Of a DNA stretch of 64,000 nucleotides, positions 1-64,000 are shown in pieces. Source of the stretch: an uncultured Rhodospirillales bacterium. GTDB taxonomy: Bacteria > Pseudomonadota > Alphaproteobacteria > Rhodospirillales > UBA2165. Location: the NCBI GenBank assembly GCA_913055735.1, contig CAJXKD010000001.1, positions 2,204,281-2,268,280 on the forward strand, in the 5' to 3' direction. Each line of letters starts with the position of its first letter. Position 1 is the first letter of the stretch. The translations under genes and the position numbers were made by a program. A model generated the notes under the pieces. The model had not been told where the DNA came from and made no database searches. It saw nothing but the letters and a program-made list of their open reading frames with translations.

Positions 1-140
1 CGAGCACCACCCGGGAAACGGTGGCCCGGGTCATGAACGACCTGGCCCGCCAGGGCCTGGTGAAAAGAGAGCGGAATTCGTTAATCGTCAATGACGTCGA
101 AAAACTTCGGGAGATGGTCGACAAAGTCCGCGGATTTTAA
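1..140 (+). CDS. Crp/Fnr-family regulator, C-terminal end (partial)
   Basis: Only the last 45 or so codons lie inside the window; the frame is open from base 3 to a TAA. The visible peptide contains TTRETVARVMNDLARQGLV followed by KRERNSLIVNDVEKL, which is the recognition helix and wing of a Crp-type winged helix-turn-helix. In this family an N-terminal cyclic-nucleotide-binding-like domain controls DNA binding, but that part lies off the window, so ligand and targets cannot be inferred. The protein ends soon after the wing, as usual for the family. Confidence 0.75.
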   Translation, partial: STTRETVARVMNDLARQGLVKRERNSLIVNDVEKLREMVDKVRGF

Positions 141-167
141 GGGTTTTTTACGGCTTGTCCGATGGTG

Positions 168-191
168 GAAGCCCCTTGAATAAGGGGCTTC
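168..191. terminator. Hairpin after the Crp-family gene
   Basis: A perfect 10-bp inverted repeat (GAAGCCCCTT / AAGGGGCTTC) with a 4-base loop GAAT lies 27 bp past the stop codon. Neither strand has a convincing T-run after it, so it is a possible but non-canonical terminator. Confidence 0.4.
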
Positions 192-306
192 TAATGCAAA
201 GATTAACACTATTCAAACGCGGTACGATCTTTAAGATTTAAACGACCATAAATCACTAGTGCGAGGATCACAGGCGCCCAAGGTCGAGCGCTGATTGAGT
301 TTCATC

Positions 307-672
307 ATGGCTAAAACAATTTTGATTGTCGAAGATAACGACCTCAATATGAAGTTGTTCAACGACCTGCTTCAGGCACATGGATACGACACGCTTCAAA
401 CCAGCGATGGGTATGAAGCGATGGATATCACGCGGGAGCATCACCCCGACTTGATCCTCATGGACATTCAGTTGCCCAAGGTGTCGGGTTTGGACATCAT
501 CAAGAAAATCAAAAGTGATGACGAGTTGAAGAACATTCCGGTCATCGCGGTGACCGCTTTTGCCATGAAGGGCGATGAAGAAAAGATTCGCGATGGCGGT
601 TGTGATGGCTACATCGCCAAACCGATTTCGGTGCCGAGCTTCCTCGAAACCGTGGCGACCTTCCTCGGCTAG
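307..672 (+). CDS. divK: DivK-type single-domain response regulator
   Basis: A 121-residue protein that is only a receiver domain. Acidic residues of the phosphorylation pocket are in IVEDND (about 8-13), the phospho-acceptor is Asp53 in LILMDIQLP, and the conserved Lys is in YIAKPIS near the C-terminus. Asp53 and the overall length match Caulobacter DivK, the essential relay that signals through PleC/DivJ to the CckA-CtrA cell-cycle pathway; that role is by family. The ATG was preferred over an in-frame TTG four codons upstream because the protein then begins [10 protein letters not shown] like other DivK proteins. In many relatives pleD follows divK; here a terminator and convergent rpmG follow, so divK appears monocistronic. 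Confidence 0.93.
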
Positions 673-716
673 TCCGACACGGGCGACGGGGCTTTTCACA
701 CCCCCCAAAACGACAT

Positions 717-740
717 CAGGCGCGACATCGGTCGCGCCTG
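717..740. terminator. Shared terminator between divK and rpmG
   Basis: A perfect 10-bp stem (CAGGCGCGAC / GTCGCGCCTG) with loop ATCG lies between the convergent ends of divK and rpmG. On the minus strand it is followed within a few bases by TTTT; on the plus strand by AGAAAATTAG. Its position suggests a bidirectional terminator. Confidence 0.55.
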
Positions 741-795
741 AGAAAATTAGATCAGTTAAAGCCAATTAAACGGCACCGGGATACCGCGTGTCCAA

Positions 796-963
796 TTACT
801 TAATTTTGGCTTCCTTGAACATCACGTGCTTGCGCGCAACCGGATCGTATTTCCGGAATTCGAGCTTCTCGGTTTGCGTTTTGGGGTTCTTCTTCGCAAC
901 GTAGAAAAAGCCCGTATCGGCGGTGCTCTGCAGCTTGACGACAATGGTGTTCGGCTTTGCCAT
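796..963 (-). CDS. rpmG: 50S ribosomal protein L33
   Basis: A 55-residue basic protein starting [20 protein letters not shown] and ending in [10 protein letters not shown]. The [13 protein letters not shown] stretch and the [10 protein letters not shown] segment are the family signature. It is a component of the large ribosomal subunit. It lacks the Cys pairs of zinc-binding L33 forms, so it is the zinc-free (C-minus) type. It is convergent with divK. In other Alphaproteobacteria rpmG is also found near divK and rnr, which supports the call. Confidence 0.95.
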
Positions 964-1068
964 GCTTCTAAATCCGGCTGGGGTAGATCGAAACGGCCCG
1001 CACCATAGCGGTTCCGCCGTTCAAGTCAACACTCGCGATAAAATAGCCGAAATCCCCGAAATTTTCCG

Positions 1069-2673
1069 TTAACCCCGGCCCGCCGGGTTAGCCGCCACTG
1101 TCCGCCGGGAGGTAACGATCCTGCGGTAAAGGGCTGAATCCGCCAGCAGCCGCTGCGCCACTTCGATCTCCAGATTGCCCCGCGCCTCCCCCGCCGGGCA
1201 GTAGCCGCGGAGAGCTTTGCGTTGCCCGTGATCCTCGAAGGATACGGTTCGCCATTTTTCGAGGCGGTCGGCAAACTCGGCGGCGTGGTTGAGCGCCGTT
1301 TTGATGACCGCCGCCGCCGACCCTTGGGGGTCGCCGGTGTGAGAGCCGCTGGTACAAACGGTTGGGGCGATGCCGAGCCCGTGGAGGAGATAGCCCGACG
1401 GCGCCACGAAGCGCGACCACGTCAGGGTCATTTCGCCATTGTTCGGCAGCCGGGAGATTCTTTGAACCGTCCCTTTGCCGAACGATCCCGAACCGACGAT
1501 GACTGCCCGTTCGTTGTCTTGGAGGGCTGCCGCGACGATCTCCGAGGCCGAGGCAGATTTGCCGTCGACCAGAATGACGATAGGTTTGCCATTGGCAATG
1601 TCGGAAAAGTGGGCGTCATAGTCCCGCCGGCTATGGGGGTGGCGGCCCCAGGTGGAGACGATGCGGCCTTGGTCGAGAAACAGGTCGGAAACCTTAACGG
1701 CCTCGCTGAGCAGTCCGCCGGGGTTGTCCCGGAGATCCAGAATAAGCCCCGCCAAGTTGCCGACCGTCTGCTGGGCCCGCTTTACCTCTTCGACGATTTC
1801 CTCGGCCGTGTGATTATTGAAGCTCGAAACGCGGAGCAAGAGGTTGTCATCCAGCAGGCGGGCCCGCACGGTTGGATAGGTGATATGCGCCCGTTCGACG
1901 GCGAGAAGCGTTGGGAAGCCGCTTCTTCCCTGCCAGAGACCGACCATGGCGATAGATCCGGCGCGGCCCCTGAAAAGGCTGTTGATTTGATACCGGTCCA
2001 ATCCAGCGAGAGCCTGCTTGTCGATATGCGTAACCCGGTCTCCGGCCTTGATCCCGGCCTTCTCGGCCGGGGATGCGCGGAAAACCTCAACAACGGTGAC
2101 GCCGTCCTTGCCGATACTGTAGAGGAGCCCGATGCCGCCATAGCCGGTTCTTTTGGCGCGGTTCTCTCGCGCCTGTTTGCCACCGGCATAGCTCGAGAAC
2201 GGGTCCAGCGTGGCGAGCATGCCGTCGAAAACCGCCTCATAGATGTCTTCCATGGGCGCTGTCTGGAGACGCGTCGAGGCAAGGCGGGCATAGCCGATCT
2301 CCTCGGCGGTCAGCGCGGCCCACCCGGCGGCATCATCGCGAGAGGTCGTCCGTGCCGGGGCGGCCTCTGTCCCCGCCAGGAACAGCCGGATACGTCCCTC
2401 GTCCTGTCGGAACTCGAGGCTGGGATCGATGGTTTTTAGTCCGTTCAGCCCGGCAATGGCCAGTTCGGTCACCGGGACGGGCTCGATATAGCGGTCGGAA
2501 ATCTGCTGGTATCCCGCCGCGAAAGTCCGCTGCGTCATCGGATCGACGAGCGAATTTTCAGCGGTTTGGTCAGGCGGGGCCGCACAGGCCGTAAGCACTA
2601 TGATCAGCGCCGCAAACAGCTTGTTCGGCGCGACAATCGACCCTGTGTTGGTTGTTTTTCCGATTGCGTGCAT
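1069..2673 (-). CDS. S41-family C-terminal processing protease, probable lipoprotein
   Basis: About 534 residues. The chosen ATG gives a short charged start, a hydrophobic stretch and a lipobox-like LTAC near residue 29, so the mature protein is probably a periplasmic lipoprotein; a TTG 21 codons upstream would extend the N-terminus without improving the signal. A PDZ domain is centred on YGGIGLLYSIGKDGV and the later KAGDRVTHI segment. The peptidase core contains SASASEI, whose middle Ser lies 25 residues before the Lys of GKGTVQ, the Ser-Lys dyad spacing of Tsp/CtpA. These enzymes cut periplasmic proteins near their C-termini. It lies downstream of rnr on the same strand with a gap of about 80 bp; the specific substrate is unknown. 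Confidence 0.85.
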   Translation of the reverse strand: MHAIGKTTNTGSIVAPNKLFAALIIVLTACAAPPDQTAENSLVDPMTQRTFAAGYQQISDRYIEPVPVTELAIAGLNGLKTIDPSLEFRQDEGRIRLFLAGTEAAPARTTSRDDAAGWAALTAEEIGYARLASTRLQTAPMEDIYEAVFDGMLATLDPFSSYAGGKQARENRAKRTGYGGIGLLYSIGKDGVTVVEVFRASPAEKAGIKAGDRVTHIDKQALAGLDRYQINSLFRGRAGSIAMVGLWQGRSGFPTLLAVERAHITYPTVRARLLDDNLLLRVSSFNNHTAEEIVEEVKRAQQTVGNLAGLILDLRDNPGGLLSEAVKVSDLFLDQGRIVSTWGRHPHSRRDYDAHFSDIANGKPIVILVDGKSASASEIVAAALQDNERAVIVGSGSFGKGTVQRISRLPNNGEMTLTWSRFVAPSGYLLHGLGIAPTVCTSGSHTGDPQGSAAAVIKTALNHAAEFADRLEKWRTVSFEDHGQRKALRGYCPAGEARGNLEIEVAQRLLADSALYRRIVTSRRTVAANPAGRG

Positions 2674-2751
2674 GTTGCGCCATAGTGGCGCGCGCGCCCG
2701 CCCGTCGTCAAATCCAATCTCGTATTGGGGGGGCAAAGGCGCCGAGATGAT

Positions 2752-4860
2752 CTACCGCCGTTTGCGCTTTTCCGCCTTCCTGGCCGCCTTTTCCTTGGCT
2801 TTCCTGGAGGACTTTTTCTTGCCGGTCTTCTTGGCCCTTTTGCCGTTCCCCTTAGCCCCTGTGGGGGTATTGGCCACGATCTCGAGCAGCAGCCGGCCGG
2901 CAATGGCCTCTGCTTCGCGGATACGGACCTCGACCTGGTCGCCGAATTGAAAGGTAAGCTTGCTCCGCCGCCCGGTGAGCTTCTTGGCCCCCTCGTCGAG
3001 GGCATAGCTGTCGCGGGGCAGCAAGCGAATGGGAACCAGCCCGTCGCCGCCGGTGCGGTCCAGGGTGACGAACAGCCCTGCCCGCGTGACCCCGGAAATG
3101 CGCCCGGCCAGGACGTTGCCGCGTTCGGACACCAGGGCCGCCACGGTGAACCGATCGATCGCGTCGCGCTCGGCCGTCGCCGCCCGGCGTTCGGTCATGG
3201 AGATATGCTCGGCGATGGGCGCCAGGGTCTCCGGGCTCTCATGGGCGCCGCCCTCTCCCAAGGTCAGTGTCTCGATCAAGGCACGGTGGACGATCAGGTC
3301 GGAGTAGCGCCGGATGGGCGAGGTAAAATGCGTGTAATGCCGGAGCCGCAGCCCGAAGTGGCCGCTGTCCTCGGGGCTGTAGACGGCTTGTGCCTGGCTC
3401 CTCAGGATAAGGTCGTTGAGCAGCGTTTCCTCCTGCTCGCCCTTGGCGCGCCGGAGAAGCTGGTTGAAGTGGCGCGGCAGCAGAACCTGCCCCTTGGGGG
3501 TTGGGTAGCCCATGGACTGCAGGGTTTCGATCAGCGCCGACAATTTCTCCGGCGGCGGATCGTCGTGCACCCGATAGACGGCGGGCTGGCGGCGCTTGTT
3601 AAGGGTTTCGGCGGCGGCGACATTGGCCGCGATCATGAATTCCTCGATCAGTCGGTGGCTTTCATAAACGGGCTGCACTTCAATCCGCCAGGAGGTGCGA
3701 TCCTTTTCGAAGATCACCTTCTTTTCCGGCACGGTCAGGTCCAACGGCTCGCGCTTGGCCCGCTCCCGGTCCAGGGCTTCGAAGGCGCCCTTGAGGTTGG
3801 CGAGATCGCCGAGGTCGCCGCTCTCGAAGGCGGCATGGACCTGTTTGTAGGTGAGCCGCGCGGCGGACCGCATCATGGCGCGCTCGAACCGGTGGGAGAG
3901 GAGCTTGCCCTCCGCGTCGATATGGAGGTGGACGGCGAGGCAGGCGCGGTCCTCGTTGGGGCGCAGCGAGCACCAGCCGTTGGACAGTTCTTCGGGCAGC
4001 ATGGGCACGACACGGTCGGGCAGGTAGACCGAGTTGCCGCGGTCGCGGGCGTCCAGGTCCAGGGCGTCGCCCGGGCGCACATACCAGGCGACATCGGCGA
4101 TGGCGACGACGAGATGCCAGCCACTCGGGTTCTTGGGGTCGGGCTCCGCGAATACGGCGTCGTCGAAGTCACGCGCGTCTTCGCCGTCGATGGTCACCAA
4201 TGGCAGATCGCGCAGATCGGTACGCCCGTCGAGGGTAGGCGGGCCCGCGGCGGCGGCCTGGGCAAGGGCGGCGTCGCTGAAACTGAAAGGGATATCGTTG
4301 GCGTGGATCGAGGCGAGGCTGAAGGTCTCGGCGTCGCCGTGCGTGCCCAGCCGTTCGACCACGCGGGCGGTTCGGGTGCCGTGGCGGCGGTCACGGCCGG
4401 CCTCGGCGGCGAGCACGAGTTCGCCTGGCGGCGCGTCCATGTCTTCGCCGGGCGCGACGATATATCCCGACTTCATGCGTTTGTCGGCGGGCGCAAGGCG
4501 ATGTCCGGTTTCAACTACGGCGAGGAAGGTGCGCGGTGCCGGCGAGATTCGCCGGATAATCCGCGCTTCGTACTCCGTGCCGCTGATGTGCTGGATATGG
4601 GCGAGGACCCGTTCGCCGATGCCGGGTGCGCGGCCGGCGCGCCTGTCGGGCGCGATGAAAATGAGGGGCGCCTCAATATCCTCGGGCCAATTGACAGGCC
4701 GCCCCAACGCATCGCCGTCCTGATCCATGCCGGTGATCTGGAGCACCGTCACGTCGGGCAGATGGTCCGCTCTGAACTTCGGGGGTTTGGACTTAGAGGT
4801 ATGCGGTTCTTTCCGCCGCCCCTTGCGCGGCTTGTCCGGGGAGCCTTTGCGTCGTGCCAC
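2752..4860 (-). CDS. rnr: Ribonuclease R (3'-5' exoribonuclease)
   Basis: 702 residues from a GTG start. The RNB catalytic domain carries TIDGEDARDFDDAV with the four metal-binding Asp residues. The HFTSPIRRYSDL motif and a C-terminal S1 domain (around ISGVTRAGLFVTLD) follow, then a Lys/Arg-rich tail. RNase R degrades structured RNA and takes part in mRNA and rRNA quality control. The start lies 8 nt after the topA stop, so the two are probably cotranscribed. The N-terminus goes almost directly from a basic stretch into LPDVTVLQITG, so the winged-helix module of roughly 80 residues usual in alphaproteobacterial RNase R is not present. The reading frame is otherwise intact. Confidence 0.92.
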   Translation of the reverse strand: MARRKGSPDKPRKGRRKEPHTSKSKPPKFRADHLPDVTVLQITGMDQDGDALGRPVNWPEDIEAPLIFIAPDRRAGRAPGIGERVLAHIQHISGTEYEARIIRRISPAPRTFLAVVETGHRLAPADKRMKSGYIVAPGEDMDAPPGELVLAAEAGRDRRHGTRTARVVERLGTHGDAETFSLASIHANDIPFSFSDAALAQAAAAGPPTLDGRTDLRDLPLVTIDGEDARDFDDAVFAEPDPKNPSGWHLVVAIADVAWYVRPGDALDLDARDRGNSVYLPDRVVPMLPEELSNGWCSLRPNEDRACLAVHLHIDAEGKLLSHRFERAMMRSAARLTYKQVHAAFESGDLGDLANLKGAFEALDRERAKREPLDLTVPEKKVIFEKDRTSWRIEVQPVYESHRLIEEFMIAANVAAAETLNKRRQPAVYRVHDDPPPEKLSALIETLQSMGYPTPKGQVLLPRHFNQLLRRAKGEQEETLLNDLILRSQAQAVYSPEDSGHFGLRLRHYTHFTSPIRRYSDLIVHRALIETLTLGEGGAHESPETLAPIAEHISMTERRAATAERDAIDRFTVAALVSERGNVLAGRISGVTRAGLFVTLDRTGGDGLVPIRLLPRDSYALDEGAKKLTGRRSKLTFQFGDQVEVRIREAEAIAGRLLLEIVANTPTGAKGNGKRAKKTGKKKSSRKAKEKAARKAEKRKRR

Positions 4861-4868
4861 CGGCTCGG

Positions 4869-7571
4869 TCAGTCGGTGTCGACGGGGGAGGGCTCTTCCT
4901 TGGATGCCGATTTCCCCGTGCCGCTTTTGGCAGTGGTCTTCTTTTTCGTGCTTTTGCTTTTAGTGGTTTTGCTCTTCGTGGATTTGCTGGCGGCCTTCTT
5001 GGTGGTTTTCTTTTTCGTCGTTTTCTTGGCAGCAGCCTTTTTCTTGGCCGGTTTCTTGCCACTTGCCGCTGCCTTGGCATCGACCATCGCAATCGCTTCT
5101 TCCAAGGTCGGTGTCTGGTCCTTTTTGTCCTTTGGCAGGGTCGCCTTGATGGTGCCATGCTGCACGAAGGGGCCCCAGCGGCCGACACGCAGTGTGATCG
5201 GTTTGTTGTCACCCGGATGATTGCCGAGTTCCACCGGCTTGGGCCGGCGCGGCGCGTTGGCCAGCAATTCGACCGCGCGGTTGTGACCGATGGTCAGCAC
5301 ATTGTCCTCCTTGAGAGAGACGTACGTGCCTTCGTGCTTGATGTAGGGACCGAAGCGGCCGATGCCGGCTTGGATCATTTCGCCGGTTTCCGGATGCGGA
5401 CCGATGTCGCGCGGCAGTGCCAACAGACCGAGCGCCGACTGCAGATCGATATCCGCCGCATCCATCCCCTTGGGGATCGAGGTGCGTTTGGGTTTTTTCT
5501 TTCCTTCCGGTTCCCCCAGCTGCACATAAACGCCGTACGGGCCGCGCCGCAGGGTAACCGCGAAGCCGGTGGCGGGATCCGTCCCCAGTTCCTTGGGGCC
5601 GCTATCCAACTCGGCGCCGCCGCCGTTCTCGCCGTTGTCGACGACCAAGGGCCGCGTGTGCTTGCATTCAGGATAATTGGAGCAGCCGATAAAGGCGCCA
5701 TAACGGCCGACCTTCAGGCTCAATTGGCCGTCGTCGCAGGACGGACATTTCCGAGGATCGCGTCCCGAGCCGTCGTCGTGGAAGAAATGGGGTCCGAGAA
5801 TCTCATTGAGGGCGTCGAGCACGTCTCGCACCCGCAACTCGGCGGTATTGTCGACCGACTCCGAGAATTTCTCCCAAAAATCATGCAGGACGGCCTTCCA
5901 GTCGACCCGCCCGCCGGAAATGTCGTCGAGCTTCTCTTCCAGCTCGGCGGTGAAATCGTATTCCACGTAGCGTTCGAAGAAGCTCGACAGGAAGGCGGTC
6001 ACCAGCCTTCCCCGGTCCTCGGGGATGAAACGGCGGCTCTCGAGGCGGACATAGTTGCGGTCCTGGAGCACGGAGATAATGGAGGCATAGGTCGACGGCC
6101 GGCCGATGCCCAATTCTTCCAGGCGTTTTACCAGGCTCGCTTCCGAGAAACGGGGCGGTGGCTGGGTAAAATGTTGCTCCGGGGTGACGCCCGTGCGCTG
6201 CACGGATTGGCCTTCCTTGAGATCAGGCAGGCGGTTTTCCGCTTTCTCGGCATCGTCGGGATCGTCGCGGCCTTCTTCATAGAGCTTGAAGAAGCCGTCG
6301 AAGGTGACGACCGAACCGGTTATCCGCAAGGTGACCCGGTTGTCGTCGGTGCTGGCGCCGGCAGGGCGCAGATCGACGGCTACCTGATCGAGGACGGCCG
6401 ATTCCATCTGGCTGGCGACGGTGCGTTTCCAGATAAGGTCATAAAGCTTGCGCTGATCCGGATCGAGGTGTCCCAGATGGTCTGGATGGCGGCTTACGTC
6501 GGTCGGACGGATCGCTTCGTGCGCTTCCTGGGCGTTCTTTGCCTTGGATTTGTAAACGCGGGGGCTGCCCGGCACGTAGTTGGCGCCGTAGGTTTTTTCG
6601 ATCTGGTTGCGGCAGGCGGCAATCGCTTCGCCGGCCATCTGCACGCCGTCGGTTCTCATATATGTAATGAGTCCGACCGTCTCGCCGCCGACGTTGATAC
6701 CTTCATAGAGGCGCTGCGCGATCTGCATGGTGCGCTTTGCCGAAAAGCCGAGCTTGCGGGCCGCTTCCTGTTGCAGGGTCGACGTGGTGAAGGGCGGCGC
6801 CGGATTGCGGCGGCTCTGTTTGCGTTCGACCGTCGACACGGAGAAGTTTTGCGCCTCGATCGCGGCCACGGCTGCCTTGGCGGCCGCTTCGTCCGACAAA
6901 TCCAGCTTGCTCAGTTTCTTACCGTCGAGATGGGTCAGGAACGCCGTCAGCGGCGCCCCATCGGGACCGGTAAATTGGCCCGTCACCGACCAATACTCGG
7001 TGGGGACGAATTTTTCGATTTCCAGTTCGCGGTCGCAGATCAGCCGGAGAGCCACCGACTGGACGCGGCCCGCCGAGCGGCTGCCGGGCAGTTTGCGCCA
7101 CAGTACCGGCGACAGGGTAAAGCCGACGAGATAGTCGAGCGCACGCCGCGCGAGATAGGCCTCGACCAGTTCGCGGTCGAGGTCACGCGGATGTTCGAAG
7201 GCATCGAGGATGGCGTTCTTGGTGATTTCGTTGAAGACGACCCGTTTGACCTCGACCCCTTTCAACGCCTTCTTCTGGTTCAGCACTTCCTGCACATGCC
7301 AGGAAATGGCTTCGCCTTCGCGGTCGGGGTCGGTGGCGAGATAGAGGTGATCCGCGCCCTTTACCGCCGCGGCGATTTCGCGGATGTGCTTCTGCGCCTT
7401 GGCATCGACTTCCCATTCCATGGAGAAGTCGGCATCCGGGCGCACCGAGCCGTTCTTGGCCGGGAGGTCCCGGATGTGTCCATAGCTGGCGAAGACCCGG
7501 TAGTCGCTTCCAAGATAGCGGTTGATTGTTTTCGCCTTGGCGGGCGATTCGACGATGACGACGCTCGTCAT
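4869..7571 (-). CDS. topA: DNA topoisomerase I
   Basis: 900 residues. The TOPRIM domain begins VVIVESPAKAKTI and carries the ATDPDREGEAISWH acidic motif. The active-site Tyr is in GLITYMRTDGVQM around residue 307. One four-Cys zinc ribbon (CPSCDDG then CSNYPEC) lies near residue 605, followed by repeated topoisomerase C-terminal modules. The last 70 or so residues are a low-complexity Lys/Thr/Ser tail, typical of alphaproteobacterial TopA, which probably aids DNA binding. The enzyme relaxes negative supercoils. It sits 10 bp after dprA and directly before rnr, consistent with a dprA-topA-rnr operon. Confidence 0.97.
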   Translation of the reverse strand: MTSVVIVESPAKAKTINRYLGSDYRVFASYGHIRDLPAKNGSVRPDADFSMEWEVDAKAQKHIREIAAAVKGADHLYLATDPDREGEAISWHVQEVLNQKKALKGVEVKRVVFNEITKNAILDAFEHPRDLDRELVEAYLARRALDYLVGFTLSPVLWRKLPGSRSAGRVQSVALRLICDRELEIEKFVPTEYWSVTGQFTGPDGAPLTAFLTHLDGKKLSKLDLSDEAAAKAAVAAIEAQNFSVSTVERKQSRRNPAPPFTTSTLQQEAARKLGFSAKRTMQIAQRLYEGINVGGETVGLITYMRTDGVQMAGEAIAACRNQIEKTYGANYVPGSPRVYKSKAKNAQEAHEAIRPTDVSRHPDHLGHLDPDQRKLYDLIWKRTVASQMESAVLDQVAVDLRPAGASTDDNRVTLRITGSVVTFDGFFKLYEEGRDDPDDAEKAENRLPDLKEGQSVQRTGVTPEQHFTQPPPRFSEASLVKRLEELGIGRPSTYASIISVLQDRNYVRLESRRFIPEDRGRLVTAFLSSFFERYVEYDFTAELEEKLDDISGGRVDWKAVLHDFWEKFSESVDNTAELRVRDVLDALNEILGPHFFHDDGSGRDPRKCPSCDDGQLSLKVGRYGAFIGCSNYPECKHTRPLVVDNGENGGGAELDSGPKELGTDPATGFAVTLRRGPYGVYVQLGEPEGKKKPKRTSIPKGMDAADIDLQSALGLLALPRDIGPHPETGEMIQAGIGRFGPYIKHEGTYVSLKEDNVLTIGHNRAVELLANAPRRPKPVELGNHPGDNKPITLRVGRWGPFVQHGTIKATLPKDKKDQTPTLEEAIAMVDAKAAASGKKPAKKKAAAKKTTKKKTTKKAASKSTKSKTTKSKSTKKKTTAKSGTGKSASKEEPSPVDTD

Positions 7572-7581
7572 ATATTGTCCG

Positions 7582-8694
7582 TCAGAACTCGGCGATGATT
7601 GAAACCTGGTTACCTGGATGCCGTTCTAACTTACCGGCGAGCTCCAATTCGAGCAGCACCGTCGACACCGCAGTAGGGGACATTTGGCACCGGCGAATTA
7701 GTTCGTCAACCTCAACCGGTGCGGTGCCCAGGCTGTTGAGCACGCGATCGCGCTCTTCAACGGTGTCGTCACCGTCTCGGGACACGTCAATTTCTGATTT
7801 AATTTCAATATGTTGTGGGCGGTCTAAATTTTGCCTTAAGGGGCCTGACAAAAAATTGAAAATATCTTCGGCTGATTCCGTCAGATGCGCGCCCTGACGA
7901 ATAAGATCGTTTGTCCCGCGCGATCGCGGGTCGAGCGGCGAACCGGGTACCGCAAATACCTCGCGATTCTGTTCCAGTGCCAAACGCGCCGTGATCAATG
8001 ATCCCGATCGAGGCGCTGCTTCGACGACAACGATTCCTTCCGACGTTCCCGAAATCAATCGGTTGCGGCGCGGAAAATGACGGGCCTGCGGCACCGTACC
8101 GAGCGGCATTTCAGAAATCAGCGCGCCGTGTTCGGCGATGCGTTCATAGAGATCGGTGTGCTCTTTCGGATATATAATGTCGACGCCGCCGGCGAGTGCC
8201 GCAACAGTCCCCGTGGCGAGCGCGCCTTCGTGGGCCGCCCCGTCAATTCCCCGAGCCAATCCGGAGACCACGACCCGTTCACCTGCGCCAAGTCCCTCGG
8301 CGATCCGGTGGGCGATACGCAATCCGTTGACGCTGGCGTTGCGGGTGCCGACCATTCCGATGGCGGGGCGTTGCAGAATTTTCGGGTTGCCGCGGACGAA
8401 CAGCAACGGCGGCGCGTCTTCCACATGTTTGAGAAGCGGCGGATACGCGTCGTCGCAGGCGGCAACGATGTGAATCCCGGCCTTGTCGGCGGCCTCGATC
8501 TCCCGCATGGCCATGCCGGTGGGATAGAGCGAGACTTCCTGGGCGCCGCCCCGCCGGGCAAGCCGGGGCAGGGCATCCAGCGCGGCCGCCGCCGATCCAT
8601 ACCGGGCGAGCAATCGGTAAAAGGTAACCGGCCCCACTCTTTCCGAACGAAGAAGCCGCATCCAGTCCAGTTTTTCGCGTTCTGAGAGAGTCAT
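7582..8694 (-). CDS. dprA: DNA-processing protein DprA (Smf)
   Basis: 370 residues. An N-terminal SAM-like helical region leads into the Rossmann core with GTRNASVNGLRIAHRI, SGLARGIDGAAHEGAL, FPRRNRLISGTSEG and PGSPLDPRSRGTNDLI. A C-terminal winged-helix (DML1-like) begins near residue 305. DprA loads RecA on incoming single-stranded DNA during natural transformation; many non-competent bacteria also keep it. It leads the dprA-topA-rnr run on the minus strand. In other Alphaproteobacteria plsY usually lies immediately upstream; here the TauD-like gene does. Confidence 0.95.
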   Translation of the reverse strand: MTLSEREKLDWMRLLRSERVGPVTFYRLLARYGSAAAALDALPRLARRGGAQEVSLYPTGMAMREIEAADKAGIHIVAACDDAYPPLLKHVEDAPPLLFVRGNPKILQRPAIGMVGTRNASVNGLRIAHRIAEGLGAGERVVVSGLARGIDGAAHEGALATGTVAALAGGVDIIYPKEHTDLYERIAEHGALISEMPLGTVPQARHFPRRNRLISGTSEGIVVVEAAPRSGSLITARLALEQNREVFAVPGSPLDPRSRGTNDLIRQGAHLTESAEDIFNFLSGPLRQNLDRPQHIEIKSEIDVSRDGDDTVEERDRVLNSLGTAPVEVDELIRRCQMSPTAVSTVLLELELAGKLERHPGNQVSIIAEF

Positions 8695-8727
8695 GACGTG
8701 AAGCCTAAACCATCCCGCGCTTCATCA

Positions 8728-9771
8728 CTACGCCGTCAGCGTGATGTGGTGCGCTCCTTCGGGCGCCCAGATGCCGTCGCGCCAGTTCTCGTAGTAAGGC
8801 GAGTAGGGTCGAATGCCGGGCACATTGAGCCATAGACGCCAAAGATGCCGCCGACGCTCCGGTTCCAACCAATCCTCGAACTCGGTGCGGGTGTGCAGCA
8901 TGACATGATTATTGAGCAGCTGGATGTCGCCGGGTTCGAAGTCCATGGCGAGGTGCAGTTCTTCGGCGATGTCGTTGAGCACCAGCATGGCGCGCCGGGT
9001 TTCGTCGGGGAGGTCCGGTGTCTCCGGCAGCGCGTGCCCCTTCTCGACATGTTTGAAACCGGCGGATACCGATAAACGGCCCTCGGGGTAGCAAAACAAC
9101 GGGCTTTCGTACCAGGCATGCTGGCCGGGCCCGATCTCGCCCATGCGGCCCCAGCAAAGAGGCTGCCTCAATGCATCGGCAAGGTCCGGATGGCGGCGGA
9201 CCATCTCGTTGTGAACGGCAATGGAACTGGCGATCTTCGAGGCGCCGCCCGATTTGGATTTCTGCAAACACAACAGGCCCACCACGTCGCATTGATCGAC
9301 GTGATAGAACATGGTGGCGTTGGTCTGATAGCCGCGATGTTGAGGATGGTCGAGGTCCTTACCGAGATCGGCGACATGGCCGAGCATGTCGCCCTGCGGG
9401 TTGTTGGAAAGGGGACGCCCGACATGGCGGCCGATGGCCCAATAGACGATGGCCGAGGTGAGACGATCCCAGCGGTCGACCGGCAGACCACGCAGTAAAA
9501 CGAAACCGCGCCCGTCCTTGAGGTCCTGTTTCGCGGTGGCGATCGCCGGTGCAAAGCGTCCGAGATCGAACTCTTCCGGCTGAAGATGAAGCAGGCCGTT
9601 GGCATCGTCGCCGATGCGGGCACGAATTTCCTGCGCCATCGTTTCCAGATCGGCAATCGCGGTCGCGTCCGTATCGATTGCCCAATCCGTCCGGGCAGCC
9701 ATCTCCGCCCCCGTCCAGCAGGCGGGATCGGTAACCGGTTCGCGGCGGGTATCGACGGCGGAACTTGTCAT
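8728..9771 (-). CDS. TauD/TfdA-like Fe(II)/2-oxoglutarate dioxygenase
   Basis: 347 residues. The iron-binding facial triad is visible as FYHVDQCDVVG (His-x-Asp, near residue 157) and a distal His in NNHVMLHTRTEF near residue 290, followed by the Arg-rich segment RRRHLWRLWL that usually binds 2-oxoglutarate. Enzymes of this fold hydroxylate or oxidatively cleave small organic acids, sulfonates or amines with O2. The substrate cannot be read from sequence. It is divergent from a hydroxyacid dehydrogenase and near a TRAP transporter, so it may act on the transported acid. It is cytoplasmic with no signal peptide. Confidence 0.8.
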   Translation of the reverse strand: MTSSAVDTRREPVTDPACWTGAEMAARTDWAIDTDATAIADLETMAQEIRARIGDDANGLLHLQPEEFDLGRFAPAIATAKQDLKDGRGFVLLRGLPVDRWDRLTSAIVYWAIGRHVGRPLSNNPQGDMLGHVADLGKDLDHPQHRGYQTNATMFYHVDQCDVVGLLCLQKSKSGGASKIASSIAVHNEMVRRHPDLADALRQPLCWGRMGEIGPGQHAWYESPLFCYPEGRLSVSAGFKHVEKGHALPETPDLPDETRRAMLVLNDIAEELHLAMDFEPGDIQLLNNHVMLHTRTEFEDWLEPERRRHLWRLWLNVPGIRPYSPYYENWRDGIWAPEGAHHITLTA

Positions 9772-9926
9772 GGAAATCGACTTTCGTCTGTTTTTCGTGA
9801 AGCCGCCGCTATTTCATCACAGCAGGAGGGCCGGCTCAAACATTGGCGACCGCGTCTTGCGGCCTTGAGTGAACGGGTCGCGTGGCGCAATGTGCCTCCA
9901 ACAAAAACACTCCGGAGGGAACAAAC

Positions 9927-10814
9927 GTGACCGACACTTTGCCAAAACTGGGATTTATCGGAACCGGCTTGATGGGGTTGCCCATGACCAAGCGGCTACT
10001 GGCTGCCGGTTATTCGGTGACGGTCTGGAACCGGACGTTGTCGAAAGCGGCACCTGCGGTGAAGGCGGGGGCTATTCTCGGTAAGTCGCCGAAAGCGGTG
10101 GCCGATGCCGCCGATACGGTTCTCATGTGTTTGACCGATGCCGCCGCGGTGGAACAGGTGATTTTCGGCCCGCAAGGCGTGGCCGAGAGCGACCACCCGC
10201 ACTATCTGGTCGATTTTTCAAGTATCCGGCCCGAAGCGGCGTTCGAATTCGCCGGCCGGTTGCGCGAACGGGCCGGCATCGCCTGGATCGATGCACCGGT
10301 GTCGGGCGGCGTCGACGGCGCCGAGGCGGGAACGCTCGCGATCATGGCGGGCGGCGAGGCGGCGGATGTGGATGCGGTACGGCCGATCCTGGCGCATCTC
10401 AGCCAGCGGGTGACCCATATGGGCCCGAGCGGCACGGGACAGATCACCAAGTTGGTCAATCAGGTGATCGCCGGAACGACGCTGGCGGTGGTGGCGGAGG
10501 CCGTGAACTTCGCGAGCCGCGCCGGTGTCGATGCCACGCGTCTGACCGAGGCATTGTCGGGGGGCTTCGCCGATTCCAAGCCTTTCCAGATTTTCGCGCC
10601 GCGGATGGCCATCGGAAAGCTCGATGATCCGCTCGGTTATCTCTACACCATGCTCAAGGATCTCGACACCGCCCACGACGTGGCCCGCGAGGCGCAGGCC
10701 GCTCTCCCCCTGGCGTCGATGGCGAGCGAACTCCTCCGGATGCTCGCTTCCCAGGGCTACGCGGAGAGCGATATCACGGCCCTGATCAAACTCTATGCGA
10801 GCCCGGAAGCCTGA
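9927..10814 (+). CDS. 3-hydroxyisobutyrate dehydrogenase / tartronate semialdehyde reductase family
   Basis: 295 residues from a GTG preceded at 7 nt by GGAGGGA, chosen over longer in-frame starts. The N-terminus LGFIGTGLMGLPMTKRLL is the NAD(P)-binding Rossmann loop. The substrate motif WIDAPVSGGVDGAEAGTL and the catalytic Lys in GQITKLVNQ (about residue 172) are intact. Family members oxidise or reduce beta-hydroxyacids such as 3-hydroxyisobutyrate or D-glycerate. It lies 142 bp upstream of a TRAP transporter on the same strand and divergent from a dioxygenase, so it probably handles an imported or derived hydroxyacid. The exact substrate is unknown. Confidence 0.85.
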   Translation: MTDTLPKLGFIGTGLMGLPMTKRLLAAGYSVTVWNRTLSKAAPAVKAGAILGKSPKAVADAADTVLMCLTDAAAVEQVIFGPQGVAESDHPHYLVDFSSIRPEAAFEFAGRLRERAGIAWIDAPVSGGVDGAEAGTLAIMAGGEAADVDAVRPILAHLSQRVTHMGPSGTGQITKLVNQVIAGTTLAVVAEAVNFASRAGVDATRLTEALSGGFADSKPFQIFAPRMAIGKLDDPLGYLYTMLKDLDTAHDVAREAQAALPLASMASELLRMLASQGYAESDITALIKLYASPEA

Positions 10815-10956
10815 TTTTCCGAAATTACACTGGAAATGTGGCAGAATCGGTAAATTATTGAGTTTCTACTGGAAAAACCAAATTAGCCGCGCTTAATATG
10901 CGGCCACGACCGAACAACCAAAATCAATACCGCCACCAATTTCTAGGGAGAGCAAT

Positions 10957-11979
10957 ATGTCTCGTATTTCTGCAGGCGTTCTACTCGCCGGCACCATGTT
11001 TGCCGGATCGATGCTGGCTTCGGCGCCCGTGAGTGCTGAAACGGTGACCCTCCGCATGGCCAACTGGGTTCCCCCGGTTCATCACTTCTCAAATACCGCG
11101 CGCGCCTGGCTCGATACCGTCGAGGCGGCGGCCGGCGGCGACCTCAAGGTTGAAATCGACAAGTCGGCTTTGGCGAAACCTCCGGGGCAGTATGACTTGG
11201 TGAAGAACGGCATTCGCAATATTGCCTGGTCGGTGGCCAACTACACGCCGGGCCGGTTCGACCTGTTCCAAATGGCCGAAGTGCCGTTCGCCACGGCCAA
11301 TGCCGAAACCGGCAGCGAGGCGCTGTGGAAGTGGTATGCCAAGCATAATTTCGAAAAAGTCGAATTCACCGACACCAAGCTGTTGGTCGCTTTCGTTCAT
11401 GGCCCGGGCGTCTTGCATTCCCGGACCGAGGTGACCGCCATCAACCAGCTTTCCGGTCAAAAGGTTCGCGTGCCGGGCAGCATGGTCGAATTCATGAAGG
11501 CCATTGGCTCGACCCCGGTGTTCATGCCGGCGACGTCGGTCAACGAAGGCTTGAACCGCGGCACGCTCGATGCGGTGACCTTCCCGTGGGAAGCCGTGAA
11601 GGGCTTCAGCCTGACCAAGCTCGCCACCTATCATCTGGAAATTCCGGGCGGTTTCTACACCACGGCGTTCATGATCAATATGAACCAGAAAACCTTCGAC
11701 GGTTTGAGCAAGAAGCACCGTGACGCGTTCCTGACCGCAGGCGGTGCGGCGGGCTCCAAGCTCGTCGGCAAGCACTGGGACATGGCGGATAAGGCGGGTA
11801 AGGCGGCCGCTGTTGCCAACGGCAACAAGATCCAGACCATCTCCAAGGCCGAATTCGCCAATCTGTCCAAGGGGACCGAGGCGGTTCGTCAGAACCTTAT
11901 CGAAAAGGCCAACAAGAAGGGCTTTGACGGTGAAGCTCTGATGAAAGAATTGGTCTCCATGATGCAAGGCAGCATGTAA
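10957..11979 (+). CDS. TRAP transporter solute-binding protein (DctP family), system 1
   Basis: 340 residues with a clear Sec signal peptide ending near VSAETVTL (cleavage around residue 27), so periplasmic. A strong AGGGAGAG ribosome site precedes the ATG. The family core is seen in KVRVPGSMVEFMKAIGSTPV and the following NEGLNRGTLDAVTFPWE region; the Arg in the VRVPGS strand normally salt-bridges a substrate carboxylate. It delivers a carboxylated solute to the membrane subunits encoded next, 2 bp and about 560 bp downstream. The ligand cannot be predicted. Its neighbours, a hydroxyacid dehydrogenase and a 2-oxoglutarate dioxygenase, suggest a small hydroxy- or oxo-acid. Confidence 0.9.
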   Translation: MSRISAGVLLAGTMFAGSMLASAPVSAETVTLRMANWVPPVHHFSNTARAWLDTVEAAAGGDLKVEIDKSALAKPPGQYDLVKNGIRNIAWSVANYTPGRFDLFQMAEVPFATANAETGSEALWKWYAKHNFEKVEFTDTKLLVAFVHGPGVLHSRTEVTAINQLSGQKVRVPGSMVEFMKAIGSTPVFMPATSVNEGLNRGTLDAVTFPWEAVKGFSLTKLATYHLEIPGGFYTTAFMINMNQKTFDGLSKKHRDAFLTAGGAAGSKLVGKHWDMADKAGKAAAVANGNKIQTISKAEFANLSKGTEAVRQNLIEKANKKGFDGEALMKELVSMMQGSM

Positions 11980-11981
11980 GG

Positions 11982-12518
11982 ATGGCCGATCTTTCGATCG
12001 GTAATCTGACCCGGCAAAGCGAGCGAGTCACTACGTGGCTCGCTCGTGCCGGTTCTGTCGGCTTGGCGGCGATGATGTTCCTGACATTGTTCGACGTCAT
12101 CGGTCGGTCTTTCGACAATCCTATCGTCGGTTCCGTCGAATTGACCGAGTTGATTATGGGGCTGATGATCTATCTCGCCATCGGTTATGCGACCTTTTGG
12201 CGATCGCACATTCGCGTCGACCTGCTGATCGGTTTCATGCCGCCCCGTGTCCAGGCGCTGATGGATACGCTGACCTATGCCATTGCCATCGTGTTTTCGG
12301 TGTTGCTGACGTGGCGTCTGTTTGTCGTTGCGACCGAGAAGATGACAAGCGGCGATATCACGCAGATATTCGAAATTCCCGTGTCGCCGGCCGCCTACGT
12401 CATGGCGCTTGCCAGCATCCTTCTGATTACCACGCTGGTGCTGCAATTCATTCTGTCGATACGGCACGTCTTCACGGGTGAACCCCCGGAAATTCAAAAA
12501 ACCGGCGGTTACGAGTAA
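11982..12518 (+). CDS. TRAP transporter small permease (DctQ), system 1
   Basis: 178 residues with four hydrophobic segments, the DctQ topology. Recognisable family features are the segment around FDVIGRSFDNPIVGSVELTE and the SHIRVDLLIGFMP loop. It begins 2 bp after the binding-protein stop and is 21 bp upstream of the large permease gene, so all three form one operon. DctQ is an integral membrane partner of DctM with no known transport path of its own. Confidence 0.9.
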   Translation: MADLSIGNLTRQSERVTTWLARAGSVGLAAMMFLTLFDVIGRSFDNPIVGSVELTELIMGLMIYLAIGYATFWRSHIRVDLLIGFMPPRVQALMDTLTYAIAIVFSVLLTWRLFVVATEKMTSGDITQIFEIPVSPAAYVMALASILLITTLVLQFILSIRHVFTGEPPEIQKTGGYE

Positions 12519-12539
12519 GCCGGAAAAAGTTCAGTTCTT

Positions 12540-13850
12540 ATGGATCCTATTACTCTCTCCATCGTCGTTTTCATTGCGCTGTTTGTTTTGCTGGCGCTCG
12601 GCCTGCCCATCGGCTTTGCCATGGGGGTCACCGGCTTTGTCGGCAGTCTGATGCTGATTGATGCGGATGCCGCCTTGGCGCTTCTTGGCCAGACCGCTTA
12701 CGAAACGGTGATTACCTACAATCTGTCTATCGTGCCCCTGTTCATCCTGATGGGCTACTTCGCCAGTAACTCGGGCCTATCCGAAGGGTTGTTCCAAGCG
12801 TGCAATACGTGGCTCGGCCACCGGCGTGGCGGATTGGGACTGGCGACCATCGGCGGTTGCGGCGCGTTTGCGGCGGTATGCGGGTCCAGCCTGGCGACGG
12901 CGGCGACCATGACACAGGTCGCGTTGCCGGAAATGAAGCGTTTCAACTATGACGACCGCCTGGCGACGGGCGCTATCGCCGCGGGGGGCACCATCGGTAT
13001 CCTTATCCCGCCGAGCGTTATTCTCGTGCTGTACGGCATTCTCACCGAAACCAACATCGCCGAACTGTTCCTCGCCGGATTCATCCCCGGCATCCTCACC
13101 GTGATTGCCTTCATGCTGACCATCTCAGTGGTGACGCGCCTTGATCCGGAGATCGGGCCGCGCGGCGACGCAACCACGTTGCGTCAGAAATTGATGGCCT
13201 TCAAAAACGTCTGGGGGACGGTCGTGCTGTTCATCCTGGTGATGGGCGGCATCTATTTCGGTTTCTTCTCTCCCGAGGAGGCGGCAGGGATCGGTGCGTC
13301 GGGTGCGCTTGCCCTGGCGTTGATTGCGCGGACCATGACGTGGCAGGTGTTTCTCAACTGTTTAATGGAAACGGTGCGCACCTCGGCGATGATCTTCACC
13401 ATCCTGATCGGCGCGATTCTGTTCAACAACTTCCTGATCCTCAGCCTGGTGCCGGACGCCATCGGCGGTTGGATCCAGGGATTGGCGTTGCCGTCGACGG
13501 CCATCCTTTTGATCATTTTGCTGATCTATCTGGTGTTGGGGTGTGCCCTCGATTCGCTTGCGATGATCCTGCTGACCATTCCCATCTTCTATCCGGTGGT
13601 CGCCAATCTGGGCTTCGACCCGATCTGGTTCGGCATCGTCGTGGTCATGGTCGTGGAACTGGGGCTGATTACGCCACCCATTGGCATGAATGTGTTCATC
13701 ATCAAGGGCATGGCGCCCGAGGTGCCGTTGGGGGCGATCTACAAGGGCGTCTTGCCCTTCGTTATTGCGCAGCTCTTGTTGATCGCGCTGATCGTTGCTT
13801 GGCCTGACTTGGCGACGTGGCTACCGAGCACCATGGCTCAATTCCAATAA
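12540..13850 (+). CDS. TRAP transporter large permease (DctM), system 1
   Basis: 436 residues and about 12 hydrophobic segments. Family marks are the glycine-rich GLPIGFAMGVTGF near the start, GSSLATAATMTQVALPEMKR, GGTIGILIPPSVILVLYG and ELGLITPPIGMNVF. DctM is the sodium-coupled channel-like subunit of tripartite ATP-independent periplasmic transporters. It is the last gene of the operon and ends 6 bp from convergent plsY. Confidence 0.93.
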   Translation: MDPITLSIVVFIALFVLLALGLPIGFAMGVTGFVGSLMLIDADAALALLGQTAYETVITYNLSIVPLFILMGYFASNSGLSEGLFQACNTWLGHRRGGLGLATIGGCGAFAAVCGSSLATAATMTQVALPEMKRFNYDDRLATGAIAAGGTIGILIPPSVILVLYGILTETNIAELFLAGFIPGILTVIAFMLTISVVTRLDPEIGPRGDATTLRQKLMAFKNVWGTVVLFILVMGGIYFGFFSPEEAAGIGASGALALALIARTMTWQVFLNCLMETVRTSAMIFTILIGAILFNNFLILSLVPDAIGGWIQGLALPSTAILLIILLIYLVLGCALDSLAMILLTIPIFYPVVANLGFDPIWFGIVVVMVVELGLITPPIGMNVFIIKGMAPEVPLGAIYKGVLPFVIAQLLLIALIVAWPDLATWLPSTMAQFQ

Positions 13851-13856
13851 GTGCTT

Positions 13857-14498
13857 CTAAGCCGGCTCGCCGTTTGACTTCTCACTCGGTTTTCGGCCGA
13901 TGCGGCTTTCCTCGCCTTTCAACAGGCGGCGGATATTGGCGTGGTGGCGGGCGATCCCCAATACGGCGAGCAACGCGGCGAGCACGGTGATGTTTTCATC
14001 GGCGAGCCACCAGGCATAGAAGGGCGACGCGGCGAAGGCGACAATGGCCGCCAGCGACGAATAGCGTAGTATGATGGCGACGGCGAGCCAGGTGAGGCAA
14101 GCGGCGATACCGACCGGCCAGGCGATGGCGAGCAACACGCCGAGAGTCGTCGCGACGCCCTTGCCGCCTTTGAATTTCAGCCAAAGCGGAAAATTGTGAC
14201 CGACAACCGCCATCAATCCGGCGACTATTGCAAGTTGCGACGCCAATTCCGGTGCTAGGTCGCCGCCCCATAGATTGGCGAGGGCCACCGCTAGTGCGCC
14301 TTTGCCGCCGTCTAGCAGCAGGGTCAATGCGGCGATCTTCTTGTTTCCGGTTCGCAACACGTTGGTCGCGCCGACATTGCCCGAACCGATGGTGCGGATG
14401 TCGCCGAGGCCGGCAGCTTTGGTCAGCAGAAGGCCGAAAGGAATGGATCCCACCAAATAGGCGAGGATGGCGGTGAGCATATGGGCATGCGAAATCAT
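13857..14498 (-). CDS. plsY: Acyl-phosphate:glycerol-3-phosphate acyltransferase
   Basis: 213 residues from the ATG that gives MISHAHMLTAILAYLVGS; a second ATG six codons on is equally possible, since neither has a strong ribosome site. The three PlsY motifs are present: GSIPFGLLLTK, GSGNVGATNVLR and the GHNFPLWLKFKGGKGVAT loop. Five or so membrane segments are evident. PlsY transfers the acyl group from acyl-phosphate to glycerol-3-phosphate at the cytoplasmic membrane, the first step of phospholipid synthesis. It follows pyrC by about 30 bp. The usual downstream neighbour dprA is now 5 kb away. Confidence 0.95.
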   Translation of the reverse strand: MISHAHMLTAILAYLVGSIPFGLLLTKAAGLGDIRTIGSGNVGATNVLRTGNKKIAALTLLLDGGKGALAVALANLWGGDLAPELASQLAIVAGLMAVVGHNFPLWLKFKGGKGVATTLGVLLAIAWPVGIAACLTWLAVAIILRYSSLAAIVAFAASPFYAWWLADENITVLAALLAVLGIARHHANIRRLLKGEESRIGRKPSEKSNGEPA

Positions 14499-14530
14499 CT
14501 GATCAGTATAGGGCCGCCAGTCGGCGCTGC

Positions 14531-15865
14531 CTATTTTTCCAGTTGGTAGACCGTGCGTCCGTCGATGACCGTACGCTTCACCAGCCCTTGGACCGGGCGG
14601 CCGTCGAAAGGTGAGTTCTTGGCCTTGCTGGCTAGGTCGTCGGCATCGATTTTCCAGGCCCGATCGGGATCGAAAAGGGTGAAGTCCGCCGCGCTGTCCG
14701 GTTGCAAACGTCCGGCGGGCAAATCCATCAAATCGGCGGGAACATGGGTGAGTTTGGCCAGCAAATCCGACAGGCTCAATTGACCGTTGTGATAAAGTTC
14801 GAGCGAGACCGGTAGGAGCGTTTCCACACCGACACCGCCATAGGCCGCTTGCATGAAGGGCTGACGCTTTGAGTCCTCGTCGTGCGGCGCGTGATCGCTG
14901 GCGATGATATCGATCGTGTCGTCCTTCAACCCTTCGACGACGGCGAGGCGGTCCTCTTCGCTGCGCAGCGGTGGCGACAGTTTGGCGAAGGTGCGATAGT
15001 CGCCGATGGAGGTTTCGTTGAGCGCGAAATAGGGGGGCGCCGTATCGCAAGTGACGTTGAGGCCCCTATCCTTTGCGCGGCGTATTGCCTCGATGGCGGC
15101 AGCCGTCGACACATGGGCGAAATGCAGCCGTCCGCCAGTATGCTCCAACAGCCGGATGTCACGCTCCACCATGATGGTTTCGGCGACGGTGGGCACGCCG
15201 GGCAGGCCGAGGCGCATGGCGATCTCACCTTCGTTCATGGCGGTGTCCGCGGCGAGGCTGGGCTCTTCCGGGTGTTGGACGATCAGGAGCCCGAAAGTAT
15301 CGGCATAGGACAGCGCGCGGCGCATGGTCTGCGTATCGGCGATGGCATGAATACCGTCCGTGAAGGCGACCGCACCGGCTTGCGCCAAAACGCCCATTTC
15401 GGCCAGTTCCTTGCCTTCCAGTTCCTTGGTCACCGCCCCATAGGGATAGACTTTGGTGAGACCGATGAGGCGCGCCCGCCGGGCCATGAATTCCACGACG
15501 GACATGTCGGCGATCACCGGAATGGTGTTGGGCAGACAGACCATGGAGGTGACGCCGCCGGCGGTCGCGGCCCGGCCCGCCGATTCGATGGTGCCCTTGT
15601 GCTCCTGGCCCGGTTCGCGGATTTGTACCCGGATATCGACGAGACCGGGCGCCAAGCACAGTCCGCCGCAATCAATGATTTCCGTATCGGAACCGATGTT
15701 GGGTGCCGTTACTTCCGCGCCGGCCGCGGCAATCTTCTCGCCAGACGTCAACACACCGCCGATTGTATCGAGGCCGGTCGCGGGATCGATCAGGCGTGCG
15801 TTGACGTAGGCCACCGGCCCCAGCCGGTCGTCGGGTTTGGCGTGCGTCCACATACCCTGGGCCAT
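14531..15865 (-). CDS. pyrC: Dihydroorotase-like protein PyrC, HxH metal motif missing
   Basis: 444 residues of the amidohydrolase fold. Several family marks are intact: REPGQEHKG, AGGVTSMVCLPNT, FAHVST and ASDHAPH. The HxH pair that normally precedes REPG and binds the first zinc is replaced: the text reads LVDIRVQIREPG, with Arg and Gln where His should be. Known proteins with this change (PyrC-prime or PyrX types beside pyrB) lack dihydroorotase activity and instead stabilise aspartate carbamoyltransferase. That role is inferred here. The start overlaps the pyrB stop by one base (TGATG), implying translational coupling with its probable partner. Confidence 0.88.
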   Translation of the reverse strand: MAQGMWTHAKPDDRLGPVAYVNARLIDPATGLDTIGGVLTSGEKIAAAGAEVTAPNIGSDTEIIDCGGLCLAPGLVDIRVQIREPGQEHKGTIESAGRAATAGGVTSMVCLPNTIPVIADMSVVEFMARRARLIGLTKVYPYGAVTKELEGKELAEMGVLAQAGAVAFTDGIHAIADTQTMRRALSYADTFGLLIVQHPEEPSLAADTAMNEGEIAMRLGLPGVPTVAETIMVERDIRLLEHTGGRLHFAHVSTAAAIEAIRRAKDRGLNVTCDTAPPYFALNETSIGDYRTFAKLSPPLRSEEDRLAVVEGLKDDTIDIIASDHAPHDEDSKRQPFMQAAYGGVGVETLLPVSLELYHNGQLSLSDLLAKLTHVPADLMDLPAGRLQPDSAADFTLFDPDRAWKIDADDLASKAKNSPFDGRPVQGLVKRTVIDGRTVYQLEK

Positions 15866-16833
15866 CAGATGTTCCGCGCCTCCGCATTTTCATGTTGGGT
15901 TGCGAGGATATCGAGACAGGCCATGCGTACCGCGACGCCCATTTCCACTTGTTCGCGGATAACGCTGCGGGAAAAGTCGTCGGCGACTTCCGAATCGATC
16001 TCGACACCGCGGTTGGACGGGCCGGGATGCATGATCAGCGCGTCTTCCTTGGCGGCGCCCAGCTTGTCGTAGTCGAGCCCGTAGAACAGGAAGTACTCGC
16101 GGATCGATGGGATGAAATTCCCTTTCATCCGTTCGGTCTGCAGGCGCAGCATCATGACGATGTCGCAATCCTCCAGCCCCTCCTTCATGTCGGTGAAAAC
16201 CTCCACGCCGTACCGGTCCGCGTGGCGCGGCAGCAGGGTCTTGGGCCCGACAAGGCGCACTTGCGCGCCCATGGTGGTCAGCAGCAGGATGTTGGAGCGC
16301 GCGACGCGCGAATGCAGGATGTCGCCGCAAATGGCGATCTTGAGGCCCTGAAGCCGTCCTAAGCGGCGGCGGATGGTCAAGGCGTCGAGCAGCGCTTGCG
16401 TCGGATGCTCGTGGCTGCCGTCGCCGGCATTGATCACGGCGCAATTGACTTTTTCCGATAACAGTTTGGTCGCCCCCGATTCGGGGTGGCGCACGACCAG
16501 CACGTCGGGATGCATGGCGTTCAAGGTCATCGCCGTGTCGATCAGGGTTTCGCCCTTCTTGATGGCGCTGGTGGCAACCGACATGTTGATCACATCCGCG
16601 CCGAGCCGTTTGCCGGCCAGCTCGAACGACGTGCTCGTTCGGGTCGAAGACTCGAAGAACAGGTTGATAATGGTACGGCCGCGCAGTGCGTCGAGTTTCT
16701 TATCGGCTCGGCGATTCAGCTCCACATACTCCTCGGACTTGTCGAGCAGCACGGTAATCTCCTCAGGAGATAGACCTTCGATACCGATGAGATCACGGTG
16801 GGGGAAAAGGGGGGGAACCGGTTGGTCGGCCAT
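15865..16833 (-). CDS. pyrB: Aspartate carbamoyltransferase catalytic chain
   Basis: 322 residues. The carbamoyl-phosphate motif [19 protein letters not shown], the HPTQALLD motif and the aspartate-binding region around [10 protein letters not shown] are all present. The enzyme condenses carbamoyl phosphate with aspartate in the second step of pyrimidine synthesis. No regulatory pyrI gene is nearby. The one-base overlap with a motif-poor PyrC suggests the dodecameric ATCase/pseudo-DHOase type of assembly. It is the first gene of a pyrB-pyrC-plsY run; the 218-bp region upstream, before the divergent cyclase gene, shows no recognisable operator. Confidence 0.96.
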
Positions 16834-17051
16834 AAAGGCGATTTATAGGCCCGCGCCGATTCAGGAGCAAGCTTTTGGATAAGGGGGGCGCCCTTTAATT
16901 TCTGGCTCCGACCCTCTCGAATCGCGGAAAACGGGAGTAATTTGTGTTGTGTTCCAGGATATGGATATCAAATTCCTGATGATACTGGTAAGAGGGAAGA
17001 AGTGGTGGGTGCGGCATTTCTGCCTCTGCCCAACCTGACCGGGGGCTATGG

Positions 17052-19166
17052 ATGAGAATCAGGCTCCAGATTGGCGTGGCGACGGCCTTTACGCTCTTGA
17101 GCGTCGTGATGATCGGAAGCACGGTCGGGTATCTCTATACCAACAACACACAACTTGCGCTCCGCACGGCCAACGCGGCGATGGACGACGCGCGCAAAAA
17201 AACGACCGCTGCTTTACTCAATGTCATTACCCCGGTGACCCGGGCGGTGCATACGACCGCGGCGCTGGTCACCGCTTTTCCCGACAGCGTGCGCGGTCCT
17301 GATGGTATGGCCGTTCTGAACACACAAATCGAGGGGCTGCGGCAAGTCTACAGCGTCTACGTCGGATTGGAGAATGAGGGGGAGTTTTTTCAGGTTGTCA
17401 GACTTCCCGAATGGTTCGAGAAATTCGGTCCGTCGAATGCGCCGATCCCCGAAACATCGAAGCTTGTATTGCGGACGATCGATATGGTCTCCGGCAACAA
17501 GGTCGATCGGTACGAGTACCGGTCGGATTGGGGGACGGTTACGGGCCGGGAAGATGCACCTGCAGACTTCGATCCGCGCACGCGGCCCTGGTATATGGCC
17601 GCGCGCGAGACCGACGCGCTGGTGATTAGTCCGATCTATCGGTTTTCCAGTACCGGCCGGCCAGGTGTCACCCTATCCAAGCGGGTGGTGAGTCCCGCCG
17701 GGCAATTTCTCGGGGTTGTCGGCGCCGACATGACCTTGGATACGATTTCCGAGATCCTCGACGAATTGAAGATCGGCGAGGATGGGTATGTTTTTCTCCT
17801 CAACCGTGACCGTAAACTGATCGTCCGCTCCGAAACGGTGCAGAACCCGAATGTACCTGATAGCGACCAACCGATCGCCGACTTGGTGATCGCGACGGCG
17901 ATTGCGCAATGGACGCGCGAAGGCAAGGAAAGGTTCAGCTTCTCCGTGTCGGGTTCGGATATAACGTATCTTGCGTCGGTATCGTCGTTTGCGGGAACGT
18001 TCGGTTTGAACCTCAGGATGGGATTCATCGTCGCCGATCGCGAATTTACGGGCGCGATCAGCGAATCCACCCGGCGTGTTCTCGTGTTGAGCGCTCTGAT
18101 CATCTTGGTCACGATTGCGGCGACGATTTTTCTTGCTCGTCAGTTGACGAGGCCGCTGCGTGAAGTCGCCGATGAGGCGCGCCGCATCCGCGATTTCGAA
18201 CTCGACGGCGACTTCAGCCTGCAATCGCGTATCGTCGAGGTCCAGGACCTGACCAGCGCGGTTGCGAGTATGAAAAGCAGCCTGCGGAGCTTCGGCGCCT
18301 ATGTGCCCAAGGATCTCGTGCGGGCGATCGTTTCGACCGGGGGGTCGGTTCATGTTGGCGGTGTCCGCCGGGACGTTTCGATCATGTTTTCCGATATCGA
18401 GGGGTTTACGGGCAAATCGGAAGAGCTGCCGCCCGAGGCCATGATGACCGATCTGTCCCGTTATTTCCGGGCGATGGATACCGCCATTATTCGCCATCAC
18501 GGAACGATCGATAAATATATCGGTGATGCCATCATGGCCTTTTGGAACGCGCCGGAAGAAGATCCCGACCATGTTGTCCATGCGTGCCGGGCCGTGCTGG
18601 CTTGTCGCGCGGCGGGTGTGCGTTTGAACGCGGACCGCCGGGATTCCAAACTTCTACCCGTCCATACCCGTTTTGGGCTGCACACGGATGACGTCGTTAT
18701 CGGTAATGTCGGATCTCCGGACCGCCTGCAATATACCGCCATCGGCGCGGCCGTGAATCTGGCGGCGCGCATTGAACCGCTTAACAAGGTCTATGGGACG
18801 GACATCCTCGTGACCGAGAATGTGGTCGGAAAAGCCGGAAACGGTTTTCTATTTCGGCCCATTGATCTGGTTTCGCCTGCCGGGACGACCCAACCGGTCA
18901 TGCTCTATGAGCTTGTCGGCGAAACGGACAATGAAAGCGATTTCGCCGCCACCCCCGCGGACCGGCAGGAAATAGACGATTGGAATGAATGTTACCGGCT
19001 TTATCAAAAGCGTGCCTGGTCGGAGGCAGCGGCGGCGTTCGAAGCGTTACATGCGGCTTCTACTCGAAAAGAACTGGTGGGGCGTTATGCGGAACGTTGC
19101 AAAAGATTTGCAAAATATCCACCGCCGGACGATTGGGATGGCGTCAAGGAATTCGACGCCAAATAG
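17052..19166 (+). CDS. Membrane sensor with class III adenylate/guanylate cyclase domain
   Basis: 704 residues: an N-terminal membrane segment (about 7-28), a periplasmic Cache-type sensor region up to about 335 containing FDPRTRPWYMAARE and ASVSSFAGTFGLNLRM, a second membrane helix near 338-360, a short HAMP-like linker, then the cyclase domain. The two metal-binding Asp residues are in FSDIEGFT and YIGDAIMAFW. The Lys of IDKYIGD and Thr of LQYTAIGAAVN fit an ATP-type substrate pocket, and the transition-state Asn and Arg are in VNLAARIE. It should convert ATP to cAMP in response to an extracellular small molecule. The ligand is unknown; Cache domains often bind organic acids or amines. Confidence 0.88.
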   Translation: MRIRLQIGVATAFTLLSVVMIGSTVGYLYTNNTQLALRTANAAMDDARKKTTAALLNVITPVTRAVHTTAALVTAFPDSVRGPDGMAVLNTQIEGLRQVYSVYVGLENEGEFFQVVRLPEWFEKFGPSNAPIPETSKLVLRTIDMVSGNKVDRYEYRSDWGTVTGREDAPADFDPRTRPWYMAARETDALVISPIYRFSSTGRPGVTLSKRVVSPAGQFLGVVGADMTLDTISEILDELKIGEDGYVFLLNRDRKLIVRSETVQNPNVPDSDQPIADLVIATAIAQWTREGKERFSFSVSGSDITYLASVSSFAGTFGLNLRMGFIVADREFTGAISESTRRVLVLSALIILVTIAATIFLARQLTRPLREVADEARRIRDFELDGDFSLQSRIVEVQDLTSAVASMKSSLRSFGAYVPKDLVRAIVSTGGSVHVGGVRRDVSIMFSDIEGFTGKSEELPPEAMMTDLSRYFRAMDTAIIRHHGTIDKYIGDAIMAFWNAPEEDPDHVVHACRAVLACRAAGVRLNADRRDSKLLPVHTRFGLHTDDVVIGNVGSPDRLQYTAIGAAVNLAARIEPLNKVYGTDILVTENVVGKAGNGFLFRPIDLVSPAGTTQPVMLYELVGETDNESDFAATPADRQEIDDWNECYRLYQKRAWSEAAAAFEALHAASTRKELVGRYAERCKRFAKYPPPDDWDGVKEFDAK

Positions 19167-19181
19167 AGCCTTATTTTGCGT

Positions 19182-20528
19182 CTATCCCAGCAGCAGCGAG
19201 ACGGCGGCGACGGCGCCGATGATCCCCGCAATATCGGCGGTGATTCCGGCGGCCAGGGCATGGCGAATGCGGCGGATGCCCACCGCCCCGAAATAGACCG
19301 CCAGCACGTAGAAGGTGGTCTCGGTGGAGCCCTGGATGGTGGAGATCAGATAGCCCGTATAGCTGTCCGGGCCGATGGCGCCGTCATTGATCAACGAGGC
19401 GAGGATGCCGTAGGCGCCGGAGCCCGACAGGGGCCGCAACAGGGCCATGGGCAGCGCTTCGGCGGGCAGGCCGAGGGGTCCGGTAATGGCGGATAGGGGC
19501 GTGATCAAATAATCCATGGCGCCGGAGGCGCGGAACATGGCGACGGCGACGAGAATGGCCACCAGATAGGGAATGATGCGCAAGGCGACGGTGAAACCGT
19601 CCTTCGCCCCTTCGACGAAGGCCTCATATATATTGACGCGCTTGGCGACGCCGAAACCCAACAGGCCGACCATGAGGCCCGGAATGATCCACGGTGCGAT
19701 CTCCTTGCCCCAGATCACCGTAATGGGGATCAGGGCAAGAATGCCCGCCAGCACCAGGAACGAAATCCACACCGGATAGGCCGCCGCGGCGCCGGTGGTA
19801 TCCAGCTCGGAGGCCGCGTCGCCGATCTGCTCATCTGGAGGGGCATCCTCGCTATGCACGGTTAGCGTCGATTCGGCGTCGGGCAACCCTGCGGCTTCTG
19901 CCGGAGTAGACCAGAAGCGCTGCAAAAATTTCGCGGTAAAGATGGCGACAACTGTCGAACACAGGGTCGCGAACAGGGTGGTCGGTACGATCCCCGCCGG
20001 GTCCGTGGAGCCGGCCGCCGCGCGCAAGGCAATCACGCCCGTCGGCAACAGGGTGACGCTCGAGGTGTTGATGGCGAGAAACAGCACCATGGCGTTGGAG
20101 GCGGTACCTTTGTGCGGATTGAGCTTGTTCAGCTCTTCCATGGCGCGGATGCCGAACGGTGTCGCGGCATTGCCGAGACCGAGAACGTTGGCCGACATGT
20201 TGAGGATCATGGCACCCATGGCCGGATGTTCGGCGGGCACTTCCGGGAACAGGCGCTGCATGAGGGGCCGCACCAGCCGCGCGATGATGACCAGCAGGCC
20301 GCCTTCTTCCGCCACTTTCATCAGGCCGAGGAACAGGGCCATCACGCCAACCAGTCCGATGGCCAGGGTTACCGACGAATCGGCGGCGGAAATCATATGC
20401 TCGGCCAACGCCGCCATGGGCGATAGCACGTCGGCTGGATTTACGCCGGGCGGTACTTCCCAGAAGATTTCACGCACGCCTGCGACGACGAAGGCGATGG
20501 CGACGAGAGCGAAAAAAACATAGGTCAT
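19182..20528 (-). CDS. Fused SpmA/SpmB-like nucleoside-recognition (Gate) membrane protein
   Basis: 448 residues and about ten membrane segments in two halves joined by an acidic, probably cytoplasmic linker at residues 215-245. The N-half resembles SpmA (NMSANVLGLGNAATPFGIRAM) and the C-half SpmB (RPLSGSGAYGI and QGSTETTFYVLAVYFG). In Bacillus these are two separate spore maturation proteins; in non-sporing proteobacteria single-chain versions occur and their transported solute is unclear. It is convergent with the cyclase gene (15 bp between stops). No substrate can be assigned. Confidence 0.82.
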   Translation of the reverse strand: MTYVFFALVAIAFVVAGVREIFWEVPPGVNPADVLSPMAALAEHMISAADSSVTLAIGLVGVMALFLGLMKVAEEGGLLVIIARLVRPLMQRLFPEVPAEHPAMGAMILNMSANVLGLGNAATPFGIRAMEELNKLNPHKGTASNAMVLFLAINTSSVTLLPTGVIALRAAAGSTDPAGIVPTTLFATLCSTVVAIFTAKFLQRFWSTPAEAAGLPDAESTLTVHSEDAPPDEQIGDAASELDTTGAAAAYPVWISFLVLAGILALIPITVIWGKEIAPWIIPGLMVGLLGFGVAKRVNIYEAFVEGAKDGFTVALRIIPYLVAILVAVAMFRASGAMDYLITPLSAITGPLGLPAEALPMALLRPLSGSGAYGILASLINDGAIGPDSYTGYLISTIQGSTETTFYVLAVYFGAVGIRRIRHALAAGITADIAGIIGAVAAVSLLLG

Positions 20529-20745
20529 GCGAAAGGCGGGCCAGGGAGTAATTTGGAATGCGGGAGTCTACGGCGGTTCGGGATTCCCGGGCAAGGGGGT
20601 TGGCGGTGATTGTTCTCTTACAGTCGGGTTGGCTTTTTTTCCGTTTCAACAAAACTTGATCCATCGGGTGGACGGCTTGGTGTAAAGTAAAGCCTCTCAA
20701 AAAAAAGGGGATTGGACTGAGCGCACATCGATAAGGGATGTGGCC

Positions 20746-21021
20746 ATGCGGCTTGTCCGTTTTATCCAGACCGTAATTTCGCTCGTCTTCTATGCGTGGA
20801 CGGGACAGCTTGGCCTGAAGTTCACTTATTGGGTCGTCGGCGTGGCCGGCAATCTCGCCGTGTTCGTTATTCCCGTCGTGACCCTCGACCGTTTGGGGCC
20901 GGAAATGAACGGTTGGTACATCATCCATATCTTGGCGAGCGGCGCTTACTTCCTGTTTTCCGCCGTCTGCCTGGCCCGCGCCGCCGGCAACTTCAAGCGC
21001 GAGAAGACATGGCCTTTCTAG
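20746..21021 (+). CDS. Small membrane protein of unknown function
   Basis: 91 residues. The ATG is preceded by AAGGGA at a good distance; a GTG two codons upstream is the alternative. Three hydrophobic stretches can be seen (about 6-25, 28-47 and 58-80) with a positively charged C-terminus (NFKREKTWPF), which predicts a cytoplasmic tail. I do not recognise the family. It stands alone between the divergent SpmA/B-like gene and TRAP system 2. About 190 bp of non-coding sequence follow before the next gene, holding a GC-rich imperfect inverted repeat near 21063-21087 but no clear signal. Confidence 0.65.
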   Translation: MRLVRFIQTVISLVFYAWTGQLGLKFTYWVVGVAGNLAVFVIPVVTLDRLGPEMNGWYIIHILASGAYFLFSAVCLARAAGNFKREKTWPF

Positions 21022-21210
21022 GGCCATTCTAGGGGCGTTCTAATCCGTTTCTGAATTCTGACCGCGGGGTGGGCACTTCCCCACGGGAGGCGTTCCAGAG
21101 CCGCCAAAATACTTGCCAGTGTCTTGGCCCGCTGTCACGCTGATGATCATGACTGGGCGGCAACAGCCCGGCAGATATCAACATCATCTCTTTTTGCAGG
21201 GAGAGCTAAA

Positions 21211-22197
21211 ATGAAACCTTCACGCGTTCTATCGCGCGTCCTGTTGGGCGCGACTGTTGCGTCATTCGCTGTCGGCACCGCCTTTTCGTCCGCTGTCGCG
21301 GCCGAAAAAACCATTACCGGCATCAACTTCGCACCCGATCATGTGTTTTACGGTAAGCCGCTGACGGAATTTGCCGATTTGGTCAACAAGGCCGGCAAGG
21401 GTCTCAAGCTGGACCTCAAGCCTTATGGGTCCATCGGCATGTTCGAGATCGGCAATGCCGTGAAGAACGGCGTCGTCGACATGGCCAACCTGCCGCCGAC
21501 CTTCATGTCCAACGTCGTCCCGGTCGCCGAAATCATCAAGTTGTCGACCAAACCCATGAGCGAGTTGCGCGCCAACGGCACCTGGGATCTTTATAACGAA
21601 GCCCTCAACAAGCAGGGCAACATGCAGCTCCTCACCGCCTGGGGCGACGGCGTGAACTTCCACATCTATCTGCGCGACAAGAAGATCGACAAACCCGACC
21701 TGTCGGGCCTCAAGATGCGGGCCGTTCCGGCCTATCGTGCCGGATTTGCCAATTTGGGCGCGACACCGGTCAACATGCCGTTCAATGAACTCTACACTGC
21801 CTTGGAACGTAAGGTGATCGACGGTTACGGCATTACGCTGTCCAACATCGTGACCTGGGGCTGGTCGAAGTTCACCAAATACCGCGTCGATCCCGGCTTC
21901 TACGAAGTGTGGTCCACGTTCATCATCAACAAGGACACCTGGGACGGCTTGGAGCAGGCGCACAAAGACCTGCTGATGGACGTCTCCAATCAGGTCTACG
22001 ACATCGTCGCCAAGCGGGTGCCCGAGCAAAATGCCCAGGATATTCGTGAGCAAAAGGAGGCCGGCATGGAGGTGATTACCTTCACCGGGGCGGCTGCCGA
22101 AAAGCTGCACGATGCCATGTACGAATCCGCCTGGACCGAGATGGCCAAGAAAGCGCCGGAATATACGCCGAAGTTCCGCAAGCTGATTGCCGACTGA
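21211..22197 (+). CDS. TRAP transporter solute-binding protein (DctP family), system 2
   Basis: 328 residues with a Sec signal peptide ending at about SSAVAAEKT (residue 29). The start is set by CAGGGAGAG 5-10 nt upstream of ATG. It contains GLKMRAVPAYRAGFANLGATPV, the family strand that holds the substrate-contacting Arg, and NELYTALERKVIDGYG. It is only distantly similar to the system 1 binding protein (MRAVPAYRA against VRVPGSMVE), so the two systems probably import different acids. A strong intrinsic terminator lies directly after the stop codon, before the permease genes. Confidence 0.9.
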   Translation: MKPSRVLSRVLLGATVASFAVGTAFSSAVAAEKTITGINFAPDHVFYGKPLTEFADLVNKAGKGLKLDLKPYGSIGMFEIGNAVKNGVVDMANLPPTFMSNVVPVAEIIKLSTKPMSELRANGTWDLYNEALNKQGNMQLLTAWGDGVNFHIYLRDKKIDKPDLSGLKMRAVPAYRAGFANLGATPVNMPFNELYTALERKVIDGYGITLSNIVTWGWSKFTKYRVDPGFYEVWSTFIINKDTWDGLEQAHKDLLMDVSNQVYDIVAKRVPEQNAQDIREQKEAGMEVITFTGAAAEKLHDAMYESAWTEMAKKAPEYTPKFRKLIAD

Positions 22198-22208
22198 TGA
22201 TCATCCCG

Positions 22209-22244
22209 GTGGAGGCGGCGGTGTCCGCCTCCACTTTTTCTTTT
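22209..22244 (+). terminator. Intrinsic terminator inside TRAP operon 2
   Basis: A perfect 10-bp GC-rich stem (GTGGAGGCGG / CCGCCTCCAC) with a 6-base loop is followed at once by TTTTTCTTTT. It lies 11 bp after the binding-protein stop and 28 bp before the small-permease start. Partial read-through would make much more binding protein than permease. Confidence 0.85.
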
Positions 22245-22271
22245 CTCGTATGAATTCGTGAGCGTGCCGCA

Positions 22272-22778
22272 ATGAATACCGCCGCCCGTATTTATGACGG
22301 TGTTTTCAATCTGCTGGCGGTGATCGCGGCATTGTGCATCGCGCTAATCGCCATCCTCGTGTGCACCGATGTCATTCTGCGCAATGCCGGGTTCCCGACC
22401 TTGCCGTGGCAGATCGAGGTGTCCGAATACGCCCAGTTCGTCGCCACGTTCTTGGGGGCACCGTGGGTGCTGAAGATGGGCGGGCATGTGCGTGTCGACG
22501 TGCTGCTGACCAATCTCAAGCCGGCGAAGGCGTTTTTTCTCGAGATCGTTGCCGATGTGCTCGGCCTGATCGCCAGCGGCTTCCTGTTCGCATATGGCCT
22601 CTATACCGTTTACCTCACCTGGCGCGACAATCAGTTGCAGATCAAGATGCTGATCGTCCCCGAATGGTGGATCTATTCGGTTGTCGTGGTTTCGGGCCTG
22701 CTGTTGATGGCCGAATTTATCCGCCGTCTGCGGCGCGCGCATTCCGTGCGGCGCGGCGGCGCCACGGTGCAGATTTAG
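22272..22778 (+). CDS. TRAP transporter small permease (DctQ), system 2
   Basis: 168 residues with four hydrophobic segments. The region around CTDVILRNAGFPTLPWQIEVSE and the loop GHVRVDVLLTNLKP are typical of DctQ. It follows the terminator and precedes the large permease by 12 bp. Sequence divergence from the system 1 small permease argues against recent duplication. Confidence 0.88.
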   Translation: MNTAARIYDGVFNLLAVIAALCIALIAILVCTDVILRNAGFPTLPWQIEVSEYAQFVATFLGAPWVLKMGGHVRVDVLLTNLKPAKAFFLEIVADVLGLIASGFLFAYGLYTVYLTWRDNQLQIKMLIVPEWWIYSVVVVSGLLLMAEFIRRLRRAHSVRRGGATVQI

Positions 22779-22790
22779 GGAGCGCCGGTC

Positions 22791-24104
22791 ATGGAATGGT
22801 ACTGGGCTCTCACCCTGATGATGGGCGGCTTCGTTTTTCTGTTGCTGCTCGGCTTGCCGGTCGCCTTTTCCTTTCTTGCCATCAACATCGTCGGTGCGTG
22901 GATATTCCTCGGTGGCCATGCCGGCGAGATGCAGATGGTGCGCAACGCCAGTGTCGCGGTAACGACCTTCGTGCTCATACCCATCGCGCTCTTTGTGCTG
23001 ATGGGGGAGGTGTTGTTCCAAACCGGGGTGGCGATCAAGGCGGTCGACGCCATTGATATCTTGATCACCAAGGTGCCGGGACGGCTTTCCATCGTCGCCA
23101 TTGTCGGCGGCACCATCTTTGCCGCTCTGTCGGGATCCAGTGCCGCCAACACGGCATTGCTCGGCTCCACCTTGATGCCCGAGATGCGCAAGCGCGGCTA
23201 TCATTCCTCCATGGCCATGGGACCGATCCTCGGCGCCGGCGGGCTTGCCGTGCTGATCCCACCGTCTGGGCTCGCAGTGCTGCTTGCCAGCCTCGGCGAA
23301 ATATCGGTTTCCGACCTGCTGATTGCCGGCATTTTGCCCGGCCTGCTGATGGCCGTGCTGTATTTCGTTTATGTGATTGGGTTGAGTTATCTGAAGCCTG
23401 ATTTGGCGCCGGCCTACGAAGTTGTGGACCGCACCGCGTGGGAACGGTGGAAGCCGTTTCTCATTTACGTGGTGCCGCTGTTTTCCCTGTTCGTCATTGT
23501 CGTCGGCAGCATTCTTGCCGGGTTTGCCTCGCCGACGGAATCGGCGGGGTTGGGGGCGTTGGGTGCCATCATCATTGCGCTTTGTTACCGGGCGCTTAGC
23601 TGGCAGAACCTCAAGAAGTCGCTATTCGAGACCGCCAAGACCACTATTCTGATCCTGTTCATCGCCAGCGCATCCATCACCTTCTCGCAGATCCTCTTGT
23701 TTTCCGGCGCCACACAAGGATTGCTGAACATCGTCAAGATGATGGAATTGTCGCCGAGCATGCTGGTGGTGAGCATGCTACTGGTGCTGTTTTTCCTCGG
23801 CTGCTTCATGGACCCGGTCAGCATGATGCTGATCACCTTGCCGTTCTACATTCCGCTTGCCCAGGCCGCCGGGATTGATCTGGTCTGGTTTGCACTGCTT
23901 ATGCTGATCATGCTGGAGGTGAGCTTCACCACGCCGCCGTTCGGGCTCATCTTGTTCGTGATGAAGGCGATCGCGCCGCCCGATATCACCTTGAAGGATG
24001 TGTGCCTGGCGGCGCTGCCCTTTGTCGGAATCGCGCTTCTGACCGTGGCGATTATTTTCTTTTTCCCACAGGTCGCCTTGTGGCTTCCGGGGATGCTGGA
24101 ATAG
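22791..24104 (+). CDS. TRAP transporter large permease (DctM), system 2
   Basis: 437 residues, about 12 membrane helices. Family motifs are GLPVAFSFLAINI near the start, GSSAANTALLGSTLMPEMRKRG, GAGGLAVLIPPSGLAVLL and EVSFTTPPFGLILFVMK. It forms the sodium-driven translocation subunit with the preceding DctQ. It ends 4 bp before the convergent acetyltransferase stop, so no separate terminator space exists. Confidence 0.92.
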   Translation: MEWYWALTLMMGGFVFLLLLGLPVAFSFLAINIVGAWIFLGGHAGEMQMVRNASVAVTTFVLIPIALFVLMGEVLFQTGVAIKAVDAIDILITKVPGRLSIVAIVGGTIFAALSGSSAANTALLGSTLMPEMRKRGYHSSMAMGPILGAGGLAVLIPPSGLAVLLASLGEISVSDLLIAGILPGLLMAVLYFVYVIGLSYLKPDLAPAYEVVDRTAWERWKPFLIYVVPLFSLFVIVVGSILAGFASPTESAGLGALGAIIIALCYRALSWQNLKKSLFETAKTTILILFIASASITFSQILLFSGATQGLLNIVKMMELSPSMLVVSMLLVLFFLGCFMDPVSMMLITLPFYIPLAQAAGIDLVWFALLMLIMLEVSFTTPPFGLILFVMKAIAPPDITLKDVCLAALPFVGIALLTVAIIFFFPQVALWLPGMLE

Positions 24105-24108
24105 TCCT

Positions 24109-24705
24109 CTAGCGGGGCCTGCTCAGCTGAAATTCGAGATTGGCTCTCACCGACGGCCATTCCCCGGCGACGATCGAGTAGACGGCCGTGTCGCGCAGGG
24201 TGCCGTTGGCCATGCGGCGATGATTGCGCAGCACACCGTCGAGTTTGGCGCCGAGGCGTTCGATGGCGCGGCGGCTTTGGTGGTTCATGAAATGGGTGCG
24301 GAATTCGACCGCGACGCACTCGAGCGTTTCGAAGGCATGGCCGAGCAGCAGCAGCTTACACTCGGTGTTGAGCGCCGAGCGCTGCACGCTTTTGCGGTAC
24401 CAGGTCGAGCCGATCTCCAGCCGTTTGGTCCCGGCATCGACATCCATATAGGTGGTCATGCCGACCGCCTTGCCGCTTGCCGGCTCAATCACGGCGAAAG
24501 GTAGCATGGTGCCCTTTTCCTGGAGACCCAGCCGCCGGGCGATCTCGTCGGCCATCTTCTCCGGGGCGGGTACGGTCGTGTACCACAGGTTCCATAGCGC
24601 GCCGTCTTTCACCGCGTCTACTAGATCATCGTGATGACCGGTTGAGAGCGGCTCGAGGATCGCGTGCGTGCCACGCAACGTTATGGGGGATGGCCAGGTG
24701 CTCAT
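24109..24705 (-). CDS. GNAT-family N-acetyltransferase (RimJ/RimL type)
   Basis: 198 residues. The layout matches RimJ/RimL acetyltransferases: an N-terminal LRGTHAILEPLS strand, a central EIGSTWYRKSVQRSALNTEC acetyl-CoA loop region, and NHQSRRAIERLGAKLDGVLR near the C-terminus. These acetylate N-terminal amines of ribosomal proteins or small molecules; the target is unknown. Its start overlaps the stop of the preceding acetyltransferase gene by 4 bases, so the two are translationally coupled but are not close copies of each other. Confidence 0.82.
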   Translation of the reverse strand: MSTWPSPITLRGTHAILEPLSTGHHDDLVDAVKDGALWNLWYTTVPAPEKMADEIARRLGLQEKGTMLPFAVIEPASGKAVGMTTYMDVDAGTKRLEIGSTWYRKSVQRSALNTECKLLLLGHAFETLECVAVEFRTHFMNHQSRRAIERLGAKLDGVLRNHRRMANGTLRDTAVYSIVAGEWPSVRANLEFQLSRPR

Positions 24706-25298
24706 TGCGCCAGAGGTATAGCGCCGTTCCGCGATTGCGTATAGGTGCCGCGTGTCATCCGGTAGAGCACGTGAGGCCGCAAAACATGTCCTTCGGGCAC
24801 GTTGGGATGCTCGAAATCGTCATTCGGGTCGCGTGTCATGCCGAGGCGTTCCATTACGGCGATGGAGCGTTGATTGGTTTCGGCAGTGAAGGAAACGATC
24901 TCCGGAAGATCGAAAATACCGAATGCCTGATCGAAACAGGCGCCTGCCGCTTCGCTGGCGTACCCGTGCCCCCACGCCTCGACGCTCAACCGCCACCCGA
25001 TCCCCATCATCGGCTGCGGTCTTCCGATGGTGAAAGGCGCCGTGAAATTGACCGGCTCCAACCCGACATAGCCGATGAAAGTTCCGGTTCTTGCGATTTC
25101 CACTGCGTAAGGCCCGAAACCGTGGGTGTCGATCAGGGATTGATACCGTTCAATTGCCGCGTCCGACTCCCCGCGTTCGAAGGGGGCGGGAAAGAACTCC
25201 ATCACGTCCGGATCGGCATTGAGAGCGGCGAAAGGTGGGCGGTCCGTTTCCTGCCAATCGCGCAATCGCAACCGGAGGGTCTCGAGGTGTATCGTCAT
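24702..25298 (-). CDS. GNAT-family N-acetyltransferase
   Basis: 198 residues beginning MTIHLETLRLRLRDWQETD, the usual start of RimJ/RimL-like acetyltransferases. The core GIGWRLSVEAWGHGYASEAA holds the acetyl-CoA pyrophosphate loop, and NQRSIAVMERLGMTRD is the conserved C-terminal helix. Substrate unknown. It starts 8 bp after the TetR gene stop and overlaps the next acetyltransferase by 4 bases, suggesting a TetR-GNAT-GNAT operon on the minus strand under the TetR operator. Confidence 0.83.
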   Translation of the reverse strand: MTIHLETLRLRLRDWQETDRPPFAALNADPDVMEFFPAPFERGESDAAIERYQSLIDTHGFGPYAVEIARTGTFIGYVGLEPVNFTAPFTIGRPQPMMGIGWRLSVEAWGHGYASEAAGACFDQAFGIFDLPEIVSFTAETNQRSIAVMERLGMTRDPNDDFEHPNVPEGHVLRPHVLYRMTRGTYTQSRNGAIPLAQ

Positions 25299-25306
25299 GG
25301 TGTAGG

Positions 25307-25927
25307 TCAGCTCTCCGCCGGCGCGAACAACAATTCGACATAGTTCCGATAGTGGGTGAGTTGTTCTGCGACCACCTGCGGTTCCTTGAGAGTCTTGGAA
25401 ACGATAAACGCGCCTTCGAACGCGACGGTCGCCATGTCGGCAAGGCTTCTCGCCTCCACCTCGAGGCGCGGCGGGTAGCGTTCGAAGATTTTTTCGAATT
25501 TACCGCCGAGATCCCGTCGCCACTCCCACATGGCCTCGTCGATAACCTTGAGTGTTTCGGTATCGAACAGCTGTGCCTCGTAGCAGAAGGAGGCGAACAA
25601 ACAGCCCGGATAAGGTTGGGTGAGCTGAACCAGATCTTCGATGAACAGACCGATGAAGATCAGCACCTGCTGCAACGGATCGCGCGACAAGGTTTCGGCG
25701 CGCGCCATCTTGTCTTCGAGATGGGCGCGGTCCGCCTCGGCAAAACGTTGAACCAGTGAGAGCGCAAGCTCGGCTTTCGATTTGAAGTGATAGAAAAAGG
25801 TGCCCTTGGTGATGCCGGCGGCCTCGATGATGGCATCCACCGACGTTGCGGCGAAGCCACGGTCGAGAATTAGCCTCTCGGCGGCGTCCATAATGGCTGT
25901 TTTGGTCGATGTTCCGTCGCGGGGCAT
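25307..25927 (-). CDS. TetR-family transcriptional regulator
   Basis: 206 residues. The N-terminal helix-turn-helix reads ILDRGFAATSVDAIIEAAGI followed by TKGTFFYHFKSKAELALSLV, the classic TetR signature. The C-terminal half is the variable ligand-binding and dimerisation region. It is divergent from a SAM methyltransferase gene, and the 226-bp region between them holds two related palindromes, one just upstream of each start. It therefore most likely represses itself, the two acetyltransferases and the methyltransferase until a ligand binds. The ligand is not predictable. Confidence 0.9.
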   Translation of the reverse strand: MPRDGTSTKTAIMDAAERLILDRGFAATSVDAIIEAAGITKGTFFYHFKSKAELALSLVQRFAEADRAHLEDKMARAETLSRDPLQQVLIFIGLFIEDLVQLTQPYPGCLFASFCYEAQLFDTETLKVIDEAMWEWRRDLGGKFEKIFERYPPRLEVEARSLADMATVAFEGAFIVSKTLKEPQVVAEQLTHYRNYVELLFAPAES

Positions 25928-25957
25928 TCCCTCTCCTTTTCGGTGATTCTAATATGT

Positions 25958-25979
25958 CATACCAACCGGTCGGTTACAA
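25958..25979. promoter_or_regulatory. Probable TetR operator 1, at the tetR promoter
   Basis: The sequence CATACCAACCGGTCGGTTAC contains the inverted repeat AACCG-GT-CGGTT and lies about 30 bp upstream of the tetR start. It shares ATACCAACC and a GGT right arm with the second site in the same intergenic region. Autoregulation by the adjacent TetR protein is the simplest reading. Confidence 0.65.
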
Positions 25980-26097
25980 GAGGCGTGCGTGCTCGCTCGC
26001 CTGTCTCAGTATAATCCATTGATATTATTATATTTCTATAAAATTTTAGAATTTCAGTGATTTTCCATTGACTCCGGCGATGATCATGTTCATTTAT

Positions 26098-26121
26098 TTT
26101 ATACCAACCAGTTGGTATAAA
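26098..26121. promoter_or_regulatory. Probable TetR operator 2, at the methyltransferase promoter
   Basis: A 24-bp inverted repeat with perfect 11-bp arms, TTTATACCAAC and GTTGGTATAAA, around a 2-bp centre. It lies 32 bp upstream of the methyltransferase start. The arms match the ATACCAACC half-site of operator 1, in the style of known TetR operators. Confidence 0.75.
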
Positions 26122-26153
26122 TTCTTACTCACATTTCAGGAAAGGAACGGAAT

Positions 26154-27284
26154 ATGTCGGCTTTGGCGCAATTGGAGGTCGTTGCGGCGGCGCAATTGGA
26201 TGCGTCCGTGGGGGCGCCGTTCGACGCAGACAAGAGCGCTGCGTTCGAAGGGAAATTGGTGGAGATTATGAATGGGGGAGCGCTGTGTCTGATGATCTCG
26301 CTCGGCCACCGTTCAGGTCTCTTCGATACGTTGGCGGAGTTGCCGCCATCCGGGGTCACGGAAATCGCCCTACGGGCGAAGCTCAATGAACGCTATGTGC
26401 GCGAATGGCTGGGCGCCATGACGGTCGGCGGGATCGTCGAGCATGATGCGGCGGCGGAGACCTATTGGCTGCCGGCCGAGCATGCAGCCTATGTCACGCG
26501 GGCTGCTGCTCCCGAAAATTTAGCCGTCTTCGCACAGTACGTCGCAATCATGGGCTCGGTCGAGGACGACATCCTCGCGTGTTTCCGCAACGGCGGTGGA
26601 GTGCCCTATGAACGCTACACCCGGTTCCATGAAGTAATGGCCGAGGACAGCGGCCAGTCGGTGCTGCCCGCGCTGACGGAACATATCTTGCCGTTGGTTC
26701 CCGGCCTGTTGGCACGGCTTGAGGACGGCATTCGCGTGCTTGATGTCGGTTGCGGGCGGGGGCGCGCCTTGCACCTGATGGCGCAGACATTCCCCAACAG
26801 CACATTCGTCGGCTACGATCTCTCGGCGGAGGCCATCGCCTATGCCAATCAACAAGCGGCCAAGGATGGGCTGACCAATCTCACCTTCGAAGCGCGCGAC
26901 CTGTCCGATTTCGACAGGACGGCGGAAGCGGGTGTCTTCGATTTGGTGACCACGTTCGATGCCGTGCACGACCAGGCCAAACCGCGGGCCGTTGTCATGG
27001 GCATTCGCCGGTCGTTGGCGCCTGGCGGCGTCTATCTTTGCCAGGATATCAATGGCTCCAGTCACCATCACGGCAATTTGGACCATCCCATCGGCGCGCT
27101 GCTCTATACGATCTCCTGCATGCATTGCATGACCGTTTCGCTCGCTCAGGGCGGTGATGGTCTCGGTGCCATGTGGGGCCGCGAAGTCGCCGAGCAATTG
27201 TTCCAGGAGTGCGGCTTCGGGTCGGTGGAGGTCAACGAACTCCCCCATGATGTCCAGAACTGTTACTACGTTTGCCGCCCGTAA
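26154..27284 (+). CDS. Class I SAM-dependent methyltransferase with N-terminal winged helix
   Basis: 376 residues, with ribosome site AGGAAAGGAACGGA upstream of the ATG. Residues of about 40-120 look like a winged-helix/dimerisation module (LISLGHRSGLFDTLAELPPS then NERYVREWLGAM). The Rossmann SAM-binding loop is VLDVGCGRGRALHLMA near residue 200, followed by YDLSAEAIAYA. The overall shape resembles the Rv2258c group of methyltransferases. The acceptor substrate is unknown. It is the likely main target of the divergent TetR regulator; inducible methyltransferases in this setting often modify small aromatic or xenobiotic compounds, which here is only an inference. Confidence 0.85.
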   Translation: MSALAQLEVVAAAQLDASVGAPFDADKSAAFEGKLVEIMNGGALCLMISLGHRSGLFDTLAELPPSGVTEIALRAKLNERYVREWLGAMTVGGIVEHDAAAETYWLPAEHAAYVTRAAAPENLAVFAQYVAIMGSVEDDILACFRNGGGVPYERYTRFHEVMAEDSGQSVLPALTEHILPLVPGLLARLEDGIRVLDVGCGRGRALHLMAQTFPNSTFVGYDLSAEAIAYANQQAAKDGLTNLTFEARDLSDFDRTAEAGVFDLVTTFDAVHDQAKPRAVVMGIRRSLAPGGVYLCQDINGSSHHHGNLDHPIGALLYTISCMHCMTVSLAQGGDGLGAMWGREVAEQLFQECGFGSVEVNELPHDVQNCYYVCRP

Positions 27285-27302
27285 CCTGGGGCGGCAGTGA
27301 AG

Positions 27303-27336
27303 AACCGGCATCGTCAAATAGGCGATGCCGGTTTTT
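27303..27336 (+). terminator. Intrinsic terminator after the methyltransferase gene
   Basis: An 11-bp perfect stem (AACCGGCATCG / CGATGCCGGTT) with a 9-base loop, followed by TTTTTCGTTTT. It lies 18 bp after the stop codon and just before the convergent ruvX stop. Confidence 0.85.
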
Positions 27337-27342
27337 CGTTTT

Positions 27343-27816
27343 CTAGCCGGGCTGCTGTGCCAGAAAATCCAGGGTTCCCTGGAGAATGTAAGCCGCGGCC
27401 ATCTTATCGACGACGGCCTTGCGTTTGGCGCGGCTCATGTCCGCTTCCGAGACCAAAAAGCGCTCTACCGCCGATGTGGAGAGCCGCTCATCCCAGAAAA
27501 CAATAGGCGCATCGATATGTTCCGCGACATTGGTGCCGAATTGACGCACCGATTGGCAGGCGGGGCCTTCGCTGCCGTCCATATTGACGGGTAAGCCAAT
27601 CACCAGGCCGCCGATCTTGTGCTCGGCCACGATCCTCTTGAGATCTTCGATGTCGACCGAGAATTTGCGCCGTTTCAGGGTGATCAAGGGGGTCGCGACA
27701 CTGCGGCCGGGATCGGAAAGCGCCAAGCCGATGGTTTTGGAGCCAACATCGAGGCCCAACAGGCGAGAATTGGCGTCCAGCTTGGATTTGAGGTCGGTGG
27801 GACTGTCCAGGATCAT
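27343..27816 (-). CDS. ruvX: RuvX/YqgF Holliday-junction resolvase-like nuclease
   Basis: 157 residues with an RNase H-like fold. Motifs are LLGLDVGSKTIGLALSD with the first catalytic Asp, VIGLPVNMDGSEG, and VFWDERLST. YqgF proteins act in 16S rRNA 5'-end maturation; resolvase activity has been proposed too. In Alphaproteobacteria it commonly lies next to gatCA and near pyrB. Here both are more than 10 kb away, which suggests insertions on either side. Confidence 0.93.
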   Translation of the reverse strand: MILDSPTDLKSKLDANSRLLGLDVGSKTIGLALSDPGRSVATPLITLKRRKFSVDIEDLKRIVAEHKIGGLVIGLPVNMDGSEGPACQSVRQFGTNVAEHIDAPIVFWDERLSTSAVERFLVSEADMSRAKRKAVVDKMAAAYILQGTLDFLAQQPG

Positions 27817-27962
27817 GGCCCATCATAGCCTTTCGGATGTCCCGCCGTCACGGCTTCAGGCGCCCAAATCCGCCAAGAAAACCAAGGTGTCTTAACCAAA
27901 GTTTCAGTGGCGGGCAGGATGATGGCGCCTGTCGGAGAATCCATTTTTCAGGGGCACATAGT

Positions 27963-29171
27963 ATGGAGAAGGGCGTTCAAGAAGGAATGGAGTCGGTCAA
28001 CGACAACCAGTCGTCGGCACCGCCCTCGGAAGAAGAAGATCGCATCGCCAAGGCCGTCGAGCTGCACGATGCCGGCCAGTACGGCGATGCCGAATCGCTC
28101 TATCTTGAAATCATCCGCGGAAATCCCGCCAATGCGCGGGTTTGGGCCTTGCTTGGCCTTGCCCGGTATCAACAGCGCGCTTTCTCGGATGCCGTCGTTT
28201 TTTTTCGTCATGCCGTCGGCCTGCAGCCGGGGAACGCCGTATTTGTACGGAATTTAGCTTTGGCTTTTCTGGGTGCTGGGCGGCTCAGTGATGCCGATGA
28301 GCAATTTCAAATCGCATTGCGGCTCGATCCGAACAATTCGGAATTGAGGCAGGAATGGGCGCGGCACAAAAGCACCTGCTTCCTCGCCGTGCCGGGCGGG
28401 CTGCAAGGCATTCATGCGCCGCAGCGCCAGGTGTACATGTCCGCGACGGTGGACTTGTTGAAAACCATTGACCGTCCCCTCGACATTCTCGAGGTCGGTT
28501 CCTACGCCGGCGCCTCGGTGATCACCTGGGCGCGGTCGCTCGACCGATTGCATGAGCAAGGCGGATCAATTCTTTGTGTCGATCCCTGGGAGGACAACGA
28601 ATCCTTGGAGAAGATCGACGTGCAAGGCGTCGGTACGCCGGCCGACCTCATTTATGACGTATTCCGGCACAACGCCTCGGTCTGTCCCGAGCGGGTGCGG
28701 ATCGATCATATCCGGGCAACGAGCGGTGATGCGCTTCCCCGGCTGCGCGATGCATCGTTCGACATTATTTATGTCGACGGCTGTCACTTCTACGAGGAGA
28801 CCAGCGCCGATCTCGTCGAGAGCCACCGCCTGCTGCGGACCGGCGGCATTCTCTGCGGCGACGATCTCGAGGTGCAGGCGGCACAATCCGATGTCAATTG
28901 GTTGCGGGAGAATAAGCGGGAAGACTATTTGCAGGATCCCGTTTCCGGCCAACCTCTGCATCCCGGCGTGACCCTCGCGGTGCACGAGTTCTTCGGGCCG
29001 GTTTCCGCGTTCTCGGGCTTCTGGGCCATGCGCAAGACCGGTGCGGGGTATGAACCTGTTTCCTTTGCCGAAGCGACTGGGCTGATGCCGATCCATTGGG
29101 ACAAGCCGTACAAGCGCGAAGTGCGGCGGCATTTCGCCAAAACCAACGACCTCGGGGCGTTTGTCGAATAG
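27963..29171 (+). CDS. TPR-repeat protein fused to a class I SAM methyltransferase-like domain
   Basis: 402 residues from an ATG with GGGG 8 nt upstream. The N-terminal part (about 20-130) holds three TPR units, with recurring A/L/G-A patterns such as ARVWALLGLARYQQRAFSDA and GNAVFVRNLALAFLGAGRLS. The C-terminal part has LDILEVGSYAGASVITWA (SAM loop), ILCVDPWE and FDIIYVDGCHFYEETSADL, the arrangement of Methyltransf_24/CmcI-like enzymes that often modify glycans or natural products. The TPR probably binds a protein partner. It stands alone between ruvX and the pirin gene; the acceptor is unknown. Confidence 0.78.
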   Translation: MEKGVQEGMESVNDNQSSAPPSEEEDRIAKAVELHDAGQYGDAESLYLEIIRGNPANARVWALLGLARYQQRAFSDAVVFFRHAVGLQPGNAVFVRNLALAFLGAGRLSDADEQFQIALRLDPNNSELRQEWARHKSTCFLAVPGGLQGIHAPQRQVYMSATVDLLKTIDRPLDILEVGSYAGASVITWARSLDRLHEQGGSILCVDPWEDNESLEKIDVQGVGTPADLIYDVFRHNASVCPERVRIDHIRATSGDALPRLRDASFDIIYVDGCHFYEETSADLVESHRLLRTGGILCGDDLEVQAAQSDVNWLRENKREDYLQDPVSGQPLHPGVTLAVHEFFGPVSAFSGFWAMRKTGAGYEPVSFAEATGLMPIHWDKPYKREVRRHFAKTNDLGAFVE

Positions 29172-29262
29172 GGGCAACCACGTTTTCGTGACCGCGCGTT
29201 CCCACGTTTGAGAATTCCGCACGACCTGCTTAAGTTCCTCCGAGAAGACGAGAGGAGGAATG

Positions 29263-30150
29263 ATGGACAAGGCAGCGAATAACCCAATCGAGCAACTTAT
29301 CCAGCCGCGGGCCCGTGATCTCGGTGATTTCGAGGTGCGGCGCGTGTTGCCGGCCGCGCAGCGCCGTCTGGTGGGACCTTTTATCTTCTTCGATCACATG
29401 GGCCCGGTTCGCTTTTCTCCAGGGAAGGGGATCAGCGTTCGTCCTCATCCCCATATCTGCCTCGCCACGGTGACTTATCTGTTCGAAGGCGAGATTTTCC
29501 ACCGCGATAGCCTTGGCTACGCGCAGCCGATCCAGCCCGGCGACGTCAATTGGATGACCGCCGGGCGCGGTATCGTCCATTCGGAACGGACTGCGCCGGA
29601 ACAGCTCGGCCAAGAGCGTGCCTTGCACGGCATCCAATCGTGGGTGGCGCTGCCCAAGGCCCATGAAGAGGCCGAACCAAGCTTTTTCCATCACCCTAAG
29701 GAAAGCCTGCCGGAACTTTCCCGGGACGGCGCAACGTTGCGTCTTATCGCGGGATCGGCCTACGGGGAAACCGCGCCGGTGAAAACCTTCTCCGACATGT
29801 TTTATGTCGACGCCAAGATGGCAGCGGGCAGCAGCATCGCCGTGCCGGACGAGTACGAGGAACGCGCGGTCTATGTCGCCGACGGCGCGGTGACGCTGGG
29901 CGATCAACTGTTGGAAACGGGCACCATGGCCGTGCTTGCCGCGAACGCATCAGTGAACGTGTCAGCCGACGAAGATGCGCGGGTGATGCTGCTCGGCGGC
30001 GAGCCCATGGATGGCGATCGCCACATTTGGTGGAACTACGTCGCGAGCTCGAAGGAACGTATCGAACAGGCCAAAGCGGATTGGAAAGAGGGCCGTTTCC
30101 CTAAGGTCCCCGGTGACGAGGAAGAATTTATCCCATTACCTGAAAACTAG
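29263..30150 (+). CDS. Pirin family protein
   Basis: 295 residues; of two adjacent ATGs the second has better spacing to AGGAGG. The bicupin family marks are VRPHPHICLATVTYLFEGE, with the His-x-His metal ligands, followed by FHRDSLGYAQPI, GDVNWMTAGRGIVHSER and ALHGIQSWVALP. Pirins are iron-binding cupins; some are quercetinases and others bind transcription or metabolic partners, so the role is open. It is convergent with nrdB with only 14 bp between stops. No regulator is adjacent. Confidence 0.9.
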   Translation: MDKAANNPIEQLIQPRARDLGDFEVRRVLPAAQRRLVGPFIFFDHMGPVRFSPGKGISVRPHPHICLATVTYLFEGEIFHRDSLGYAQPIQPGDVNWMTAGRGIVHSERTAPEQLGQERALHGIQSWVALPKAHEEAEPSFFHHPKESLPELSRDGATLRLIAGSAYGETAPVKTFSDMFYVDAKMAAGSSIAVPDEYEERAVYVADGAVTLGDQLLETGTMAVLAANASVNVSADEDARVMLLGGEPMDGDRHIWWNYVASSKERIEQAKADWKEGRFPKVPGDEEEFIPLPEN

Positions 30151-30164
30151 GCGGAGAACCGATC

Positions 30165-31124
30165 TTACGCGAACGCCTCGTCCCAGGTGCCTTGCGTCGC
30201 GGCCTTGGAATATTCCGTTGCCCGGTTCTCGAAGAAGTTGGTGTGCTCGACGGCGTTGAGCATGCTGTCGAGCCAGGGCAGCGGGTGCTTCTTCTCGTAA
30301 TAGATCTCCGACAAACCCAATTGGGTTAGCCGCCGGTTGGCGATGTAACGGATGTAGGCCTTGATGTCGTCAGGGGTTAGTCCTTCGACCGGGCCGAGCT
30401 CGAAGGCTAGATCGACGAAAGCGTCTTCATGCGAAACGATGGTTTCGCACGCTTTGTATAATTCGTCGCGCAAATCATCGTTCCAGATCTCCGGGTTCTC
30501 CGAGATGAAGGTGCGGAACAATTTGATGATGGAGGCGCAATGCAGGCTTTCGTCGCGTACCGACCAGGTGACGATCTGTCCCATGCCCTTCATTTTGTTG
30601 AAACGCGGGAAGTTCAAGAGGATGGCGAAGCTGGCGAACAGCTGTAGCCCCTCGGTAAAGCCGCCGAACACCGCGAGGGTTTTGGCGATATCCTCTTTCG
30701 TGCCGACGCCGAATTCCTGCATGTAATCGTATTTGTCCTTCATCTCCTTGTATTGGAGGAAGGCGGAATACTCGGCCTGGGGCATGCCGATGGTGTCCAA
30801 CAGATGCGAGTAGGCGGCGATGTGCACCGTCTCGATGTTGGAGAAGGCCGACAGCATCATCTGCACTTCCGTCGGTTTGAACACCTGGGAATAGTGCTTC
30901 ATGTAGCAGTTGTTGACCTCGATATCCGACTGGGTGAAGAAGCGGAAAATCTGGGTCATCAGATGCCGTTCGGCCTCGGACAATTTGTTGTGCCAATCCT
31001 TGACGTCGTCGGCGAGCGGGACCTCTTCGGGCAACCAGTGGACGCGCTGCTGGGTCATCCAGGCGTCATAGCACCACGGGTAGGAAAACGGCTTATAGAC
31101 CGGCTTGGCATCCAGCAGCGACAT
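30165..31124 (-). CDS. nrdB: Ribonucleotide reductase class I beta subunit
   Basis: 319 residues. The di-iron and radical residues are all visible by comparison with the E. coli protein: Asp67 in FTQSD, Glu98, His101 and the radical Tyr105 in the pattern ETVHIAAY, then ESLH with the last Glu and His ligands. The Tyr identifies a tyrosyl-radical enzyme rather than the Tyr-less class Ic type. It supplies the radical for NrdA. It lies about 50 bp after nrdA on the same strand, so both respond to the B12 riboswitch upstream. Confidence 0.95.
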   Translation of the reverse strand: MSLLDAKPVYKPFSYPWCYDAWMTQQRVHWLPEEVPLADDVKDWHNKLSEAERHLMTQIFRFFTQSDIEVNNCYMKHYSQVFKPTEVQMMLSAFSNIETVHIAAYSHLLDTIGMPQAEYSAFLQYKEMKDKYDYMQEFGVGTKEDIAKTLAVFGGFTEGLQLFASFAILLNFPRFNKMKGMGQIVTWSVRDESLHCASIIKLFRTFISENPEIWNDDLRDELYKACETIVSHEDAFVDLAFELGPVEGLTPDDIKAYIRYIANRRLTQLGLSEIYYEKKHPLPWLDSMLNAVEHTNFFENRATEYSKAATQGTWDEAFA

Positions 31125-31174
31125 ATCCCGACTTCCTCTCCGTTCCCGCCAATTCTACCGTTTGCCGGCTGCCG

Positions 31175-33058
31175 TTATTGGCAGGCCAGGCACTCTTCGT
31201 AGTCGTTCGATTGGGCGATTTCCACCTGCGCGGCCTCGGAGGTTGTCGCTTGCGTGGACACCACTTCCGCCCGCTGGATGGATTTCGAGCGGCAATAATA
31301 GAGGCTCTTGCATCCCTTCTTCCAGGCCTGAAAGTGGATTTGATGCAGATCGCGCTTGTGCACGTCGGCGGGCAGGAAGACGTTGACCGATTGCGACTGG
31401 TCGATGTGCGGCGTGCGGTCGGCGGCAAGCTCGACAACCCAGCGCTGATCCAATTCGAAGGCCGTTTTGAACACGTCCTTCTCGTCGTCTGTCAGGAAAT
31501 CGAGATGCTGGACCGACCCTTCATTGACGGTAATGGAGCTCCAGGTTTCCTCGTCGTCGTGGCCCTTTTCCGCGAGCAGCGTCTTGAGGTGCCGGTTGCG
31601 CACATTGAACGAACCGGACAGCGTCTTGTGCATGAAACTGTTGCCGCTGATCGGTTCGATGCCCGGCGAGGCGCCGCCGCAAATGATTGAAATGGACGCG
31701 GTCGGGGCAACGGCGGTTTTGTTGGAGAACCGCTCCTTGATGCCGTAATCCGCGGCGTCGGGGCAGGCCCCGCGCTCCTCGGCCAAGGTCTTGGAGGCGG
31801 CATCGACACCGATCTGAATGGACTTGAAAATCTTCTTGTTCCAGGCCTTCGCGATGGCGCTTTCGAAGGGCACCATCTTGGACTGCAAGAAGGAATGAAA
31901 GCCCATCACGCCGAGACCGACCGAGCGCTCGCGCATGGCGGAATACCGCGCGCGTTCCATGCTGTCCGGCGCATTGTCGATAAAGCTTTGCAGGACGTTG
32001 TCGAGGAACCGCATAACGTCCTCGATGAACTGCGGGTCGTCCTTCCACTCGTCATATTTCTCGACATTGAGCGACGACAGGCAGCACACGGCGGTGCGCT
32101 CGTTACCGAGATGATCGATGCCGGTGGGCAGGGTAATTTCGGAGCACAGGTTGGAGGTCTTCACAGTTAGACCGGCAAGCTTGTGATGCTCGGGGAGCTG
32201 GCTGTTCACCCGGTCGGAAAAGACGATGTAGGGCTCACCCACCTCGACGCGGGCGGTCAGCAGGCGGATCCACAGGCTGCGGGCCGAAACGGTGCGGACG
32301 GGCTTTCCGTCCTTCGGGCTGACCAGAGCCCATTGTTCGTCGTCTTCGACGGCGCGCATGAAGGCGTCGGAAACCAGCACGCCATGGTGAAGGTTGGGTG
32401 CCTTGCGGTTGGGGTCGCCGCCCGTCGGACGGCGAATTTCGATGAACTCCTCGATCTCCGGGTGGTCGATAGGAAGATAAACCGCCGCCGAGCCGCGCCG
32501 CAGCGAACCCTGGCTGATGGCCAGGGTGAGCGAATCCATCACCCGGATGAAGGGGATGACCCCCGAGGTCTTGCCGGCGTTGCCGACACGCTCGCCGATG
32601 GAGCGCAGATTGCCCCAATAGCTGCCGATGCCGCCGCCGTTGGAGGCGAGCCAGACGTTTTCGTTCCACAGGCCGACGATGCCTTCCAACGAATCGGAAG
32701 CTTCGTTGAGAAAGCAGGAAATCGGAAGGCCACGACCTGCGCCGCCGTTGGACAGGACCGGCGTCGCCGCCATGAACCATAGCTTGCTGAGATAGTCGTA
32801 GATGCGTTGCGCGTGGGCGCTGTCGTCGCCGAAGGTGCTGGCCACACGGGCAAAGAGGTCTTGGTAATCCTCGCCGGGCAACAAATAGCGGTCGGAAAGT
32901 ACGGCCTTGCCGAAATCGGTCAGATTGGTATCGCGACGCTTGTCGATCTTGACGCGTGGACCTTTGGTTGTCTGGATGGAATCCAGCATGTCCGACGTCG
33001 CATCCTCGCCCAGTGATGCTTCGGTAAGGCTTTCCGACATATTCGTGTTATCCAGCAC
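31175..33058 (-). CDS. nrdA: Ribonucleotide reductase class I alpha subunit, no ATP-cone
   Basis: 627 residues from a GTG with GGAGG five bases upstream. Catalytic residues are Cys115 (PISCFLNE), Asn303-Cys305-Glu307 (NLCSE) and the Cys325/326 region, with the redox pair at the very end in ECLACQ. The enzyme reduces ribonucleoside diphosphates for DNA synthesis. The chain starts almost directly at the ten-stranded barrel region, so the N-terminal ATP-cone of about 90 residues that gives dATP feedback in E. coli NrdA is absent; NrdB has none either. Expression control appears to be at promoter and leader level (NrdR-like box, cobalamin riboswitch). Confidence 0.95.
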   Translation of the reverse strand: MLDNTNMSESLTEASLGEDATSDMLDSIQTTKGPRVKIDKRRDTNLTDFGKAVLSDRYLLPGEDYQDLFARVASTFGDDSAHAQRIYDYLSKLWFMAATPVLSNGGAGRGLPISCFLNEASDSLEGIVGLWNENVWLASNGGGIGSYWGNLRSIGERVGNAGKTSGVIPFIRVMDSLTLAISQGSLRRGSAAVYLPIDHPEIEEFIEIRRPTGGDPNRKAPNLHHGVLVSDAFMRAVEDDEQWALVSPKDGKPVRTVSARSLWIRLLTARVEVGEPYIVFSDRVNSQLPEHHKLAGLTVKTSNLCSEITLPTGIDHLGNERTAVCCLSSLNVEKYDEWKDDPQFIEDVMRFLDNVLQSFIDNAPDSMERARYSAMRERSVGLGVMGFHSFLQSKMVPFESAIAKAWNKKIFKSIQIGVDAASKTLAEERGACPDAADYGIKERFSNKTAVAPTASISIICGGASPGIEPISGNSFMHKTLSGSFNVRNRHLKTLLAEKGHDDEETWSSITVNEGSVQHLDFLTDDEKDVFKTAFELDQRWVVELAADRTPHIDQSQSVNVFLPADVHKRDLHQIHFQAWKKGCKSLYYCRSKSIQRAEVVSTQATTSEAAQVEIAQSNDYEECLACQ

Positions 33059-33231
33059 ATCGACCTCCGATCGTTAATCCCAGAATTCGAGACTCAACAG
33101 CACAGCAATCTCGCACGGCGACTGCCGACCCAAGTCGGTTGGAAGAAGTGGTACATTGGGCGTCGTTTTTGTCGCCCGAGAAGCCCCCTTCATCCCTCCG
33201 CGGTGCACCCCGCCCGGCAGGAACGCCGTTC
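33059..33231 (-). promoter_or_regulatory. nrdA leader between aptamer and start codon
   Basis: This 173-nt stretch joins the cobalamin aptamer to nrdA. It has two small hairpins, CCGAC-TTGG-GTCGG (33125-33138) and GGGCG/CGCCC (33158-33177), but no stem followed by a T-run. The ribosome site GGAGG at 33064-33068 is flanked by ATCG and CGAT, which could place it in a loop. Control of translation start seems more likely than a terminator switch. No coding potential is evident. Confidence 0.5.
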
Positions 33232-33422
33232 AGTCGATGGCAGGTTTCCTGGCTCGCGATTTTCCGCCGTTCCTGTCTTCCCGGTTGCCCAGTGACGTAC
33301 CCGGAACGTGGCGATCCGCTTACAGTTGCGGGGGCAGCTTCGGCTTTGGACGGGCCCTTAAACGGGGCCAAATTTGACGATCCGCACCGAATTCCCTCAA
33401 GTCCCCATGGGAACCATCGACT
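33232..33422 (-). ncRNA. Cobalamin (B12) riboswitch aptamer upstream of nrdAB
   Basis: Read on the minus strand, the conserved blocks appear in order: GGTTCCC then GAGGGAATTCGGTGCGGAT (P3 and entry), GCTGCCCCCGCAACTGTAAG (the diagnostic core), CACTGGG with CCGGGAAG, and the B12 box GAGCCAGGAAACCTGCC. The outer P1 helix forms between AGTCGAT at 33416-33422 and ATCGACT at 33232-33238. These are the established features of the cobalamin aptamer. Adenosylcobalamin binding normally turns the downstream gene off. Here this would lower the B12-independent reductase when B12 is plentiful. Confidence 0.95.
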
Positions 33423-33436
33423 ACTAGATATAGTGG
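33421..33436. promoter_or_regulatory. NrdR-like box overlapping the nrdAB promoter
   Basis: The 16-mer CTACTAGATATAGTGG fits the NrdR-box pattern acaCwAtATaTwGtgt at most core positions (C-T-A, ATATA, G-T-G). It covers the predicted -10 element and start region of nrdA. NrdR is the ATP-cone repressor that binds pairs of such boxes ahead of reductase genes. A convincing second box was not found, which lowers certainty. Confidence 0.5.
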
Positions 33437-33458
33437 GTGCATTGGATTTTGAGGTCAA
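33430..33458 (-). promoter_or_regulatory. Predicted sigma70-type promoter of nrdAB
   Basis: On the minus strand TTGACC (33453-33458) and CACTAT (33430-33435) are separated by 17 bases. The predicted transcription start near 33423 falls exactly at the first base of the riboswitch P1 helix, which supports both calls. Confidence 0.55.
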
Positions 33459-33492
33459 TACTTTGTTGCAGTTTGAAGGCGATTTTGACCTC
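33451..33492. repeat. 8-bp inverted repeat holding outward -35 elements
   Basis: GAGGTCAA at 33451-33458 and TTGACCTC at 33485-33492 are perfect inverted copies 26 bp apart. Each arm holds a TTGACC hexamer reading outwards. The left one serves the nrdA promoter; the right one has TGCCAT 17 bases on and could serve the flavin monooxygenase gene. The remaining 140 bp up to that gene show no further signal beyond a T-run and its ribosome site GGGGAGG. Confidence 0.5.
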
Positions 33493-33634
33493 TTTTTTTC
33501 GACCCGTTGCCATTTCGCCATAGCTCCCGCGGACGGGACCGCGTCGCCCCAGCGGACAAGTACGGCTGTTTTGCTTGCTCCCCGGTACCCGGCCCATAGG
33601 ATTGACCGAAATTCCGGGGAGGCAAAGAAATTCC

Positions 33635-34738
33635 ATGAAGGCCGCACTGTTTTCCACCTGCCGTTATATGGGGCCGGTGCCGCAAGACGGCTGGCCCGTT
33701 GCCGGCGATAGCTATTCACCGGAAGTTGCCCAGAATTCCATGGATGTGACGTTGGAGCAATTTCGGTTAGCCGATGATGTGGGGTTCGATTGGGTGACGT
33801 TGGCCGAACATCACTTCGCGCCCATGTCGCTCAATCCCAATCCCATGGTGATGGCGGGTGCCCTGACCCAGGTGGTGAAAAAGGCCAAGATCGCGCTGTT
33901 GGGGCCCGATATTCCCATTCTCAATCCGCTCCGGGTTGCCGAGGAGTTCGCCATGCTCGACACCATGACCGGTGGCCGGGTGGTGGCGGGGATGATGCGC
34001 GGCACCCCTAATGAATATGTCACCTACAATATCAATCCTTCCGAATCGCGGGCGCGATTCGAGGAGGCGCTGCAACTCATCCGCATGGCCTGGACGCAGA
34101 GGCAGCCTTTCGGCTGGCAGGGACGCTATTATCAGTACCGAACCGTCTGCATCTGGCCGCGTCCGGTGCAGGCTCCCCATCCGCCGATCTATATGTCGGG
34201 CTCGAGCCCCGAATCGGGCGAGTTCGCTGCCCGCAACCGGGTGGGCATCGGTTTTGCGTTCACCAACCTGCAAAATGCCAAAATGGCGGCCGAGTTCTAC
34301 CGGCAAAAAGCCGCGGAATTCGGTTGGACGCCGGACCCCGACGACGTCATCTACCGGATCGTGGTGCATGTCGCCGAAACGGACGAAGAAGCGCTGGCCG
34401 ATTTGAAGCAGGCCATGCCGGGCGGGCGGCGTCCGGGTGGCATCTCCATGGCCAACCGTGCCGTGGAGGGGGCGGTTCACGACGCCGGCTACTACGGCAA
34501 AGACGTCGAGACCCAGCGCGGGCGGCTCATCGTCACCGGTGCGCTCCAGGACCGAATCGACACCGGGCAGATCCTGATCGGCAGCCCTGATACCGTGGTC
34601 CAACAAATCCGCAACCTGCACGAAGAATTGGGGGCGGGCGTCTTGGATCTCACCCTGGCCGTTCAATTGGGTGACAGGACGCTGAAATGTATCGAATTGC
34701 TGGGCGAGCGGGTGTTGCCCGCGATCCGCGGACTGTAG
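33635..34738 (+). CDS. LLM-class flavin-dependent monooxygenase (luciferase-like)
   Basis: 367 residues. The ATG follows GGGGAGG at a suitable distance and was preferred over a frame opening 20 codons earlier. The luciferase-like TIM barrel is evident from GFDWVTLAEHHFAPMSLNPN, LLGPDIPILNPLRVAEEFAM, DTMTGGRVVAGMMRGTPNEY and the C-terminal GSPDTVVQQIRNLHEELG. Such enzymes use reduced flavin from a separate reductase to oxygenate alkanals, alkanesulfonates, nitrilotriacetate or similar compounds; the substrate here is unknown. A defective-looking alpha/beta hydrolase gene follows 10 bp later in the same operon. Confidence 0.87.
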   Translation: MKAALFSTCRYMGPVPQDGWPVAGDSYSPEVAQNSMDVTLEQFRLADDVGFDWVTLAEHHFAPMSLNPNPMVMAGALTQVVKKAKIALLGPDIPILNPLRVAEEFAMLDTMTGGRVVAGMMRGTPNEYVTYNINPSESRARFEEALQLIRMAWTQRQPFGWQGRYYQYRTVCIWPRPVQAPHPPIYMSGSSPESGEFAARNRVGIGFAFTNLQNAKMAAEFYRQKAAEFGWTPDPDDVIYRIVVHVAETDEEALADLKQAMPGGRRPGGISMANRAVEGAVHDAGYYGKDVETQRGRLIVTGALQDRIDTGQILIGSPDTVVQQIRNLHEELGAGVLDLTLAVQLGDRTLKCIELLGERVLPAIRGL

Positions 34739-34748
34739 GAACCGGGAT

Positions 34749-35324
34749 ATGCAGAACGTAAATGAATTGACGATCGATGCGGCCGGCCAGTCGATCCGCG
34801 CCCGCGACATGGGGACAGGCGACGCGGTCATCGTCTTAAGTGATCGGGAAAAGGCCTTGCCGGCAGGATTGGTGTTGCTGGCGGAAAGCTACCGGGTCCT
34901 TGTCGTGGATGCCGGGGACGCCGCCGTGCTTCCCGATTTCGCCGCCTCTTTGGGGCTCAAGAGTTACAGCCTTATTGGGCATGGACCTGTTGCGCCGGCG
35001 ACGCTGGAAGCCGCCCTTGCCGCGCCGGGACCGGTAAACGCCGTCGTGATTTCGGCGCCGACCGGTGTCGATCGATTGGACCGTTACAAGGCGCTCGACA
35101 AACCGGTGCTTGCCTTGTTCGGCACCCGTGACGAGACGAGCCCGCCGGATGGCGCCGCCCGTTATCGGGAATTTCTGACCGAGTGTCATGTGATGATGGT
35201 TTATGACGCCGGACATGACATTTACGCCGACCGGCCGGAGGCCGTTGCCGAGGTGGTCGGGGATTTCCTGCGCCGTCGCGACCGCTTTCTGGTAACCGAA
35301 GACAGCGGCCTCATCCATCCCTAA
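34749..35324 (+). CDS. Alpha/beta-hydrolase-like protein without nucleophile Ser
   Basis: 191 residues, short for the fold. The acid and base of the triad look present in LFGTRDETSPP and YDAGHDIYADRP, but the nucleophile elbow reads SLIGHGPVAP, with Gly in place of the Ser of GHSxG. The protein may be non-catalytic, or act as an accessory or cofactor-free oxygenase-like protein. Coupling to the upstream flavin monooxygenase (10-bp gap) suggests they act together. The stop is 10 bp from a convergent small gene. Confidence 0.7.
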   Translation: MQNVNELTIDAAGQSIRARDMGTGDAVIVLSDREKALPAGLVLLAESYRVLVVDAGDAAVLPDFAASLGLKSYSLIGHGPVAPATLEAALAAPGPVNAVVISAPTGVDRLDRYKALDKPVLALFGTRDETSPPDGAARYREFLTECHVMMVYDAGHDIYADRPEAVAEVVGDFLRRRDRFLVTEDSGLIHP

Positions 35325-35334
35325 CGATAGGGCC

Positions 35335-35631
35335 CTAGCGGTAGGGAACGACGGGACGGCCTTGTTCCAGGCTATCCTTGCGCCGGTCTTTGAAGATATC
35401 CCGCTGCCGTTCGAAACGCTCTTCCTGTGCTTTACGGTGTTCTTCGCTGGCACGTTCGCGCTCGTCGCGGCGCTCTTCTTTCTTTTCCTCGCGCTCTTGG
35501 CGTTCCTGTTCCATCTGTTCCAAACGCTGGTCGTCCTCGATGGTTTGGGCGGACGGGGAGACGGTCGTCGCCGTGATCACAAGGCAGCCGATCAAGAGAA
35601 GTACAAAGATATGGCGTGTGACAAAGGGCAT
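35335..35631 (-). CDS. Small secreted, highly charged helical protein
   Basis: 98 residues. A Sec signal peptide (hydrophobic about 8-24, likely cleaved after SPSA) is followed by one long Glu/Arg/Lys helix, with repeats like QEREEKKEERRDERERASEE, predicted to form a coiled coil or single alpha-helix, ending in RPVVPYR. I recognise no family. It lies about 60 bp downstream of the SlyD-like gene on the same strand. A periplasmic scaffold or metal/cation-binding role is conceivable but unsupported. Confidence 0.6.
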   Translation of the reverse strand: MPFVTRHIFVLLLIGCLVITATTVSPSAQTIEDDQRLEQMEQERQEREEKKEERRDERERASEEHRKAQEERFERQRDIFKDRRKDSLEQGRPVVPYR

Positions 35632-35691
35632 ATCTTTTCATCCAAGGCATGCCCGTATCGTTCAAGGCCGTGGGCGTTTCGCCCAAACGGC

Positions 35692-36120
35692 TTAGAGGAT
35701 TTCGAGCATTTCCAGTTCGAAAACCAAATCCATACCGGCCAAGGGGTGGTTCGCGTCGAGGGTGACGCTGTCACCATCCATGGCGACGACCAGCAGGTCG
35801 ATCTGTTCGCCATTGGCATTGGAGGCCGTCAACCGGCGGCCAACCGTGAGTTCGACTTCCGAAGGGATCTGATCCCGTCCGACGATATGGATGAGATCGT
35901 CGCGGCGCTCACCGAACGCATCGGTGGGGGCGACATCCAAGGACTTTTTCTCACCGGCGGTCATGCCGACCAAGGCATCCTCGATGGCTGGTAGAAGTTG
36001 TCCCTGACCGAGTTGAACGTCCAGGGGTCCCCTGTCGGTGGTGGTCTCAAACTGGGTGCCATCGGCTAATTTGCCGGTGAAATGAAAACGGACAGTATCG
36101 CCCACTACGGCTTGTGTCAT
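35692..36120 (-). CDS. FKBP-type peptidyl-prolyl isomerase, SlyD-like
   Basis: 142 residues. The FKBP half is seen in VGDTVRFHFTGKLADGTQFE and the return strand NHPLAGMDLVFELEMLEI. Between them is the insert-in-flap chaperone domain (about 70-125), the SlyD arrangement. The His-rich nickel-binding tail of E. coli SlyD is missing. It catalyses proline isomerisation and holds unfolded chains in the cytoplasm. The ATG start gives the standard MTQAVVGDTV opening. Confidence 0.92.
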   Translation of the reverse strand: MTQAVVGDTVRFHFTGKLADGTQFETTTDRGPLDVQLGQGQLLPAIEDALVGMTAGEKKSLDVAPTDAFGERRDDLIHIVGRDQIPSEVELTVGRRLTASNANGEQIDLLVVAMDGDSVTLDANHPLAGMDLVFELEMLEIL

Positions 36121-36283
36121 GATTGTGCTCCTCGCTGCTTATTGGGCTTGCCGCACGTGGAACAGCCTCCAAAATCTCTCGTAGCCCCGAGATTATTGGC
36201 AAAGAGCCTGCCGTCACGGCCGAGCTATCACTCGAAACGGTGTTTCCAGCCGACAGCATACGCATTCTGACCTGGAGTGCAAA

Positions 36284-37672
36284 TCAGGCGAGAAGGTGGC
36301 GAGCCGAGATCACGCAGATGGCCACCAATCCGGCACTGGTCAAGGCCACCATCGGCGCCCAGCGCCAGCTGATGATATGACCGGGAACACCGGTAACCCG
36401 CGACATAAATAGGGTGGTGCCGGAGAAGGGCGAGATCATCGTCGACATGCCCCAGCACCCCATATAGGTCAGCCCGACGATCAGATCGGGTAGGCCAAGG
36501 GCCTCCGGCGGCAAGATGGCGCTGAGGGAGACGACCACGATCACCGGATGCAGGCCGATGGAGCCGCAGGCGAGGAAAATCAGGATGATCGCGATGATGC
36601 GCGCGTCTGCCCACGGGATGAGGGTTGTAAAAGCGTCGCCGAGATTTTCCGTCGGAACGGCGCTGGCGACCCCAACGCCGAGCACGTTGGCGGCAACAAA
36701 GACCAGACTTTCGTTCCTGAGGGTCGGCAGGGCGGCGATCACCCGGTGAGCGAGCTCGGGCACGGCCCCGACGGTAACGGTTCTCGGCGCCGTGCTGCGG
36801 GCGCGTGCGATGGTCCAATACCAGATGAGCCCGAAGGGCGGCGCCAGCAAGCCGAGGACCACCGGGATGGACGCATGGAGAGTTTCAACGAGTGTCGTCA
36901 CCAGAATAATCAGGGTGATGAGGATACCGGCGGCGCGAATGGCATGGGCGCGGCTCAGGGGCACGGTTTCACGCGCCGTCGCCTGGCGGGAGGTTTTCCC
37001 ACGCCCAATCCGGTCGCGCACCCAGTTGCCGGCGATGAGGATTGTCGCCATGGCGACACCGTACGGGGCAATCTCGACCCAGGTTAGCGACGGTACCGCA
37101 ACCAACACGACAATGGTGCCGATGTAGAACGGCGACCAGCAGGACGCCGCGGTGAATCCCTGCATCAGCGCCAGCGAAAGGCGCCGCCGCAAGGTGCCGT
37201 CCATGGGCGTGTCCTTATCGACGATGGTGGTGAGCAGGCTAAACCCGGCGATGTTCAACACTGCGCCGAGGACATGCACGCCACTCGCGAGATAGAGATA
37301 GCGCCGCCCCGGCGGCTGGGTGACGATGGTTTCACGAGTGGCGCGGAGTGCCGGGCTCAAACTCACCGGTGGCTGCAACCAGGCGACCGCGAAGAACAGC
37401 ACCAAGAACGTGCGTGAGCGCGCAATTCCGTCCGCGATGACCGCTTGGCCTTCGCCGCCGATCAATGCGCCCGCCGTGCCGATGAGGAGCAATACAAATC
37501 CGGCGATCTGCTGCGCGCGGGGGATGCGGCGCACTTCAATTGCGATATACAGGATGATCAGAACCGCCGTTATCGGAATGACGAAGGCGGCGTCGGCAAG
37601 CGCCCCGAAAATGGCAAGCACCGCCATGGCAGCGTAGATCCAGGCAGATAACGTGATGCGTTCGCCCGTCAT
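36284..37672 (-). CDS. Multi-pass membrane transporter of the ion-transporter (ArsB/NhaD-like) type
   Basis: 462 residues with about 11-12 hydrophobic helices. Re-entrant-like segments appear in each half: QGFTAASCWSPFYIGTIVVL and TYMGCWGMSTMISPFSGTTL. Paired Ser/Thr-Pro motifs of this kind occur in the ion-transporter superfamily, which carries anions or dicarboxylates. I cannot assign a substrate. Its start overlaps the stop of the MFS transporter gene by 4 bases, so the two are coupled. It precedes nothing clearly related downstream. Confidence 0.6.
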   Translation of the reverse strand: MTGERITLSAWIYAAMAVLAIFGALADAAFVIPITAVLIILYIAIEVRRIPRAQQIAGFVLLLIGTAGALIGGEGQAVIADGIARSRTFLVLFFAVAWLQPPVSLSPALRATRETIVTQPPGRRYLYLASGVHVLGAVLNIAGFSLLTTIVDKDTPMDGTLRRRLSLALMQGFTAASCWSPFYIGTIVVLVAVPSLTWVEIAPYGVAMATILIAGNWVRDRIGRGKTSRQATARETVPLSRAHAIRAAGILITLIILVTTLVETLHASIPVVLGLLAPPFGLIWYWTIARARSTAPRTVTVGAVPELAHRVIAALPTLRNESLVFVAANVLGVGVASAVPTENLGDAFTTLIPWADARIIAIILIFLACGSIGLHPVIVVVSLSAILPPEALGLPDLIVGLTYMGCWGMSTMISPFSGTTLFMSRVTGVPGHIISWRWAPMVALTSAGLVAICVISARHLLA

Positions 37673-38880
37673 GCGTCACGTCCTATAGAGGAAGCTGGCC
37701 TGGCGGTCATGGCCAGTCCCGCCGCGACAACCAACGCGGCCGTCGCGCAAAGGCTGGCGGCGGTGAAGTTCCCCAATCGGTCGGACAAGGTCCCGGCGAA
37801 AACCGGGCCGATCATCTGGCCGAGGCCCCAGGCGGCGGTCATCATGCCGAGTGGGCGCCGGGAATCGCCTTCCGTCATGTCGCGGGCAATGACCAGTCCG
37901 ATGGCGGTAATGGCGATGAAGGTGCCGCCAAGCAAAATGGCCGAGAGGATGAGGGCGAAAATCTCCGTCGATAGGACGCTGAGGGCAACGCCCACCGCCT
38001 CGGCCAAGCAGGCCAGAGCAAAGGCGGCGTGGAATCCAAACCTGCGCCCCGTCCACGACCAGAGGGTGATGGACGGGACCACGGCGAGGCCGACCACCGC
38101 CCAAATAGCCGGTTCAATTGGCTGCAAGTCGGGGGTGGCGCGAACGATGGCGGAAATGAACGTGGCCGTAATGACATAGCCGAAGCCGACCAAGGTGTAG
38201 GAGATCAATAAAAGAAGCAGCGACCGGTTCATCGGCGATGCCGGATGGGTGGGCTGATCGCGTGCAACGTGATCCTGATGGGGTAAAAGCCAAGCGGTAA
38301 TCGCCAGCGCCACGAGGGCGAGAGCGGCGCTGCCGATCCAAAGTCCACCCCAGGCGATGCTAAGTGCCGCCAGTCCGGCGACCAAAAGAGCGGATAAGGT
38401 AATGCCGATGCCCACCCCGGCAAAATGCCGATGCGACAGATGGCCGTGTCCGCTTGCCGCTAGGCGGTCGAGCACGATGGCCGAGGCATAGACCATGACG
38501 AAGGCGCCGGTGATCCCCGAGATCAACCGCAAAAACAGATAAAGTGGGATGCTGGTGGTATAGGCCATGGCCGCCGTGCTGAGTACCGTTAAGGCTAAGG
38601 AGACGACAACCCAAGTTCGCCGCCGGCCGGGCAAAGAGAACCATGCCGCCATCAACGCGCCCGCCAAATAGCCGACATAGTTGGCCGAGGCGATCAATCC
38701 GGCTTCGCTTTTACTGAGGTCCAGTGCCTCGATCATGAACGGCAGGATGGGCGTATAGACGAACCGTCCGATGCCCAAGGCCGCCGCGAGCGCCGCAGAT
38801 CCGGCAAGGATGACCCCCAGGAATTTCGGGGGGATTGGATCCTGGTTTGACGGGGGAGAAAAAGAAGGGCGGACACTCAT
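37669..38880 (-). CDS. MFS transporter, YbfB/YjiJ-like
   Basis: 403 residues and 12 predicted helices. Typical elements are ALGIGRFVYTPILPFMIEAL in the first helix, SKSEAGLIASANYVGYLAGA, and PGRRRTWVVVS between helices 2 and 3. This resembles the YbfB/YjiJ group of the major facilitator superfamily, whose substrates are poorly known. It forms a two-gene operon with the following membrane protein through a 4-base overlap. Confidence 0.82.
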   Translation of the reverse strand: MSVRPSFSPPSNQDPIPPKFLGVILAGSAALAAALGIGRFVYTPILPFMIEALDLSKSEAGLIASANYVGYLAGALMAAWFSLPGRRRTWVVVSLALTVLSTAAMAYTTSIPLYLFLRLISGITGAFVMVYASAIVLDRLAASGHGHLSHRHFAGVGIGITLSALLVAGLAALSIAWGGLWIGSAALALVALAITAWLLPHQDHVARDQPTHPASPMNRSLLLLLISYTLVGFGYVITATFISAIVRATPDLQPIEPAIWAVVGLAVVPSITLWSWTGRRFGFHAAFALACLAEAVGVALSVLSTEIFALILSAILLGGTFIAITAIGLVIARDMTEGDSRRPLGMMTAAWGLGQMIGPVFAGTLSDRLGNFTAASLCATAALVVAAGLAMTARPASSIGRDA

Positions 38881-38925
38881 GTGTCCGCCTCGGTATCACA
38901 GAATTTAAACCGGTGCGATGCTTTC

Positions 38926-38953
38926 GGCTGCCTGTTCCGAAGAACGGGCAGCC
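38926..38953 (-). terminator. Hairpin terminator after the fadJ-like gene
   Basis: On the minus strand a GGCTGCC/GGCAGCC stem extends past one mismatch into GTTC-TTCG-GAAC, so the loop is the very stable UUCG tetraloop. It begins 8 bp after the stop. There is no long T-run behind it, so it may be a terminator or a 3'-end stabiliser. Confidence 0.5.
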
Positions 38954-38961
38954 TCGCGTTG

Positions 38962-41052
38962 TTATTGTTCGGTGAACTTGCCGCCTTCCTTCGCCAGTTT
39001 TTCCAGCAGCTTGGACGGCTCCATGATGTCGCCGCGCGCTTTGTGGAAACGCTCCATCGCTTCGTAGACTTTATCCGGACCGATGGTGTCGGCGTAGAAC
39101 ATCAGACCGCCGCGGTAGCGTGGGAAGCCGTAGCCATGGACGTAGGCGACGTCGATATCGCTGGCCCGCAACGCGTAGCCTTCGTCGACGATCTTGGCGC
39201 CTTCGTTGATCATCGGATAGATGATGCGTTCCAGGATTTCCTCGTCGCTGATTGCGCGCCGGGTGATGCCCAACTCTTTCGACACTTCCTCGATCATGTT
39301 CTCGACGTAGGGATCGGGGATCGGCGTGCGGCTGCCTTCCTCATAGCGGTAGTAGCCGGCACCCGTTTTCTGTCCCAACCGGCCCTCGTCGCAGAGGCGG
39401 TCGTTGAGAATGTACTGGCGCTCGTTGGTGCCGGCGAGCTTGCGCGCTTGATAGCCGACGTCGGTGCCCGCCATGTCGCGCACGGCATAAGGGCCCATGG
39501 CGAAACCGAAGTCGTAGATCACCTTGTCGATCTGCTGAGGCAACGCACCTTCGAAGACCAGTTCGTCGGCTTCGCGGAGATAGACGCGCAGGATGCGGTT
39601 GCCGATATAGCCGGGGCACAGTCCGGCAAGCACCGGCTGCTTTCTCAGCGTCTGGCCGAGTTTCATCACGGTCGCGATGGTTTCCGGGCTGCTCTTGCTC
39701 GCGCGTACGTTCTCCAGCAATCGCATGACGTTTGCCGGGCTGAAGAAGTGCGTGCCGATAACCACCTCGGGGCGTTTGGTCACTGCCGCGATCTGGTCGA
39801 TATCGAGCGCCGAGGAGTTGGTGGCAAGAATGGCGCCGTCCTTGGCGTGCTCGTCGAGCTTCTTGAAGATCTCTTTCTTGAGATTCATTTCTTCGAACAC
39901 CGCTTCGATGATGATGTCGGCGTCGGCCACGTCCTTGATATCGGTCGACCCGGTAAGCAGGCCCATGCGCTTGTCGACGTCTTCGGCCTTCATGCTGCCG
40001 CGCTTGACCGACACCTCGTAGTTGTTGCGCACCCGTCCGAGACCGCGGTCGAGGGCTTCTTGGCTTTCGTCGATAATGGTGACCGGGATGCCGACATTGG
40101 CGAAGCACATGGAAATGCCGCCGCCCATGGTGCCAGCGCCGACAATGGCAGCCTTTTTGATGTCCTTGGTCGGCGTGTCCTTCGGAATATCGGGGATCTT
40201 CAGTGCTTCGCGCTCCGCGAAGAACAGATAGCGTTGGGCGGCCGATTGGGTCGAGGCCACTGTGATGTCGGCGATCTCGCGCTCCTTCTTCATGCCTTCG
40301 TCGAAAGGCAGGGTCACCGCCGCTTCGACGGCGTCGATGGCATAGAACGGCGCCTCGAAACCACGATAGCGGCGCGCGATCGCTTTGCGGCGATCGTCGA
40401 ACAATCCCATGTTCTTCTTCGACTCGTCGATCTTGTCCGTGCGTTTGGACGCCCGCGGAAGCTCAACCCCGTCTGCGGCGGCCTTACGCGCATAGTCGAC
40501 GGCGGCCGCGACGATATCGCCGTCGATGACGTCTTCCACGATGCCCATGGCCTTGGCCTGCGGGGCAGGCATCAACCGGCCGCCGAGGATCGCGTCGAGG
40601 GCAGCCTCGGCGCCGATAACGCGGGGCAGACGCTGCGTGCCGCCCGCACCCGGGATCAGGCCCAAGTTCACTTCCGGCAGACCAATTTGTGCACCCGGGG
40701 AGGCGAGGCGGAAATGACAGCCGAGCGCCAATTCCAAACCGCCGCCGGCGCAAGCACCGTTGATGGCCGCAACCACCGGCTTCTCCATGTCCTCGATTTG
40801 CATCGCGACGTCGCGCAGGCCGGGTTTATTTGGGTCGCGCGGCTTGCCGAATTCGCGAATGTCGGCACCGGCGACGAAGGCGCGTCCGGCCCCGGTCAAC
40901 ACCACGGCGGCAACGCTGTCATCAGCCGCCACTTCGGCGAACCGCTCGGCGAGGCCCGCGCACACATCACTGCTGATGGGGTTGACCGGCGGATTGTCGA
41001 TCGTCAGGACGGCGACGTCGCCTTGCTTTTCCAGATGTATCAGTTCGGACAC
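38962..41052 (-). CDS. Bifunctional enoyl-CoA hydratase / 3-hydroxyacyl-CoA dehydrogenase
   Basis: 696 residues, FadJ/FadB-like alpha chain. A GTG start with GGAGG five bases upstream was preferred to a TTG seven codons earlier. The crotonase half (1-185) has GRAFVAGADIREFG and GLPEVNLGLIPGAGGTQRLP with both catalytic Glu residues. The dehydrogenase half has the NAD loop AAIVGAGTMGGGISMCFANV, the NSSALDI stretch and the catalytic THFFSPAN. Two C-terminal domains follow (GPYAVRDMAGTD and VHGYGFPRYRGGLMFYADTI). It performs the hydration and oxidation steps of beta-oxidation. It begins 39 bp after the CoA-ligase gene, last in the ferulate-type operon, so it may process aromatic side-chain CoA esters. 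Confidence 0.93.
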   Translation of the reverse strand: MSELIHLEKQGDVAVLTIDNPPVNPISSDVCAGLAERFAEVAADDSVAAVVLTGAGRAFVAGADIREFGKPRDPNKPGLRDVAMQIEDMEKPVVAAINGACAGGGLELALGCHFRLASPGAQIGLPEVNLGLIPGAGGTQRLPRVIGAEAALDAILGGRLMPAPQAKAMGIVEDVIDGDIVAAAVDYARKAAADGVELPRASKRTDKIDESKKNMGLFDDRRKAIARRYRGFEAPFYAIDAVEAAVTLPFDEGMKKEREIADITVASTQSAAQRYLFFAEREALKIPDIPKDTPTKDIKKAAIVGAGTMGGGISMCFANVGIPVTIIDESQEALDRGLGRVRNNYEVSVKRGSMKAEDVDKRMGLLTGSTDIKDVADADIIIEAVFEEMNLKKEIFKKLDEHAKDGAILATNSSALDIDQIAAVTKRPEVVIGTHFFSPANVMRLLENVRASKSSPETIATVMKLGQTLRKQPVLAGLCPGYIGNRILRVYLREADELVFEGALPQQIDKVIYDFGFAMGPYAVRDMAGTDVGYQARKLAGTNERQYILNDRLCDEGRLGQKTGAGYYRYEEGSRTPIPDPYVENMIEEVSKELGITRRAISDEEILERIIYPMINEGAKIVDEGYALRASDIDVAYVHGYGFPRYRGGLMFYADTIGPDKVYEAMERFHKARGDIMEPSKLLEKLAKEGGKFTEQ

Positions 41053-41091
41053 GGTTTCCTCCGTTTCTTTCAACTAGCGTATCGAGTTTGG

Positions 41092-43020
41092 TTACGACGC
41101 CATGCGTTTGGCGTCTGTTTTTCTGAGCCGGGCACTCTTGGCCAGGATGCCTTTCCCGGCGGGATAGACGATCAGGGGGTCGACATCAATCGCATTGATC
41201 TCAGGCGTCACCTTCATCAACGCACCGATGCGCGCGACGGCGTCACTAAATGCAACGATATCAGCTTCTTCACGCTTTCCGGACGCGCTCAAAAGTTTTT
41301 TAAGGGGAGAACTATCTAGCGCGATGGTAATCATATCGGGTGTCGCGTCGGCTGGCAAAATGCAGGAGCCGTCAAGGATCCCTGCGAGTTTTCTGCCCGC
41401 GCCAATGGTGACAACCGGACCCCAGAGCGGATCGCGCCGCGCTTGCACGCTCAGTGCGATGCCACCGGACGCTTTTTTCTGTGTTGCCGTTCCCGTCACG
41501 CGAACACCCGCGGCCTTGAGCACTGTCTTACTCTGTTTGTCCGTCAGGGTGCTGCCTTTGACGGGCAGCTTGGCGGCGGCAACTTTCACTTTTGCCTTGC
41601 GGCGCCGTTTCAGTGCGTCGCCATAGGCATTGGCACGGGCGAAGGCGCGCAAGGCCCGCTCCGGCGATTTGAAAAAGGGGATGCCTTGTTTTGCCAATCC
41701 CGGTTTCAGCTCCGGCAGCACGGGCTGATCGCCGCCCATGATGGTGCACAGGAGCGGCTTGCCGTTGTCGACCTTGCCGTCGGCGACATAGGCGGTGCGT
41801 TCGATGGCCATTTCCGGTGTATTGGACATGATCGAAGCGAGCACGCCGCCGCATTTCGGTTCGTTCATAAAGGCGGCAACCGTGCGGGTATACATGCCGT
41901 GATCGAATATGGCCTGCGCCGTGACGTCGGACGGATTGGAGACGGGAACGAAATCCGGCAGGGTTTCGCGCAACGCTTTCCGGGTTTTCGCATTCATTGG
42001 TGCCATGGGCTGGCCGAGGGCATCGCAATAGTCGAGGGCGAAGCCCTTGAGCGCACCGGAATCGGTGGTCACGCCCAGTCCGCCGCCGGGCGGATTGGGA
42101 TAGTGGGTAAGCACAACCGCCGTGTCGATCAGCTCGTCGAGGCTATCGACGAGAACCACGTCGCGGCTCCGTAGCATCGCTTCCATGGTGGCGTAGTCGC
42201 CGGGATTGGCGCCGGTGTGGGTTTTGGCGGACTCGCGTGCCGCGTCGCTGCGGCTGAGGTGCAACATGACGATGGGCTTTTTCTTTTTGCGCGCTGCTTC
42301 CGCGTGTTTGAGGAATTCCTGCGGGCGCCGAATGATCTCGGCCATCATCACGATGATCCGCGAATTGTCGTTTTCGATCAGGAACGGCAGATAGTCTTCG
42401 AGCCCGAGCACCGCCTCGTTACCGGTGGTGACCGAATAATCGAAGCCGATGCATTCAGAGGCAAGGGCCAGCCGTATGACGCCCGCCATAGCGCCCGATT
42501 GGCACAGAATATCGACATCGAGGCCGCTTTCGCCCGGTGGTGGCCTCTGAGAATCGGCGAAGGTGACCTGGATGTGATCGAGCAGGTTGGTGACGCCCAG
42601 GCAATTGGGGCCGGCGAAGGCAATATCGTCCGCCCGGGCGATGGCCGCGATTTCTTCCTGGAGCTTGCGGCCTTTCTCGTCCACCTCGGCAAAGCCGGAG
42701 GCGAAGCACATCACGCCGCCGACCTTCTTGCCGACAAGAGCTTTCACGGTGGCCAGGATTTGCGACCCGGGGACCGTAAGGACGATCAGGTCGACACCAT
42801 CCGGCAGATCTTCGACACCGCGTACCGCTTGGCGGCCGTCCAACGCGTCGAGATTGCGGCTGACCACATGAATTGTGCCGCGATACCCCGTTTGATCGAG
42901 TGTTTTGATGCAGTTGCGGCCCGCTGTGCCGGGGCGTTCGGAAACGCCGACGACGGCAACGGATTTCGGGTTGAGCAGGCGCGCGACCTGCTTCCTGGAA
43001 ATGGGCTTAGTCGCTGTCAC
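41092..43020 (-). CDS. NDP-forming acyl-CoA synthetase, FerA-like, with shortened ATP-grasp
   Basis: 642 residues. The CoA-binding domain starts LLNPKSVAVVGVSERPGTAG, and succinyl-CoA-synthetase-like parts follow with AFAGPNCLGVTN, SQSG-like CQSGAMAGVI and the phospho-His segment KTHTGANPGDYAT. Feruloyl-CoA synthetase FerA of Sphingobium SYK-6 belongs, to my memory, to this NDP-forming class. The C-terminal ATP-grasp is short: after LKAAGVRVTGT it jumps to SVQARRDPLWGPVVTIG, so the nucleotide-binding N-lobe, normally about 70-80 residues, appears deleted in frame. The gene overlaps the hydratase/lyase gene by 14 bp, so the pair likely activates and then cleaves hydroxycinnamates. Confidence 0.8.
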   Translation of the reverse strand: MTATKPISRKQVARLLNPKSVAVVGVSERPGTAGRNCIKTLDQTGYRGTIHVVSRNLDALDGRQAVRGVEDLPDGVDLIVLTVPGSQILATVKALVGKKVGGVMCFASGFAEVDEKGRKLQEEIAAIARADDIAFAGPNCLGVTNLLDHIQVTFADSQRPPPGESGLDVDILCQSGAMAGVIRLALASECIGFDYSVTTGNEAVLGLEDYLPFLIENDNSRIIVMMAEIIRRPQEFLKHAEAARKKKKPIVMLHLSRSDAARESAKTHTGANPGDYATMEAMLRSRDVVLVDSLDELIDTAVVLTHYPNPPGGGLGVTTDSGALKGFALDYCDALGQPMAPMNAKTRKALRETLPDFVPVSNPSDVTAQAIFDHGMYTRTVAAFMNEPKCGGVLASIMSNTPEMAIERTAYVADGKVDNGKPLLCTIMGGDQPVLPELKPGLAKQGIPFFKSPERALRAFARANAYGDALKRRRKAKVKVAAAKLPVKGSTLTDKQSKTVLKAAGVRVTGTATQKKASGGIALSVQARRDPLWGPVVTIGAGRKLAGILDGSCILPADATPDMITIALDSSPLKKLLSASGKREEADIVAFSDAVARIGALMKVTPEINAIDVDPLIVYPAGKGILAKSARLRKTDAKRMAS

Positions 43021-43858
43021 GGTCGAACGTTCCCAATCCCGGGCGGAATTCCTTTTTATCGAGGAAGGCGGTGAGCGCGCGGTTGCGGATACCTTCCTTG
43101 TCGCCGGTGCGCAGTTCGGCGCTCTTGCCCTTGAGCCATTCGGCGGCGGTGTCCCAATCCATCGTATCGATGTGCTTGAAGGCGACCTTCGCGGTGTGCA
43201 GCACGTGCGGGCCTTTCTCCTGCAGCTTCTTGGCGAGCGCCCGCGTTTCCTCTTTCAATTGGGCCAACGGCACCGATTTGTTGACCACGCCCATCGCGCG
43301 TGCCTCTTTGCCGGTGAAGGTGTCGCCGGTCATGATGTAGTAGAGGGCGTCGCGGTGACCCATCAGGGTGGCGAGCGCCTTGGTGACGTTGCCCGCCGGA
43401 ATAATGCCCCAGTTGATTTCCGACACGCCAAACACGGCTTCGTCGGCGGCGATCGCAAGATCGCAGGCGCAAAGCGGCGTGAAGGCTCCGCCAAAGCACC
43501 AGCCGTTGACCATGGCGATGGTCGGTTTGGCGTAGTCTCTCAGCTTGCGCCATTGCCATTCCTCGGCGACGCGGCGGAAACGGGCGAACTTCTCGGGGGA
43601 GCCGTCGGTCTCGCGGAAATATTCCCGGAGATCCATGCCGGCGGCGAAAGAGTCTCCCGCGCCTGTCAGGACAAGGACGTCGCAGCGGTCGTCGAACTCG
43701 AGCGCATCGACCACTTCGAGCATTTCCTGGTTCATGGCCGGGTTCATGGCATTGCGCTTTTCGGGGCGGTTGAGTGTCACCCAGGCAATGCCGTCTTCGA
43801 ATTCGACCATGACCGTTTGCCCGCCCGGGATGGGGCGGTCGTTGTCACCCGTCGTCAT
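43007..43858 (-). CDS. Hydroxycinnamoyl-CoA (feruloyl-CoA) hydratase/lyase-like
   Basis: 283 residues of the crotonase fold, very close in pattern to Pseudomonas HCHL/Ech: LNRPEKRNAMNP, TGAGDSFAAGMDLREYFRE, AKPTIAMVNGWCFGGAFTPL and VSEINWGIIPAG, with the catalytic Glu in SEINWG and the phenol-binding Tyr in EYFRE. The reaction turns feruloyl-, caffeoyl- or coumaroyl-CoA into an aromatic aldehyde plus acetyl-CoA. A second Tyr, in a YLYAK context in the Pseudomonas enzyme as I recall it, aligns with WLKGK here, so specificity may differ. It is first in the operon, about 130 bp from a divergently placed operator and the MarR gene upstream. Confidence 0.87.
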   Translation of the reverse strand: MTTGDNDRPIPGGQTVMVEFEDGIAWVTLNRPEKRNAMNPAMNQEMLEVVDALEFDDRCDVLVLTGAGDSFAAGMDLREYFRETDGSPEKFARFRRVAEEWQWRKLRDYAKPTIAMVNGWCFGGAFTPLCACDLAIAADEAVFGVSEINWGIIPAGNVTKALATLMGHRDALYYIMTGDTFTGKEARAMGVVNKSVPLAQLKEETRALAKKLQEKGPHVLHTAKVAFKHIDTMDWDTAAEWLKGKSAELRTGDKEGIRNRALTAFLDKKEFRPGLGTFDRDSD

Positions 43859-43934
43859 GTTAAATCCTCCCTACCAGAACGTCCGATATGTCCCGTTAAC
43901 CTTGGCGGGATCGAGATTGTTTGGTCGAGCCTAT

Positions 43935-43951
43935 TATCAGGGACCCTGATA
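43935..43951. promoter_or_regulatory. Probable MarR (FerC-like) operator, ferB side
   Basis: A 17-bp palindrome with perfect 8-bp arms, TATCAGGG and CCCTGATA, around one base. It lies about 77 bp upstream of the hydratase/lyase start. The TATCAGG-N3-CCTGATA core is identical to the second site across the MarR gene. Confidence 0.8.
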
Positions 43952-43992
43952 TAAATCGTCAAGTACCGTGCACAGTGTATCGCGTGTTTTGT

Positions 43993-44427
43993 TCAATCGG
44001 TATTGAGGGCTTTTTCGCCGGCGGCGGTTTCTTGCAGCGCCTTACGGAAATTCTCCAAATCGGTCGAGGAAAAACCGGCGAAGAAATTTTCTTCAAGTTT
44101 GTCCACCAGCCGGTCGCACTCTTTCAATGTCGAACGCCCTTCTTCGGTGAGCGAGACGAGGAGAATACGTCGGTTGTCGGTATCCTCTTGCCGCTCTACC
44201 AAACCGCGTCCGGCCAGACCGACCACCAATTCGTTCATGGTTTGCGGCGACACGTGATTCATGCGGGCCAGCTTTGCCGACGACAACGCGTTGCGGCTGG
44301 CGAGCTGGCTCATCACCGTGTATTGGCTGATGGTAATATTGGTGTCGCGCAAGCAACGTTCCAAACGTGAACGGACGGCTGCGTTGGCTTGCCGTACCAA
44401 GTAGAATGTTCTGGGCGCACCGGGCAT
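43993..44427 (-). CDS. MarR-family regulator, FerC-like
   Basis: 144 residues. The winged helix is visible in SAKLARMNHVSPQTMNELVV and the wing VERQEDTDNRRILLVSLTEEG. In SYK-6 the MarR-type FerC represses ferBA and is released by hydroxycinnamoyl-CoA; gene order regulator-hydratase-ligase is the same here. Identical 17-bp palindromes lie just before its own start and between it and the hydratase gene, which supports autoregulation and control of both flanking transcription units, including the divergent acyl-CoA dehydrogenases. Confidence 0.87.
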   Translation of the reverse strand: MPGAPRTFYLVRQANAAVRSRLERCLRDTNITISQYTVMSQLASRNALSSAKLARMNHVSPQTMNELVVGLAGRGLVERQEDTDNRRILLVSLTEEGRSTLKECDRLVDKLEENFFAGFSSTDLENFRKALQETAAGEKALNTD

Positions 44428-44463
44428 GAGAGGCGTTGAGTTATCCGTTGTCTAAGAATAAAC

Positions 44464-44480
44464 TATCAGGAAACCTGATA
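44464..44480. promoter_or_regulatory. Probable MarR (FerC-like) operator, divergent promoter
   Basis: TATCAGG-AAA-CCTGATA, a 7-3-7 palindrome with the same arms and total length as the site at 43935. It lies 36 bp upstream of the MarR gene start and 75 bp upstream of the first acyl-CoA dehydrogenase, so it could control both. Confidence 0.8.
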
Positions 44481-44554
44481 TAAGGTAATTATCCGCTGAA
44501 TGGAATGACGGGTTGTTGTACCGTTCCCGTCACGTGGCTTCCAGGGGCAATTTC

Positions 44555-45697
44555 ATGGATCTGCAATACGATACCGAACACAACCTTTTGCGCGACAGCG
44601 CGGAGAAGTTCCTCGCCGAGCGATACGGCTATAAGACATTTCAGGAAATCTCCTCGAGCGAGGCGGGGTGGAGCCCAGAAATCTGGGCCGAAATCGCCGA
44701 GCTCGGCTGGCTTGGCTTGCCGTTTTCGGAGGAGGACGGCGGCTTCGGCGGCGGGCCGGTCGAGACATCCCTCATCATGGAGGCGATGGGCAAGAACCTG
44801 GTGATCGAACCCTATTTGCCCACGGTGGTGTTGGCCGGCGGTGTGGTGGCCGCTTTAGGCTCGGCGGAACAAAAACAAGGCATCCTGGCCGAGGTGGCCG
44901 CGGGCGAGTCGCGACTCGCCTTCGCCTATCAGGATGGCGATACGCCGGTGACGGCAAGCCGTCAGGGGGACGACTACGTGCTATCGGGCACCAAGAAGGC
45001 GGTTCTCGGCGCGCCCATGGCGGACATGCTTTTTGTCTCCGCGCAGGAGGGTCCCAATACGGTGGTGTTCGGCATGCCGTCGAAGCTGAAAGGCATTACG
45101 CGGCGGTCGTACCGGATGATGGACGGACCGCGTGCCGCCGATATCGAGTTCAACGACGTCACCTTGCCCGCCGGATCGCGCATGGGCGATAAAGAAGATG
45201 CCAGTGCCGAGATCGCTTTTGTACTCGACGCGGCCATCGCGGCGGTATCGGCCGATGCGGTCGGCGCGATCGAGGCGATGGTTGCGCAGACGGTGGAATA
45301 CACCTCGACCCGCCAGCAGTTCGGGCAGCCGCTGTCGAAGTTCCAGGTGTTGGCGCACCGCATGGTGGAAATGAAGGTGCGTGAAGAGGAAGCGCGAGCG
45401 TCGGCGTTGTTGGCAACGCTCAGCCTCGACGGCGCGCCGGAACGCCGGGTGCGCGCCGTCTCCGGTGCCAAGGCGAAGATCGGGCGCAATGCCCGCTTCG
45501 TTCATCAGGCGGCGATCCAAACCCATGGCGCCATCGGCACGACCGATGAACTGTCGCTCGGCGGCTATGCCAAGCGGCTGGTGGCGTATGAGATTAATTT
45601 CGGCTCGACGCGGGAACATCTGCGCCGCTATTCGGCGCTTATTGCCGATCCGGAGATCGCTGGGTCCGGTCTCATGCTCGATCCGGCCGCGGCCTAA
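44555..45697 (+). CDS. Acyl-CoA dehydrogenase, small partner
   Basis: 380 residues from an ATG with CAGGGG upstream. The fold is shown by DGGFGGGPVETSLIMEAMG in the helical N-domain, EYTSTRQQFGQPLSKFQVLA in the FAD contact region, and IQTHGAIGTTDELSLGGYAK near the end. It resembles the smaller member of the paired dehydrogenases (PimD-like) that desaturate dicarboxylic or aromatic acyl-CoA. It starts 11 bp before a second dehydrogenase gene, and both are divergent from the FerC-like gene with an operator between them. Confidence 0.88.
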   Translation: MDLQYDTEHNLLRDSAEKFLAERYGYKTFQEISSSEAGWSPEIWAEIAELGWLGLPFSEEDGGFGGGPVETSLIMEAMGKNLVIEPYLPTVVLAGGVVAALGSAEQKQGILAEVAAGESRLAFAYQDGDTPVTASRQGDDYVLSGTKKAVLGAPMADMLFVSAQEGPNTVVFGMPSKLKGITRRSYRMMDGPRAADIEFNDVTLPAGSRMGDKEDASAEIAFVLDAAIAAVSADAVGAIEAMVAQTVEYTSTRQQFGQPLSKFQVLAHRMVEMKVREEEARASALLATLSLDGAPERRVRAVSGAKAKIGRNARFVHQAAIQTHGAIGTTDELSLGGYAKRLVAYEINFGSTREHLRRYSALIADPEIAGSGLMLDPAAA

Positions 45698-45708
45698 GGG
45701 AGGACATC

Positions 45709-46893
45709 ATGGACCTGGTTCTAACCCCCGAAGACATCGCCTTCCGTGACGAGGTGCGCGCCTTTCTTAAGGAAAACGTGACCGACGACATGCGCCGTGC
45801 CGGTGCCCTAACCGCCGGTTTCCTGGACGATCCCGAGGTGGCTATCGATTTCCATAAAGTGCTCTATGAAAAAGGCTGGGTCGCGCCCCATTGGCCGAAG
45901 GAATATGGCGGTACCGGTTGGACGCCCGTGCAACGCAATATCTTCGAAAACGAATGCGCCCGGGCCGGCGCGCCGAGTTACAACGGCATGGCGCGCCAGT
46001 TCGTCGGTCCGATGCTCATGCGCTACGGCAGTCAGGAACAGAAGGATTTCTTCCTGCCGCGCATCCTCAAGGGCGAAGACCATTGGTGTCAGGGCTATTC
46101 CGAACCGGGCTCGGGCTCCGATCTCGCGTCGTTGAAGACCAAGGCTGAAAGCGACGGCGACGATTATATCGTCAACGGCCAGAAGATCTGGACCACCCAC
46201 GCGCACAAATCGAACCGCATCTTCGCCCTGGTGCGCACCTCGAGCGAGGGCAAGAAACAGGCGGGGATCACTTTCCTGCTGATGGAAATGGAAACACCCG
46301 GCATCACCGTGCGGCCGATCATCGGCAACGGCGGCGATCACGAGTTCAACGAAGTGTTCTTCGACAATGTCCGGACGCCCAAATCCGGCCGCGTTGGCGA
46401 AGAGAATCAGGGCTGGGAAATCGCCAAATACCTGCTCGAATTCGAACGCGGTGGCGCCCCGTCGGCGGGCAAGGTACGCTCGCGCTTCCGCAAGCTCGCG
46501 GCCGCCGCAAAAAAATACTGCCCGGACGATCCCGATATGGCCTCGCGCATCGCCGAGTTGGGCATCGATATCGATGCCATGGAGATGCTGGAGATCAAGG
46601 ACCTGTCGGAGCGTCAGATGGGTGGCAATCCGGGGCCGGTGTCGTCGCTGCTCAAATTGCGCTGGAGCCAGATCCGCCAGGAGACGACCGAATTGATGCT
46701 CGATGTGGTGGGAGCCGATGCCTTGCGCTGGGCGCCGGAGCGCCCGCTCTACGAGGCATTGCAGTTGCCGCGGGAGGAAGAGGAATTGTTGTCCTTAGGG
46801 CCGCGCTATATGAATTATCGCGCCTATACGATCCTCGGCGGCACCTCGGAAATCCAGACCACCATCCTCGCCAAGACCATGTTGGGGCTGTAG
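45709..46893 (+). CDS. Acyl-CoA dehydrogenase, large partner
   Basis: 394 residues. Family marks are GWVAPHWPKEYGGTGW, GYSEPGSGSDLASLKTKA (FAD/substrate loop), GQKIWTTHAHKSNRIF, and ILGGTSEIQTTILAKTMLGL at the C-terminus. This is the PimC/FadE-like long form that pairs with a smaller dehydrogenase. The two probably form a heteromer giving 2,3-unsaturated acyl-CoA, which the hydratase/lyase or FadJ-like enzyme across the regulator could use. Electrons go to ETF. Confidence 0.9.
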   Translation: MDLVLTPEDIAFRDEVRAFLKENVTDDMRRAGALTAGFLDDPEVAIDFHKVLYEKGWVAPHWPKEYGGTGWTPVQRNIFENECARAGAPSYNGMARQFVGPMLMRYGSQEQKDFFLPRILKGEDHWCQGYSEPGSGSDLASLKTKAESDGDDYIVNGQKIWTTHAHKSNRIFALVRTSSEGKKQAGITFLLMEMETPGITVRPIIGNGGDHEFNEVFFDNVRTPKSGRVGEENQGWEIAKYLLEFERGGAPSAGKVRSRFRKLAAAAKKYCPDDPDMASRIAELGIDIDAMEMLEIKDLSERQMGGNPGPVSSLLKLRWSQIRQETTELMLDVVGADALRWAPERPLYEALQLPREEEELLSLGPRYMNYRAYTILGGTSEIQTTILAKTMLGL

Positions 46894-46946
46894 CGGCGCC
46901 GTAACTTCCCTGGATACTTGCCCATCGTAAAGGCCGATGATAGGGT

Positions 46947-46969
46947 CCGCGCCGGTCAATCCGGCGCGG
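46947..46969. terminator. GC-rich hairpin before gatC
   Basis: A 9-bp perfect stem (CCGCGCCGG / CCGGCGCGG) with loop TCAAT lies between the acyl-CoA dehydrogenase and gatC. A GGTTTTT stretch follows about 8 bases later. It may end the dehydrogenase transcript. Confidence 0.4.
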
Positions 46970-47006
46970 TCGTGCTGGGTTTTTCGCAACTTTCTGGAGG
47001 CCGTTG

Positions 47007-47294
47007 ATGGCGCTCGACGAAGCCACCGTCCGATCGATCGCGAAGCTTGCCCGTATCCGGGTGGCGGACGACGACCTGCCCGGTTTGGCGAATGAACTCA
47101 ACAATATCCTCGGCTGGATCGAACAGTTGAACGAGGTCGATACGGATGGCGTCGAACCGCTTACTGTCGTCGGTGATGCGCAGACTCCCATGCGTCAGGA
47201 TGTGGTCAATGATGGCGATATTCGCGACGATGTTCTCGCCAACGCGCCCGACGCCGAGCCGGAATTTTTCACCGTACCCAAGGTGGTGGAATGA
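47007..47294 (+). CDS. gatC: Asp/Glu-tRNA amidotransferase subunit C
   Basis: 95 residues, with CTGGAGG six bases upstream of the ATG. It has the typical [20 protein letters not shown] start, the [20 protein letters not shown] centre and the [15 protein letters not shown] end. GatC wraps around GatA and GatB and stabilises the amidotransferase. Its stop overlaps the gatA start (ATGA), so it is the first gene of a gatC-gatA-gatB operon. Confidence 0.96.
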
Positions 47295-48763
47295 GCGACG
47301 CGCTAACCTCTTTGACGATTGCGCAGGCCGCCGCCAAGCTGGCGGCGGGTGAGACATCGTCGGTCGAATTGACGGACGCGCATATCGCGGCCATGGAAGC
47401 GCACCGCGATCTCAACGCCTTTATTACCGAAACGCCGGATTTGGCCCGTGCGCGCGCCGCCGAATCGGATGCCCGCCGTGCGAGCGGCGATGCGAGGGGA
47501 CCACTCGACGGCATTCCCATCGCCATGAAGGATCTGTTCTGCACCGAGGGCGTGCTGACCACGGCCGCGTCGCATATTCTCGACGGCTTCACGCCGACCT
47601 ATGAATCGACAGTGAGCCGTAAACTGCGCGAGGTTGGCACCGTCATGCTCGGTAAGGCAAACCTCGACGAATTCGCCATGGGGTCTGCCAACGTGACCTC
47701 CTATTACGGTCCGGTGAAGAGCCCGTGGAAAGCTGCCGACGGCAAGGACCGGGTGCCGGGCGGGTCGTCGGGCGGCTCGGCGACTGCCGTGGCGGCGAAT
47801 ATTGCGATGGCGGCGACCGGCACCGATACGGGCGGGTCCATCCGCCAGCCCGCGGCCTTTTGCGGCATTGTCGGTTTGAAACCCACCTATGGCCGCTGTT
47901 CGCGCTGGGGCATCGTCGCGTTCGCGTCGTCCTTGGATCAGGCGGGCCCGATGACCAAGACGGTCGAGGATGCGGCAATCATGCTGTCGGCCATGGCGGG
48001 CTACGACCCCATGGATTCGACCAGTGCCGACAAGCCGGTGCCCGATTTTGCCGCCGCCCTTACCGGCGACATTAAGGGCCTAAAAGTCGGTATCCCCATC
48101 GAATACCGGGTCGAGGGCATGCCGTATGAGATTGAAGAGGCTTGGCAGAAGGGCGTCGAATGGCTCAAGGATCAGGGCGCCGAGATCGTCGAAGTGTCCT
48201 TGCCGCATACGAAATATGCGCTGCCGACGTACTATATTGTCGCGCCCGCCGAGGCATCCTCGAACCTCGCCCGCTACGACGGGGTACGCTACGGGCTGCG
48301 CGTCGAAGGCGGTGATCTCACGGAGATGTATGAAGCGACGCGCGGCGAGGGGTTCGGTGCGGAAGTCCGTCGCCGGGTGCTCATCGGTGCGTATGTATTG
48401 AGCGCGGGATATTACGACGCCTATTACCTCAAGGCGCAAAAGCTGCGCACGCTCATCCTGCGCGATTTCACCGACGCCTTCGACAAGGTCGACGTATTGC
48501 TCACCCCGACCGCACCGTCGGCGGCGTTTGCCATCGGCGAAAAGATGGACGATCCCGTCGCCATGTATTTGAACGATGTATTCGCCGTGCCGGCGAGCCT
48601 CGCCGGTCTGCCCGCTATTTCCGTGCCGGGCGGTCTGTCGTCGGAGGGCTTGCCCCTGGGCCTGCATCTCATTGGCCGCGCCTTTGACGAGGAAACCGTG
48701 CTGCGCGCCGGGCAGGCGCTCGAAACCGCTGCTGGGTTCACCGCCCGGCCAGCCGGGTTTTAG
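47291..48763 (+). CDS. gatA: Asp/Glu-tRNA amidotransferase subunit A
   Basis: 490 residues of the amidase signature family. The Ser-cisSer-Lys triad is visible: Lys in [12 protein letters not shown], Ser in [10 protein letters not shown] and the nucleophile in [12 protein letters not shown]. GatA releases ammonia from glutamine; the ammonia is channelled to GatB to convert Glu-tRNA(Gln) and/or Asp-tRNA(Asn) to the amidated forms. It is translationally coupled to gatC and followed 11 bp later by gatB. Confidence 0.97.
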
Positions 48764-48774
48764 GGGCTGCGACC

Positions 48775-50229
48775 ATGACCTATCTCATCCAAGGCGATGA
48801 CGGCGATTGGGAGGTGGTGATCGGGCTCGAGGTCCACGCCCAGATCGTCTCCAATTCCAAGCTATTCTCCGGCGCCTCGACCGCGTTCGGCGGTGCCCCC
48901 AACAGCCATGTCTCATTGGTCGATGCGGCCATGCCCGGTATGCTGCCGGTGGTCAACAGGGTGTGTGTCGAGCAGGCGGTGCGTACGGGTCTCGGCCTCA
49001 ACGCCAAGATCAATCTGCATTCGGTGTTCGAGCGGAAGAACTATTTCTATCCCGACCTGCCGTTCGGCTATCAGATTTCCCAGTTTCAGCATCCCATCGT
49101 TGGCGAGGGCGTCGTTACGCTCGACATGCCCGACGGCAGCGTGCGCGAGATTGGCATCGAGCGCCTGCACATGGAGCAGGACGCGGGCAAATCGATGCAC
49201 GATCAGGACCCCAAGCGTACCTTCGTCGATCTCAACCGGGCGGGCGTTGCGCTGATGGAGATCGTCTCCAAGCCGGATTTGCGCTCGCCTGAAGAAGTCG
49301 GCGCCTATCTGCGTAAGCTGCGCTCCATCCTGCGCTATCTCGGCACTTGCGACGGCAACATGGAGCAGGGCTCCTTGCGTTGCGACGCCAATGTCAGCGT
49401 GCGGCCAAAGGGCAGCACCGAGTTGCGCACCCGCTGCGAGATCAAGAACGTTAACTCCGTGCGGTTCGTCATGCAGGCCATCGAGTTCGAGGCCGAGCGC
49501 CAGGTCGATATCTATGACGCGGGCGACACGGTGGATCAGGAAACCCGTCTTTACGATGCCACGACCGGCGAGACGCGTTCCATGCGCTCCAAGGAAGAGG
49601 CGCATGATTACCGCTATTTTCCCGATCCCGATCTGCTGCCCATCGACCTCAGCCAGGAATACGTCGACAAGATCCGTGCGGCGCTGCCGGAACTGCCGGA
49701 TGCCAAGAAGCTGCGTTTCATCGACGATTACGGCATCGCACCCGATGATGCCGGTGTGTTGGTGGCCGAGCAGGAAACCGCCGCCTTCTTCGAGGCGGTG
49801 GCCGACGGCCGCGACGCCAAGCTCGCCGCCAACTGGGTTATCCATGAACTGTTCGCAGTCTTGAACAAGTCGGGACTCGATATCGACGAAAGCCCGGTAT
49901 CGGCGGAAAGCCTCGGCAAGCTCGTCGGGCTCATCGCCGACAACACGATTTCCGGGCGCATCGCCAAGGACGTGTTCGAGATCATGGTCGCCGAGGGCGG
50001 CGATCCCGAAGCCATCGTCGAGGAAAAGGGCCTCAAACAGATCACCGATACCGGGGCTATCGAGGGTGAGGTCGACAAGATCATCGCCGAGAACCCGGGC
50101 CAGGTGGAGGCCTATCAGGGCGGCAACGAAAAGCTCATCGGCTGGTTCGTCGGTCAGGTGATGAAGGCCACGGGCGGCAAGGCCAACCCCAAGATGGTCA
50201 ACGAACTTCTGCGCAAGAAACTGAGTTGA
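48775..50229 (+). CDS. gatB: Asp/Glu-tRNA amidotransferase subunit B
   Basis: 484 residues. The catalytic cradle begins [20 protein letters not shown], followed by [20 protein letters not shown] and [11 protein letters not shown]. The C-terminal helical and YqeY-like tail (from about 330) binds tRNA, with [20 protein letters not shown] at the end. GatB phosphorylates the misacylated Glu or Asp and receives ammonia from GatA. A short palindrome (GACGGG-A-CCCGTC) overlaps its stop codon. Confidence 0.97.
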
Positions 50230-50242
50230 CGGGACCCGTCCC

Positions 50243-50356
50243 GTGCGCCGGCTCAAGACTCACGCAAAAGTATTTCTCTACGCCGTTCTGTTCGGCATGA
50301 TCGCCTACTTCGTGGTGCACATCATGATGCGCATCCATGAAATGTTGATCGGCTGA
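50243..50356 (+). CDS. 37-residue single-helix membrane protein
   Basis: A short frame from a GTG 13 bp past gatB encodes a basic N-terminus (RRLKTHAK), one hydrophobic helix (about residues 10-28, VFLYAVLFGMIAYFVVHIMM) and a short tail RIHEMLIG. The positive-inside layout is that of a real membrane miniprotein. It has no strong ribosome site, so translation may be coupled to gatB. I know of no family for it. It is followed 33 bp later by the DMT transporter. Confidence 0.5.
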   Translation: MRRLKTHAKVFLYAVLFGMIAYFVVHIMMRIHEMLIG

Positions 50357-50389
50357 AACGCCTCCTTCCCTTCGAGACACTCAAAATTC

Positions 50390-51289
50390 ATGGAAGTCTG
50401 GGTTTTATTCACCATCGCCGCGGCGTTCTTTCAGAACCTGCGCAACATGATCCAAAAATCCCTCAACGCGTCGTTGTCGGCGGGGGGCGCCGCCTATACG
50501 CGTTTCGCCTTCGCCTTTCCCCTGTCGGTGCTCTATTGGCTGGCGCTCAATCAGACCGTCGGCCAAGACCTCACCTGGGGGCTGAAGTTCTGGGTGTTCG
50601 TGCTCGTCGGTGGCACCTGTCAGGTGGCGGCGTCGGTGTTCCTGTTGCGCGCCTTTACCTACCGCAGCTTTGCCGTATCGACGGTGCTCTCCAAGACCGA
50701 AACCCTGCAGGCCGCGCTGTTTACGATCATCATTCTGGCGGAGCCTGTATCAACCGCCGGTGCGATTGCCTTGGCGATCAGTTTTGTCGGGGTGTGTTTC
50801 GTGTCGCTCGCCAAAATGCGTGGCCGGCCCAATGAGTTCTTGGTGTCGCTCGTGCAGCCGGCGGCGCTTTACAGTCTCGGCACCGGTGCGACGCTCGGGA
50901 TCGCGGCGGTGTGCTACCGGGGCGCGGCCTTGTCGCTCGGCGGTGACGGCGCGCTCTATCAGGCAGCGACGACGTTGATGGTGGTACTCGGCGTCCAAAC
51001 GGTGCAGATGGCGGCTTACTTGCGCGTCGTCGAGCCCGGTCAGCTGACCAAGGTGTGGCAGGCGCGTGGAAAAGCGGGTCTCACCGGGCTCTCCGCCATG
51101 CTCGCGTCGGTTGGCTGGTTTACGGCCATGGCGATGGAGAACGTCGCGCATGTGCGCGTGGTGGGGCAGGTGGAACTGGTGTTTACGTTCCTCGCCTCCA
51201 TATTCTTTTTCCGCGAGCGTATCGTCCGTGCCGAGGTGGCGGGTACCGTGCTCATTGTCATCGGCGTTGCCGTGCTGTTGCTTTACTAG
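50390..51289 (+). CDS. EamA/DMT-family transporter
   Basis: 299 residues with ten hydrophobic helices in two EamA repeats; the second repeat ends in the familiar VVGQVELVFTFLASIFFFRE followed by AEVAGTVLIVIGVAVLLL. DMT proteins export or import small metabolites such as amino acids or nucleobases; substrate unknown. The stop overlaps the stop of the convergent MarR gene by 4 bases. Confidence 0.85.
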   Translation: MEVWVLFTIAAAFFQNLRNMIQKSLNASLSAGGAAYTRFAFAFPLSVLYWLALNQTVGQDLTWGLKFWVFVLVGGTCQVAASVFLLRAFTYRSFAVSTVLSKTETLQAALFTIIILAEPVSTAGAIALAISFVGVCFVSLAKMRGRPNEFLVSLVQPAALYSLGTGATLGIAAVCYRGAALSLGGDGALYQAATTLMVVLGVQTVQMAAYLRVVEPGQLTKVWQARGKAGLTGLSAMLASVGWFTAMAMENVAHVRVVGQVELVFTFLASIFFFRERIVRAEVAGTVLIVIGVAVLLLY

Positions 51290-51762
51290 AGGGCGGCCGC
51301 GCGTTCGGCTAGCTTGGTGATGAGACGGTCGAGCTGTGCACGCTCATCCTCGGAAAATCCCTCCAGCAGGCGTTTTTCGTAGTCGCGTGCCACCGGCACG
51401 ATGTTCTCGTAAATATGCCATCCCCTTGCGGTGAAGGTCAGCATCATGTTGCGCCGGTCCGCTTCGTCGACATCTCGGCGCACCAATCCCCGCTGCACCA
51501 ACTCGGCGACAGCGCGGCTCACCTGCACCTTGTCGAGATTGGCGTAGGTACAGATTTTCGAGGCGGAGCTGCCCGGCGCATGGCCGATGGCCGCCATCAC
51601 CCGCCATTGCGGGATGGTGAGGCCGAAACGGTCGCTATAGGTCGTCGAAAAGGAGTCGCTGACCAGTGTCGCCAAAACCGCCAGCCGATAGGGCATGAAG
51701 GCCTCTAAATGCAGGAGGTCCGCGGATTTTTCGCCTTTTTCGGCTATCAGCGTGTTCGACAT
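51286..51762 (-). CDS. MarR-family regulator of the homogentisate operon (probable)
   Basis: 158 residues. The winged helix is in SASKICTYANLDKVQVSRAV, with the wing RRDVDEADRRNMMLTFTARG. It is divergent from hmgA with a 22-bp palindrome in the 93-bp gap. The likely role is repression of hmgA-fahA-P450 and of itself until homogentisate or a relative binds; this is inferred from position, not from residues. It is not closely similar to the FerC-like MarR elsewhere in the window. Confidence 0.85.
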   Translation of the reverse strand: MSNTLIAEKGEKSADLLHLEAFMPYRLAVLATLVSDSFSTTYSDRFGLTIPQWRVMAAIGHAPGSSASKICTYANLDKVQVSRAVAELVQRGLVRRDVDEADRRNMMLTFTARGWHIYENIVPVARDYEKRLLEGFSEDERAQLDRLITKLAERAAAL

Positions 51763-51794
51763 ATATATAGTGCCATCCTGATTTTCAGATTGTA

Positions 51795-51816
51795 ATTAGT
51801 TTCATATGAAACTAAT
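51795..51816. promoter_or_regulatory. Palindromic operator between marR and hmgA
   Basis: A perfect 22-bp palindrome built from ATTAGTTTCAT and its complement ATGAAACTAAT. It lies 33 bp upstream of the marR start and 39 bp upstream of the hmgA start, the expected place for a MarR dimer site. Confidence 0.8.
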
Positions 51817-51855
51817 ATAGGGTCAACCTGTAAAATGGAAACGGGAGCGAGGGAG

Positions 51856-53163
51856 ATGGATACGCTGGTCAATAGTGATCTCGATTATCAATCGGGGTTC
51901 GGCAACGAATTCGCCACCGAGGCCTTGCCCGGCGCTTTGCCGGTGGGCCGCAACTCGCCGCAAAAAGCACCCTACGGTCTTTACGCGGAATTGCTGAGCG
52001 GCACGGCCTTCACCGTCGCGCGGGAGCATAACCGCCGCACGTGGTTCTACCGCATTCGTCCCTCCGCTACTCATAAGCCGTTCACGCAGATCGACAACGG
52101 CCTGTTGCGTTCGGCGCCGTTTGACGAAGCGCCGTCGCCGCCCAATCAGATGCGTTGGGATCCGCTGCCCATCCCCGACAATGAAATGGACATCATCGAT
52201 GGGCTGGTCACCTACATGGGCAACGGCGATCCGACGGCCGGGGGCGGGCTTGCCGTGCATCTCTATGCCGCCAATACCTCCATGACCGACCGCTATTTCT
52301 ACAACGCGGATGGAGAGATGCTGTTCGTACCGCAGCAGGGGCGATTGCGCTTTGCCACCGAAATGGGCCGCATGGAGGCGTCGCCCAACGAGATCGCCGT
52401 GATCCCTAGGGGTATCAAGTTCCGCGTCGAGCTGCCGGACGGGCCGTCGCGCGGTTATGTTTGCGAGAACTACGGCGCGCAATTGCGGTTGCCGAGCCTC
52501 GGGCCTATCGGTTCCAATGGGCTTGCCAATCCGCGCGATTTTCTGACGCCTGTGGCATCGTATGAAGACGAAGACAAACCCTGCCAATTGGTGTGTAAGT
52601 TCGCCGGCAATCTGTGGGCTGCCGACATGGATCATTCGCCCCTCGACGTCGTTGCTTGGCACGGCAATTACACGCCGTGCAAATATGATCTCGCGCGTTT
52701 CAACGCGATCAACACGGTAAGCTTCGACCATTGTGATCCGTCGATCTTCACGGTGTTGACCTCACCGTCGGACTCGCCGGGCACTGCCAACATCGACTTC
52801 GTCATTTTCCCGCCGCGCTGGATGGTAGCGGAAAATACTTTCCGGCCGCCCTGGTACCACCGCAACGTGATGAGCGAATTCATGGGCCTCGTGCACGGCC
52901 AATATGATGCGAAACCCGAGGGCTTCGTGCCGGGTGGCGGGAGCCTGCATAATTGTCTGGCGGCGCATGGGCCGGATGTCGATTCCTTCACCAATGCGTC
53001 CAACGCGGACTTGAAGCCGACCTTCCAGGGCGACACCATGGCCTTCATGTTCGAAACGCGATACCTCTACAAATTGACCCGGTTCGCCCTCGAATCGCCG
53101 CAGCTTCAGAAGCAGTATTTCGAGTGCTGGCAGGATCTCAAAAAGAACTTCACAGGGAACTAG
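51856..53163 (+). CDS. hmgA: Homogentisate 1,2-dioxygenase
   Basis: 435 residues. An ATG preceded by GGGAG at 8 nt was chosen; an in-frame ATG seven codons earlier would lie nearer the operator. The diagnostic start [19 protein letters not shown], the central [19 protein letters not shown] cupin strand, and [20 protein letters not shown] with iron ligands are intact. The enzyme opens the homogentisate ring to maleylacetoacetate using O2 and Fe(II), in tyrosine and phenylalanine breakdown. Next in the operon, 19 bp later, is the fumarylacetoacetase. Confidence 0.97.
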
Positions 53164-53182
53164 ATCAGGGCCAGACCAAGGA

Positions 53183-54490
53183 ATGACATACACCAACGAA
53201 ACCCACGACCCGGCCCTCAAAAGCTGGGTCGCATCGGCCAACGCGTCCGATACCGACTTTCCGATCCAGAACTTGCCGCTCGGCATTTTCCGCAAGAAGG
53301 GTTCATCCGAGACGCCCCGGGGAGGGGTCGCCATCGGCGATCAGATCCTCGATTTGGTTGCGGCGCAAAGCGTATTGTCAGGGGCGGCGGCCGATGCAGC
53401 CGGTCTTTGTACGGGGCCGTCGCTCAATGATTTGATGGCGGCCGGTCCGTCCGCATGGTCTGCCTTGCGCAAGGGGCTGTCGGAGGTGCTGCGCGAAGGC
53501 GGTCCCGCCGATCAGCTGTCGGGTGCGTTGACGGCGCAAACGGATGCCGAGATGTTCGTTCCCGCCGAGATCGGCGACTACACGGATTTCTATGCGTCCA
53601 TCAATCACGCGACCAATGCGGGGAAGATGTTTCGGCCCGACAATCCGCTGCTGCCCAACTACAAGTACATTCCCATCGGTTATCACGGCCGCGCCTCGTC
53701 CATCGTCGTCTCTGACACGCCGGTGAAACGGCCCCTGGGTCAACGCAAGGCCCCCGATGCCGAGGTGCCGACCTTCGGTCCCTGTGTGCGCCTCGACTAC
53801 GAATTGGAACTCGGTGTGTTCGTCGGACCGGGCAACGATCTCGGCCATTCCATTCCTCTGAAGGATGCCGACGGTCATCTCTTCGGCTGTTGCCTGCTCA
53901 ACGATTGGTCGGCGCGCGATATCCAGGCTTGGGAGTATGTGCCGCTGGGCCCGTTCCTCGGTAAAAGCTTCAACAGTGTGATCTCACCGTGGATTGTCAC
54001 TTTGGAGGCACTGGCGCCGTTTCGCGTGCCCGCCTATGCGCGCCCCGAGGGCGATCCGCAGCCCCTCGACTATTTGAAAGACGCCGACGATGCCGCCTCC
54101 GGCGGGCTCGATATTCAGCTCGAGGTGTGCGTGGCCTCGGCCAAGATGCGGGAACAGGGCATGGAGCCGCTGCGTATCGGCCTTGCGCCCTTCAAGGACA
54201 TGTATTGGACGCTCGCGCAGATGATCACCCACCATTCGTCCAACGGCTGCAACATGCAGCCGGGCGACTTCTTCGGCAGCGGTACGTGTTCGGGCACCAC
54301 GCCCGATTCCTACGGCAGCTTGCTGGAGAAAACCCTGGGCGGGTCGCAGAAGTTCGATTTGCCCACGGGCGAAACGCGCGGCTTTCTTGAGGACGGCGAC
54401 GAGGTGGTGATGCGCGGCTTCTGTGAGGCGCCGGGAGCGGTCCGCATCGGCTTCGGTGAATGCCGCGCGGTAATCGAGCCGGCCGGCTGA
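53183..54490 (+). CDS. fahA: Fumarylacetoacetase
   Basis: 435 residues. Active-site features are IGDYTDFYASINHATNAG with the metal Asp and the catalytic His seven residues apart, RLDYELELGVFVGPGN with paired Glu metal ligands, and LLNDWSARDIQAWEYVPLGP with the later Asp. It hydrolyses fumarylacetoacetate to fumarate and acetoacetate, completing tyrosine degradation. The isomerase MaiA expected between HmgA and FahA is not in this operon. The P450 gene follows by only 4 bp. Confidence 0.96.
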   Translation: MTYTNETHDPALKSWVASANASDTDFPIQNLPLGIFRKKGSSETPRGGVAIGDQILDLVAAQSVLSGAAADAAGLCTGPSLNDLMAAGPSAWSALRKGLSEVLREGGPADQLSGALTAQTDAEMFVPAEIGDYTDFYASINHATNAGKMFRPDNPLLPNYKYIPIGYHGRASSIVVSDTPVKRPLGQRKAPDAEVPTFGPCVRLDYELELGVFVGPGNDLGHSIPLKDADGHLFGCCLLNDWSARDIQAWEYVPLGPFLGKSFNSVISPWIVTLEALAPFRVPAYARPEGDPQPLDYLKDADDAASGGLDIQLEVCVASAKMREQGMEPLRIGLAPFKDMYWTLAQMITHHSSNGCNMQPGDFFGSGTCSGTTPDSYGSLLEKTLGGSQKFDLPTGETRGFLEDGDEVVMRGFCEAPGAVRIGFGECRAVIEPAG

Positions 54491-54494
54491 CGTC

Positions 54495-55691
54495 ATGCCG
54501 GCAAATTTTGATATCAACGCCCTCGACCGGGCGTTCCTGGAAGACCCGTTTCCCACCTACCGGGCGTTGCGGGAAAACGATCCCGTTCACCTGAACGCGG
54601 ACGGCTCCTACTTCCTCACCCGCTACGCCGATCTGGAGCTTTGCTACAAGCACCCGGCGATGAGCTCCGACAAGAAGGTGGACTTCAAGCCCAATCTCGG
54701 GGACGGACCGCTGTATCTGCATCACACCACCAGTTTGGTGTTCAACGACGATCCCTATCATGCGCGGGTGCGCAAATTGCTGGCGGCGGCCTTCACGCCG
54801 CGCAAGCTGCGCGAGTTGGAGCCGGTGATCCAACGCACCATCGACACCCTCCTCGACAGACTGGAGAAACAGGGCTCCTTCGACCTCATCGACGATTTTG
54901 CCCTCGTGCTGCCGACCGAGATCATCGCCAACATGCTCGGCGTGCATGAGGAAAAGCGTTCCCTGCTGCGTGACTACTCGGTGAAGATCCTTGCGGCCCT
55001 CGATCCCAGGATTTCGCAACAAACCCTCGATGAGGGCAATGCGGCGGTGGAGGAATTCGGCGCCTATCTGGAGGAGCTGATCGCCGAACGCCGCCAGAAT
55101 CCCGACGCGGGCGGGCAGGGGGAAGTGCTCGCGGCGTTGATCTTCGGCGAGGTGGACGGCGAACGATTGAGCCTCGTCGAGTTAGTGCAAAACTGCATCT
55201 TTCTGCTCAACGCCGGGCACGAAACCACCGCGAACCTTACCGCCAACGGCATCTGCCTGCTGATGGACTATCCCGACCAGAGGCAACGCCTGTTGGACGA
55301 TCCCGGTTTGATCGATACTTGCATCGACGAGATTCTCCGGTTCGACAGTCCGGTGCAGTTGGGCAACCGCAAGCTGACCGATGAGGTCGAGGTCGGCGGC
55401 GTCTCTATGCCGAGGGGAACCTATCTGCATCTCGCCATCGGCGGCGCCAACCGCGATCCCGCCACCTTCGCCGATCCGGAAACCTTCGATATCGGACGGA
55501 CGCCCAACCGGCATTTCGCCTTTGCCGGCGGTAAGCACATCTGCCTGGGCGCGTCGCTATCGAAGATCGAGGGCCGCATCGCCATCGGCGAGTTCATCCG
55601 CCGCTTTCCGGACATCCATGAAAATGGGCCGCGTCAGCGCCTTTTGCGCGCCCGCTTCCGGGGTTACGAGCACGTGCCGGTAACGGTCTAA
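54495..55691 (+). CDS. Cytochrome P450 in the homogentisate operon
   Basis: 398 residues, soluble bacterial P450. The heme-binding loop is FAFAGGKHICLGASLSKIEG with the ligand Cys near residue 351. The oxygen-activating I-helix reads LLNAGHETTANLTANG, and the ExxR motif is in DEILRFDSP. It starts 4 bp after fahA, so cotranscription is likely. Redox partners (ferredoxin and reductase) are not encoded in the window. The substrate may be an aromatic compound feeding the pathway, which is inferred only from position. Its stop overlaps that of the convergent hydrolase by 4 bases. Confidence 0.93.
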   Translation: MPANFDINALDRAFLEDPFPTYRALRENDPVHLNADGSYFLTRYADLELCYKHPAMSSDKKVDFKPNLGDGPLYLHHTTSLVFNDDPYHARVRKLLAAAFTPRKLRELEPVIQRTIDTLLDRLEKQGSFDLIDDFALVLPTEIIANMLGVHEEKRSLLRDYSVKILAALDPRISQQTLDEGNAAVEEFGAYLEELIAERRQNPDAGGQGEVLAALIFGEVDGERLSLVELVQNCIFLLNAGHETTANLTANGICLLMDYPDQRQRLLDDPGLIDTCIDEILRFDSPVQLGNRKLTDEVEVGGVSMPRGTYLHLAIGGANRDPATFADPETFDIGRTPNRHFAFAGGKHICLGASLSKIEGRIAIGEFIRRFPDIHENGPRQRLLRARFRGYEHVPVTV

Positions 55692-56413
55692 TCCCGGCCG
55701 GCTTCCATGATCTTTTCGGCGGCGTGCTTGGGATTGGTGAACAGCACTTCGTGGCTGCCGCTTCCCAGCACGAGACGGAAGAAACCCAATTTTTCGGACA
55801 GGCGCGGATGCCACGGATAGCTGTGCGGCATTGCCGTATCGCCGGTGAAATTGATGTAGGACTTGGCGATCTCCATTTCCGCCGGATTTTTGGCCAGCGA
55901 GATTGGTTCGGAAATGGTCCGGTAGGGCTGCGGGTTGAGCTTGTCGTAGGTGGCCTGGGCCAAGGCCGCGTCGGCGTCATTGATGAAGTTCTCGCGCCAC
56001 ACCGGGAAAGGCAGCAAGACCGTATTGTCGGGTGAGGCCGCCGCGATCTGTTCGAACACCCCCGCGTGATGCGGCGGCGCCATATCCTTGAGCGCTTCGC
56101 CGTCGTTGGGCACGAACGCGTTCCAATAGACGAGACGACGGATGCGGTCGCCCGCCTTATCGGCGACGCCGGTGATCACCATGCCGCCGTAGCTATGGCC
56201 GACCAGGATGACATCGGTGAGGTCGTTCTCAGTCAGGTAATCGACAATGGATTGGATGGCGTCGGCGAGCCCGACATCCTTGCTGCCGCCCGGCTGGTTG
56301 CCGGCAACGGTCGGCGTATGTACTTCGTGGCCCGCCGCTTTGATGGGGGCGGCGACATCGGCCAGTTCGGCGCCCGTGTGCCAGGCGCCGTGAACCAAAA
56401 CGTATGTGGACAT
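55688..56413 (-). CDS. Alpha/beta hydrolase, esterase (EstC/salicylate-esterase-like)
   Basis: 241 residues. It begins TYVLVHGAWHTGAELADVA, the oxyanion region; the nucleophile elbow is ILVGHSYGGMVITG (Ser near residue 92), and the His is in GSGSHEVLFTNPKHAA at the end. This matches plant methylesterase-like bacterial hydrolases acting on small esters. It lies 42 bp downstream of the molybdoenzyme beta gene on the same strand, so it may hydrolyse an ester related to that enzyme's substrate. No signal peptide is seen. Confidence 0.82.
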   Translation of the reverse strand: MSTYVLVHGAWHTGAELADVAAPIKAAGHEVHTPTVAGNQPGGSKDVGLADAIQSIVDYLTENDLTDVILVGHSYGGMVITGVADKAGDRIRRLVYWNAFVPNDGEALKDMAPPHHAGVFEQIAAASPDNTVLLPFPVWRENFINDADAALAQATYDKLNPQPYRTISEPISLAKNPAEMEIAKSYINFTGDTAMPHSYPWHPRLSEKLGFFRLVLGSGSHEVLFTNPKHAAEKIMEAGRD

Positions 56414-56455
56414 GTTTTCCTCCCTGTTCCCCGGTTTCTCCGGGGGTTGTGCATC

Positions 56456-57301
56456 TTACTTTGCGAGTTTGAGGATGCCCAGATACGTGCTGTCGCCGAG
56501 GGACGCTTCCGATGTGGCGGTGCCGTGATCCGGATGGCTGATGGACAGGTCGTAGCTGCCGCTGCCTTCCTCCAGTCCATCCACCTTGAATTCGCCGAAC
56601 GCATCGGTGGTCGCCTGACCGACCTCGTCGCCATCCTTGGTGATGCGCACGATCGCGCCTTCAACACATTCCTCGACACCGTCCATGTCGGCGATCACGG
56701 TGCCACCGATGAAGCATTTTTCGTAAAGATGCATGTTCTTGTAGTAGATTCGCGGTTTGGTGCCGTATTCGGGATGGCGGACCTGCAGCTTTTCCTTCTC
56801 GGCGAGCTTCTGCATCTCCTCGTCCTCGATCAGCACCGAGCGTAACGCGCCGGTCGGGCAGACGGTGACGCAGCGGGGTTCCGTCCAACCCCGGTCGAGC
56901 AGGTGGGCATCGAAGATCCAATGCTGCGGTACTTGTTTCTCCTCGTTCCAATAAACCGCGCCGTAGGGGCAGGCATCGACGATCTGTTTCTGGCCCTTGG
57001 ATTTTTCCGGATCGATAATGACGATACCGTCGTCACGCTTATAGACGGCACCGTCCTTGGCCGCCTTGATGCAGGGCGCGTCGTCGCAGTGGTTGCAGGT
57101 CACTGGCATGTAGTTGACGTCGACCACCGGCGTTTGGCCGCGTTCCTTGCGCAGGATGTCGAACCAGCGATGCCCGTGACGGGGCATTTCGGCGGTGTAG
57201 CCGGGGTATTCGTTGCCGGCATACTCGTCGGCGACGGCGAGGAAGCAGTTGTTGGAGTTGTGGCAGCGGCCGACATCGACCATCAGGTTCCATTTTTTCA
57301 T
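56456..57301 (-). CDS. Iron-sulfur beta subunit of transhydroxylase-like molybdoenzyme
   Basis: 281 residues. The N-terminal ferredoxin-like region contains RCHNSNNCFLA, CNHCDDAPCIKAA, DACPYGAVYW and CVTVCPTGAL. From memory, relatives with a full cluster I read CHxCNNCFLAC; here the second Cys is Ser and the fourth is Val, so one [4Fe-4S] cluster is probably lost. From about residue 195 a beta-sandwich (carboxypeptidase-regulatory/transthyretin-like) domain follows, with GAIVRITKDGDEV and TTDAFGEFKVDG. The same order, Fe-S part then sandwich domain, is known for the beta subunit of pyrogallol-phloroglucinol transhydroxylase. Its gene starts 4 bp after the alpha gene stop. Confidence 0.85.
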   Translation of the reverse strand: MKKWNLMVDVGRCHNSNNCFLAVADEYAGNEYPGYTAEMPRHGHRWFDILRKERGQTPVVDVNYMPVTCNHCDDAPCIKAAKDGAVYKRDDGIVIIDPEKSKGQKQIVDACPYGAVYWNEEKQVPQHWIFDAHLLDRGWTEPRCVTVCPTGALRSVLIEDEEMQKLAEKEKLQVRHPEYGTKPRIYYKNMHLYEKCFIGGTVIADMDGVEECVEGAIVRITKDGDEVGQATTDAFGEFKVDGLEEGSGSYDLSISHPDHGTATSEASLGDSTYLGILKLAK

Positions 57302-57305
57302 TTTC

Positions 57306-60300
57306 TTACTCCGCTGCGACCGGTTGCGGGGAGCCAGTCTGAGATCCCGGGCGGTTCTTTTTGCCGGTCATGTCCGGGGTGCCGTCCCACAGTTCCACTT
57401 CGATGAGGCATGAGTTGTAGGCCGCCGAGTGAGTTTTCTTGGACTGCATGCGGCTCGGTGTCAGATTGTTGATGCAGCCGCCGCGATCGGCTGACTTGCC
57501 CGGTTCGCCCACGGGGTCGTAGACGGCGGAGGCTTGGCGCGAGTGAATGATGCCCGGCTGCACCCGATGGGTTATTTGCGCGGCACAGATGACCGCGCCC
57601 CGGTCGTTGTAGAGCTTGACCAAATCGTTGTCTTTGATGCCACGGGCCGCCGCGTCGTCGGCATTCAACCGGGCGATCCAGTAGTAATAGCCGTCGATCT
57701 CGATCCGGTGATCCAGGATGTCGTTGATGAAACTGTCCTTACCGTCGCCCTTGGTGTGGAAACTGAACCGCGCATGCGGCGACACCAGCTGCAACGGGAA
57801 CTTTTCCAGCAGATCCTTGGAGTGTTGGCCTTCCCAAGCGGGAATGTATTTGTTGAGGGGCGGACGCTCAGGATCGTTGCCGTAGCGCTTGAGGCTCGAG
57901 CTTTCGAATTCCAGCTTGCCCGACTGGGTCTGTAACCCTTCGAGGAATTCCTCGCCGTAGGCGCCGGGCAGCGGCATGGGTTCGGGCACGTCCTTCTTGC
58001 GACCTTCCGCGAACCAGCGGAAGGATACCGGCGGACGGGTCTTTTCCGCTTCCGGCGGGACGACGAAATAGCCTTTCTTGAGGAGCTTCTTCCAGCTGAT
58101 GTGTTTGGGCAGGTCGGACGCATCGTACATACGCTTGATCCAATCCTGCTCCCGCAATCCTTCGGAGTAGTAGGCACCGCGGCCGAGCCGTTTGCACACC
58201 GCATAGAAGATTTCATAGTCGGACTTGGATTCGCCCAACGGCTTAATCGCCGGATGCTGAATCCCGATAACGCGGTGGTTTAGCTGTCCGATCCAGTCAT
58301 ACCCATAGCCGCCGGGGTTGGCCCATTCACCGATGTCCCAGCGTTCCCAGTTGGTGCAGGCGGGCAGGATCAAGTCGGCAAACTGCACCTCGCCCTCGTT
58401 CCAGATGGATTGATTGACGACGAACTCCAGATCGTCGGTGCGGTACATGTTGACGTAACGGTTGCTGTCCGGCTGCGTGCCGATGTAGGAGCCGCCGTAC
58501 TTGTACATCATCTTGACCTTGGAATGGCCGGGCGACGGATAACGTACCGGGAAGAACTGCGCTTCCATGGAGCGCACGTCGACGGGGTATCCTTCCGCTT
58601 CGCCGTCCATGATCGCTTCGGGAAGCTTCAAGCGCGGGATCGCCTGCACCGTTGGATTCATGGACATGAGCGTCGGCATGCGTTGATAGAGATTTACGGC
58701 TGAGCCTGAATGCTGCAAATCGCCCGAGAAGCCGCCTTCGGCATAGCCCGGGAAATAGAAGTTGTAGTCGATCGGGGAGCCGAACTGCAGGCTGCCGAAG
58801 TTGATGCCCGGTTTGCCGAGGCCCTGCATGGCCATCAAACAGACCATGGCCCGGGCCCATTGGGCGCCGGTGGCGGAGCGGCAGGCGCCGCCGAGGGTCG
58901 TGCCCATGCTGCCGGCGGCGAGATAGGTTTTCTTTTTGCCCCAGCGGCGCGCGAGCGCCCGGATATCGCGGGCCGGCACGCCGGTTTCCGCTTCCGCCCA
59001 TTCGGGGGTTTTGGCGACGCCATCTTCGTCGCGGCCGAGGATGTAATCCTGCCACTTGTCGAAGCCGGTGGTGCGGGTGGCAACGTACTCCTTGTCGTAA
59101 AGGTCTTCGGTCATCCAGACGTAGGTGATGGCATGGGCAAGGGCAGGGCTGGTTGCCGGGCGCGGCGCAATCCATTTGCCGCCGAGCCAGGCCGCGGTTT
59201 CGTTGAGGAAGGGGTCGATGTGCACCATTTCGATGCCCAGGTCCTTGGCCCATTGACGGCGGACGGTGCCCTCGTAGGAGCCATAGACGCCGTTGGTCAC
59301 TTCCGGGTCGGATGCCCAGAACACGATCATCTCGGCATTCTCCAGGCAGTCTTCCACCTGGCCGTAGATTTCCGCGGCACCGTTCCGCATGGAATATCCG
59401 TAATGGTGCATGGCGCCCCAGTACCAGCCTTCCCAGCTATCGGGGTTGAGCATGATCTGCGATGCGCCGATGGCGTTGATGAAGCGGTTAAAGGCGCTCA
59501 CCCAATAGCCGACATTGCCCCAGGTGTGGTGCGAGGTCCTGACGGAGAGGATGGCGCCGGGGCCGTAGGTCCGGTTTACCCGCTTGATCTCCTTCTCAAC
59601 GATGTCGAGGGCTTCGTCCCAGGAGATGCGTTCGTAGCCGGAAATGCCCCGGTTGTGCGGGTTGCGCTCCCCGTCGGGATCGAAATCGACCCGTTTCATC
59701 GGATAGAGGCAGCGATTTTTGGAATAGACCAGCGATTTCGAGGCGAGGCCGTGCGGTGACAGGGAGGTCTTGCGCGGCGGCGTGAAGCTCTTGCCGCGCG
59801 CCCGGACGGTATAGGGGGCTGCATCCTCGTCGTCGAAGGCGACGTTCGTCATGCGAACGATCTTGCCGTCCTTCACATAGACGAACATGGGGCCGCCGTT
59901 GGTGTTGTTGAAGTAGCGCATCTCGCCGTCACCGGCGGGCATGCCCCATTCCCAACCCAAGGTCTGGGTCATCATCACCGTTTCTGAGAACCAGCAAACG
60001 AGCTCGTCGGGCCCGGTAGCGATCAGATTGAAATTCTTGAGGGCATCGATGCGCTTTTGGGGGTCGAAAGGCGGTATCAGCAGTTCGGCGCCAATGGCCG
60101 CATTCTTAAAGGACATAACGACGTCGGCAGCGGAATCGATACCTGAGCCGGAGGAGATCTTGCCGTCCCGGATACGGAAATAGCGGCCACGGGAATCGTC
60201 GGCCGTCTTGAACTGAACCGTGAGATTTTTTTCTTTCAGTCGGGCGCGGAATTCAGGGTAGCGCCAAGCGGTAAATCGCAGGAACCAGTAAAGGGCCCAC

Positions 60301-60320
60301 AGAATGAATGAAAACTTCAC
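57306..60320 (-). CDS. Transhydroxylase-like molybdopterin enzyme, alpha subunit with N-terminal SCP2-like domain
   Basis: 1004 residues from a GTG with AAGGAG 9 nt upstream. A hydrophobic N-terminus (about 3-19) without a twin-Arg motif leads into an SCP2-like segment (about 33-125; [37 protein letters not shown]). The DMSO-reductase-type body begins near 145 and ends in the cofactor-binding domain with [19 protein letters not shown]. The usual N-terminal Cys cluster is absent, as in pyrogallol transhydroxylase. Using my memory of the Pelobacter numbering, a constant offset of 120 puts its His144, Asp174 and Mo ligand Ser175 on His264, Asp294 and Ser295 (SHHTWG and NPDSWEG). The likely reaction is hydroxyl transfer or oxidation of a phenol; the true substrate is unknown. 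Confidence 0.85.
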
Positions 60321-60445
60321 GAAAATGCTCTCCTTCGTCCTCAAATGCGGCTTATTTCCGCTCTTCTTTTAATGTGGGGCAATCTACCACATGGATTTTG
60401 GCAAGATCACGCCCGGATAATAGCTAGGTGAAAACCGATGATACA

Positions 60446-60475
60446 TTGACGCCCCGGGGGCGAAGCCATTACATA
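60446..60475 (+). promoter_or_regulatory. Predicted promoter of tRNA-Ser
   Basis: TTGACG at 60446 and TTACAT 17 bases later (60469) fit sigma70 hexamers, with a start predicted a few bases before the mature tRNA 5' end. The 125 bp between the molybdoenzyme start and this promoter show no other signal. Confidence 0.5.
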
Positions 60476-60485
60476 TCCTCCATCC

Positions 60486-60575
60486 GGTGGGGTGGCCGAG
60501 TGGCTGAAGGCGCTGGTTTGCTAAACCAGTATACGGGATACCGTATCGAGGGTTCGAATCCCTCTCCCACCGCCA
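60486..60575 (+). tRNA. tRNA-Ser (anticodon GCT)
   Basis: A 90-nt class II tRNA with encoded CCA. The acceptor stem GGTGGGG pairs with TCCCACC (one G-T pair), the D-arm starts GCCGAG, and the anticodon stem-loop is CTGGTTT-GCT-AAACCAG. It has a long variable arm (ATACGGGATACCGTAT) and the T-arm GAGGGTTCGAATCCCTC. The anticodon reads AGC/AGT serine codons. About 90 nt of silent sequence follow before the dehydrogenase stop. Confidence 0.97.
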
Positions 60576-60667
60576 TTCTATATCTATGATTCAGGGCGAT
60601 CGGCCGGTCTGGCCGCCTATGGAATTTCAGATCATTTTTCTTCATTTGCATCGCTAAGGTACTCCGT

Positions 60668-61774
60668 TTAGGGGACCACGACGAAGTTGCTAAAGCCGCC
60701 GTTCCGCTGGGCGAGACCCGAGATGGCCTCGTTGACGTCGGTGAGGGGATAGCGGTGGTGCTCGAAGACCGATAGATCCAGGATTCCCGCCGCCGCGAGG
60801 TCCGCCATTTCCTGGCCCTGCTTGGGGGAGAACCAATTGGAGCCGATGAGTTCGATCTGGTTGTCCATCATCCAGTGGATGTTCACTGTCACGTCTTGGG
60901 CAACTGCTCCGACATTGACGAGGCGGCCGCCGCGGCGGAGCGCGCTGAAGGCATCGAGAAGGGCTTCCGCCGGGGCGCCGGGACCGAGCGCGTCGACCAC
61001 GGCGTCGACGCCCCAGCCGTCGGTAAACTTTCGCGCACGCTCTCCGACCGAGCCTTCACCCAGGGGCAGGGTTTCGATCCGTGCCGGCGCGAGCGCCTTC
61101 ACCTTCTCCAGCAGTTTCTTGTCACGGCCGGTGCCGAGGATCTTGGTCGCGCCCATGGCGAGGGCGTGCAGCGCGGCACCAAGGCCCAGGGTGCCGCTGA
61201 TGCCGTCGATCAGGACGACCGTGCCCGGCCCGACGCGCGCCTTCTGAAGCGCGGCGTAGGCGGTGCCGAGATAGCCGAAGCGGGCCGCCTGCTCGAAGGT
61301 GACATTGTCGGGCAGTTTGACCAGCGCGCTTTGCGGCGCGGTGGTGAATTCCGTGAACCCTCCATAGGGGTAGGCGTCGAAGCTGCGTTGCGATTCCGGT
61401 CCGAAGCCGAAATAGCCCTGGAAGGTGTAATTGGGGCAGTTCATCTGATCGTTTGCCAAGCAATTGCGGCACGACCCGCAAGTTCGGCCCGGATTGACGT
61501 AGACGCGGTCGCCCGGCTTGACTTCCACCACCTGGCTGCCGACTTTTTCTATCACGCCGGCGGGATCTAGTCCGAAGATCGCCGGCAGTTCGGGCAGCGG
61601 TAAATGCGGGAACCATTCCTTCCAATGCTTCAACACGTTGCCGAGATTGGGCACCATACCGCAGGCCTTGACCCGAACGAGGACGTCGGTCGGCCGGACT
61701 TCGGGGATGGGGATGGTGTCCAGCACCATCGGTCCGCCGTATTCGTGCATGCGTGCCGCGATCATGGTTGTCAT
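60668..61774 (-). CDS. MDR-family (zinc alcohol dehydrogenase-like) oxidoreductase
   Basis: 368 residues. The GroES-like domain has the structural zinc loop CGSCRNCLANDQMNC with four Cys. The Rossmann loop is LIDGISGTLGLGAALHALAM near residue 190. The catalytic zinc site looks incomplete: the Cys is present in KACGMVPNLG, but the usual GHE motif reads FGLDPAGVIEKVG, with Leu and Asp. It may use another metal arrangement or be a zinc-free reductase. Substrate unknown. It lies downstream of the HxlR regulator on the same strand with about 200 bp between, including a palindrome. Confidence 0.82.
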   Translation of the reverse strand: MTTMIAARMHEYGGPMVLDTIPIPEVRPTDVLVRVKACGMVPNLGNVLKHWKEWFPHLPLPELPAIFGLDPAGVIEKVGSQVVEVKPGDRVYVNPGRTCGSCRNCLANDQMNCPNYTFQGYFGFGPESQRSFDAYPYGGFTEFTTAPQSALVKLPDNVTFEQAARFGYLGTAYAALQKARVGPGTVVLIDGISGTLGLGAALHALAMGATKILGTGRDKKLLEKVKALAPARIETLPLGEGSVGERARKFTDGWGVDAVVDALGPGAPAEALLDAFSALRRGGRLVNVGAVAQDVTVNIHWMMDNQIELIGSNWFSPKQGQEMADLAAAGILDLSVFEHHRYPLTDVNEAISGLAQRNGGFSNFVVVP

Positions 61775-61899
61775 GGCTGTCCCTCCCCTGTTCCCCGCCG
61801 GCCTTCGATTGTCATCGTTATTAGTGGGGTTGGCCGGTTATTGATAGAATATCAATTATGATTTCGCCTCAATTTATACACGTGGCAAAAGACCGTCCA

Positions 61900-61923
61900 G
61901 CCGGAATCGGGCCCGATTCCGGC
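61900..61923. terminator. 24-bp perfect palindrome between hxlR and the MDR gene
   Basis: Two 10-bp arms, GCCGGAATCG and CGATTCCGGC, around GGCC make a perfect palindrome. Read on the minus strand it lies 53 bp past the HxlR stop and is followed about 10 bases later by TTTT. It could be a terminator for hxlR or a protein site for the dehydrogenase gene. Confidence 0.4.
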
Positions 61924-61976
61924 CCTACGGCGGGAAGGTCGCTTGAGCGGCAGCTGTTCGTGGGAAGCCCGCTTAA

Positions 61977-62336
61977 TTACGAGGCGTCGTGCAGTGACTC
62001 GCGTTCTATTCGCGCCACCCACCATTGATGCATGGCCTGGAACATAGGCGTCAACGCCAGTGCGTCTTCGGTCGCGGAATATTCGACCCGAGGCGGGACT
62101 TCGGGAAAGACTTTACGGGCGACGAGCCCATCCTTTTCCAGCGCGCGGAGTTGATTGGTGAGCATGGTCTGCGTTACGCCGTCGATCTCCCGGCGTAATT
62201 CCCCGAACCGTTTCGTGCCGTGAAAGATCAGGATCTGAAGGATGGAAAGCTTCCATTTTCCGCCGATCATGTTGAATACCAACGGCGCCGGACAGGGCAA
62301 CCTTTCGGTCTTGGCAATTTTCAGCTTCTTATCCAT
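61977..62336 (-). CDS. HxlR-family transcriptional regulator
   Basis: 119 residues from the ATG that gives MDKKLKIAKTERLPCPAPLV; a TTG 24 codons upstream gives an atypical extension. The family core is NMIGGKWKLSILQILIFHGT, the recognition region GELRREIDGVTQTMLTNQLR and the wing VARKVFPEVPPRVEYSATE. It carries the single N-terminal Cys (LPCPAP) often used for redox or electrophile sensing in HxlR proteins. It is divergent from a glutathione transferase gene, its probable target. Confidence 0.9.
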   Translation of the reverse strand: MDKKLKIAKTERLPCPAPLVFNMIGGKWKLSILQILIFHGTKRFGELRREIDGVTQTMLTNQLRALEKDGLVARKVFPEVPPRVEYSATEDALALTPMFQAMHQWWVARIERESLHDAS

Positions 62337-62362
62337 GGGCTCTAACCCTTTGTTTCTCTCAT

Positions 62363-62382
62363 TAGTATCGAAAATAATACTA
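62363..62382. promoter_or_regulatory. Inverted repeat between hxlR and the GST gene
   Basis: TAGTAT and ATACTA are perfect inverted copies 8 bp apart in an AT-rich stretch; a further ATACT lies 10 bp on. It sits 27 bp from the hxlR start and about 77 bp from the GST start, a plausible HxlR dimer site. Confidence 0.5.
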
Positions 62383-62458
62383 TATAAGAAAATACTGCCT
62401 ACTTTCAAAATAAAAGTCTTGGGGCTAGCTTTCGCCTAGAAACAAGAGAGGGCGAAAC

Positions 62459-63127
62459 ATGACCATCAGGGTTTACACGATTAGCGGTGCGCCAAGACCC
62501 TGGCGCGTTCTGCTTGGGTTAATTTTCAAAGAACTCGATTTCGAGACCGTTGTCCTCAAAGCCTCCGAGGGTGAGCATAAGGCAGAGCCGTTCCTGTCGC
62601 TCAACCCGCGTGGAACGGTACCGGTCGTTGTCGATGGCGCCGTGACGATCCGCGATTCTATCGCGGCCCTCGCCTGGCTCGACCGCGCCTATCCAGACCC
62701 GCCGCTTTTCGGGGTCGAGGCGGATGAAGCTGCCCGAATATGGCAGCACGTCACGGAGTTTGCCGACTATTTGCGGGCGGCGGTCGACGGCTTGCTGACA
62801 CCGGTCTTTTTCGAAAATGCCCATGAGGCGACACCGGAGCTGCTCAAGGCGGCCTATGCCGCCAAAGTCGAGTTGGCGGCGCTAGAACGCGCGCTGGAAT
62901 CCGCTCCCTTCGGTGTCGGCGAGATGCCCTGTGCCGCTGATGCAATTGCCTTTCCCGAGGTGCGCCTGATCCAGCGTGCCATCGATACCAAGCCCGGCAT
63001 TATGAGCGAGATCGGATTGCAGGACATCTATGGGCAATTTCCCCGCATCGGAACTTGGGTCGAGCGCGTAGAAGCACTTCCCGGATACGAGAAAACACAA
63101 CCGCACCATTGGAAGGAGGCCGCGTGA
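62459..63127 (+). CDS. Glutathione S-transferase family protein
   Basis: 222 residues. The thioredoxin-like N-domain has YTISGAPRPWRVLLGLIFKE with a Ser that could activate glutathione, then SLNPRGTVPVVVDGAVTIRD with the cis-Pro and DS glutathione-contact residues. The all-helical C-domain follows from about 90. It is not of the MaiA type. It overlaps the following SRPBCC gene by one base (TGATG) and is divergent from the HxlR regulator, so the unit may handle an electrophilic compound. Confidence 0.9.
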   Translation: MTIRVYTISGAPRPWRVLLGLIFKELDFETVVLKASEGEHKAEPFLSLNPRGTVPVVVDGAVTIRDSIAALAWLDRAYPDPPLFGVEADEAARIWQHVTEFADYLRAAVDGLLTPVFFENAHEATPELLKAAYAAKVELAALERALESAPFGVGEMPCAADAIAFPEVRLIQRAIDTKPGIMSEIGLQDIYGQFPRIGTWVERVEALPGYEKTQPHHWKEAA

Positions 63128-63606
63128 TGACAGAAGTTGCCGAATACGCTGATTATGTGAAAACCATTGATGTCCATGCGACGCCCGAACAAGCGTATCG
63201 CGCGCTGACAAGCGAGATGGATCGGTGGTGGTCGACCCATGTCGAGGGAGCTCTGGAGAGTGTCGGCGACACGATCAAGGTCGCTTTTCCACCTAACAAT
63301 GGCCATTGGACCTTCGAGGCGACGGTGCTTTCGCCCGGAGACGTCGTCGAACTGAAATGTATCGACGCTTATCATATCGTCGCGGGTCAGCCGGCCGAGA
63401 TCGAGAAGGAATGGCTTGGTACGACGCTTCGCTGGAACATCGCGCCCGCCGGGAATGGGGCCAGAGTTTATTTCGAGCACAAAGGGCTGACGCCTAAGCT
63501 TCACTGCTACGACATCTGCGACGAGGGATGGAATTTCTTCTTCGGCACGAGCTTCGCCGCATATCTCAACGATGGTGCCGGCATGCCTCATTCCGCCAAT
63601 GGGTAA
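63127..63606 (+). CDS. SRPBCC-domain protein (AHSA1/START-like)
   Basis: 159 residues of the helix-grip fold. It begins KTIDVHATPEQAYRALTSEM and later EMDRWWSTHVEG, with a C-terminal helix GWNFFFGTSFAAYLNDG. These small proteins bind hydrophobic ligands; some are cyclases or dehydratases, others chaperone-like. The ATG shares a base with the GST stop, implying joint production. Substrate unknown. Confidence 0.82.
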   Translation: MTEVAEYADYVKTIDVHATPEQAYRALTSEMDRWWSTHVEGALESVGDTIKVAFPPNNGHWTFEATVLSPGDVVELKCIDAYHIVAGQPAEIEKEWLGTTLRWNIAPAGNGARVYFEHKGLTPKLHCYDICDEGWNFFFGTSFAAYLNDGAGMPHSANG

Positions 63607-63688
63607 ATTAATCGGCGGCGCTAGATTGTTCACGCTCCCAAATGGCGAAATTCAATCCAACGGCAAAGCGGTCCTTGCCGAAAATCGG

Positions 63689-64000
63689 CTATTTCGGTGT
63701 TTTGTCGAGGATGAGACGGCGGCCGACGGGGAAAAGCTGCAGACCATAACGGTGGGAAATCAAACCCCAGACGCCGCCCGGCGCTTTCAACATGATGAGG
63801 ACGGCAATGGCGCCCATTAGGATCAGATAGAAGGAGCCGAAATCGGCGAGCAACTCGCGCAGGATGATGTAGATCAGCATGCCGATGATCGGTCCTTCGA
63901 TGGTTCCGATACCGCCGACCACCACCATGAAGATGACCACCACCGTCCAATCATTGATGCTGAACCCGGCTTCGGGCGACAGCCGTAGCTTTTGCAGGAA
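63689..64000 (-). CDS. LivM-type branched-chain amino acid ABC permease, C-terminal part (partial)
   Basis: The frame is open to the window edge and gives 103 residues. MVVVGGIGTIEGPIIG and a following hydrophobic helix, then LKAPGGVWGLISHRYGL, are the hallmark C-terminal part of LivM permeases. These take up branched-chain amino acids or, commonly in Alphaproteobacteria, aromatic acids and amides. The N-terminus and ABC partners lie outside the window. It is convergent with the SRPBCC gene; the 82 bp between hold nothing obvious. Confidence 0.9.
   Translation of the reverse strand, partial: FLQKLRLSPEAGFSINDWTVVVIFMVVVGGIGTIEGPIIGMLIYIILRELLADFGSFYLILMGAIAVLIMLKAPGGVWGLISHRYGLQLFPVGRRLILDKTPK

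Follow-up and report, generated by a model that had tools for sequence, protein, structure and literature searches.

Organization of the nrdAB locus

The window, the 64-kb stretch of DNA that was analysed as a whole, carries genes for a class I ribonucleotide reductase on the minus strand. The nrdA gene (31175–33058) starts with GTG and encodes a large subunit of 627 residues, which matches NF006577, PF02867, and PF00317. It is followed by nrdB (30165–31124), which encodes a small subunit of 319 residues matching NF007186 and PF00268. Both proteins score above the curated cut-offs, NrdA with 1028 versus 620 bits for NF006577 and NrdB with 581 versus 237 bits for NF007186. The motif ETVHIAAY, read from the NrdB sequence, fits the usual metal-ligand/tyrosine motif, and no other small subunit was found in the genome. 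The B12-independent reductase that the initial annotation had placed downstream of the riboswitch is hence class I nrdAB, as assigned by NF006577, NF007186, and PF00268. Neither NrdA nor NrdB has a match to the Pfam ATP-cone, so control of activity by dATP may be absent. A Shine-Dalgarno sequence of nrdA, GGAGG, is read at 33064–33068 on the minus strand.

A full-length cobalamin riboswitch aptamer (RF00174) lies 163 nt ahead of the nrdA start on the same strand. The cmscan match runs from 33433 to 33222 on the minus strand, covers model positions 1–189 of 189, and has an E-value of 1.1e-26 in a 2-kb search and 3.6e-25 in the 64-kb window. Its score of 104.8 bits is far over the gathering score of 31.5, which answers the covariance-model check on the minus strand proposed in the initial annotation. 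Aside from this riboswitch and one tRNA, cmscan gave no matches in the whole window. The RF00174 alignment and the sequence place the aptamer core GCAACTGTAAG at 33329–33319 of the minus strand and the end of the B12 box GCCAGGAAACCTGCC at 33239. The closing P1 helix is formed by the strands GTCGATGG (33421–33414) and CCATCGAC (33240–33233). Core, B12 box, and P1, all of which had been claimed on the nrdAB strand, are thereby confirmed. The interval given for them, 33232–33422, is in the right location and falls about 10 nt short at either end.

A putative NrdR box, CCACTATATCTAGTAG, is located at 33421–33436 (minus strand) and overlaps the likely -10 region. It has three mismatches to ACACWATATNTWGTGT, which we take to be the NrdR consensus, and about 1.4 such matches are expected per shuffled 64 kb. 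A putative -35 element, TTGACC, is placed at 33453–33458 (minus strand) by conservation among the leaders of the family, most of which have TTGAC about 16–20 nt ahead of the box. A generic promoter scan of the nrdA leader found no promoter. Comparable boxes with an upstream TTGAC occupy the same position in family members that have the riboswitch as well as in members that do not. It thus seems that a riboswitch was gained, or lost, in the leader that follows an otherwise shared promoter. The genome has an nrdR gene, and NrdR probably also controls transcription from this promoter.

Class II reductases and cobalamin-related genes in the genome

The source genome (3.73 Mb, 3 contigs) carries, beside the class I genes, two different class II genes, located at C1:714462-716834 and near 1011782-1015507 of C2. 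One protein of 1241 residues is a clear NrdJ (NF005736, 2176 versus 1737 bits). The other, of 790 residues, matches TIGR02504, the adenosylcobalamin-dependent reductase, with 595 versus 400 bits; it falls below the stricter cut-off of NF006417, and its assignment to class II is therefore based on TIGR02504 and its own sequence. The nrdJ gene predicted for this genome is thus present twice. Given these two genes, the alternative offered with that prediction, that the cell ties its DNA precursor supply to B12 without a back-up enzyme, is unlikely.

No RF00174 element was found near either class II gene. Three further RF00174 elements exist in the genome, where the switches range from 80 to 137 bits. 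They precede a CbiM-like gene, a cluster of a TonB receptor and a FecCD transporter (btuB type), and a cobW-cobN cluster adjoined by CobS- and CobT-type genes. From these riboswitch-linked uptake and synthesis genes, the cell appears able to both make and import cobamides.

Occurrence of the riboswitch ahead of nrdA in relatives

We scored 24 genomes of the family for a riboswitch directly before nrdA. It is present in three genomes of genus g8, whose NrdA is 86–87% identical to that of the window, and in one genome of genus g2, whose NrdA is 63% identical and represents a second NrdA clade. The remaining nrdA-bearing members have no riboswitch at this position. As most nrdJ-bearing family members are among those without it, the switch is not required alongside nrdJ.

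A class-wide draw comprised 144 alphaproteobacterial genomes, in 63 of which nrdA was counted at an identity of at least 60%; nrdJ was scored as a second large-subunit match. Of the 30 genomes with nrdJ, 8 have the riboswitch ahead of nrdA, versus none of the 33 without nrdJ. The Fisher p of 0.0015, which counts related genomes as independent, is only indicative, since the sample consists of relatives and includes some incomplete genomes. In a larger draw, nrdA genes of the second clade are commonly preceded by the riboswitch. The nrdA of the window belongs to the more widespread clade, in which the riboswitch was seen only in genera g1 and g8. A motif search was also run on 80 nrdA loci of named genomes, among them Sneathiella, Acetobacteraceae, Thalassospira, and SAR11. 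It revealed no riboswitch ahead of nrdA, with the proviso that such a search could miss divergent riboswitches and that some contigs are short upstream.

We also looked for riboswitch remnants in clade-1 relatives that have no RF00174 match. Their alignments do not rise above shuffles, and the one exception, G002, belongs to the second clade. Its leader (L137, about 318–560) is without an RF00174 match, yet aligns to the riboswitch of G001 with a z of 16 versus shuffles. It keeps the L13 motif described below and not the B12 box, and is thus a decayed or variant cobalamin riboswitch.

The leader between aptamer and nrdA

We compared the leaders of 21 alphaproteobacterial nrdA genes with the riboswitch. 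Two elements stand out. The L5 loop of the window aptamer contains the segment CCCCGC (33328–33333, minus strand), which was read from the sequence and is near-invariant in the 21 leaders. Just past the aptamer lies the motif GGGCGGGGTG (33206–33215, minus strand), whose GCGGGG is able to pair with the CCCCGC of L5, the proposed kissing partner. In nearly all of the 21 leaders, GGGCGGGG or a close variant is found 19–25 nt past the B12 box, which is the expected position of L13. A hairpin is predicted around this motif in 20 of the 21, with a stability not above that of shuffled flanks (mean z -0.5). Since both loops are nearly invariant, covariation cannot support the L5–L13 pairing. In one leader (L135, from G011), the L13 region is duplicated (GGGCCGGGCGGGATGAG and GGGCCGGGCGGGATGG), with AUG there in place of GUG.

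No intrinsic terminator was found in the nrdA leader. Sequestration of the nrdA ribosome site under control of L13 was modelled and set aside: the predicted accessibility showed no consistent shift among the modelled states, a result that is weak negative evidence because L13 was mis-set in several leaders, that of the window (G000) included. The leader has a mild excess of C over G (p about 0.05 versus shuffles). By exclusion and by analogy, the output of the switch is likely a block of translation and/or Rho-dependent termination.

Proposed regulation and alternative readings

The aptamer, its target genes, the two nrdJ genes, the co-occurrence of switch and nrdJ, and the conserved L13 motif are the observations from which we start. 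Taken together, they make it very probable that the nrdAB leader is a cobalamin riboswitch of class-I type with a putative L5–L13 kissing loop, acting as an OFF switch; here we infer both the ligand, adenosylcobalamin, and the sign of regulation. When plentiful, adenosylcobalamin would bind the aptamer, and the L13 hairpin of the occupied aptamer would dock on L5. Docking would then lower nrdAB expression, not by an intrinsic terminator but by a block of translation and/or Rho-dependent termination, and deoxyribonucleotides would come from the class II NrdJ enzymes. Under B12 shortage, nrdAB would be made, from a promoter to which NrdR is presumed to bind. As the genome also has two B12-dependent reductases, the switch probably turns off a spare enzyme at high B12.

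The step from docking to shut-off might involve an upstream ORF. A possible ORF of 39 codons (33074–33193, minus strand) occupies the stretch leading up to the nrdA Shine-Dalgarno sequence: it begins in or beside the 3' arm of the predicted P13 hairpin and stops 15 nt short of the nrdA start. Docking of P13/L13 could hide its start and leave it untranslated, a special case of the OFF-switch explanation that we regard as unlikely. Its outcome, to which we give the same low credence, would be either termination by Rho within the exposed leader or a loss of translational coupling for nrdA. The mild C-over-G excess of the leader is in line with such a route, as is ppe2 of Mycobacterium tuberculosis, which depends on such an ORF (PMC11260477). 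Against it, the equivalent ORFs of relatives vary so widely in length and stop position that we rejected a conserved upstream ORF, the Shine-Dalgarno-like GGAGGG is just 1 nt from the ATG, and an ORF of 39–44 codons is not rare by chance, so the one seen here may be a chance ORF. If true, the route would parallel, in Alphaproteobacteria, the riboswitch-uORF design of mycobacteria.

Two further readings depart from the OFF switch itself, and both appear very improbable to us. The opposite sign of regulation would follow if the 3' strand of P1, CATCGACT, paired with GGTCGATG over the Shine-Dalgarno sequence and start of nrdA, such that the B12-bound fold frees the ribosome site. The 8-bp complementarity exists in this genome and is part of the minimum-energy structure predicted for the 206-nt leader, but the full 411-nt fold retains P1 and does not form the pairing. 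Furthermore, each of three close relatives has one mismatch, the clade-2 leaders are without the pairing, and an ON switch runs contrary to the expected repression of a B12-independent isozyme. Mimicry between the P1 strand and the nrdA start was therefore rejected on account of the mismatches and the full-length fold. It is just as hard to credit that the aptamer has degenerated and lost its function. The equivalent leader of G002, alignable to the G001 aptamer and without an RF00174 match, looks decayed, which speaks for this idea. The window aptamer, by contrast, retains an intact core, B12 box, P1, and L5/L13, and its 104.8 bits fall inside the range of 80–137 bits that the genome's other switches span.

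Comparison with known systems

The OFF switch proposed here follows a rule put forward long ago, namely that B12 represses B12-independent reductases where NrdJ exists (PMC545781). The Streptomyces precedent invoked in the initial annotation is real: riboswitch-mediated B12 control of class Ia nrdABS is established there (Borovok 2006, as cited in PMC4991794), and in Streptomyces coelicolor adenosylcobalamin controls the nrdABS operon (Borovok et al. 2006, as cited in PMC4991794). Going by that citing account, S. coelicolor resembles the present case in that a cobalamin riboswitch precedes class Ia nrdAB and the genome has a class II nrdJ; it differs in being an actinobacterium and in having an extra nrdS, whereas here there are nrdAB only and two class II genes. 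In Cutibacterium (Propionibacterium) acnes, an nrd-box over the nrdAB promoter is followed by a cobalamin riboswitch in the leader, like the putative box and the riboswitch in the window, and nrdJ lies elsewhere in the genome (PMC3848588). Much of the nrdAB transcription in C. acnes stops ahead of the first gene (PMC3848588). C. acnes belongs to another phylum, its nrdDG is also led by a riboswitch, and the stop before nrdA was seen there, whereas the present system is known from its sequence (PMC3848588). The B12 elements of delta-proteobacterial nrdDG likewise concern a B12-independent reductase in genomes with NrdJ and were proposed to follow the same logic, although the enzyme is of class III and here of class I (PMC545781). 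In M. tuberculosis, a class I switch likewise controls a B12-independent isozyme (metE), and ppe2 has the L5–L13 pairing proposed here together with a short ORF that separates the switch from the gene; unlike the mycobacterial uORFs, the one here is not conserved and is a predicted ORF (PMC11260477).

The arrangement is thus already known from other bacteria, and the present case repeats the design in Alphaproteobacteria. A literature search, thin on subscription papers, found none on alphaproteobacterial nrdAB riboswitches, and we do not claim a first description. For an environmental alphaproteobacterium and its class, the findings support the rule that bacteria subject a B12-independent reductase to B12 control only if they have a B12-dependent one to replace it. 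The 21 alphaproteobacterial nrdA leaders with their common L13 motif form a set for studying switches without an intrinsic terminator. Finally, one riboswitch-preceded nrdA, at G167:C1:2668687-2670445 (L150, L151), is split across two frames with an in-frame TAG. It is possibly a pseudogene or a sequencing error, and is consistent with loss of a repressed isozyme.
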